Source: Planctomycetota bacterium
GTDB taxonomy: Bacteria > Planctomycetota > Phycisphaerae > SM23-33 > FEN-1343
Direction: 5' to 3'
DNA length: 38,454 nucleotides
NCBI GenBank assembly: GCA_012514895.1
Contig: JAAYZK010000078.1
Location: 1 to 38,454, forward strand
Made by a program: the position numbers and the translations under genes. Position 1 is the stretch's first letter; every line of letters starts with the position of its first letter. A model generated the notes under the pieces. The model had not been told where the DNA came from and made no database searches. It was given only the letters and a program-made list of their open reading frames with translations. This document shows positions 1 through 38,454 of this stretch, piece after piece.

Positions 1-158
1 GTGACTGTCATAGCCGAAGCCTGTGCGGAACACGCGCAGAAGCTTATCCCAAGACGCCCCGCATTGGCAAGGGTCGGTTCGAGAGGTCGGTCCGGCAGGG
101 GCGCTCTGCCCGGCAGTCCTCGGACAACGGCGACCTCGCCGGGTCATCTGGCTGGCTT

Positions 159-1217
159 TCAGCGCGGTCTGCGCGGGGCAAAGGCTGCCACATACGGGTC
201 CAGGGCGCCGGCCGAGCCGCACGCCGCCTCCGCCGCGGCTTTGCAGCTGCCCTGGCATGAAGCCTCGGCGGCGCACCCGGCGCAGAACGCCGGGCGGGCC
301 GCTGTGAAGGCAGCCATGGTGGGGGAGTCCACCATCGACCAGAACCCCTCTTTGCGGATGTTGCCCAGGATTGTCGGCGAGTGGTTGCAGGGGCGCAGGT
401 GGCCCAGCGGGTCCAGCGTGTAGTACGCCCCGGCGGTGCCGGCGGGGCAGAACCCGAACGAGAGGCGCTTCCAGCGGCCCAGCTCGAACAGGCAGGGCGG
501 CATGGGGATCGAGCAGCCGATCGACACGCCGTACTCGCCGATCAGGGCATCGGCCTCATCCAGGGCGGCGGCGATGTCGGACGGCGGGGCCATGAGGGCG
601 TCGAGGTGGTGGAGACCCTCGCCGCCAGGGTTGAACCGGTTGAACATGATCCCGTCGGCGCCCAGGGCGATCAGGACCTTGGCGGTTTCGGCCCACGTCG
701 CCACATTGGCCGACGTGGCGACGAAGGCCCCGACGACGGGCCGTCCGGCCGCCTTGGCCGCGGCGATGGCCAGCGTCGCGCGGTCGAACGCCCCCGGCGA
801 GCCGACCATGCCGTCGTGGATCGTCCGGTCGGCCGACAGGAGGGGGATCTCGTAGAGCCCCACCTTCTCGCCGAAGCGGGCGATCGCGGCGTCGTCGAGC
901 AGCGAGCCGTTCGTCAGCAGCGTGATCTTCACCCGCCGCGCTGCCAGGAAGTCGACGATCGCCCCGAGATCCTCCCGCAGGAGCGGCTCGCCGCCGCTCA
1001 GGGCCACCGACGTCGCCCGCGACTCGTCGAGCAGCTTGCCGAGCATCGTCAGCGTGTCCTCGGTGCCCAGTTCGCCGGTGGGGTACTGCCCGTCGGCCTT
1101 CCACACGTTGTAGCAGTGCGCGCACGCGTGGTTGCACCGCTGCGTGACCTCCACGACGAGCATCTCGTGCCGTCGTCCGAACAGTCCCCCGCGGAACAGC
1201 CTGCCCAGCACGCTCAC
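159..1217 (-). CDS. Radical SAM protein with SPASM-like C-terminal Cys cluster
   Basis: Translation has CxxxCxxC (TQRCNHACAHCYNV), SGGEPLLRED, and a C-terminal Cys-rich region (CNHSPTILGNI...FCAGCAAEASCQGSC). GTG start at 1217 overlaps the TGA of the upstream gene (GTGA). Confidence 0.9.
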   Translation of the reverse strand: MSVLGRLFRGGLFGRRHEMLVVEVTQRCNHACAHCYNVWKADGQYPTGELGTEDTLTMLGKLLDESRATSVALSGGEPLLREDLGAIVDFLAARRVKITLLTNGSLLDDAAIARFGEKVGLYEIPLLSADRTIHDGMVGSPGAFDRATLAIAAAKAAGRPVVGAFVATSANVATWAETAKVLIALGADGIMFNRFNPGGEGLHHLDALMAPPSDIAAALDEADALIGEYGVSIGCSIPMPPCLFELGRWKRLSFGFCPAGTAGAYYTLDPLGHLRPCNHSPTILGNIRKEGFWSMVDSPTMAAFTAARPAFCAGCAAEASCQGSCKAAAEAACGSAGALDPYVAAFAPRRPR

Positions 1218-2314
1218 GGCGTCCCCGCCGTCGTCGCCGGCACGTATTCGGTCGGATCCATCAGGCGGTCGAACGTCGCCTGGGTGATGACGCCGGCGTC
1301 GCGGTAGCGCTGCAGGAGTTCCTGCTGGCGGTCAACCAACTCGGGCGGACGGTAGCGGAAAAGCGGCGCCGGGATATAGCAGGTAGCCCTCTCATCGGGT
1401 GCCATCTGCGCGCCGACGGCTGTCCCCGTGACAAGAAGCACCACGCCGACCCACGCACGCCTGCGGACCAGGTACACGAAGCACGCGAACGGGGGCAGAA
1501 ACAGCAATGACCATCCGACCACGGCCAACGCATGTTCGAGACGGACGCGCTGGCACTCTCGCACATTCGCCATTGCGCCGAGGGAGTACACATAGATCCC
1601 GGAGTCCACACGCACGGAGTAATCGCCGTTCACGTCGCCATCCACGGGCGATCCGGTGAACGCGTTCGCGGCGCATCCGTTGCGATTCTCGTATCCGTAG
1701 GGAACAAGCGACGGTTCCAGAACGCCGCCTCGAGCGCGCAGGTAGAGCTCGTTGCCGGCGTCCACTTCCACGTCGAGCCGCTCGAACGGCGGCTTGCTCC
1801 ACGACGCAGGGAACGCCGTTGCCCTGAAGAGAATGCTCGTCTGCACTTCTTCCATCATGGCAGTCCCGGCGCCTGCAGCCTTGTTGCGGCACGACCTCAG
1901 ATCCTCCGGCAGCCGGCGTCCCCACTGAAGGCTGCTGCAGAGACTGGGGGGATAGTCCACGCAGACGCTGGCCCGATCGGGCAGGGGGTCGAGGGCGCCG
2001 AGGCCCTCGTCATTGGTGGGATAGCGGCCGTGGATGGTCTTGTAGTTGCCAAGGCGCTCGGCAATACCCTTCAGTTGCGCCTGCAGGACCGCTGCCCGAT
2101 TCTCACACCGGTGGATCGCATTGCCTGTGTCTTCTGTCAGGCCCAGGAGGCCCTTGATGCCCACGACCGCGCAGATCGCGGGCAGTACGACGAAGATACC
2201 CGCACTTGCCTGCTTGCCGGTCATGCGCCAGGGTGGCTCGCGCTTGGCATACTCCACCGTGACCGGCAGGTTGTCGGCTGTGCCCGGCGCATCGGTCGTC
2301 GGCGCATCGCTCAT
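1214..2314 (-). CDS. Multi-pass membrane protein with GspG (T2SSG)-like extracytoplasmic domain
   Basis: ORF 1214..2560; likely start is the internal ATG at 2314 (MSDAPTTDAPG). Contains RLGNYKTIHGRYPTNDEGLGAL and later YGYENRNG...SGIYVYSLG, similar to the GspG C-terminal domain, plus hydrophobic segments. Confidence 0.7.
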   Translation of the reverse strand: MSDAPTTDAPGTADNLPVTVEYAKREPPWRMTGKQASAGIFVVLPAICAVVGIKGLLGLTEDTGNAIHRCENRAAVLQAQLKGIAERLGNYKTIHGRYPTNDEGLGALDPLPDRASVCVDYPPSLCSSLQWGRRLPEDLRSCRNKAAGAGTAMMEEVQTSILFRATAFPASWSKPPFERLDVEVDAGNELYLRARGGVLEPSLVPYGYENRNGCAANAFTGSPVDGDVNGDYSVRVDSGIYVYSLGAMANVRECQRVRLEHALAVVGWSLLFLPPFACFVYLVRRRAWVGVVLLVTGTAVGAQMAPDERATCYIPAPLFRYRPPELVDRQQELLQRYRDAGVITQATFDRLMDPTEYVPATTAGTP

Positions 2315-2558
2315 CGGGACTGACCCTCTCCTGACGCATGTGCACTCTACTCCGAGCCTTGCCTCCAGGCAAGAGGGATGGCGGACATGGCCGTTCACCT
2401 GGATGCCCGCAATAGCCTGTTGAGAGAAGAGGGCTTCAGGCCAGTCAGACCTGTCTGACTGGTCTGAGGGCGTCTGACCTGCCCGACCCGTCCGAAGCGT
2501 TCCGGCCGGGTAGCATACGGAGAGAACAGCCGTTGGCTCGCCTGCCGCCTGCGGTCCC

Positions 2559-2622
2559 AAAAAGACAAGTAACCCCTTCGACTCGCTCTTTGGGGCTTAG
2601 CGGGCCGAGTGGGTTACTTGTC
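2559..2622 (-). terminator. Rho-independent terminator downstream of the PEP-CTERM gene
   Basis: On the minus strand: GACAAGTAACCC...GGGTTACTTGTC (12-bp perfect arms, 2564-2575/2611-2622) followed by TTTTT (2563-2559); an inner ACTCG/CGAGT pair is also present. Confidence 0.75.
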
Positions 2623-2663
2623 TGGAAGAGAAAGGGGTAAAGCTCTATGTAAGGGTACGTCTG

Positions 2664-3542
2664 TTACCTCCGGCGCCGCAGCAGCAGGCCGACCGAGCCG
2701 AGGGCCAGCAGCGAGGCGGTCATCGGTTCGGGAATGACGGTGAGCTCGAAGCCCAGGCCGTTGCCCCGGCTGGGGTCGCCGCCGACGCCGTCGTCGGCGG
2801 AGTAGTCGCCGAGATATTCAGGGGAATTGCGGTAGGTGCCCGTGCCCGGGGCCGTCCGCAGGGTCGTGGAGGTGACGGTCACCTCCAGGATGAAGCTCAT
2901 GTCCCCGAGGATCTGGGCGAAATCGGCGGCCGACAGGCCCAGGTCGCTTTCGAGGTTGATCGAGTAACGGACCTGGACGTTGTTGGTCGGGCCGAAATCG
3001 GGGCCCTCGACGCCGCGGTAGTTCCCGTAGTTGGTCGCGTCGATCCGGAAGGCGCCTTCTCCGTTGGTGAGTTCCACCTCTCGGCCCGCGGCGAACAGCC
3101 TGAGCGTCAGCGATTCGCTGTAGGAGCGGCCGGCGTTCGTCTCGGGCACGAAGTCGATGTCGGTCAGGTCGAGGAACAGGTCCATCGTGTCGGTGCGCAC
3201 GGCGGCGGGATCCACCACGACCGGTGCGCCATCCTCGAAGTTGTCGGACAGGTCGAACAGGAGGTCATAGGTGAGCGATCCCTGGCTGACCTGGCCGTTG
3301 CGGAGCGTGATCGTGTCGCCCGCCAAGCCGATGGTGCGGCCTCCCTGGACATCGCCGAGCACGCCGCTGGTCTCGCCCTTCAGCGGAACGAAGGCCCGAC
3401 CCTGGGTCTGTTCGAGGATGTCGTTCGTGCCGGCAACGTACGCCATGGCGCCGTTGGCTGCGAACATGAGAACGATGGCGACAATCGACAGAACAACACG
3501 GCCCCTGCGGACAACACCACCAGACTCCCTGTGAGCGACCAT
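2664..3542 (-). CDS. PEP-CTERM sorting-domain secreted protein
   Basis: ATG at 3542 with upstream AAGGAGG SD; N-terminal signal-like hydrophobic segment; C-terminus VIPEPMTASLLALGSVGLLLRRRR is a PEP-CTERM signal. Confidence 0.85.
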   Translation of the reverse strand: MVAHRESGGVVRRGRVVLSIVAIVLMFAANGAMAYVAGTNDILEQTQGRAFVPLKGETSGVLGDVQGGRTIGLAGDTITLRNGQVSQGSLTYDLLFDLSDNFEDGAPVVVDPAAVRTDTMDLFLDLTDIDFVPETNAGRSYSESLTLRLFAAGREVELTNGEGAFRIDATNYGNYRGVEGPDFGPTNNVQVRYSINLESDLGLSAADFAQILGDMSFILEVTVTSTTLRTAPGTGTYRNSPEYLGDYSADDGVGGDPSRGNGLGFELTVIPEPMTASLLALGSVGLLLRRRR

Positions 3543-3750
3543 TGCCAACCTCCTTTGCGCCGCCAAGGTTTGACGGGCATCGAGCGTGTGCCCTATGTGT
3601 CGCCCCACCGCCGCATGGCTGGCGCGCATCCACGAGATGCAGCACATGCGATCAGTCTACAGGCGATCATTCACCTTGATGGCAAGCCTTCTTCTCCGCC
3701 GGATGGGAGCACTGCGAACGATGTCACCCGGACGGATACAGCAGACCAAT

Positions 3751-3767
3751 GGAAGCAACTTGCTTCC
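3751..3767. repeat. 17-bp near-perfect palindrome GGAAGCAA-C-TTGCTTCC (candidate operator)
   Basis: Direct reading; lies in the divergent intergenic region between the PEP-CTERM gene and the TPR gene. Confidence 0.4.
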
Positions 3768-3963
3768 TTGAGCAGCTTCAGTTTACCACACATTCTATTC
3801 TTGCCAAGTGAGAATCTGGAAGATTTTTTGACAGCAGCCTTGATTATCGGACGTTATGGCCGATCGTCCCCGGCCGCCGAGCGGCCCGAACAAGTGCGGG
3901 ACTTCTGGTGCGGAAAGAACGACGCCGTCTCCTCCATTGCCGCATTCGCCCCCGTTCCCGGCG

Positions 3964-3991
3964 CCGGTACTTCACTTAAGTGCTTTACCGG
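3964..3991. repeat. 28-bp imperfect palindrome CCGGTA-ctt-CACTTAAGTG-ctt-TACCGG
   Basis: Direct reading; dyad symmetry about 50 nt upstream of the TPR gene start at 4041. Confidence 0.4.
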
Positions 3992-4040
3992 TCGATATCC
4001 CTGAGGCAGGTGGGTCGCGGTCGCCTGGTGGAGGGCCTTC

Positions 4041-5252
4041 ATGAGCGTCGTCGAGGACTACATCCGTGGGACGGATCTCCTGGTGCGGGGATCCTATATC
4101 GAGGCTGAGAGGGTACTTGCGCCGATCGCCCGAGGCGGTGGGCTGGTGGGTCGCTTCGGCCGCTACTACCTGGGGCGCTGTCTGCGGGCCCAGGGTGTCG
4201 CCGCAGCCGCGGCAGGCGCCCCGGCCGAAGCCGCCGCCGCCGTCCGACGTGCCGCCGAACTGCTCGGGGGCCGGGCGGATCTGGCCGGCTACCTGGCCGC
4301 CCTGTACGCGCGTCACGTGGACAGTGCCCACGAGCGGGCGGCCGACGAGGAAGAGCAGGCCCGCCTGCGGGCGATCGCCCAGGGGCGGCAGGGGCGGGCG
4401 ATGGAGGCCCTGTCGACCCTGAGGACGGCCCTCTGCGCCCACCCGCAATCGGCGCCGCTGCACCTGGCGGCCGGCATGGTGCTGGCAGCCCAGGACCGGT
4501 TCGACGAGGCGGCCGGGCAGTTCCAGCTCGCCACGCAGTGCGACTGCGCCTGCGCCGAGGCCTACCGCCGGCTGGGGCACTGCCGCGCCGCCGAGGGCCG
4601 GTTCGACGAGGCGCTGGGCCTGATCCGGCGGGCCCTGTCCATCGATCCGGGCGACCTGACGCTGATCCGCGAAACGCTGACGGCGGCGCGGGCGGCCGGC
4701 GCGGCCGTCGTGCTGCCGGCGGAGGTGGGGGCTCCGCGCGAGGAGGACCTCCGACGGCTGGCCGCGCTGGTGCTCGGCGAGACCGATTTCGTCCAGGCGC
4801 TGCTGGCGCTGCCTGCGGCGGCGGCTGACGGGGAGATCTTCGGCGTTCTGGCGCTGGTGATGGACCTGGTCCTGGCCCATCACGACGACTATGCGGACAT
4901 GCACTACCGCGCGGCGCTGGTGCAGCGCCGGCTGGGGCGGCGCGAGGCGGCGCTGGCGCACGCCGAGCGGGCCGTCGCGCTCAACGACGGCTACGTCCAG
5001 GCGCGTTTTCTGGCCGGGTCGCTCCTGGTGGACTGCGATCCGCGGGCGGCGGCCGAGCATCTGCGGCGGGCCGTGTCGGCCGGAGGCGACTGGGCCGACG
5101 TCCACGCGACGCTGGGGGCGGCGTATCAGCGGCTGGGGCAGTCCCAGGACGCCCGGCGCGAGATGGCCCGATCGCTTCAGATCAACAGCAACTACACCCC
5201 GGCCGCCGAAGCGATGGCGCGGCCGGCGGGTGATCGCAACGGAGGCAGGTGA
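4041..5252 (+). CDS. TPR repeat protein
   Basis: Multiple TPR-like units (e.g. AEAYRRLGHCRAAEGRFDEALGLIRRALSIDP); GGAGGG upstream of ATG. Confidence 0.85.
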   Translation: MSVVEDYIRGTDLLVRGSYIEAERVLAPIARGGGLVGRFGRYYLGRCLRAQGVAAAAAGAPAEAAAAVRRAAELLGGRADLAGYLAALYARHVDSAHERAADEEEQARLRAIAQGRQGRAMEALSTLRTALCAHPQSAPLHLAAGMVLAAQDRFDEAAGQFQLATQCDCACAEAYRRLGHCRAAEGRFDEALGLIRRALSIDPGDLTLIRETLTAARAAGAAVVLPAEVGAPREEDLRRLAALVLGETDFVQALLALPAAAADGEIFGVLALVMDLVLAHHDDYADMHYRAALVQRRLGRREAALAHAERAVALNDGYVQARFLAGSLLVDCDPRAAAEHLRRAVSAGGDWADVHATLGAAYQRLGQSQDARREMARSLQINSNYTPAAEAMARPAGDRNGGR

Positions 5253-5253
5253 G

Positions 5254-6909
5254 GTGAGTCATCTTCTGGAACTGCTGGGTCGTGGGCTGGAGGGCACGCT
5301 GGGCGAGACCCTGGAGCGGTACTTCTGGACGGTGGGGACCGCCCGGATGGAGGACCTGATCCAGGCCGCCGCCGATCACCCGGCCTACCCCGACGTTCAG
5401 TGCCGCCTGGGGACGGCCTACCTGCGCGGGGGGAAGATCACCAAGGCGATCGAGCACCTGCGGCTGGCCTGCAAGCACAAGCCCGACTTCCTGGCCGCCC
5501 GCATGGCCCTGGCGTCGGCGCTGGAGGAGGCCGGCCAGCGGGAGGCGGCCCTGGACCAACTGGTCTGTGCCGCCCACACCCATCCGGGGGAGGCGGCCAT
5601 CAGCTTCGCGATGGGCTACCTCTACGAGAGGCTCGAGCGGACCGACGAGGCCCGCCAAGCCTACATCGAGGCGATCCGGATCAGCCCCGACCTGGCGTCG
5701 GCGCGCCAACGGCTGGCGGCGGTGGCCCTGCTGACCGACGATGTCGAGACCGCCCTGGAACAGTACCTCTGGCTGGTCGAGGAGGATCCCGGCGACAGCC
5801 GTCTGCGCACGACCCTGGCCCAACTGCACTACCGCAACGGGCAGTACGACGAATCGGTGCGCCAGTACGAGTCGACGATCGCGCTGGAACCGGAGAACTG
5901 GTCGCTGGCCGACGAGTTCGTCGAGGCCCTGGTCGCCGACGGGCAGATCCGCGAGGCGATCGAACGGCTGGCGGCGATGCTGGCCGACCAGGGGGACTTT
6001 CCCGACCTGCACGTGCGCATGGCCGACCTGTACAGCCAGTGCGGGGAGGACGACGCGGCCCTGTGGCACTACCACAAGGCGCTGGACATCCAGCCGAACT
6101 ACCTCGAAGCGCACGTGAAGCTGGGCACCCAGCACCTGATCAACGGCCGATGGTCCGAGGCCTCGGAGGCCTTCACCGAGGCGATCGAGCTGAATGACCA
6201 GCTCCTGGCGGCCTACGTCGGGCTGGGCGTGGCCCAGGACGCCGCCGGCGATCCGGTGGGGGCGATGGGCAGCTTCGACCTGGCCGCCGCGATCGACCCC
6301 AACAGCACGCTGCTGATGCGGGAGATGTCCCGCCTGCACCTCAAGAGCGCCCTGGAGGTCCACGCCGCCGGGCAGCGCCACGCCCCGCCCGGCGACCCCG
6401 AAGCGCCGTCGCTGCAGGGCGAGGACCTGCTCAAGCTCCAGCTCCGCTGCCACCGCGAGCAGGTGGAGAACGAACCGCCCCAGCCGGACCTGCTGTACCG
6501 CTACGGGGTGCTGCTCCGCGCCGAGGGACGCCTGCACGAGGCCCTCGAGCAGTTCGACCGGGCGATCGCGCTGAACCCCGTCTACACCCAGGCCATCATC
6601 AAGCGCGCCATCACGCTGCAGGACCTCGACCGCCGGGCCGAGGCGGCCGCCGAGTTCCGCCGCGCCCTGGACCTCGAACCCCAGTACGTGGACCTGCACT
6701 ACCGGCTGGGCCTGATGCACACCGACGGGCGGCGGTTCAGCAAGCTCGTCGAGGAGACCGCCGCCTCCGCCGGCGAATCGAGCGAGACCGTCCGCTCCAG
6801 GATCGCCCTGTCCCTGCAGTCGATGGGCCTGATGGACCGCATCGCGGCGACCTGGCGCAGCCTCCAGAAGACGTTCCGGACGGCCCTGGAGACCTCCCGC
6901 AAGCCCTGA
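5254..6909 (+). CDS. TPR repeat protein
   Basis: GTG start at 5254 (VSHLLELLGRG...) with GGAGG at 5241; repeated TPR units (e.g. LLYRYGVLLRAEGRLHEALEQFDRAIALNPVYTQA). Starts 1 nt after the previous stop. Confidence 0.85.
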   Translation: MSHLLELLGRGLEGTLGETLERYFWTVGTARMEDLIQAAADHPAYPDVQCRLGTAYLRGGKITKAIEHLRLACKHKPDFLAARMALASALEEAGQREAALDQLVCAAHTHPGEAAISFAMGYLYERLERTDEARQAYIEAIRISPDLASARQRLAAVALLTDDVETALEQYLWLVEEDPGDSRLRTTLAQLHYRNGQYDESVRQYESTIALEPENWSLADEFVEALVADGQIREAIERLAAMLADQGDFPDLHVRMADLYSQCGEDDAALWHYHKALDIQPNYLEAHVKLGTQHLINGRWSEASEAFTEAIELNDQLLAAYVGLGVAQDAAGDPVGAMGSFDLAAAIDPNSTLLMREMSRLHLKSALEVHAAGQRHAPPGDPEAPSLQGEDLLKLQLRCHREQVENEPPQPDLLYRYGVLLRAEGRLHEALEQFDRAIALNPVYTQAIIKRAITLQDLDRRAEAAAEFRRALDLEPQYVDLHYRLGLMHTDGRRFSKLVEETAASAGESSETVRSRIALSLQSMGLMDRIAATWRSLQKTFRTALETSRKP

Positions 6910-6977
6910 GCCGGACGGGGAACTGAGGCGAATGCCTCAAGCGGCGGCGGCGGACCGTCCGATACTTCTCTTCAGCC

Positions 6978-8813
6978 ATGGACGGCGAACGGTTTAACAG
7001 CGCGCTGCTCGCTCTGCTGGGCCGCACGGACGGGACCGCAGCGCAGCGAGCCTTGATCCAGGTGCTGCAGGCGGCCCGGGGGCCCGCGCAGCTCGACGCC
7101 ATGCGCCGCCTCCTGGCCCGCAACAACGGCTTGGCCACCGCCGCCGTCGGCCGATGCCTCACCCGCCTGGATGCTCCCGCCCAAGCGGCCCTGCTCGACG
7201 ATCCGGCCCTGCTGGAGCCGGTGGCGCGGTCGGCGCTCCACGACGACGACGAGGCGATCCGCCTGGCGTCGATCGCCATGATCGTCCAGGCCCGCCGCCC
7301 CAGCACCGCCTACCTGCTGGTGGGGGCCCTGGGCGACCGCTCCGAGGCGGTCCGCCGCGGCGCCGGCGAGGCCCTGCTGGGCCTGCTGCGCGCCTTCGGC
7401 GAGGATCCTGCCGTCATGGAAGCCCACCTGGTGCCGGCGCTGACGGCCGGCCTGCGGAACCTGGCGGCCCACCGCTGTGAGGCGATGCTGGCCGCGGCCG
7501 TGCTGCTGGGGCGGCGGTGCGGACGCGACGTGATCGACCGGATCGACAGCCCCGCCAACAAGCTCACCGGCCCGCTGGCGGCCCTCCTGCGCGAAATGCC
7601 CGCGCCCCAGTGCGCCGACTTCGTGATCCGCACGCTGCCCTGGCAGCACGCCGGCAGCGTCGCCCGCGCCTACGTCGCCTCGGCGCCCTGGCCGACCCTT
7701 GCGGCGCTGGGGGCGGCCGACCACTGGCGGCTGCTGGCGCCGGTGCGGGCGGCGATGGCCGAGATCCGCCACGTCCGCTGCGCCGCCGACGACCCGGCGG
7801 GCCTAGCCGATCTGAGCGACGCCGAACAGGCGGCGGCGCTGCGGTTCGTCCTGGCCTGCGGGATCGCCCCGCAGGTCCGCCGGACGCTCCTGGGCGAGGC
7901 GCTGGGGGCCGGGCCCTCGGCGGCCCTGGTTGCCGCCGGCGCCATCGTATCCGAGGCCGGCGAGGAGGCCGACGGGGTGCTCATGGCCCTGCAGAGCCCC
8001 CATCCGGACGTCCAGGCGGTTGCCGCCGCCCGCCTGCTGGCCTGCCGGACCGACGCGCACGTCACCGAGCACCTGCTGAAGGTCCTGCCGGCCCTGTCGG
8101 CGCCGGTCGCGGCGGTGGTGGGGCAGTACCTGGCGGTCCGCAGCTTCAACCGGTACTGGTCGAGCTACGCGCGGCTGGACCACGAGATCCGCCAGACCGC
8201 CGGGCGGGCGCTGCTCAAACTCGACGCGGGCGTCGCCGACCTGCTCGCCGCACGCCTGCTGGGGCGGGACGTGAACGTGCAGATGCAGGCGCTGCAGATG
8301 ATCCGCCAGCTCCGGATGGCCGCGCGGTACGCCCCGCACCTGGCGCGCCTGGCCCGCCAGGGCGACGGGCGCGTGCGGTCGGCCTCGGCGGCGGCCCTGG
8401 GCGGCGCCGAGGGCGCCGACGTGCGGCGGACGCTGGCGCGGTGCCTGGACGACGGCGATATGCGCGTCCAGGCCAACGCCGTCGAGGCCATGGCCCGCCT
8501 GGGCGGCGACCCCTCGGCGGTGCTGGACAAGCTCGACAGCCCCAACAACCGGGTGCGGGCCAACACGATCAAGTGGCTCCTGGAGGCCGCCCATCCCCAG
8601 GGACCCATGGCGCTGGCGGCCATGCTCGCCGACAGCCGTCCCGCCCACCGCATCAGCGCCCTGTGGGTGGTCCAGACGCTGGCCTACCAGCCGGCCGTGG
8701 GGCTGCTGCGACGGCTGGCGCTGTCCGACGGGGACACCAAGGTCCGCTCCCGCATGGCCACGGTGCTGCGGGACCTGGCGCCGGCGGGGGCGGTGGAGGT
8801 GACGCGGGGATGA
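6978..8813 (+). CDS. HEAT-repeat protein
   Basis: Repeated helical units with HEAT/PBS-lyase character (e.g. DVRRTLARCLDDGDMRVQANAVEAMARLGGDPSAVLDKLDSPNNRVRANTIKWLLEA). Confidence 0.8.
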   Translation: MDGERFNSALLALLGRTDGTAAQRALIQVLQAARGPAQLDAMRRLLARNNGLATAAVGRCLTRLDAPAQAALLDDPALLEPVARSALHDDDEAIRLASIAMIVQARRPSTAYLLVGALGDRSEAVRRGAGEALLGLLRAFGEDPAVMEAHLVPALTAGLRNLAAHRCEAMLAAAVLLGRRCGRDVIDRIDSPANKLTGPLAALLREMPAPQCADFVIRTLPWQHAGSVARAYVASAPWPTLAALGAADHWRLLAPVRAAMAEIRHVRCAADDPAGLADLSDAEQAAALRFVLACGIAPQVRRTLLGEALGAGPSAALVAAGAIVSEAGEEADGVLMALQSPHPDVQAVAAARLLACRTDAHVTEHLLKVLPALSAPVAAVVGQYLAVRSFNRYWSSYARLDHEIRQTAGRALLKLDAGVADLLAARLLGRDVNVQMQALQMIRQLRMAARYAPHLARLARQGDGRVRSASAAALGGAEGADVRRTLARCLDDGDMRVQANAVEAMARLGGDPSAVLDKLDSPNNRVRANTIKWLLEAAHPQGPMALAAMLADSRPAHRISALWVVQTLAYQPAVGLLRRLALSDGDTKVRSRMATVLRDLAPAGAVEVTRG

Positions 8814-9229
8814 GGCTGCTGGCCAACATCATGACCGAGGACAACCCGTGGATGGAGACCTTCGCCAGGGGCATGCGCAACTGGTCGCCGGTCTCGCCGG
8901 TGCCGGCGTTGATCATCTTCGGCCTGGTGGCGGCGATCGTGATCGTCTGCCTCGTGTGGTGCTCGATCCGCCGGCAGCGCCGCGCGCCGGGCCCCCGCAT
9001 CCTGCTGGGGCGGGCGGGGCGGCTGCTGGGACTGTCGCCCGCCCAGCGCCGCTGCCTGATGCGCCTGGGGCGCCAGGCCGAACTCGAGCCGGCCGCGGCG
9101 CTGGTCAGCCCCCGGATGATGATGGAACTGGTCGGCCGCGCCGAGGCCCGCCGGGGCAAGCTCGGCGCCGACGACGCGCGGCAGGTGGCAGGCATCCTCG
9201 ACATCGTCACGGCGGCGTGCGACGGGTAG
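8810..9229 (+). CDS. Small single-TM membrane protein of unknown function
   Basis: ATG overlaps the HEAT gene stop (ATGA); one TM segment (VPALIIFGLVAAIVIVCLVWCSI) then a basic cytoplasmic-like region. Confidence 0.65.
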   Translation: MRLLANIMTEDNPWMETFARGMRNWSPVSPVPALIIFGLVAAIVIVCLVWCSIRRQRRAPGPRILLGRAGRLLGLSPAQRRCLMRLGRQAELEPAAALVSPRMMMELVGRAEARRGKLGADDARQVAGILDIVTAACDG

Positions 9230-9264
9230 GCCGTCCGGGGTCCGGCAACTCACCCTCCAAGCAA

Positions 9265-9296
9265 ACGGCCCCGACGCGTTGCCGCGCCGGGGCCGT
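9265..9296. terminator. Hairpin between convergent genes (possible bidirectional terminator, no clear U-tract)
   Basis: ACGGCCCCG...CGGGGCCGT, 9-bp arms. Confidence 0.4.
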
Positions 9297-9320
9297 GGGG
9301 GTCGTCGGAGGAAGTTTCGC

Positions 9321-10715
9321 TTACGGTTCGAGCACCTCGGGGCTGTACCCGATGAACGACATGAACTGCCGCTCGTTCAGGATCGGCTTGTTGAACCGCA
9401 TGGCGATGTCCTGGGTGCGTTCGTAGGCGTCGGCCTGCTGCTGGTTCTGCTGCCACAGCGTCATCTGGGTCGCCGGGGCGTCCGGCGCCGGGCGGGAGGC
9501 GCGGCGGGGAGCCTGGCCCATGACGACGTAGTCGGTCTGGACGCTGATCTCGTCGACGATCGAGCCGCCGAAGCGGGCGATCATGTTGCGGACGGCGTCG
9601 AGGCTGTCGTCGTCAGGCTGGCCGTCGTTGTTGAGGTCGAAGTAGCCGACGATGTAGAACTTCGGCTGCGTGACCGTGCTGAAGGCGATGTTGGCGATCA
9701 GGTCGCCCTCGACGATCGGCTCGCCGGGCGCCTGGCGGACGATGTGGCACTCGGCGATGCTGTCGCGGACGTTCTTGACGATGATCCGGCCCTTGCTCTG
9801 GCCCTCGGCGCTGACGCCGGTCTGCTTGGCATAGACGCTGAAGGGCAGGCCCACGCGGATGTTGTTCCTGCGGCCGAGGCTGATGTAGACCAGGTCGTGC
9901 TCGGGCAGCACCTGGAGGATCTGCCCGTCGGCCTTCAGCTCGGCCTCCGGGCCGCGCTTCTCGCCGGCGACGATGCCTTCCAGTTCGGCCACCCGGGTCG
10001 TCAGGTCGCGGACGGTCTTCTCGAGGCCGCGGATCTCCGTCTCGCGGGTCGACAGGGTGCCCTGGAGGTCGCGGACGCGGCCTTCCCAGTCGCTGTTGGC
10101 GGCGGCGACGCGCTGGTCGTAGCTGCCCGAGAGCGTCTCGAGTTTGGTCTGCAGGGCGGCCAGTTCGGTCTTGGCCTCATCGAGCTGCCCGGTCAGGATC
10201 CTCCCGGCGTCGGCGGCGTCCCGGCGGGCCTTCTCCAGGTCGGCGGCGAGGGTGGCGTTCTGGGCCGCCAGCGATGCCTCGTGCTCCTTGGCCGCCATGT
10301 ACTTGGCGCCGACGCGATCGAGGATGTTCAGCACGCCCTGGATGGTCGTCTCCTCGGGGTGGGCCGCGTCGAACGCCTGCTGGGCCGCCTCGATCTGGGC
10401 CAGGGCCTCTTCGACCTTCATCCCCTGGCCGGCGGACGGCCCGGCCAGGCCGACGATGAAGCTCTGGATGTCCGCCTGCATCTGCCCGACCGCCGAGCGA
10501 CGGCCGGCGCGGGCCTTCGTGGCGGCCATCGACTCGTTGTTGCGCTCCGAGGGGCTGGCCAGACCCACGAGCGTCTCCTCGGACTTGGCCAGTTCCTTGA
10601 CCTTGGTCTGCCAGCCGTTATAGAACAGGCCGGCCAGGGCGGCCGAGACGAAGAACAGGAAGACGAACAGGATGGTCAGGTACGGCGGGCCGCTGCGCTG
10701 GACCACACGTGCCAT
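9321..10715 (-). CDS. Membrane-anchored coiled-coil protein with C-terminal BRCT-like region
   Basis: SD aaaggag upstream of ATG 10715; N-terminal TM (YLTILFVFLFFVSAALAGLFY), long coiled coil, then FYIVGYFDLNNDGQPDDDSLDAVRNMIARFGGSIVDEISVQTDYVVMGQAP...RTQDIAMRFNKPILNERQFMSFIGY. Confidence 0.75.
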   Translation of the reverse strand: MARVVQRSGPPYLTILFVFLFFVSAALAGLFYNGWQTKVKELAKSEETLVGLASPSERNNESMAATKARAGRRSAVGQMQADIQSFIVGLAGPSAGQGMKVEEALAQIEAAQQAFDAAHPEETTIQGVLNILDRVGAKYMAAKEHEASLAAQNATLAADLEKARRDAADAGRILTGQLDEAKTELAALQTKLETLSGSYDQRVAAANSDWEGRVRDLQGTLSTRETEIRGLEKTVRDLTTRVAELEGIVAGEKRGPEAELKADGQILQVLPEHDLVYISLGRRNNIRVGLPFSVYAKQTGVSAEGQSKGRIIVKNVRDSIAECHIVRQAPGEPIVEGDLIANIAFSTVTQPKFYIVGYFDLNNDGQPDDDSLDAVRNMIARFGGSIVDEISVQTDYVVMGQAPRRASRPAPDAPATQMTLWQQNQQQADAYERTQDIAMRFNKPILNERQFMSFIGYSPEVLEP

Positions 10716-10993
10716 GCGACAACTCCTTTACTGGCTAGAGTTCGACGGTCGCGACCGGTGAGCGAGGCTTGGGGTGGCGGGAGGTAAACACAAGCGACAT
10801 CGCAACATCCGCCAAAGCTCCCACGGTCTGTCTGCCCCGGCGCCCCAGCGGGACGGACCCAATGCATCTTCGACGCCGGAACGCAGACCAAGTATCTTTC
10901 CAGGCCCCCCGCGAGTCAACAAGTTTTTTGGCCCCGATGGCTTGGGCATCCGTTGACCGGCCGCCGCCGTCGCGATAGCCTCTCGGGGAAACC

Positions 10994-13726
10994 ATGGCCC
11001 AGACCCTCTACATCATCGACGGGCACAGCCAGATCTTCCGGGCATACTACGCGCCCTTCCGCGATCTGACCAGCCCCGCCGGCGAGCCCACCCGGGCCAC
11101 GTTCGTCTTCACCACCATGCTGCTGAACCTCATCGAGCAGCGCCGGCCCGACTACCTGGTCATGGCCATGGACTCGCCCCGCCAGTCGCTGTGGCGGTCG
11201 GAGGTCTACCCCCAGTACAAGGCCCACCGCGACGAGGCCCCCGAGGACCTGATCGTCCAGGTCGGGCGCATCGAGCAGATCGTCCGGGCCATGGGCATCC
11301 CCCTCTGGCGGGGCGGGGGGCAGGAGGCCGACGACTACCTCGCCTCGGCCGCCGCCCAGTGGGCCGGCGAGGACCTCGACGTCGTGCTCGTCAGCAGCGA
11401 CAAGGACCTCGAACAGGCACTCGGCGAGCACGTGGCGATCTACGACCCGGCCAGGGATGAGATCCTCGACCCGGCGGCCCTGGAACGGCTCAAAGGCTAC
11501 CGGCCGGACCAGGCCATCGAGATCCAGACCCTCACCGGCGACAGCACCGACAACATCCCCGGCGTCAAGGGCATCGGCCCCAAGACCGCCGCCAAGCTCA
11601 TCGCCGCCTACGGCACGGCCGCCGCGGTGGTGGCCCACGCCGACCAGCTCACGCCCAAGCAGCGCGAGAACGTGCTGGCCTTCGCCGACCGGATGGACCT
11701 GACGCGCCGGCTGGTGTCGCTGCGGACCGACGTGGAGCTGCCCGACCCGCTGGAACGCTGCCGCTGGTCCGGCGTGCCCGCCGCCGCCGTCGCGCCGATC
11801 TTCCGCGAACTGGGGTTCGCGCGGCTGACCGAGAAGTTCGAGCAGCACCCCGGCGGAGGCGAACCGCCGCCGGCGACGGCGACCTCGCCGGCCGCGCCCG
11901 GCGAGCCGACCACCGCCGCGGATTTCGGCCATCACCTGGTCGACAGCGCCGAGGCCCTCGACGCGATGCTGGCCGCCTTCGCCGCCTCGGGCGCCCGGCG
12001 CCTGGCGGTGGACACCGAAACCACCTCCACGCGGCCCATGTGGGCCGAGCTGGTGGGCATCTCGCTGGCGTGGAGCGGCCTCGAAGGCTACTACCTGCCG
12101 GTGCGCGGCCCCATGGGCGCCGTGACGCTCGACGTGGACCTCGTGCGGGCGAAGCTCGGCCCTCTCCTGGCCGATCCGGCCGTCGCGAAGGTGGGCCACA
12201 ATCTCAAATACGACGCCATCGTCCTGGGCCAGGCGGGCATGGAGCTGGAGGGCATCGCCTTCGACAGCTACCTGGGCGCCTACCTGCTGGACGCCTCGGC
12301 CGCCGGCAAGCTCGACAACGTCGCGATGCGCGAACTGAACCACCGGTGCATCCCCATCACCGACCTGATCGGCACCGGCGCCAAGGCGATCGGCATGGAC
12401 CAGGTCTACCCGGCCGACGTGGCGGTGTACGCGGCCGAGGATGCGTATATCTCCTACCGGCTGGCCGACACGCTCACGCGGCGGCTGGACGCCGAGGGGC
12501 TGGCCGACCTGCTGGAGCAGATCGAACTGCCCCTGCTGAGTGTCCTGGTCCGCATGGAGCGGGCCGGGATCCGCCTGGATCCGCAGGTGCTCAAGCGCCA
12601 GGAGATCGAGCTGGACAAGAAGGCCGACCAGCTCCGCTCGCACATCCTCGACCTGGCCGGCGAGCCGTTCAACCCCGACAGCCCCCGGCAACTGGCGGCG
12701 ATCCTTTTCGAAAAGCTGGGCCTGTCGGTCCTCCGCTCGACCAAGACCGGCCCGTCGACCGATGCGTGGGTCCTGGCCGAACTGGCGGCGATGGGCCACC
12801 CGCTGCCCCGGGCGGTGCTGGACTACCGGCAGTTGACCAAGCTGCTGAGCACCTACCTGCGGTCGCTGGTCGACTGCATCCACCCGCGCACCGGGCGGAT
12901 CCACGCCTCGTTCAACCAGGGCGGGACGATCACCGGGCGGCTCAGCAGCAGCGAGCCGAACCTCCAGAACATCCCCGTACGCACCGACGAGGGGCGGCGG
13001 ATCCGCAGCGCCTTCGTCCCCGGCCGCGACGGCGACGTGCTCCTCTCGGCCGACTACAGCCAGATCGAGCTGCGGGTGCTGGCGCACTTCTGCCGCGATG
13101 ACACGCTGGTGGCGGCGTTCGAGCAGGGGCAGGACATCCACCGCACCGTGGCCGCCGAGGTGTTCGGCGTGCCGGCCGCCGAGGTCACCGACGAGCAGCG
13201 GGCGCGGGCGAAGACCGTGAACTTCGGCATCGTCTACGGGCAGACCGCCCACGGGCTGGCCGCCACGCTGGGCATCGGCCGCGGGGAGGCGCAGGAGTTC
13301 ATCACGAAGTACAAACGCCGTTTTCCCGCGATCGATGCGTTCCTCCACGACTGCATCGAGCAGGCCAAGCGACAGGGGTATGTCCAGACGATCTGCAGGC
13401 GCCGCCGCCCGATTGCCGATATCAACAGCCGCAACAGCGGCCTGCGGCAGGCCGCCGAGCGGACGGCGATCAACTCGGTCGTCCAGGGCTCCGCCGCCGA
13501 CATGATCAAGCTGGCGATGGTGAATGTCGACCGCCGCATCCGTCGCGAGGGGCGGCCCAGCCGGATGCTTCTGCAGATCCACGACGAGCTGGTTTTCGAG
13601 ATGCCCGCCGGCGCCGTCGAGGCGGAGACGGCCATGATCGTGGAGGAGATGGAGTCGGCGATCGCCCTGACGGTTCCGGTGAAGGTGGATGTAGGCGTGG
13701 GGGCCAACTGGATGGAAGCGAAGTAG
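10994..13726 (+). CDS. polA: DNA polymerase I
   Basis: N-terminal 5'-3' exonuclease domain, 3'-5' exonuclease motifs (AVDTETT, VGHNLKYDA, YAAEDAY), polymerase motifs (SADYSQIELRVLAH, RARAKTVNFGIVYG, QIHDELVFE). Confidence 0.97.
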   Translation: MAQTLYIIDGHSQIFRAYYAPFRDLTSPAGEPTRATFVFTTMLLNLIEQRRPDYLVMAMDSPRQSLWRSEVYPQYKAHRDEAPEDLIVQVGRIEQIVRAMGIPLWRGGGQEADDYLASAAAQWAGEDLDVVLVSSDKDLEQALGEHVAIYDPARDEILDPAALERLKGYRPDQAIEIQTLTGDSTDNIPGVKGIGPKTAAKLIAAYGTAAAVVAHADQLTPKQRENVLAFADRMDLTRRLVSLRTDVELPDPLERCRWSGVPAAAVAPIFRELGFARLTEKFEQHPGGGEPPPATATSPAAPGEPTTAADFGHHLVDSAEALDAMLAAFAASGARRLAVDTETTSTRPMWAELVGISLAWSGLEGYYLPVRGPMGAVTLDVDLVRAKLGPLLADPAVAKVGHNLKYDAIVLGQAGMELEGIAFDSYLGAYLLDASAAGKLDNVAMRELNHRCIPITDLIGTGAKAIGMDQVYPADVAVYAAEDAYISYRLADTLTRRLDAEGLADLLEQIELPLLSVLVRMERAGIRLDPQVLKRQEIELDKKADQLRSHILDLAGEPFNPDSPRQLAAILFEKLGLSVLRSTKTGPSTDAWVLAELAAMGHPLPRAVLDYRQLTKLLSTYLRSLVDCIHPRTGRIHASFNQGGTITGRLSSSEPNLQNIPVRTDEGRRIRSAFVPGRDGDVLLSADYSQIELRVLAHFCRDDTLVAAFEQGQDIHRTVAAEVFGVPAAEVTDEQRARAKTVNFGIVYGQTAHGLAATLGIGRGEAQEFITKYKRRFPAIDAFLHDCIEQAKRQGYVQTICRRRRPIADINSRNSGLRQAAERTAINSVVQGSAADMIKLAMVNVDRRIRREGRPSRMLLQIHDELVFEMPAGAVEAETAMIVEEMESAIALTVPVKVDVGVGANWMEAK

Positions 13727-13799
13727 TCGCACGGAAGGGCCTTGCAGTTCTTTCCGCATCGGTCCGCCAAGAGCCGCACCTGGACGAACCTTGAGGCGT

Positions 13800-14417
13800 A
13801 TGAACACCCGGAGACACCCCCAGCCTGTGGTCGGCCTTGTCGGCGGCATCGGCAGCGGCAAGAGCCTGGTCGCTTCCATGCTGGCCGAGATGGGCGGACG
13901 CATCATCGACGCCGACGCCGTCGGCCACGCAGTGCTGAAACGTCCGGAGATCATCGCGGCATTGACCGAGCGTTTCGGGCCCGGCATCCTGGATGCCGCC
14001 GGACAAGTCGATCGGCGACGTATGGCGGGAGTGGTCTTCGAGGATCCCCAGGCCCTGGCGGCGTTGAACGCTGTTGTGCATCCTCCGATGAAACAGGAAT
14101 TTACGGCGCGGATCGCCGCCTGGCGCGCCGAGGCGGGGTTTGACGGGCTGATCATCCTGGATGCGGCGGTGCTGCTGGACACCGACTGGCATGAGCTCTG
14201 CGACGTGGTTGTTTTCGTGGATGCCCCGGCCGAGCAGCGCCTGGCGCGGGTGGCGGGGTCGCGGGGCTGGTCGGCGGCGGAGCTGGCGCGGCGAGAAAAA
14301 AATCAGAAATCTCTGGACTTTAAGCGCTCCCGGGCTCATCATGTAGTGCGTAACAACTCCAGCGAGTCTCGCCTGCGTCAGCAGGTACGCCTGCTTTACC
14401 AAAGCCTCGTCGCATAG
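13800..14417 (+). CDS. coaE: Dephospho-CoA kinase
   Basis: VVGLVGGIGSGKSLVASMLAEMGGRIIDADAVGHAVL P-loop and DAD motif; C-terminal HHVVRNNSSESRLRQQV. Alternative TTG start at 13791. Confidence 0.92.
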   Translation: MNTRRHPQPVVGLVGGIGSGKSLVASMLAEMGGRIIDADAVGHAVLKRPEIIAALTERFGPGILDAAGQVDRRRMAGVVFEDPQALAALNAVVHPPMKQEFTARIAAWRAEAGFDGLIILDAAVLLDTDWHELCDVVVFVDAPAEQRLARVAGSRGWSAAELARREKNQKSLDFKRSRAHHVVRNNSSESRLRQQVRLLYQSLVA

Positions 14418-14714
14418 GATGAAGCGTTTGCCCTGTCCGGCCGGCATGGGGTGAGGCGGGCCAGCCGCTTGGATTCCATGACGTGCCATCTGACCGCGCA
14501 TGACAAAGGAAGATGTCCGAGGTGGTCAGACAGTCCATTGGGTTCGGTTGCCGCGGGAGTGAGGACCGAGCGCCGAGGGGGACTGATCCGGTTCCAGAAC
14601 AGATCATGCTCACCGGCGGGCGTAGGTCCGCCCGGCACGGGAAGGACGGCCGTCGTCGACGGCCCCCGGCCGCGAGCAGGATGCAGTACGTATGTACGCG
14701 CAGAGTTGGAGGTC

Positions 14715-16286
14715 ATGACAGAGACCATGGCAAAAACCGCAAAAACCGCCAAGAAGGCGAGAACCACGAGGAAGTCCGCCAAGAACGACACCGCCCTGGT
14801 CGTCGAGGAGCAGATCCAGGCTGAGCAGCAGCAGCTCGAAGCTGAGCGGCGGCTCGAGGCCGAGCAGGAGCTCGAGGCCGAGCAGCGGCTCGAGGCCGAG
14901 GCTCAGGAGGGCCGGGCCGAGCAGGCCGTCGCGGTTGACGACGATCCGGTCGCCGAGGCGCCCGTCGAAGAAGAGCTGGACAAGCCGATCAAGGACGCCA
15001 CGCAGGCCAAGTACGAGAAGGTCAAGCGGGGCGAACTGCACCTGACGGACCTGCAGCGGATGACCGTGGCTGAACTGCACGACATCGCCAAGCGGGAAGG
15101 CCTCAGCGAGTACACCGGCCTGAAGAAGCAGGACCTGGTGTTCAAGATCCTCAAGGAGCGGATCCACCGCAGCGGCCTGATGTACGGCGAGGGCGTGCTG
15201 GAAGTGCTCCCCGACGGGTTCGGCTTCCTGCGCAGCCCCGATTACGACTACCTGCCCTGCCCGGACGACATCTACGTGTCGCCCAGCCAGATCCGCCGGT
15301 TCGGCCTGCGCAACGGCATCATCATGGCCGGGCAGATCCGCCCGCCGAAGGAGTCGGAGCGCTACTTCGCGCTGCTGCGCGTCGAGGCGATCAACTTCGA
15401 GGACCCCGACAGGCTGTCCGACAAGATCAACTTCGAGGACCTCACCCCGCTGCACCCCGACAAGCGCATCTTCCTGGAGACCACCTCCGAGGAGATCAAC
15501 ATGCGCGTGGTGAACCTCGTGACGCCCATCGGGTTCGGCCAGCGCATGCTGATCGTGGCTCCGCCGCGGACCGGCAAGACCGTCCTGCTCCAGAAGATCG
15601 CCAACGCGATCTCGGCCAACCACAAGGAGGCGTACGTCATCATCCTGCTGATCGACGAGCGCCCCGAGGAAGTGACCGAGATGAAGCGGGCCACCGAAGC
15701 CGAGGTCATCTCCTCGACGTTTGACGAGCCGGCCAGCCGGCACATCCAGATCGCCGAGATGGTGATCGAGAAGGCCAAGCGCATGGTCGAGTACGGCCAC
15801 GACGTGGTGATCCTGCTGGACAGCATCACCCGCCTGGCCCGCGCCTACAACACCGAGATGCCCCACAGCGGCAAAATCCTCACCGGCGGCGTGGACGCCT
15901 CGGCCCTGCAGAAGCCCAAGCGCTTCTTCGGCGCCGCCCGCAACATCGAGGAGGGCGGGTCGCTGACCATCATCGGCACCGCGCTGGTCGATACGGGCTC
16001 GAAGATGGACGAGGTGATCTTCGAGGAGTTCAAGGGCACCGGCAACAGCGAGCTTCATCTCGACCGCCGCCTGGTCGACCGCCGCGTGTGGCCCGCCATC
16101 GACATCAGCCGCAGCGGCACCCGCAAGGAGGAACTCCTGCTGGATCCGCGCGAACTGAAGCTGACCTACCGCCTCCGCAAGGTTCTCAGCGAGATGAACC
16201 CCGTCGAGGCGATGGAACTGCTGATCGGACGCCTCACCAAGCTGAAGACGAATGCCGAGTTCCTGATGTCCATGGCCGTCGACTAG
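14715..16286 (+). CDS. rho: Transcription termination factor Rho with Glu/Ala/Lys-rich N-terminal extension
   Basis: [81 protein letters not shown]. Alternative ATG at 14727. Confidence 0.95.
14832..14903 (+). repeat. Four copies of an 18-bp in-frame tandem repeat ([24 protein letters not shown]) in rho
   Basis: Direct reading of codons: cag ctc gaa gct gag cgg / cgg ctc gag gcc gag cag / gag ctc gag gcc gag cag / cgg ctc gag gcc gag gct. Confidence 0.85.
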
Positions 16287-16340
16287 GACTTGAAGTCCCG
16301 GATCTGAGATCCGTGCTTCGGTCGCACGCCAGACCGCAAC

Positions 16341-16369
16341 GGGCCGGCCTTCGGGTCGGCCCTTTTTTT
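16341..16369 (+). terminator. Rho-independent terminator after rho
   Basis: GGGCCGGCC TTCG GGTCGGCCC TTTTTTT. Confidence 0.9.
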
Positions 16370-16396
16370 GGGCTCGCCGTCGCGATGGAGACTGCA

Positions 16397-17047
16397 ATGA
16401 AGGCTGTGCTGTTCGACCTGGACGGGACGCTGCTTGATACGCTGGACGACCTGGCCGCCTCGATGAACGCCGTGCTCGCCGAGGAGGGGCTGCCGACGGC
16501 GCCGGCCGAAGCCCACAAGTTCATGATCGGCGACGGGGTGCTCAACTACGTCCTGCGCGCCCTGCCGGCCGGACGGCGCGGCGACGAGGCCCTCGTTCAG
16601 CGCATCGTCCGGGCCTACCGCGCCCGCTACGCCGCCAACTGGGCCAACACCACCTGCGCCTACGACGGCGTCGACGCCCTGCTGGACGGGCTGGGGCATC
16701 GCGGGCTGCGCCTGGCGGTCCTGTCCAACAAGCCCGACGGGTTCACCCGCGACATGGTGAGCCACTTCCTCGGACGCGTCCCCTTCGAGATCGTCCGCGG
16801 CGCCACCGACGGCGTTCCGCTCAAACCCGATCCGGCCGCAGCGCTGGCGATCGCCGGGCAGATGGCCGTCGATCCGGCCGATTTCCTCTACCTCGGCGAC
16901 ACGGCCACCGACATGCGGACCGCCCGCGCCGCCGGCATGTTCGCCGTCGGCGCCCTGTGGGGATTCCGCCCCCGCGCCGAGCTGCAGGAGGCCGGCGCGC
17001 AGGCGCTGATCGCCCACCCGACGGACCTGCTGGCCTACGCGTCCTGA
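16397..17047 (+). CDS. gph: HAD-family phosphatase, phosphoglycolate phosphatase-like
   Basis: MKAVLFDLDGTLLDTLDDLAASMN, AVLSNKPDG, KPDPAAAL, LYLGDTATDMRTARAAG. Confidence 0.85.
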   Translation: MKAVLFDLDGTLLDTLDDLAASMNAVLAEEGLPTAPAEAHKFMIGDGVLNYVLRALPAGRRGDEALVQRIVRAYRARYAANWANTTCAYDGVDALLDGLGHRGLRLAVLSNKPDGFTRDMVSHFLGRVPFEIVRGATDGVPLKPDPAAALAIAGQMAVDPADFLYLGDTATDMRTARAAGMFAVGALWGFRPRAELQEAGAQALIAHPTDLLAYAS

Positions 17048-17134
17048 CGCTTGGCCGTTGGCAGACGCCGCCGGCCGGTGTACCATCATGGCACGGGGGG
17101 CCGGTCGATCGTACGTCACAGGGAGGCGCCGGGC

Positions 17135-19324
17135 GTGCACCGTTACGGATACAAGATAGCGCACATCGTCGCGACCGCCACGATCTGGCTGTGGGCGATG
17201 GCCTTGGGGGGTGTGTGGTGGCGGATGGGCGGGGGGGGCATGCCGGCGCTGTGGACGCTCGTGGCCGCGGCGCTCGGGGCGTTCGCCCTGGGCGTGGCCG
17301 CCCCGGTCCAGTTCTTCCGTCTGGCCGGCTGGGCGGCGAAGGCCCTGGCCCACCGGCAGTGGCTGGCCGTGCCGGCCCTGGAAGGGGTGGCCCCGGACAT
17401 TCCCCAATGGATCTCCAGGCTGCTGGGGGCCTCCCTGCTGATGGCCGCCGCCGGGGGCGTGATCAGCGCCGGCGCTGTGATCGCCGCCGTCGGCGCCGCC
17501 GGGCGTCTGGCGGGCGCCTTCCTGTTGCCCGGTGCCCTGTGGCGGCTGGTGCACTGGGCCCTGCTGACCGTGGCGCTGCTGGCGTGGGGGGTCGGCGCGG
17601 CGCTGGTGCATCGGACCGTGTCGCTGGGCACGGCGCCGGCGGCCGAAGGGGAGGACGAGCCCTGGCGGTGGACGCACGTGGACTGGGTCTGGGGGTTGGC
17701 CCTGGCGGCGGCGGTCGCGGCGCTGGCCTACAGGACCGCCGCCGACCCGCTGGTCGTGGCCCTGGCGGCGGGGGGGGTGCAGATTGCCGCGGGCCTGATC
17801 CTCGTGCGGACGCGTTTCGACGTGCGCCTCGTCGAGGCGCCCGGCCCGGCGTCGGTGACGCGGCCGTCGGCGGGGCTCTGCGCGGGGGTCCTGGTCGGTG
17901 CGGCGGCGATGACGGTGATCGCCTGCGCCCAGGTCCGCACGCTGGGCGACCTGTGGGGCGTCTCGCCGGCCGGCCAGTGCCTCGTGCTCGCCGTATCGGC
18001 CGCGATCTCCGGGGCGCTGCATCGCCGCTGGGGCGCCCGGCGGTTCGTCCGGCCCGACAGGATCTTCGCCGGCGGCGCGGTCCTGGTGGCGGCCGCGGTC
18101 ACCGCCCAACTGGCGCTGGCCCTGACGGCGGTGGCGGCGGCTCCGGCGGGCCGGTGGCTGGCGGCCGCGGCGCTGCTGGGGCAGCCTCCCCTGGCCGCCG
18201 GGGCGGTGCTGGGGCTGCTGGCGCACCGCAAGCGGTTCGACCGCGCCGGCGGGACCGCGCGGCAGTGGATGCAGTGGATGCTGGCCGGGCTGGCGGCGGG
18301 TTGCCTGGCGTCGGCGGCGGGGCCGGGCGTTCTGGGGGCCACCACGGCCATCCTGGTGCTGCTGGGGTGCCTGGCAGCGGCTGTCGTGACGGGCATCGGA
18401 GGCTGCCGCGGGACGGACCGCCAGGTCGCCTGGGCCTTCGCCGGCGGGGTGCTGCTGCTGGCGCTGACGGCAGCCCTGACAGCCGCGGCGACGGATCTGC
18501 GGCGGCAGGGCGGACCGCACGTCCGGGCGGGGGCGTGGTTGACCGCTTACGAGCAGTCCGGCCTGGTCGGCTACCTGCCCCGCCCGTCGCGGCCGGCGGA
18601 TCCCCAGCTCGATCGCCGCTTCGTGGACATGCTCCGCACCGTCCTGGGCCGCGCCGAAGGCGATGACGATCCCGCCCGCGACGCCGTCGTCCCCGGTCCG
18701 CGGTGGCTGCTGGTGGTCCGCCGGCCGATGGTCGAGCCGGCCGCGCCGCCGCTGGTGGCCACGACGGCCGTCGCCGATCCGGCCATGCTGGCGCTGCCCG
18801 CGTGGCGGGGGCGTCCGGCGGGGGACCTGTTCACCACCGTGGCCGCCGGACCCTTCAGGTACCACGGGATCCTTCACGCGCCGATGCGCGCCGACCACCC
18901 GGCCGCCGGAGTCGTCTTCAACCGCCGGATGCTGGCGGATCTCCAGGAGCGGCTGGCGCCCGGCGGCGTCCTGGCGGTTCACGCCTGGGCCGTCGGTGAC
19001 GACATCGGGCCCATCCTGGCAGTGGCGCGGGCGGCCCGGGAGAACGCCGGCCCGCTGCTCGTCGCGGTGCGCCTGACCGACTGGGGCGCCGAGATGCTCA
19101 TCCTGGCGCGCCAGGACGGCCGTCCCTGGACCGCTGAGTCGACGGCCCTCCTGTGCACCGGCCTGGGCGACGACGTCGCGATCCTCCCCGACAGCGGCCT
19201 GTCGGCCCTCTGGGTCGACGTCCCCGCCTGGAACCATTCCCTCACGCCACCCGCCCCCAAAGGCACAGCCACCCTCTCACGACTCCGTACGCTGCTCCAG
19301 GCCGCTGGATCCCCTGCGCGATAG
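17135..19324 (+). CDS. Polytopic membrane protein with degenerate spermidine-synthase-like C-terminal domain
   Basis: GTG start with GGGAGG 8 nt upstream; many hydrophobic segments; C-terminal FRYHGILHAPMRADHPAAGVVFNRRMLADLQERLAPGGVLAVHAWAVG resembles the second half of spermidine-synthase folds. Confidence 0.6.
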   Translation: MHRYGYKIAHIVATATIWLWAMALGGVWWRMGGGGMPALWTLVAAALGAFALGVAAPVQFFRLAGWAAKALAHRQWLAVPALEGVAPDIPQWISRLLGASLLMAAAGGVISAGAVIAAVGAAGRLAGAFLLPGALWRLVHWALLTVALLAWGVGAALVHRTVSLGTAPAAEGEDEPWRWTHVDWVWGLALAAAVAALAYRTAADPLVVALAAGGVQIAAGLILVRTRFDVRLVEAPGPASVTRPSAGLCAGVLVGAAAMTVIACAQVRTLGDLWGVSPAGQCLVLAVSAAISGALHRRWGARRFVRPDRIFAGGAVLVAAAVTAQLALALTAVAAAPAGRWLAAAALLGQPPLAAGAVLGLLAHRKRFDRAGGTARQWMQWMLAGLAAGCLASAAGPGVLGATTAILVLLGCLAAAVVTGIGGCRGTDRQVAWAFAGGVLLLALTAALTAAATDLRRQGGPHVRAGAWLTAYEQSGLVGYLPRPSRPADPQLDRRFVDMLRTVLGRAEGDDDPARDAVVPGPRWLLVVRRPMVEPAAPPLVATTAVADPAMLALPAWRGRPAGDLFTTVAAGPFRYHGILHAPMRADHPAAGVVFNRRMLADLQERLAPGGVLAVHAWAVGDDIGPILAVARAARENAGPLLVAVRLTDWGAEMLILARQDGRPWTAESTALLCTGLGDDVAILPDSGLSALWVDVPAWNHSLTPPAPKGTATLSRLRTLLQAAGSPAR

Positions 19325-19588
19325 ATGGCCGCGGCCGCACCGCAAACAGGCGGGGAACGGCACGAGAAGGGGTCTTCTCCTCCAGGCAGCCTGTCAGCCG
19401 CCAAAGGAGGGACCGGATCCTCTGAAAGGGCGTCGGCCACGAAGCTTGTCATAACCACTTGTTAATAAAGTCTATGTAAGATCAGCTTCAGGCGTGGGGC
19501 GTTTGACGTCTGCCGATTCCCCCAAGATTATCCATTTTATCTATGTGCTCTATTTGCTCTCACCTTGTGCAGATTCTAAGGTCCCTTT

Positions 19589-19646
19589 GTGCGAACTGAG
19601 ATGCGCCTGACGACCGCCCGGACAGGGGTCGTCAGGGGGTTCGCAC
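19589..19646 (+). ncRNA. Candidate structured RNA: two-tier stem with asymmetric internal loop
   Basis: Outer GTGCGAAC (19589-19596)/GTTCGCAC (19639-19646), inner CCTGACGACC (19606-19615)/GGTCGTCAGG (19627-19636). Strand inferred from the downstream pilin. Confidence 0.4.
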
Positions 19647-19857
19647 GGGCGGGCCGGAATGGACGGCCCGAGGCGAAGGCGGATTGACAAGTGGTGGCGT
19701 TGGATTGCCCGGTTCGGCCGTGCCTGTCGGCCAAGGCGGCGCCATGATGGATGTTAAGCGAGTTAGTTAAGGCGATCCCCCTAAGGTCCGATAGGCAAGT
19801 ACGGCCGGGCTGGAGGCAACGACAGATGACCCAACGTTTGGGTGCCCGTGCTCATGA

Positions 19858-19879
19858 CCGGTCCGCTGCGGCGGGCCGG
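19858..19879 (+). promoter_or_regulatory. Strong hairpin directly upstream of the leader-ORF Shine-Dalgarno
   Basis: CCGGTCCGC-TGCG-GCGGGCCGG, 9-bp stem (one G-T) with 4-nt loop, ending about 14 nt before AAAGGAGGTGACC. Confidence 0.45.
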
Positions 19880-19906
19880 CGAGCCATCCGCACAAAGGAG
19901 GTGACC

Positions 19907-19966
19907 ATGTCACGCGGATCGAGAGATGTTGGATTCATCTTTTTGCGAACCCCTGAAGTTGTCTGA
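19907..19966 (+). CDS. Candidate 19-aa leader peptide MSRGSRDVGFIFLRTPEVV
   Basis: ATG preceded by AAAGGAGGTGACC, a near-complete complement of the 16S 3' end; TGA at 19964-19966; lies upstream of the major pilin. Confidence 0.45.
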   Translation: MSRGSRDVGFIFLRTPEVV

Positions 19967-20135
19967 ACCGGGCCGACCGCGAGACCGTGCGGTGGCCTCG
20001 ACATGGGCGCGTGGCACAGCCCACCCCACTCGTTCGCCGGGCCGTACCCCTGCTGAGAAATCGTATCCCGTGAGAGTACGTACCACAAACACCTGGCCGA
20101 AGAGCCTTTCGGTATCCTGCAACGGAGGACGAACA

Positions 20136-20621
20136 ATGAAGCGCAGTGGTTTCACTCTGGTTGAAATTCTGATCGTCGTGATCATCCTGGGCATCCTGGC
20201 CGCGATCGTCGTGCCGCAGTTCACCGACGCGTCCAACGAGGCCCGCATGTCGAGCATCCAGTCGGATCTGCAGACCGTCCGCTCGCAGATCGAGCTGTAC
20301 AAGGCCCAGCACAAGGACGTCGATCCCTGGACCAACGGCGGCGGGACTTCAGCGGGATTCTGGACCCAGATGACCGAGAAGACCGACGCCGACGGCAACA
20401 CGGGTCTGGCCACCAGCGTCCTGGGGCCGTACCTCGGGCAGATCCCGGCCAACCCCTGGGGTCCGGCGGACAACGAAGACACCGTGTCGGTGACCGACGG
20501 TGACGCCGGTGCCGCCTGGTACTGGGATGCCGCGACCGGCCGCTTCGAGGCCATCGGCACCGTGGACCTGAACGGTGACGGCGACACCCTCGATGACAAC
20601 GAAGATCTTTCGCAGCTCTGA
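20136..20621 (+). CDS. Major type IV pilin / GspG-like pseudopilin
   Basis: MKRSG^FTLVEILIVVIILGILAAIVVPQFTDAS: prepilin class III signal with Glu5; SD cggagga. Asp-rich C-terminus DLNGDGDTLDDNED. Confidence 0.92.
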   Translation: MKRSGFTLVEILIVVIILGILAAIVVPQFTDASNEARMSSIQSDLQTVRSQIELYKAQHKDVDPWTNGGGTSAGFWTQMTEKTDADGNTGLATSVLGPYLGQIPANPWGPADNEDTVSVTDGDAGAAWYWDAATGRFEAIGTVDLNGDGDTLDDNEDLSQL

Positions 20622-20646
20622 TCCGCACCTGTGAACGCAGCATCCC

Positions 20647-20677
20647 GGCCCGGTCGACTGCTCTGGTCGACCGGGCC
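20647..20677 (+). terminator. Strong hairpin (attenuator/processing element) after the first pilin
   Basis: GGCCCGGTCGAC...GTCGACCGGGCC, 12-bp arms, no long U-tract. Confidence 0.55.
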
Positions 20678-20762
20678 CGTTGCATGTTGAACGATTCCAC
20701 CATTCCCGGGGCCGCCGGGTGCGTCCCATCGACCCGGCGGCCCGCATCGAGCGACCTGAGCC

Positions 20763-21251
20763 ATGCGAAACGCATTCACACTCGTCGAAGTGCTGCTGGT
20801 CGTGATCATCCTGGGCATCCTGGCGGCGCTGGTGATGCCGGTCGTCGCCGATGCCAGCCAGGGGTCCAAGGCCAGCGCGCTGAAAGAGACGCTGCAGACG
20901 ATGCGGGGCCAGTGCCAGATGTACTACACGCAGCACGAAGGCAAGGCGCCGGGCTACCCGGCCGAGGGGACGGTGGCGACGGCCGAGCTGCTGAAGGCTC
21001 AACTGGCCGCGTTCACGGATGCGGCCGGCAACGCCGTCGAGGCCGGGGCGGGCGCGCTGGGTCCTTACATCTACAAGTGGCCGATCAACCCGATCAACGG
21101 CAAGGACGACGTCACCATCGTTGGTGACGGCGCACCGCTGCCGGAGGCGGCCAGCGACGGGGCCGGATGGATCTACCAGGCCTCCACCATGACCTTCCGT
21201 TCCGACGCCGTCGGCCAGGACGCCGCGGGCCGGGACTACTACGACTACTGA
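20763..21251 (+). CDS. Prepilin-like protein (second pilin)
   Basis: MRNA^FTLVEVLLVVIILGILAALVMPVVADASQ; prepilin N-terminus with Ala at -1. Confidence 0.88.
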   Translation: MRNAFTLVEVLLVVIILGILAALVMPVVADASQGSKASALKETLQTMRGQCQMYYTQHEGKAPGYPAEGTVATAELLKAQLAAFTDAAGNAVEAGAGALGPYIYKWPINPINGKDDVTIVGDGAPLPEAASDGAGWIYQASTMTFRSDAVGQDAAGRDYYDY

Positions 21252-21268
21252 ACCGGCGGCGACCTACC

Positions 21269-21793
21269 ATGCGCAGACACCACCGGACAACGGGCGGTCG
21301 GGGTTTCACGCTGGCCGAAGTGCTCATCGCTTCGGCCATGCTGGCGTTTGTCGCCTCGGCGGTCATGGTGCCCTACGCGGCCGGCATCCAGAACGACCGC
21401 TTCTGCGGGATTCACACCGAGGCCGTCGCCCTGGGGCAGGACCTGATGGAGGACATCCTGGCCCTGCCGTTCTACGATCCTGAGACGCCCGACACCCTGG
21501 CGCTGGGGCCCGACGCCGGGGAGTTCACGCGCGCCACGTTCGACAACATCGATGATTATCACGGCTACAGCGAGGCCGAGGGCGTCGTCACGCTGGCGTT
21601 GACGGACATCGAGCCCGACGACGTCACCGAGGGACTGTGGCGCGAGGTGACCGTCACCTACCTCCGTCTGCCCGGACAGCCTGAACCCGGCCCTGAGGAC
21701 AAGCCTTTCAGCGCCTGCCACGTCACCGTGACAGTGTACTGCAACGCCGAGATGATGACTTCGATGGAGCGGCTGATCTACGCCAACCCGTAG
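21269..21793 (+). CDS. Minor prepilin, PilV/GspI-like
   Basis: MRRHHRTTGGRG^FTLAEVLIASAMLAFVASAVMVPYAAG. Confidence 0.8.
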   Translation: MRRHHRTTGGRGFTLAEVLIASAMLAFVASAVMVPYAAGIQNDRFCGIHTEAVALGQDLMEDILALPFYDPETPDTLALGPDAGEFTRATFDNIDDYHGYSEAEGVVTLALTDIEPDDVTEGLWREVTVTYLRLPGQPEPGPEDKPFSACHVTVTVYCNAEMMTSMERLIYANP

Positions 21794-21804
21794 AGGTGAG
21801 CACC

Positions 21805-22443
21805 ATGGCACAACGACGCGGAATGACGCTGGTGGAGGCGGTTCTGGCCCTGTCGCTGACGGTGGTGATCGGGCTGATCGCCACCAGCCTGACGGCCGCC
21901 ATGCTCGACCTCCGCCGCAGCACCGACGACTACACCCAGAACGTGCAGTCGGCCCGCCTGGGCCTGGCCCAACTGCAGCACCTCATCCGGACGTCGCGCG
22001 TGGTCGTCGCGGGCGATTCAACGTCCATGACGCTGTGGACCTCCGATGAGAAGGACCCCGGCAAGATGAACGCCGAGGAAGTCGTGCGCCTGACCTACTC
22101 CCCCGGCGACGATGCCGTCCTGAAGTGGTGCGTGGACTTCAGCGACCTCACCACGGAGCTCAGCGACGCGCTGAACATCACGATCTCGCTGGACCTCGGC
22201 ACGGACTGGAACGTGACGCTCGACCTGATGAACAGCGCCAACCTGGAGGTGAGCGAGGTGGTCACGGACCTGTCGAGCATCTGCTTCCGCTATGACCTGG
22301 CGCCGCCTTACACCAGGGCCGTGGCGATCGACGCGGTGTTCGGGACCGACGAGGAGGCGGCAACCGTGCACACGGCGGCCGCGCTGCGCACGCCGAAGAC
22401 TTCGCCGGCCGAACTGGCCGAGGCGGAGTACACCGCCTACTAG
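21805..22443 (+). CDS. Minor prepilin, PilW/GspJ-like
   Basis: MAQRRG^MTLVEAVLALSLTVVIGLIATSLTAAMLDLRR; alternative GTG start at 21796. Confidence 0.78.
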   Translation: MAQRRGMTLVEAVLALSLTVVIGLIATSLTAAMLDLRRSTDDYTQNVQSARLGLAQLQHLIRTSRVVVAGDSTSMTLWTSDEKDPGKMNAEEVVRLTYSPGDDAVLKWCVDFSDLTTELSDALNITISLDLGTDWNVTLDLMNSANLEVSEVVTDLSSICFRYDLAPPYTRAVAIDAVFGTDEEAATVHTAAALRTPKTSPAELAEAEYTAY

Positions 22444-22458
22444 CGAGGGACCCATGGC

Positions 22459-23616
22459 ATGAACGCACGACCACGACAGCGGGGGGCGGCGATGGTGCTC
22501 GTCCTGATCATCATGGCCGCCGGCACGACGATCGCCCTGGCCTACCTGTCCAGCGCCGCGATGGGCACGGCGATCACGCAGGGCCACGAGGATGTCACCC
22601 GTGCCCGCTATGTCGCCGAGTCGGGCATGGACCACGCCATCTGCCTGCTGCGGGAGACCCCCGATGCGGCCGAGAGCCTCGTCGGCAGGACGCTGGGGCC
22701 CTTTACCCTGGGCGACGGCGCCGACGCCTACACCCTCTCCGTGACCGCCACGGGGATCGAAGACGAGTATGACATCGTTGCCCAGGGCGTCAGCGGCCGC
22801 AGCACCACGTCGGTCGGGGCCAGGGTCGTTCTCCACCGCACGGTGGATGAAGACGCACCGGCGACGGTGTTGCCTCACGGCACGCTGTTCTCGGGCTGGA
22901 CGACGCTGATCCCCGGCTGCGTGCGCGTGCGCGGCCCTGCCCACGCCAACGGCAACCTGACCGTCCTGGGACGGGTGGACCAGGACGCCTCGGCCACCGG
23001 CCAGGTCACGGTCTTCGGCCAGGTCGATGGCACGCCCCGCTCCGGCGCGGCGGAGTACCCCTGGCCGTCCCTCAATCCGGCGGACTACGAGAACTACATC
23101 CTGGACGGCGCAGAGGGGCAGGCGCAGACGGTCTACCAGTCCTTCATCAGCCGCGACAGCGACCTCAACGGCAGGGCCCACATCACCGAGGCCAACCCCG
23201 CCGGCGTGGTGATCGCGATCCCGCCGTCCGGCATGCTGGAGATCGACGAAGATGTCAGCTTTCACGGCACGCTGATCGTGCACGGCCATCTCGTCCTGAA
23301 CGGCAAGGACGAACGGTTCAAAGCTGAGGCCCAGTTCCCCGCCCTGATGGTGACCGGGAGGATCTGGGTCACCGGCAACACCGAGGCGACCATCGAAGGC
23401 GTCGTCTACGCCGCCGGCGGGGTGGAGGGGATTCTCAGCGACAGCAGCAGCGAGTTGACCATCAAGGGCGCCCTGGTGGCCGGGGGACTGGGTTTCGGCC
23501 TCTTCTTCGACGGCGAACACACAGTCCGTTACGACGCCGCCCTGGCGACGCTGGTGTCGCCGGAGGGCGGCCAGGAAGGCAGGCCCACCGTGGAGGTGCG
23601 GTCCTGGTACGAGTGA
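22459..23616 (+). CDS. PilX/GspK-like prepilin lacking Glu5, with beta-helix-like C-terminal region
   Basis: MNARPRQRG^AAMVLVLIIMAAGTTIALAYLSSAAMG; large C-terminal region with repeated short strands (GTLIVHGHLVLNGK, ALMVTGRIWVTGNTEATIEGVVYAAGGVEG, LTIKGALVAGGLG). Confidence 0.75.
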   Translation: MNARPRQRGAAMVLVLIIMAAGTTIALAYLSSAAMGTAITQGHEDVTRARYVAESGMDHAICLLRETPDAAESLVGRTLGPFTLGDGADAYTLSVTATGIEDEYDIVAQGVSGRSTTSVGARVVLHRTVDEDAPATVLPHGTLFSGWTTLIPGCVRVRGPAHANGNLTVLGRVDQDASATGQVTVFGQVDGTPRSGAAEYPWPSLNPADYENYILDGAEGQAQTVYQSFISRDSDLNGRAHITEANPAGVVIAIPPSGMLEIDEDVSFHGTLIVHGHLVLNGKDERFKAEAQFPALMVTGRIWVTGNTEATIEGVVYAAGGVEGILSDSSSELTIKGALVAGGLGFGLFFDGEHTVRYDAALATLVSPEGGQEGRPTVEVRSWYE

Positions 23617-23707
23617 TCCATGGGCAACCGGCACGGCGGCAACGGCCAAACGCTCTTAAAGCGAGCACCTTAGAACGCCGATGCCAGTGCAGAAGCGAGG
23701 GATTTCG

Positions 23708-24217
23708 GTGAGCAGTAACGGCATTCATACGCGGCACCAGCCCCCCGGAGGGTTCACGCTGGTCGAGATCCTGGTGGTGCTGATCATCCTGAGCATCGCC
23801 ACGGCGGTGATACTCCCGCGGGTTTCGAACATGGGCGATCTCCAGGTGGCCTCGGCGGCCCGCACCGCGATGTCCGACCTCCAGTTCGCCCAGAACGAGG
23901 CGATCGTGTCGCAGCGGTCGGTGACGGCGATGTTCAACCCGGACCAGGGCCAGTACGAACTGCGCTACGGCGACGGACAGCTCGTCACGCACCCGATCAA
24001 CAAGACGCCGTTCCGCGTCCGGCTCGCCGACAACCCGGGCACCGACGATGTGACGATCCTGGCCGCCAGCTTCGGCGGCGAGACGTCCGTGACCTTCGAC
24101 GCCCTCGGCTCGCCCAACAGCCAGGGAACGGTGACGTTCGTGGCCGGCGGTTTCCGCCAGCGCCTGGACGTGGCGCCGGTGACCGGCCGGATCACCGCCA
24201 CGGCCATCAACCCGTAG
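23708..24217 (+). CDS. Prepilin, GspH/FimT-like
   Basis: HQPPGG^FTLVEILVVLIILSIATAVILPRV then FAQNEAIVSQRSVTAMFNPDQGQYEL. GTG at 23708 has a GAGGG SD; the ORF track start is ATG 23681. Confidence 0.8.
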   Translation: MSSNGIHTRHQPPGGFTLVEILVVLIILSIATAVILPRVSNMGDLQVASAARTAMSDLQFAQNEAIVSQRSVTAMFNPDQGQYELRYGDGQLVTHPINKTPFRVRLADNPGTDDVTILAASFGGETSVTFDALGSPNSQGTVTFVAGGFRQRLDVAPVTGRITATAINP

Positions 24218-24231
24218 ACAGGAACGCCACG

Positions 24232-25362
24232 ATGCTTCGAGGACTGACACGCAAATCGCCGCCGATCGGACTGGACATCGGCGCCGACGTCGTCCGCATG
24301 CTTCAGGTGGACGCCCTCGGCGGCGCCGTCAGCGCCACGGCCGCGGCGATGCGCCCGCTGCCGCCGGCGGCGATCGGCGACCCCCTGGTTCATCGCCGGC
24401 ACGTCGTGGCGGCGGTGCGGGACATGCTGGCCTCGGGGGGGTTCCGCGGCCGGCGGGTCGTCACGTGCCTGGGCGAGGGGGCCCTGTGTGTCAAGCAGGC
24501 CCGCCTGCCCCGGCTCGCCGAAAACGAACGCGAGTCGGCGATCCTGTGGGAAGCGTCCGAACGGTTCGATTTTCCCGTCAAGGGCGAACTGCTGCACCAC
24601 CTGGTCGCCGGCGACGTCCGCTCGGCCAACGAGGTCCAGCAGGAAGTGATCCTCCTGGCCGCCGGGGAGGACGTCGTGGAAGCCCACGTGGAGATGATCT
24701 CCGAGATCGGGCTGTACCCGGTGGCGATCGACGCCGAGCCGGTCTGCGCCTTCCGGGCGTTCGAGCGGTTCCTGCGGCGCGACGGCGACACCGAGGTGGT
24801 TTCGGTCCTGGTCGACATCCGCGGCGCCAACACCTGGGTCCTGTTCGCCCGGGGCCGCCAGATCGGGTTCATCAAGTCCGTCAACGTCGGCCTGCACCAC
24901 TTCACGCAGGCCATCGCCGCCCAGTTGAATCTCGAGTACGCCGAGGCCGTCGAGGTCCGCCGGCGGCAGGGGGCGCTGTCGGCGTCGGACAACCCCGAGC
25001 AGATCCGCCAGGCGGTCCGCGACGCCGTCCGCCCCGTGGCCGAGGAACTGACGCGCGAGATCAACCTGTGCCTGCGGTATTGTGCCGTGACCTTCCGGGG
25101 ATCGCGGCCCGACCGGGTCACCCTGGTGGGGGAGGCGGCCGCCGATGCGTGCGTTCGGGAGCTGATCTGCGAATCGATCAACCTCGAGTGCCAGACGGGG
25201 CGCCCCTTCAAGGGCATCGACTCCTCCCAGGTGGCGCTGGGCAGCGACCAGCGCGGCCCGCTGTGCGAGTGGTCGGTGGCCGTGGGGCTGGCGTTGCGGG
25301 ACCTGGTGGTAGGCGACATGCGGCAGGAGGATGCAGATGAAACCGATCGACTTTCTGCCTAA
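24232..25362 (+). CDS. pilM: PilM-like actin-fold ATPase of the pilus inner-membrane platform
   Basis: IGLDIGADVVRMLQV, LVDIRGANTWVLFARGRQIGFIKSVNVGLHHFTQAIA, VTLVGEAAADACV; followed by PilN/PilO-like genes. Confidence 0.82.
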   Translation: MLRGLTRKSPPIGLDIGADVVRMLQVDALGGAVSATAAAMRPLPPAAIGDPLVHRRHVVAAVRDMLASGGFRGRRVVTCLGEGALCVKQARLPRLAENERESAILWEASERFDFPVKGELLHHLVAGDVRSANEVQQEVILLAAGEDVVEAHVEMISEIGLYPVAIDAEPVCAFRAFERFLRRDGDTEVVSVLVDIRGANTWVLFARGRQIGFIKSVNVGLHHFTQAIAAQLNLEYAEAVEVRRRQGALSASDNPEQIRQAVRDAVRPVAEELTREINLCLRYCAVTFRGSRPDRVTLVGEAAADACVRELICESINLECQTGRPFKGIDSSQVALGSDQRGPLCEWSVAVGLALRDLVVGDMRQEDADETDRLSA

Positions 25363-25966
25363 GCGAATCCGCCATCAGCGGCTGATCGTGCGGCGCCTGC
25401 GCCGCCAGGGCGCGGCCCTGGTGCTGGTCGTTGCGGCGCTGGCGCTGCTGAACTGGGGCAACGAGCGGCGGATCGCCAATGCCCAGGCCGAGCTGGCCGT
25501 CAGGCAGGCCGACCTGGCCCAGTTGGCCCAGGACCTGGAGATTCTGCCGGAACTGAACGCCCAACTGGCCGACGGGCAGATCAAGCGGCGGATCTCCGCC
25601 GAGTTGGGCAGCCGCCTGCACATCAACGCCCTGCTGGCCGAGCTGGGGCGCCGGCTGCCCGCCAACGCCTGCCTGACCGGCCTGGAATGCAGGACCATCG
25701 AGGTCGCGCGGCCGGCCGCCGAGCGCCTGGGCTCCCGCGGGCGACTGCGGCGGGGCGACGAACCCCAGGTCGAGGTGCCCAAACGCGTGCGGATCACGCT
25801 CACCGGCCTGGCTCCGGCCGCCGTCGACGTGGCGACCTTCCTGGGCGACCTGGGCTCCAGCCCGCTGTTCACCAACGTGGAGATGGGCTACTCCAAGACT
25901 GTCATCCTTCCGGACGTCAACCGGGAGGCCACGAGCTTCCAGGTGAGTTTCCTGGTCGCCGAATAG
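25337..25966 (+). CDS. pilN: PilN-like inner-membrane protein
   Basis: MKPIDFLPKRIRHQRLIVRRLRRQGAALVLVVAALALLNWG..., one TM then coiled coil; overlaps the pilM end; SD caggagg spaced for ATG 25337. Confidence 0.75.
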   Translation: MKPIDFLPKRIRHQRLIVRRLRRQGAALVLVVAALALLNWGNERRIANAQAELAVRQADLAQLAQDLEILPELNAQLADGQIKRRISAELGSRLHINALLAELGRRLPANACLTGLECRTIEVARPAAERLGSRGRLRRGDEPQVEVPKRVRITLTGLAPAAVDVATFLGDLGSSPLFTNVEMGYSKTVILPDVNREATSFQVSFLVAE

Positions 25967-25995
25967 GGACCGACCCCATCGGGAGCGACAGAGCC

Positions 25996-26526
25996 ATGAC
26001 CAAGCGACAGAACACGGCGATCTTCGCGACGATCCTCCTGGCCGCCGGCGCGGCATACGTTCTGCTGATGCACGCGCCGCAGACGCGCCGGCTGGCCGAG
26101 GCCCGCGACCGGCTCGCCCGCGTCCGCCAGCAGTACGAGCAGGACGCCGACAAGGCGCGGACGATCCCCCAACTGCAGGCCGAGGTCGAGCGCCTCAAGG
26201 GCGAGTTTCACAACTTCGACCGGCGGCTGCCCGGCCAGCAGGAACTGGGAGAGTTCCTCCGCGAGATCTCCTCGACCGGCGAGGCCGGCCACCTGACCAA
26301 CCAGGTGATCAAGCCCGGCAATCCCTCCAGCGGTTCGCTGTACAACCGCCTGCCGATCCTGATCGATTTCCGCTGCTCGTTCGACGAGCTGGTCCAATTC
26401 CTGGGGCGTCTGAACGACATGACGCGCCTGACGCAGGTCGAGCAGATCCAGATGACGCCGGTCGCCGAAGGCGAGCAGATGCTCGACGTCCACATGCAGG
26501 TGAACATCTACTTCACCAGGACCTGA
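25996..26526 (+). CDS. pilO: PilO-like protein
   Basis: N-terminal TM, coiled coil, then FDRRLPGQQELGEFLREISSTGEAGHL and RCSFDELVQFLGRLNDMTRLTQVEQIQM, PilO-like ferredoxin fold. Confidence 0.8.
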   Translation: MTKRQNTAIFATILLAAGAAYVLLMHAPQTRRLAEARDRLARVRQQYEQDADKARTIPQLQAEVERLKGEFHNFDRRLPGQQELGEFLREISSTGEAGHLTNQVIKPGNPSSGSLYNRLPILIDFRCSFDELVQFLGRLNDMTRLTQVEQIQMTPVAEGEQMLDVHMQVNIYFTRT

Positions 26527-26536
26527 GGTCGCAGCG

Positions 26537-27130
26537 ATGATGAAGACACAGCCGTCCTCCATTCAGAAGCTCGTCGCCCAGGTGCGGGCCGAACTGCTGG
26601 CCGACCGGAAGAAGACCGCCATCATGGGCGCGCTGGTCCTCGTGGCGGCCTTCATGGGCCTGCGGCTGCTGGGCGGCAAGGCCCGTCCAGCCCGCGCGAC
26701 GGCGTCGCCGGCGGCGGAGACCACTGAGCCGCGTGCGACGGCCGCCGGGCACCCCCAGCCCAATGCGGCCCTGGACGAGTACCTTGCGCACATGGATCGG
26801 CAGGTGTCCCGCGACCTGTTCGCCGCCGATTTCAGCGCGTATCCCGCCGGGCCCGTCGTCGAGAAGCCCAAGGCCGACGACGCGCCCCGGACGCCCGCCG
26901 TCGATCCCGCCGCGATCGCCCGCCTGGAGTACGAGACGGCGGCGCGGCGCGAGGCGGAACGATTGCTCCTGCAAGGCACCATGCCGGGAGGAAACCCCTC
27001 GGCCATCATCAACGGCCAGGTGGTCGGCGTGGGCCAGATGTTCGAAGGTTTCGAGATTCGCAGTATCGGACAGGGTTCGTGCGTTGTCGCGCGTGGCGCC
27101 GTCGAGGTAACGCTGAGAATGAACCCCTAA
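26537..27130 (+). CDS. PilP/GspC/GspB-like periplasmic protein with N-terminal TM
   Basis: LLLQGTMPGGNPSAIINGQVVGVGQMFEGFEIRSIGQGSCVVARGAVEVTLRM. Confidence 0.68.
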   Translation: MMKTQPSSIQKLVAQVRAELLADRKKTAIMGALVLVAAFMGLRLLGGKARPARATASPAAETTEPRATAAGHPQPNAALDEYLAHMDRQVSRDLFAADFSAYPAGPVVEKPKADDAPRTPAVDPAAIARLEYETAARREAERLLLQGTMPGGNPSAIINGQVVGVGQMFEGFEIRSIGQGSCVVARGAVEVTLRMNP

Positions 27131-27140
27131 GTGAACCGCT

Positions 27141-27213
27141 TCACGGCCGCACGGCCGTGAGGCCCAACGCACACGAAAACGTGTGCACAGTCGCTCCGGG
27201 CTTTTTGGCCCGG
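27141..27213 (+). promoter_or_regulatory. Three consecutive stem-loops in the leader of the secretin gene
   Basis: TCACGGCC-GCAC-GGCCGTGA (27141-27160); GCACACG-AAAA-CGTGTGC (27169-27186); CCGGGC-TTTTTG-GCCCGG (27196-27213); the SD follows. Confidence 0.5.
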
Positions 27214-27233
27214 CGCTGAACCAGGAGGCAACG

Positions 27234-29327
27234 ATGAAGATGAGAACGAAAGCCTTGTCTGCTACGGTCATGACCGTGGTGGCGGTCCTGGTGGCGTGGC
27301 TGGGGGCGACGCACACCAACGCACAGAACGCACCGAACCGCCTGCCGGTTGTCGACAATGCCCAACCCGCCGCGGTCCCGCCGGAGGTGACGGCGATCGC
27401 CGCCGCCCTGACGGACGCGGCCCCCGCGGCTCCCGAGAGTCCCGAGAGCCCCGAGGCGGTCGCCGCCGCCGAACCGCAGGCCGAGCTTCCGCCGATCCAG
27501 GCCTCCGGCGACGTCATCATGCACTGGCCTCTCCAGAACGCCCCCATCCGCCAGGCGCTGAGGCAACTGGCGATGTGGAGCCAGCGGAACATCGTCGCCA
27601 GCAAGAACGTCGGCGGGGCCGTCACGATGGACCTGTTCAACGTCACCTTCCGCGAGGCGCTGGACTCCCTGGTCCGCATGAATGAACTGGCCTACGTCGA
27701 GGAAGGCCACTTCATCTACGTCTACACCGCCGAGGAGATGGAGGCGCTGGAGAGGAAGGCCCGTCCCCTGGTGACCGAAGTGTTCCACCTGGACTACGCC
27801 AAGCCCGAGGACGTCGTGGCTCTCATCGCCCCGCTGCTCAGCAGCGAAGGCAAGGCGGCCACCACCCCGTCGGCCCTGGCCGGCATCGCCACCGACAAGG
27901 CCAACGCCGGCGGCATGAACTACGCCTCCAACGACATCATCGTCGTGTCCGACTACCGCGAGAACGTCGAGGCGATCGCCGAGACCATCCGCCAGACCGA
28001 CCAGCGCCCCGTGCAGGTGATGATCGAGGCCACCGTCATGCTCGCCTCGCTCGACGAGGACAATGCCCTGGGCATCGACTTCGCCACGCTGGACGGCATC
28101 GACTTCCTGGGCACCGCCAACAGCGCGGTCCAGACCTTCTTCGGCGACGTCACCGGCGGCTTGGACTTCGCCTGGACCGGCTCGGACGTCCAGGTCATCA
28201 TCCAGGCCATCGAGAACGTCACCGACCTCAACGTGCTGGCCAACCCCAAGCTGCTGGTGGTCAACAAGCAGCGCGGCGAGATCATCGTCGGCGATGAGAT
28301 CGGCTATCTCAACAGCACCACCGAACTGCAGACCGGTTCGGTCACCCAGAGCGTCGACTTCCTCGAGACCGGCACCCGCCTGATCGTCCGTCCCTTCGTC
28401 GGGGCCGACGGCTACGTCCGCCTGGAGATCCACCCTGAGCTGTCCGACGGCCTGGTGGTCAACAGCGGCGGCTTCAGCCTGCCTCAGAAGCAGACCACCG
28501 AGTGCACCTCCAACGTCATGGTGCGCGACGGGCACACGATCATCATCAGCGGCATGTTCCGCGAGAAGACCAATCAGACCCGCCAGCAGGTGCCCGTGCT
28601 GGGCAACGTGCCCTACCTCGGCGCGGCCTTCCGCAAGAGCGAAGACGTGGTCGAACGCGAGGAAGTGGTCATCCTGATCACCCCGCGGATCATCCGCCAG
28701 GCCGCCGACGAGGCCGTCAGCCTGCAACTCCGCGACGACATGACCCGCTTCCGCGTCGGGATGCGCCAGAACCTCATGTGGTTCGGCCGCAGCCGCCTGG
28801 CCGCCCGCCACCTCAACTGGGCCAAGGAACACATGGCCAACGGCAACACCGCCTGGGCCCTGTGGGACGTCAACATGACGCTGAGCCTGTCGCCGGCTCA
28901 CGACGAGGCCATCCGCTTCAAGGAATACCTCACCGGCGAGGCGATCTGGGCCAGCGAGGGGCGTGTCGGCCTGACCAACTGGGTCCTCGAGACGATGATC
29001 CTCAACGAGATGGGCCACAACGTCAACATCCTCACCGAGCCCCACCGGCCGGCCGACCTGATGGCACTGCCCGAGGACGTCCGTGAAGCCCTGGGCGTCG
29101 GGCCGGACCACGTGGCGCCGATCGTCCCCGAACCGGTCGTTGTCCCCGCTGAGGACGTCGGCATGACCGACGACGCCGATGAGGTCGTCGAACCGGTCGC
29201 CCAACCGGCCGAACCGGTGACCGACGGCGACGACGCCGCCGCAGCGGCGGAAGCCTCCGCCGACGAGCCGATGGCCGCCGCGGCCGCGTGCGAGACCGGG
29301 GTGATTGTCGCCCAGGTCGAGAACTGA
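27234..29327 (+). CDS. Secretin (PilQ/GspD superfamily) with C-terminal extension
   Basis: N-domains plus VMIEATVMLASLDEDNALGIDF, VLANPKLLVVNKQRGEIIVGDEIGYL, VPVLGNVPYLGAAFR, EEVVILITPRII; SD ccaggagg. Confidence 0.93.
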   Translation: MKMRTKALSATVMTVVAVLVAWLGATHTNAQNAPNRLPVVDNAQPAAVPPEVTAIAAALTDAAPAAPESPESPEAVAAAEPQAELPPIQASGDVIMHWPLQNAPIRQALRQLAMWSQRNIVASKNVGGAVTMDLFNVTFREALDSLVRMNELAYVEEGHFIYVYTAEEMEALERKARPLVTEVFHLDYAKPEDVVALIAPLLSSEGKAATTPSALAGIATDKANAGGMNYASNDIIVVSDYRENVEAIAETIRQTDQRPVQVMIEATVMLASLDEDNALGIDFATLDGIDFLGTANSAVQTFFGDVTGGLDFAWTGSDVQVIIQAIENVTDLNVLANPKLLVVNKQRGEIIVGDEIGYLNSTTELQTGSVTQSVDFLETGTRLIVRPFVGADGYVRLEIHPELSDGLVVNSGGFSLPQKQTTECTSNVMVRDGHTIIISGMFREKTNQTRQQVPVLGNVPYLGAAFRKSEDVVEREEVVILITPRIIRQAADEAVSLQLRDDMTRFRVGMRQNLMWFGRSRLAARHLNWAKEHMANGNTAWALWDVNMTLSLSPAHDEAIRFKEYLTGEAIWASEGRVGLTNWVLETMILNEMGHNVNILTEPHRPADLMALPEDVREALGVGPDHVAPIVPEPVVVPAEDVGMTDDADEVVEPVAQPAEPVTDGDDAAAAAEASADEPMAAAAACETGVIVAQVEN

Positions 29328-29360
29328 CACACTGCGGTTTTTTTTGGACCTGGTGTGTCA
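29325..29360 (+). repeat. Inverted repeat enclosing a T8 tract, arms beginning at the secretin stop codon
   Basis: TGACACAC...GTGTGTCA with GGTTTTTTTTGG in the loop. Confidence 0.45.
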
Positions 29361-29405
29361 AGATACACAACTTGGACATTCTAGGAAGGATTCCTGGAGG
29401 ACCCT

Positions 29406-30587
29406 ATGCGTCGCAGTGTGAGCGTAACAATCGTTGTGGCGACGGCGCTGGCCATGGTGGGCTGCGCCGCGCCACATGAACAGGCAAAGGAGCAGTCGCA
29501 GGCCCGATGGAACAACACCCGCTCGAACGTCCTGGTGCAGGGCGGCGAGGGGCAGTTCGCGGCCGGCGATCTGGACGGGGCGGCCACCAGCGCCCGCGAG
29601 GCGCTGGCGCTGTCGCCGGACCTGGTCTGCGCCCGGATGCTGATGGCCCGGGTCCACATCGAGAAGGGCAGCTACACTGCCGCCATGGACGAACTGGCCC
29701 GTGTGGAGGCTCTGGATGCCGCCGACGACCGCGTGCCTTACCTCCAGGCGGTGGTGCACGAGCGGCGGGGGCGTTACGACGACGCCCTGGCCCTGTACGA
29801 GAAGGCCCGGACGCTGGCGCCTGGGAACGGCGCCTACGTCCTGGCCGCCGCGGAGGTCCTGGTGGCGCTGGGGCGGGCCGACGACGCCCTGGTGCTGGTC
29901 GAGAGCAACCTGTCTGCGCTCGATGACGCCGGCGGCGCCGCGCTGCTGGCCGGTGACCTGGCGATGGTGGTCGGGCGGGCGGACAAGGCCGTCGAGTATT
30001 ACCGGGCCGCCAGGGCGCTGGAGCCGACCGACCCGGGGCTCCTGGAGAAGCTGGCCAAGGCCCGCTTCTTTGCCGGCGACCACAAGCACGCGGCCCGTCT
30101 GCTGGCGGAGCTGGCCGTCTTGGCTCCTTACGACAAGAGCCCCTGGGTCCACACGATGCTGGGCGACGCCCTGCTGGCCACCGGCCAGATCCGCCAGGCC
30201 CGCGACGCTTACTATACGGTGACCCAACTGGACGCCGATGAGCCCCGGGCGTGGGTGAATCTGGCGACCGCGGACCTGGCCTGCAGGGACTTCGCCCGGG
30301 CCGCCCTGGCCGCCCGGCGGGCGATGGAACTGGATCCATCGTCGGCGGAGGCGACCGTTCTGCACGGCTACGCGTTGCTGGCGCAGGGCAAGGCCGACCA
30401 GGCCGAGCAGGTGCTTCTGCAGGCCAGCTCCGACCATCCCGCCGATCCGATGCTCCAGTGCCTGCTGGGACGCAGCTACAGCGCGATGGGGCGGCTGGAC
30501 GAGGCCCAGGACCGCTACCGGGCGACGCTCGCGCTGGATCCTGACAACCGCATCGCCCAGGAAATGATGAGCCGTCTGACCCCGTGA
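29406..30587 (+). CDS. TPR lipoprotein, PilF/PilW-pilotin-like
   Basis: Signal peptide and lipobox MRRSVSVTIVVATALAMVGC, then multiple TPRs. Confidence 0.8.
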   Translation: MRRSVSVTIVVATALAMVGCAAPHEQAKEQSQARWNNTRSNVLVQGGEGQFAAGDLDGAATSAREALALSPDLVCARMLMARVHIEKGSYTAAMDELARVEALDAADDRVPYLQAVVHERRGRYDDALALYEKARTLAPGNGAYVLAAAEVLVALGRADDALVLVESNLSALDDAGGAALLAGDLAMVVGRADKAVEYYRAARALEPTDPGLLEKLAKARFFAGDHKHAARLLAELAVLAPYDKSPWVHTMLGDALLATGQIRQARDAYYTVTQLDADEPRAWVNLATADLACRDFARAALAARRAMELDPSSAEATVLHGYALLAQGKADQAEQVLLQASSDHPADPMLQCLLGRSYSAMGRLDEAQDRYRATLALDPDNRIAQEMMSRLTP

Positions 30588-30615
30588 CGGGGCGGCCGGC
30601 CTGAGGACTGCCGAC

Positions 30616-32058
30616 GTGACTGTTGCCACACGTTTCACGATTCGCGGCGTGACCCTCGTCGCCACCGCGGCGGCGGCGGCCTGGTACGCGCTGGCCCTGA
30701 TCCGGCGCGGCGGCCCCCACACCATCAACGATCACGCGATCGCGCTGACGATCGCCGGCTCGGCCGGCGCCCTGGCCGCCGCGGTGCTGTGGTATTTGCG
30801 GCGGTACATGCAGATCGTCGTCCGCGAGTTGGAGACCATGGCCTCCACCGGCCAGATCGGGCTGGTCATGGGCGACGGCGCCGAGTGGGCCCGCCCGCTG
30901 ATCGGGCCGATCAACCGGGTGCTCACCCGCTGCCGCGACGACCTGGACAAGCTCCGAGCGCAGAACCGCGAGGTGCAGATCCAGGCCCGGGTGACCGATG
31001 CCGAGAAGCAGCACACCGAGGCGATCATCCACTCGATCTCCGACGCGGTGATCGTGTCCAACCGGTTCGACGAGATGACCCTGGCCAACGAGGCCGCCGC
31101 CTCGCTGTTCGGCTTCTCGCTGGCCGGGGCCCTGCGCAAGAAGATCAGCCACGTGCTGGCCGACGACACGCTGGCGCGGCTGATCAGCGAGACCCGCAGC
31201 CACGGGTCCTCCACCCGGCGGCGGGTGGTGTCGCACACCGTCGACCGCGACGGCGCCGCCCGCAGCTTCGACGTCACGCTCAGTTGCATCACCGGCGGGC
31301 GCGACGACGTCAGCGGCGTCGTGGCGGTTCTGCACGACGTGACGAAGGAGAAGGAGGTCGCCCAGATGAAGACCGACTTCGTCTCCAACGTCTCCCATGA
31401 GCTCCGTACGCCCCTGGCGGGCATCAAGGCCTACATCGAGATGCTCCTGGACGGGGACGCCGAGGACCCCCAGACCCGCCGGGAGTTCCACGAGATCATC
31501 GCCGGCGAGACCGACCGCCTCAGCCGCCTGATCGACAACATCCTGAACCTCGCCCGCATCGAGTCGGGCGTGGTGAAGGTCGCCGTCGAGCCGATGGACC
31601 TGACCGCCGTGGTCAAGAGCACCCTCGAGGTGGCGGCCCCGCAGGCCAAGGCCAAATCGATCGAACTGGTCGAGTCGCTGGCCCCGGTGTTCACGCAGGT
31701 CGAGGCCGATCGCGACATGATCAACCAGGCGGTGATGAACCTGGTGTCCAACGCGATCAAGTACACCCGCGAGGGCGGCACCGTCCGCGTGGCCACCCGC
31801 ATCGAGGACCACCGCGGGGTCGCCGTCGTCGAGGTCGCCGACAGCGGGGTCGGCATCCCGGCCGAGGATCTGCCGCACCTGTTCGACAAGTTCTACCGCG
31901 TCAAGTCGTCGTGCAAGATGGCCAAGGGCACCGGGCTGGGACTGGCCCTGGTCAAGCACATCGTCGAGACGCTTCACCGCGGGAGCCTCACGGTGCGCAG
32001 CACCGTCGGAGAAAACAGCGGCAGCGTGTTCACGATTGAACTGCCGATCTGTTCGTAG
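30616..32058 (+). CDS. Membrane PAS-domain sensor histidine kinase
   Basis: GTG start; TM segments; PAS region; SNVSHELRTPLAGIKAYIEMLLDG (H box), NQAVMNLVSNAIKYT, ADSGVGIPAEDLPHLFDKFYRV, GTGLGLALVKHIVE. Confidence 0.93.
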   Translation: MTVATRFTIRGVTLVATAAAAAWYALALIRRGGPHTINDHAIALTIAGSAGALAAAVLWYLRRYMQIVVRELETMASTGQIGLVMGDGAEWARPLIGPINRVLTRCRDDLDKLRAQNREVQIQARVTDAEKQHTEAIIHSISDAVIVSNRFDEMTLANEAAASLFGFSLAGALRKKISHVLADDTLARLISETRSHGSSTRRRVVSHTVDRDGAARSFDVTLSCITGGRDDVSGVVAVLHDVTKEKEVAQMKTDFVSNVSHELRTPLAGIKAYIEMLLDGDAEDPQTRREFHEIIAGETDRLSRLIDNILNLARIESGVVKVAVEPMDLTAVVKSTLEVAAPQAKAKSIELVESLAPVFTQVEADRDMINQAVMNLVSNAIKYTREGGTVRVATRIEDHRGVAVVEVADSGVGIPAEDLPHLFDKFYRVKSSCKMAKGTGLGLALVKHIVETLHRGSLTVRSTVGENSGSVFTIELPICS

Positions 32059-32111
32059 AGCCTTACGCCCGCCGCGCTGTCGGAGGCGCGCCGGCATGGA
32101 GGAGGAGACTG

Positions 32112-32495
32112 ATGGCACTGAAAGTGGTCGTGGCCGACGATGAACCCCACATCCGGCACGTCATCGCGCTGAAAATGCAGAAGCACGGGTTCGAGGTGTT
32201 CGCCGCCGCTGACGGCGAGGAGGCGCTGGACCTGGTGCTCCAGGAGAAGCCCGACCTGCTGATCACGGACTACCAGATGCCGGTGATGTCGGGGCTGGAA
32301 CTGTGCCGCGAGATGCGCGACCGGTCCCAGACGGCCCACATTCCGATCCTGATGCTGACGGCCCGCGGGTTCGACCTGTCGGACCAGGAGCGCCAGGCCA
32401 GCGGCATCCTGCACCTGATGAGCAAGCCGTTCAGCCCCGCCGAGGTCCTGGCCAAGGCCCAGGAATTGACAGCCGCCGCCGTTGCCCAGGAGTGA
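32112..32495 (+). CDS. Single-domain response regulator receiver (CheY-like)
   Basis: VVVADDEPHIRHVIALKMQKHGFEV...DLLITDYQMPVMSGLELC...PILMLTARG...KPFSPAEVL. Confidence 0.93.
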   Translation: MALKVVVADDEPHIRHVIALKMQKHGFEVFAAADGEEALDLVLQEKPDLLITDYQMPVMSGLELCREMRDRSQTAHIPILMLTARGFDLSDQERQASGILHLMSKPFSPAEVLAKAQELTAAAVAQE

Positions 32496-34198
32496 TGATG
32501 ACTACCTCGTCCGTGGCCGTTCAGGAGAGCCAGAAGCTGCTGGGGTCGCTGCCGGACCTTCTGGAGCAGCTTCGCCAGGTGGGCGTGTCGGCCGCCGTGT
32601 TCGACGCGTCCGGCGCCTGCGTGTCGCAATGCATGTGCGCGACGGAGGCGTGCGGGCGGATCTGCGGCGCCGACGGGCCCTGCCGGGGAATCCGCGCCGA
32701 GGCGCTGCAGCAGGCCTGGACCGACGGGGAGCCCGCGGTTCTGGCCGGCCCGGCGGGCTGCGCGGTGATGGCCGTCCCCGTCAAGCGCCGCCGGCGGACC
32801 GTTGCGGTGGCCCTGGCGTGCTTCCTCACCGACGACCAGGGCGCCACCGAGGCGTTCGCCCGCGCCTGCGACCGGCTCCGCCTCGACCGGCCCTACATGG
32901 CGTCGCTGATCGGCGCGGCGGTGACGCACCCGGCGGGCGAGGCGCCGTCGTGGGCGACGCTGATCCGCGCCATGCTCACCCAGGGCGTCGAGAACGCCGT
33001 CGCTCGCACCGAACTGGCGTCGTTCAGCACCTCCCTGAGCACCACCTACGAGGAACTGAGCCTGCTGTACCGCCTCAGCGGGGCGATGAAGGTCAACGTG
33101 ACCCCGCAGGAGTTCTTCCACCAGGTTTGCGCCGAACTGATGGAGGTCGTCCAGGTCGCCTCGGCCACCGCGGTGCTGAACGGGCGGGCCGAGTCGAACC
33201 AGAAGGACTACGTCGCCCGCGCCGGGCACATCGCGCTCAACGACAACCAGATGCGCGCCCTGTGCGAGACCATCCGCGCCAACGAGCTGAAGCACCTCGA
33301 CGACGGCAGCCGCGGCGTGGTGTTCAACGAGCCCTCGGTTCTCGGCGCCGAATACGCCGGCGCGATCGCCAATCTCGTGGCCGTGCCGCTGACCGCCGGC
33401 GACCTGTACATGGGCATGGTCCTGACCGCCGACAAGGCCGGCGAGGAGTTCGACAGTTCCGATCTGAAGCTCATCCACTCCGTCGCCGTCCAGGCCGCCG
33501 TCTTCCTGGCCAACCACCACCTGTACGGGGAGGTCCAGGGCCTTCTGATGGGCGTCCTGCACGTGCTGACGGCGAGCATCGACGCGAAGGACCAGTACAC
33601 GTGCGGCCACTCGCAGCGGGTGGCGATGATCTCCCGCAAGCTGGGGGAGATGTGCGGCTTCGACCGCCAGCGGGTGGAGAACCTCTACCTGGCCGGCCTG
33701 CTGCACGACATCGGCAAGATCGGCGTGCCCGAGAGCGTCCTGTGCAAGCCCGGCAAGCTGTCCAGCGAGGAATTCGACATGATGCGCCGCCACCCGGTGA
33801 TCGGCGCCAACATTCTGTCGAACATCCGCCAGATCCAGACCGTCATGCCCGGGGTGCTCTACCACCACGAACGCATCGACGGGCGGGGCTATCCCGAGGG
33901 GCTGGCCGGCGGGGATCTGCCCATCGAGGGCCGCATCGTCGGGCTGGCCGACAGCTTCGACGCGATGACCTCCAGCCGCACCTACCGCAAGGCGATGCCT
34001 CTGGCGTACGTGATCGCCGAGATCATGCGCTGCAGCGGGACGCAGTTCGACCCCGTGCTGGTCGACCACCTGCTGGGCCTGGACCTGGAAGCGTTCCTGA
34101 CGCACCTGCGCGAGGCCAAGCCGATCCTGTCGGCCGTCACCGGCATGCTGGAGGCGGGCGCCGACGGGAGCGGTCCGCGCATGGAAAGAGTGAAGTAG
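32495..34198 (+). CDS. HD-GYP domain protein with Cys-rich N-terminal sensor and GAF-like domain
   Basis: ATG overlaps the receiver stop (TGATG). C-terminal GHSQRVAMISRKLGEM, LLHDIGKIGVPESVL, HPVIGANIL, YHHERIDGRGYPEGLAG, ADSFDAMTSSRTYRK. Confidence 0.9.
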   Translation: MMTTSSVAVQESQKLLGSLPDLLEQLRQVGVSAAVFDASGACVSQCMCATEACGRICGADGPCRGIRAEALQQAWTDGEPAVLAGPAGCAVMAVPVKRRRRTVAVALACFLTDDQGATEAFARACDRLRLDRPYMASLIGAAVTHPAGEAPSWATLIRAMLTQGVENAVARTELASFSTSLSTTYEELSLLYRLSGAMKVNVTPQEFFHQVCAELMEVVQVASATAVLNGRAESNQKDYVARAGHIALNDNQMRALCETIRANELKHLDDGSRGVVFNEPSVLGAEYAGAIANLVAVPLTAGDLYMGMVLTADKAGEEFDSSDLKLIHSVAVQAAVFLANHHLYGEVQGLLMGVLHVLTASIDAKDQYTCGHSQRVAMISRKLGEMCGFDRQRVENLYLAGLLHDIGKIGVPESVLCKPGKLSSEEFDMMRRHPVIGANILSNIRQIQTVMPGVLYHHERIDGRGYPEGLAGGDLPIEGRIVGLADSFDAMTSSRTYRKAMPLAYVIAEIMRCSGTQFDPVLVDHLLGLDLEAFLTHLREAKPILSAVTGMLEAGADGSGPRMERVK

Positions 34199-34218
34199 AC
34201 CCCCAACGGAGGGACCTC

Positions 34219-34551
34219 ATGGAGATCAAGAGCGAGCGCTACGGCCAGGCCGTGATTCTCCGCTGCAAGGGCGACCTGACCAGCGACAGTCTGGAGGTGG
34301 TCGGCAAGGAAGTGCAGCGGCAGTTGGGCGACGGGGCGATGGATATCGTCCTGAATCTGCAGGAGGTCCCCTTCGTCGACTCGTTGGCCCTGGAGTACCT
34401 GTTGGATCTCCAGGACGAGCTGATCGGTCGCGACGGACAACTGACGCTGACCAACCTGGATGAGAACGTCACCAAGATCTTCGAGATGACCCGCCTGGAC
34501 GTGGGCTTCGAGATCCTGCCCGACGTCGTGGACGCCGTGAAGACCATATGA
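34219..34551 (+). CDS. STAS-domain protein (anti-sigma factor antagonist-like)
   Basis: MEIKSERYGQAVILRCKGDLTSDSLEVVGKEVQ...VLNLQEVPFVDSLALEYLLDLQDEL. Confidence 0.82.
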   Translation: MEIKSERYGQAVILRCKGDLTSDSLEVVGKEVQRQLGDGAMDIVLNLQEVPFVDSLALEYLLDLQDELIGRDGQLTLTNLDENVTKIFEMTRLDVGFEILPDVVDAVKTI

Positions 34552-34585
34552 CCTTGCCGGATGCCCCGTGCGGCGTGGAGGGACA

Positions 34586-36292
34586 ATGATCTCGAACGAA
34601 ATGAAACTGCAGCTGGGCGAACTGCTGGTCGCCGAGGGCGTCATCACGGCCGAGCAGCTGGCCGCCGCTCTGGCCCGCCAGCGTGAGAGCGGACACCGCC
34701 AACTGCTGGGCGAGGTGCTGGTGGCGATGAAGCTGGCCAGCGAGGAACAGGTGATGATGAGCCTGGCCCGCTGCTACGGGGTGCCCTTCGTGCGGGTCAG
34801 CCCGAAGGTGGCCGATCCGACGGTGATCCAGCTGCTGCCGCGGGAGTTCGAGGAGAAGCACGCGGTGCTGCCGCTGTTCAAGGTGCGGGGCGTGCTGACG
34901 CTGGCGGTGGCCGAGCCCTCCAACGTGTTCCTGGTCGAGGAGGTCGCCCGGACGACGGGGCTGGAGGTCCAGGTCGTCGCCACCACCACCCGCGACGTCC
35001 GCGCGACGCTGGAGACGCACCTGCCCAGCGCCAACGTGTTCGTGATCGACGACATCCTCGAGGACGTCCAGGACTCGGACGTGGCGCTGGTGGAGGAGGT
35101 CATCGAGGACATCACCGACCTGGAGGCCGCCGCGGGCAACTCGCCGGTGATCAAGATGGTCAACTACCTGATCTACTCGGCGGTCCGCGAGAGCGCCAGC
35201 GACATCCACATCGAGCCGGGCGAGAACATCCTGCGCGTCCGCTTCCGCGTCGACGGGCGCCTGTTCGAGAAGATCCGCCTGCCGATGAAGATGGCCCCGG
35301 CGATCACGTCGCGCATCAAGATCATGTCGCGGCTGAACATTTCGGAGCGCCGCCTGCCCCAGGACGGCGGCATCCACGTGCTGATGGACAGCCAGCCGAT
35401 CGACCTGCGCGTCAGCACCATGCCCGGCAACCACGGGGAGAAGGTCGTCATCCGCATCATCGACACGAGGAACATCCTGGTCAACCTCGAACGGCTCGGC
35501 TTCAGCTACGACCTGCTGCGGGCCTACCGCAAGTGCATCGCCAAGCCCCACGGGATCGTGCTGGTGACCGGCCCGACCGGCTCGGGCAAGAGCACCACGC
35601 TGTATTCGACCCTCGCCGAGGTCAGCTCCGACGAGCTGAACATCTGCACCGTCGAAGACCCCGTCGAGTACAACCTCGCCGGCGTCAACCAGTTCCAGGT
35701 CAACGAGAAGATCGGCTTCACCTTCGCCAAGGCCATGCGCAGCCTGCTGCGGCAGGACCCGGACATCCTGATGATCGGCGAGATCCGCGACATGGAGACC
35801 GCCCGCATCGCGGTCCAGGCGGCCCTGACCGGCCACCAGGTGTTCAGCACGCTGCACACCAACGACGCGCCGGGGGCGATCACCCGCCTGCTGAACATCG
35901 GCGTCGAGCCCTTCCTGCTGGCCGCGTCCATCGAGGGCGTCGTCGCCCAGCGGCTGGTGCGGAAGATCTGCACCAACTGCAAGGAGCCCTACGATCCGCC
36001 GGTGAACATCCGCCGCGCCGTCGAGCGGGTCGTCGGCGACGTCGAGAGCCTCTACCAGGGGCGGGGCTGCGAGAAGTGCCGCCAGAGCGGCTACTCGGGC
36101 CGGATCGCCATCCACGAACTGCTGATCCCCACCGACGAGCTGCGCGAGAAGATCACCGTCTCGCCCGACATCACCGAGCTGCACCACGCCGCCCTGGCCG
36201 CCGGCATGATCCCCCTGCGCAACGACGGGATGGCCAAGGTCAAGGCCGGCATCACCACGGTTGAGGAAGTCTTCCGCGCCGCGGCCGGGTAG
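34586..36292 (+). CDS. pilB: PilB/GspE assembly ATPase with MshEN-like N-terminus
   Basis: VLVTGPTGSGKSTTLYSTLAEV, CTVEDPVEYNLAGVNQFQVNEKIGFTFAKAMRSLLRQDPDILMIGEIRD, TNDAPGAITRLLNIGVEPFLLAASIEGVVAQRLVRKICTNCKEPY. ATG 34586 chosen over GTG 34568. Confidence 0.95.
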   Translation: MISNEMKLQLGELLVAEGVITAEQLAAALARQRESGHRQLLGEVLVAMKLASEEQVMMSLARCYGVPFVRVSPKVADPTVIQLLPREFEEKHAVLPLFKVRGVLTLAVAEPSNVFLVEEVARTTGLEVQVVATTTRDVRATLETHLPSANVFVIDDILEDVQDSDVALVEEVIEDITDLEAAAGNSPVIKMVNYLIYSAVRESASDIHIEPGENILRVRFRVDGRLFEKIRLPMKMAPAITSRIKIMSRLNISERRLPQDGGIHVLMDSQPIDLRVSTMPGNHGEKVVIRIIDTRNILVNLERLGFSYDLLRAYRKCIAKPHGIVLVTGPTGSGKSTTLYSTLAEVSSDELNICTVEDPVEYNLAGVNQFQVNEKIGFTFAKAMRSLLRQDPDILMIGEIRDMETARIAVQAALTGHQVFSTLHTNDAPGAITRLLNIGVEPFLLAASIEGVVAQRLVRKICTNCKEPYDPPVNIRRAVERVVGDVESLYQGRGCEKCRQSGYSGRIAIHELLIPTDELREKITVSPDITELHHAALAAGMIPLRNDGMAKVKAGITTVEEVFRAAAG

Positions 36293-36312
36293 CCGCCGAC
36301 AAGGAGTGGATC

Positions 36313-37521
36313 ATGCCCAACTTCGTCTACAACGTGCGCGACGCCTCCGGCATGTCGGCCTCCGGCATGATCGACGCGCCGACGCTCGACGAGGCCGGAC
36401 GCCTGCTGAGGCGGGACGGGAAGTTCATCATCGACCTGCACCCTCAGGGCTTCCAGGCCGTCGCCATGGGCAGCCGGACCCGGAGGGTCAGGAGCGACGA
36501 CCTCGTGTTCTTCTGCAACCAGTTGGCGGTCATGGTCGACACCGGCGTGCCGCTGCTGGAGGCCCTGGACGGGATCGCCGAGCAGACGTCCCACACGGGC
36601 CTCAAGGCCATGGTCTCGCAGATCGCCAACGACGTCCGCGGCGGGACGGAGTTCTCCGCGGCCCTGGCGCGGTTTCCCAAGGTGTTCGACGGCCTGTTCG
36701 TCAGCATGATCCAGGCGTCGGAAGCCAGCGGCACGATGGGGTCGGCCCTCGAACGGATGTGCGCCCACCTCCGCGGGCAGCGCGAGATCCGCAGCCAGGT
36801 CCGCGGGGCGATGTTCTACCCGGTCGGCATCCTGGTCTTCAGCGTCGGCATCCTGACGGCGATGATGGTCTTCGTCCTGCCCCGCTTCGAAAAGATTTAC
36901 ACCGCCAAGAAGGCGGCCCTGCCGCTGGCGACCCGCCTGCTGCTGGGGGCCAGCGACGCGCTGCTGACGTACTGGCCGTGGATCCTCTGCGGCCTGGGGG
37001 CGGGGTTGATCGCGGCCCTGCGGTTCCTCAGAACCGAGCGGGGCGGGTACGCCGTGGACCGCATGAGGCTCCGCCTGCCGCTGGTGCGCGACCTGTACGA
37101 GAAGGTGTACATCTCCCGCTCGTTCCGCACGCTGGCGACGATGCTGGCCAGCGGCGTGGAACTGCTCGACGCGATCGCCATCGCCTCGGCGGTGGTGGGC
37201 AACCGCCTGCACCGCGACATGTGGATCCGCATCGCCGGCGGCCTGCGCGAAGGCCGTACGCTTGCCGAAGAGGTTGCCGAGGCGCCGCTGATGCCCCGCT
37301 CCATGGCCCAGATGATCGCCTCGGGCGACCGCAGCGGGCGGGTCGGCGACGTGCTCAACCGCATCGCCGACTTCTGCGACAACGACGTCCGCGTCGGCGT
37401 CAAGGCCCTCACCAGCCTGATCGAGCCGGCCATGATCGTCCTGATGGGCCTGATCGTCGGCGGCATCGCCATGGCCCTGCTGCTGCCGGTCTTCTCGATC
37501 AACAAGGTCGTCGGACGCTGA
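36313..37521 (+). CDS. pilC: PilC/GspF inner-membrane platform protein
   Basis: MPNFVYNVRDASGMSASGMIDAPTLDEAGRLLR...FCNQLAVMVDTGVPLLEALDGIAEQ...SFRTLATMLASGVELLDAIAIA. Confidence 0.93.
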   Translation: MPNFVYNVRDASGMSASGMIDAPTLDEAGRLLRRDGKFIIDLHPQGFQAVAMGSRTRRVRSDDLVFFCNQLAVMVDTGVPLLEALDGIAEQTSHTGLKAMVSQIANDVRGGTEFSAALARFPKVFDGLFVSMIQASEASGTMGSALERMCAHLRGQREIRSQVRGAMFYPVGILVFSVGILTAMMVFVLPRFEKIYTAKKAALPLATRLLLGASDALLTYWPWILCGLGAGLIAALRFLRTERGGYAVDRMRLRLPLVRDLYEKVYISRSFRTLATMLASGVELLDAIAIASAVVGNRLHRDMWIRIAGGLREGRTLAEEVAEAPLMPRSMAQMIASGDRSGRVGDVLNRIADFCDNDVRVGVKALTSLIEPAMIVLMGLIVGGIAMALLLPVFSINKVVGR

Positions 37522-37624
37522 ACCGGTTCCACGCCGGGTCCGCTTCGGCTATAATGGGCCGACAGGCCGTGATGGCCCCGCCGTGGCCGCGGGTGCGTCG
37601 CGGACGCCAGTGGGAGCCGCGACG

Positions 37625-38071
37625 GTGGTGGACAAACAAGACACACGGCGGGTGCGACGTCGGAATCGGATGATCCTCCTGGGGCTGTCGCTGCTGTCGA
37701 TGGCGGCAGCGCTGGTGGTGATCTACCTGGCCTTTGCGAAGCTCCTGCAGTCGAACCTCCACGAGGATACCCGCCGCCACGTCGCGGCCCTGGCCCTGGT
37801 GGCGGGGGGTCTGATCGTCTTCGCCCTGTTCTGCGTGGGCGTGCTGCTGCTGCGGCTGGTCGCCCAGGCGCTGCTCCGCCGTCGCACCTCCGGCGCCACC
37901 CCCTACGTCAACGCCTGGGAAATCGCCGGCCACCGCCGCGCCGTGCCCGACGAGGAGGAACTGGGCGAACTGGTCGTCGCCGACGAAAGCGGCTGGCCGG
38001 ACGACCAGGACGAGGGCGGCCCGGCCGTCGAGGAAGACGACGAGCCGGACGACGACGACTGGTTGCGCTGA
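37625..38071 (+). CDS. Small membrane protein with acidic C-terminus, unknown function
   Basis: Two TM segments (MILLGLSLLSMAAALVVIYLAF; VAGGLIVFALFCVGVLLLRLV) and an Asp/Glu-rich tail; GTG start with GGGAG SD; ORF track start at 37583. Confidence 0.55.
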   Translation: MVDKQDTRRVRRRNRMILLGLSLLSMAAALVVIYLAFAKLLQSNLHEDTRRHVAALALVAGGLIVFALFCVGVLLLRLVAQALLRRRTSGATPYVNAWEIAGHRRAVPDEEELGELVVADESGWPDDQDEGGPAVEEDDEPDDDDWLR

Positions 38072-38074
38072 CCG

Positions 38075-38454
38075 CTACTGGGCCCGGCGTACATCGCTGA
38101 CGTACAGGACCGTCCGCCCGTCGAGGGTGGCCAACCACACGAGGCGGGACTCCTCCGCCGTCCGTGACGTCCGTGCCCACCATTTCAGCAGGCTCAGGCC
38201 CTCTTCGGCCCCGCCGCCGTCCAGCCGGTCGAGGGGTTCCAGAGCCGCATCATCCAGCACGTGGGGCGTGCCGGCCTCCAGGGCCCCGACGCGGACGGCC
38301 CGATCGCCCTCGACCCAGATCGCCGGGGGCGTGTCGCGGTCGCTGGTGAGCGTCCGCCCGGCGCCGGCCTGCCCCAGCGTGACGGTCGCCGGCAGGGGCG
38401 CCCCCTGCGGCGGCGGCCCCGTCGCCAGGAGCACCTGCGGTCGCCCGGGGCGCA
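38075..38454 (-). CDS. Partial hypothetical protein running off the window edge
   Basis: Frame stays open from 38434 to the window end with no stop; C-terminus ...LVWLATLDGRTVLYVSDVRRAQ; no family recognised. Confidence 0.45.
   Translation of the reverse strand, partial: RPGRPQVLLATGPPPQGAPLPATVTLGQAGAGRTLTSDRDTPPAIWVEGDRAVRVGALEAGTPHVLDDAALEPLDRLDGGGAEEGLSLLKWWARTSRTAEESRLVWLATLDGRTVLYVSDVRRAQ

What the first reader, a model, noticed from the sequence alone, without database searches (positions are those of the whole stretch)
9321..10715. Membrane-anchored coiled-coil protein with a BRCT-like C-terminus and a calcium-loop insertion, divergent from polA
Seen: FYIVGYFD...LDAVRNMIARFGGSIVDEISVQTDYVVMGQAP then ...RTQDIAMRFNKPILNERQFMSFIGY follows the BRCT pattern (strand-G, helix, GG, TDYLVxG, then A..., IPIL.E..F). 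An EF-hand/dockerin-like DLNNDGQPDDDS is inserted after the first strand. The N-terminus is a TM plus long coiled coil. Known: bacterial BRCT is mainly in NAD-dependent DNA ligase. Inference: a membrane tether for DNA or a protein partner; adjacency to polA may be coincidental.
Basis: partly seen in the sequence, partly recalled or inferred. Interest (0 to 1): 0.68.

Follow-up and report, generated by a model that had tools for sequence, protein, structure and literature searches.

The report
Conserved planctomycete envelope protein with BRCT
This gene makes a membrane-anchored rod that carries, most likely outside the cytoplasm, a domain of a kind (BRCT) otherwise known from DNA-repair proteins; it is kept in nearly all of the bacterial phylum Planctomycetota, has no known function, and could be an undescribed part of their unusual cell envelope.

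Summary
BRCT is supported by sequence (PF00533 in 32/35 full-length orthologues and 48/66 isolated domains), by an AlphaFold2 model (pLDDT 92) and by Foldseek (RFC1, LigA, Dbf4 on top). The DxDxDGxxD loop is a real insertion between strand 1 and helix 1: near-universal in some clades, degenerate in most of the window's order, absent in a third group. The protein is phylum-wide in Planctomycetota (270/294 genomes at E<=1e-6); 15 genomes of family f52 (probably anammox) carry only LigA's BRCT. Adjacency to polA is not coincidental: 16 loci in seven families have it, always divergent, often with coaE and rho. Elsewhere the gene lies by tatC, lpxL or gatB/aspC. DNA tethering is disfavoured: topology predicts an extracytoplasmic C-terminus, FlgT_C is periplasmic in Vibrio, the BRCT is acidic (-6; LigA +6), and the phosphate-pocket Ser/Thr and Lys are not conserved. 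Best reading: an inner-membrane periplasmic rod presenting a FlgT_C-BRCT head to an envelope partner. Orientation, calcium and partner are inferred.

The parts
9321..10715 (-). whole gene, 464 aa, N-terminal TM - coiled coil - FlgT_C-like domain - BRCT
   Evidence: ORF; orthologues in 37 of 40 relatives; same start peptide MARVVQ(R) in orthologues
10723..10727 (-). Shine-Dalgarno sequence AGGAG, 7 nt before the ATG
   Evidence: read directly
10891..10919 (-). sigma-70-like promoter TTGACT-17-GATACT reading towards the gene
   Evidence: only promoter-like site in the region, 0.1 expected in shuffles; consensus match only
10623..10679 (-). transmembrane helix, residues 13-31, preceded by basic MARVVQR (N-in predicted)
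   Evidence: hydropathy 2.6; N-flank net positive in all 35 orthologues; no other TM
9966..10331 (-). long helix / coiled coil, residues 129-250 (about 18 nm)
   Evidence: AF2 helix H129-250, pLDDT mostly 91-97; heptad periodicity p 0.03
9672..9944 (-). FlgT C-terminal-like beta domain, residues ~258-348
   Evidence: PF16538 in 10 of 35 orthologues, best 6.6e-6; Foldseek FlgT 8z5n and 3w1e, prob 1.00
9336..9671 (-). BRCT domain, residues ~349-460
   Evidence: PF00533; AF2 pLDDT 91.7, pTM 0.81; Foldseek top hits BRCT; hhalign to own LigA BRCT prob 96.9
9603..9638 (-). DxDxDGxxD calcium-loop-like insertion DLNNDGQPDDDS between strand 1 and helix 1 of the BRCT, residues 360-371
   Evidence: Ca binding itself not tested
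9564..9569 (-). BRCT GG motif, G383-G384
   Evidence: nearly invariant in 35 orthologues
9516..9536 (-). BRCT TDYVVMG motif, residues 394-400
   Evidence: D395 nearly invariant, G400 invariant
10994..13726 (+). polA, divergent neighbour, 278 bp away
   Evidence: Pfam DNA_pol_A and exonuclease domains; divergent adjacency in 16 loci
13791..14417 (+). coaE, second gene of the conserved block
   Evidence: Pfam CoaE; also beside polA or the gene in other families
14451..16286 (+). rho, third gene of the conserved block
   Evidence: ORF; clusters with Rho

Best explanation
A phylum-wide planctomycete envelope protein. The basic N-terminus stays in the cytoplasm and one TM helix anchors it in the inner membrane. 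A helix of about 18 nm, probably an oligomeric coiled coil, projects into the periplasm and holds a FlgT_C-like beta domain plus a BRCT domain at its tip. The head acts as a protein-interaction module for a partner in the peptidoglycan or outer-membrane layer, making an inner-membrane-to-envelope tether or scaffold. Where the DxDxDG loop is intact, the interaction face is stabilised by calcium in place of the phosphate-binding pocket of nuclear BRCTs. Shown here: gene reality, domain anatomy, conservation, synteny, loop distribution, loss of phosphate-pocket residues. Inferred: orientation, oligomerisation, calcium binding, partner and tether function.
For: One TM with a positive N-flank in all 35 order-level orthologues, no other TM (weaker but mostly same-signed in 40 phylum members). 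FlgT_C-like domain by Pfam and Foldseek; Vibrio FlgT belongs to the periplasmic H-ring (PMC7175336). Ca-loop motif typical of extracytoplasmic proteins (general knowledge), in all 8 f34 members, 3 related sequences, at least 8 of 12 other Phycisphaerae and 5 sequences including the window in or near its order. BRCT acidic (window -6, family median -3; own LigA BRCT +6); Ser/Thr before the strand-1 Gly in 7 of 66, Lys before the helix-2 Ala in 13 of 66. Downstream neighbours close by are envelope genes in whole clades: lpxL (7 loci, -19 to 102 bp) and tatC (8 loci). Phylum-wide retention.
Against: Orientation is predicted only; no signal-peptide or topology program was available, and in some phylum members the N-flank is neutral. 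The most recurrent neighbours (polA, coaE, rho, gatCAB, aspC) are cytoplasmic housekeeping genes. I recall no established periplasmic BRCT. The calcium loop is degenerate in most of the window's order, so calcium cannot be needed throughout. Partner unknown.
Confidence: 0.55

Rival explanations
1. Membrane tether for DNA or a DNA-repair partner: the BRCT faces the cytoplasm and works with PolA, LigA or chromosomal DNA.
For: BRCT domains are mostly in DNA transactions; divergent polA adjacency is old and recurrent.
Against: Topology predicts the C-terminus outside; FlgT_C neighbour domain; acidic BRCT without conserved phosphate-pocket Ser/Thr and Lys; calcium-loop insertion; many lineages moved the gene away from polA while keeping it.
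Confidence: 0.13
2. A specific part of the elongation or division machinery of these bacteria, standing in for or beside MreC/FtsB-type TM-coiled-coil-beta-domain proteins.
For: Same general layout as MreC (TM, coiled coil, beta domain, from general knowledge); phylum-wide retention; divergent division in Planctomycetota (PMC12283558 abstract).
Against: A separate MreC is present in 38 of 40 relatives, so it is not a replacement; no division-gene neighbours seen.
Confidence: 0.15
3. A flagellar accessory protein, a planctomycete counterpart of FlgT.
For: FlgT_C-like domain is the closest structural match of the middle part.
Against: Three genomes 93-95% complete (G003, G006, G010) have the protein but neither an FlhA-family protein nor flagellin; no flagellar neighbours in 67 loci.
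Confidence: 0.04
4. The BRCT resemblance is chance or a different fold.
For: Single-sequence Pfam score is borderline (19.5-22.3 bits); Foldseek TM-scores are moderate (mostly 0.4-0.54) with high rmsd.
Against: 48 of 66 domains hit PF00533, best 5.5e-13; hhalign to own LigA BRCT 96.9%; the family profile recovers LigA in genomes that lack the protein; Foldseek list is dominated by BRCTs.
Confidence: 0.03

Closest known systems
BRCT domain of NAD-dependent DNA ligase (LigA), PF00533
   Same: Fold order, GG motif, TD(F/Y)VV.G motif, A....IPIL....F ending; profile match
   Different: Not part of a ligase; helix 2 region ~25-30 residues longer; calcium-loop insertion after strand 1; acidic; phosphate-pocket Ser/Thr and Lys not conserved; attached to a TM and coiled coil
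FlgT C-terminal domain (PF16538), Vibrio flagellar H-ring protein
   Same: Beta domain with Pfam and Foldseek match; periplasmic in Vibrio (PMC7175336)
   Different: No FlgT N- or M-domains detected by Pfam; found in genomes without flagella; fused to a BRCT
MreC
   Same: Works-like resemblance only: TM, coiled coil, beta domain outside the membrane (general knowledge)
   Different: No Pfam MreC match; genuine MreC encoded separately

Membership tests
BRCT domain family (PF00533) | Profile match above curated cut-off | tested here: met
   22.3 and 21.9 bits vs 21.3 for the domain, 19.5 for whole protein; 48 of 66 family domains match at E<=0.01, best 5.5e-13
BRCT domain family (PF00533) | beta-alpha-beta-beta-alpha-beta-alpha fold | tested here: met
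   AF2 order E9-13 H26-39 (EE42-43) E53-56 H72-97 (EE102-103) H105-111, pLDDT 91.7; Foldseek top hits BRCT, but TM only about 0.4-0.54
BRCT domain family (PF00533) | GG turn and TD-x-V-V-x-G motif conserved in orthologues | tested here: met
Phosphopeptide-binding BRCT | Ser/Thr before strand-1 Gly and Lys in helix 2 | tested here: not met
   Ser/Thr 7 of 66, Lys 13 of 66
DNA-binding BRCT (RFC1/LigA type) | basic surface | tested here: not met
   net charge -6 in the window, family median -3, 74% negative; own LigA +6. Net charge only, no surface calculation
EF-hand/DxDxDG calcium loop | acidic/amide ligands at positions 1,3,5,9 and Gly at 6, conserved | tested here: inconclusive
   Met in the window and in f34, f75 and many Phycisphaerae, degenerate (DLYGTGR) in about 30 of 34 order-level orthologues; binding not testable here
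FlgT (flagellar H-ring protein) | C-terminal domain match | tested here: met
   PF16538 in 10 of 35, Foldseek
FlgT (flagellar H-ring protein) | occurs with flagella | tested here: not met
   present in genomes without FlhA or flagellin: G003, G006, G010
Extracytoplasmic (N-in, C-out) single-span protein | one TM with positive N-flank | tested here: met
   actual localisation not testable here

The most novel reading that the evidence does not exclude
An extracytoplasmic, calcium-stabilised BRCT: a DNA-repair-type interaction domain moved to the periplasm, where a DxDxDG loop took the place of the phosphate pocket, serving as the head of an inner-membrane-to-envelope tether conserved across Planctomycetota.
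Probability: 0.4. Interest if true: 0.75.

Novelty: new variant of a known kind. Interest (0 to 1): 0.55.

Why it matters
BRCT is a standard marker of DNA-repair and checkpoint proteins. A membrane-anchored form that probably lies outside the cytoplasm, conserved through a phylum known for its odd envelope and division, would extend what the fold does and give an untouched candidate envelope component. No paper in the held library pairs BRCT with this phylum in a relevant way. About 20% of essential genes in Planctopirus limnophila have no known function (PMC10632474), and orthologues occur in culturable Planctomycetaceae such as Thalassoglobus, so it can be tested in culture.

Tried and rejected
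Flagellar accessory: rejected by presence in three near-complete genomes without FlhA or flagellin. MreC replacement: rejected, MreC is separate. Coiled-coil-only similarity to myosin etc. in PDB and Pfam: ignored as composition. Apparent N-terminal extensions in L105, L114 and similar: stop-free upstream frame; internal TM start seen. Apparent matches in f52 and f80: with a profile without the coiled coil they cover mainly the BRCT in 670-720 aa frames, i.e. LigA. Disulfide between the two recurrent Cys of the FlgT_C-like domain: they do not co-vary. Rfam: nothing in 9200-11100.

Full report
The observation. The window holds an ORF at 9321-10715 on the minus strand, 464 aa, with AGGAG 7 nt before the ATG and one sigma-70-like promoter (10919-10891) in the polA intergenic region where 0.1 is expected. 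Orthologues are found in 37 of 40 relatives, with the same N-terminal peptide MARVVQ(R)R..PPYLL.

Anatomy. Residues 13-31 are the only TM helix, with a positive N-flank in all 35 order-level orthologues. AlphaFold2 (35 sequences, pLDDT 80) gives a continuous helix 129-250, about 18 nm if straight, then beta strands and an alpha/beta domain at high confidence. Residues ~349-460 are a BRCT: 32 of 35 members by Pfam; 48 of 66 isolated domains, best 5.5e-13; a model of the isolated domain with pLDDT 91.7 and the right element order; a Foldseek list dominated by RFC1, LigA, Dbf4, Rad4, XRCC1 and PARP4; and 96.9% hhalign probability to the BRCT of the same genome's LigA. TM-scores are moderate (mostly 0.4-0.54), probably because helix 2 is extended; this is the weakest point of the fold evidence.

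The calcium loop. DLNNDGQPD lies between strand 1 and helix 1, where phosphate-binding BRCTs have their pocket. The pattern D-x-[DN]-x-D-G-x-x-D is near-complete in all eight f34 members and three related sequences (f75, f84), in at least eight of twelve other Phycisphaerae, and in the window, L036, L040, L045 and L053. Most of the window's order has DLYGTGR instead, and the remaining 17 phylum sequences have no insertion (f34 counted by eye because the script's search range cut four of them). So the loop is real, but decayed in the window's own order apart from the window and a few others. Calcium binding is inferred.

Not a typical BRCT pocket. Ser/Thr before the strand-1 Gly occurs in 7 of 66, Lys before the helix-2 Ala in 13 of 66. 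The window's BRCT has net charge -6 (family median -3) against +6 for its own LigA.

Distribution. An alignment search finds 270 of 294 Planctomycetota genomes at E<=1e-6. By my reading of the table roughly 220 are below 1e-20; weaker ones include coiled-coil or LigA cross-matches. A profile of the head alone, searched in genomes that scored nothing or weakly, finds in f52 (15 genomes, mostly 99-100% complete) and f80 mainly the BRCT part in 670-720 aa frames, that is LigA. All but one of 80 named relatives have planctomycete titles (one is just 'bacterium'), but that pattern search reaches close relatives only. Presence in other phyla was not tested.

Neighbourhood. Of 67 loci, 16 (families f1, f2, f4, f6, f25, f34, f75) have the gene divergent from polA, gap 97-549 bp by stop-free frames, often followed by coaE and rho; no polA in another orientation was seen beside it. 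These loci fall in both deep halves of a 75-sequence tree (midpoint root, quick method), so polA adjacency is probably ancestral. Where polA lies elsewhere, coaE and rho often stay (L108, L109, L112; coaE also in L118). The other side differs by clade: tatC then cinA, lpxL (-19 to 102 bp), or the gatCAB-[gene]-aspC insertion in most of the window's order. The polA link is therefore old synteny; it does not show joint function.

Mechanism. The most likely reading is an inner-membrane-anchored periplasmic rod with a FlgT_C-BRCT head that binds an envelope partner (confidence 0.55). A flagellar role is contradicted by G003, G006 and G010, an MreC replacement by separate MreC. A cytoplasmic DNA tether remains possible if the predicted topology is wrong.

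Literature. Full-text searches for BRCT with planctomycete names gave nothing relevant. The P. limnophila essential-gene paper does not mention BRCT in the main text; its tables could not be read.

Novelty. A known fold in a new architecture and probably a new compartment. Interest 0.55: phylum-wide, untouched and testable, but its function is unproven.

Noticed in passing
L053 (G000:C348), 270-1667: A second, divergent copy (28% identity) sits on a 3.2 kb contig of the same genome and does not group with the window copy; paralogue or contaminant (assembly contamination 8.4%), not resolved. GC is similar (71% vs 69%).
   Followed up: partly
L104 7369-10203, L106 5529-7911, L113 4687-7353, L116 7914-10619: Tandem pairs of the gene in families f19, f36 and f63; in the f36/f63 pairs the two copies form separate clades, so the duplication predates their split.
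   Followed up: partly
L095, L096, L097, L098, L100, C-terminal 30-50 residues: Members of f34 carry an extra low-complexity tail after the BRCT with repeated SSGQTS / STGNTS-like motifs.
   Followed up: no
L033, L034, L042, L043, L046, L054 and others: In most of the window's order the gene sits between gatB and an aspartate-aminotransferase-like gene in an asnS-infA-gatC-gatA-gatB run; a lineage-specific relocation.
   Followed up: partly
window 6978-8813 and 4041-6909: HEAT-repeat protein (Pfam HEAT_2) and long TPR-like proteins next to the gene; the TPR pair also lies near the gatCAB-context copies in other genera.
   Followed up: partly
f52 and f80 genomes: Two families of near-complete Planctomycetota genomes lack the full architecture and have only the LigA BRCT; loss or primary absence not resolved.
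   Followed up: partly
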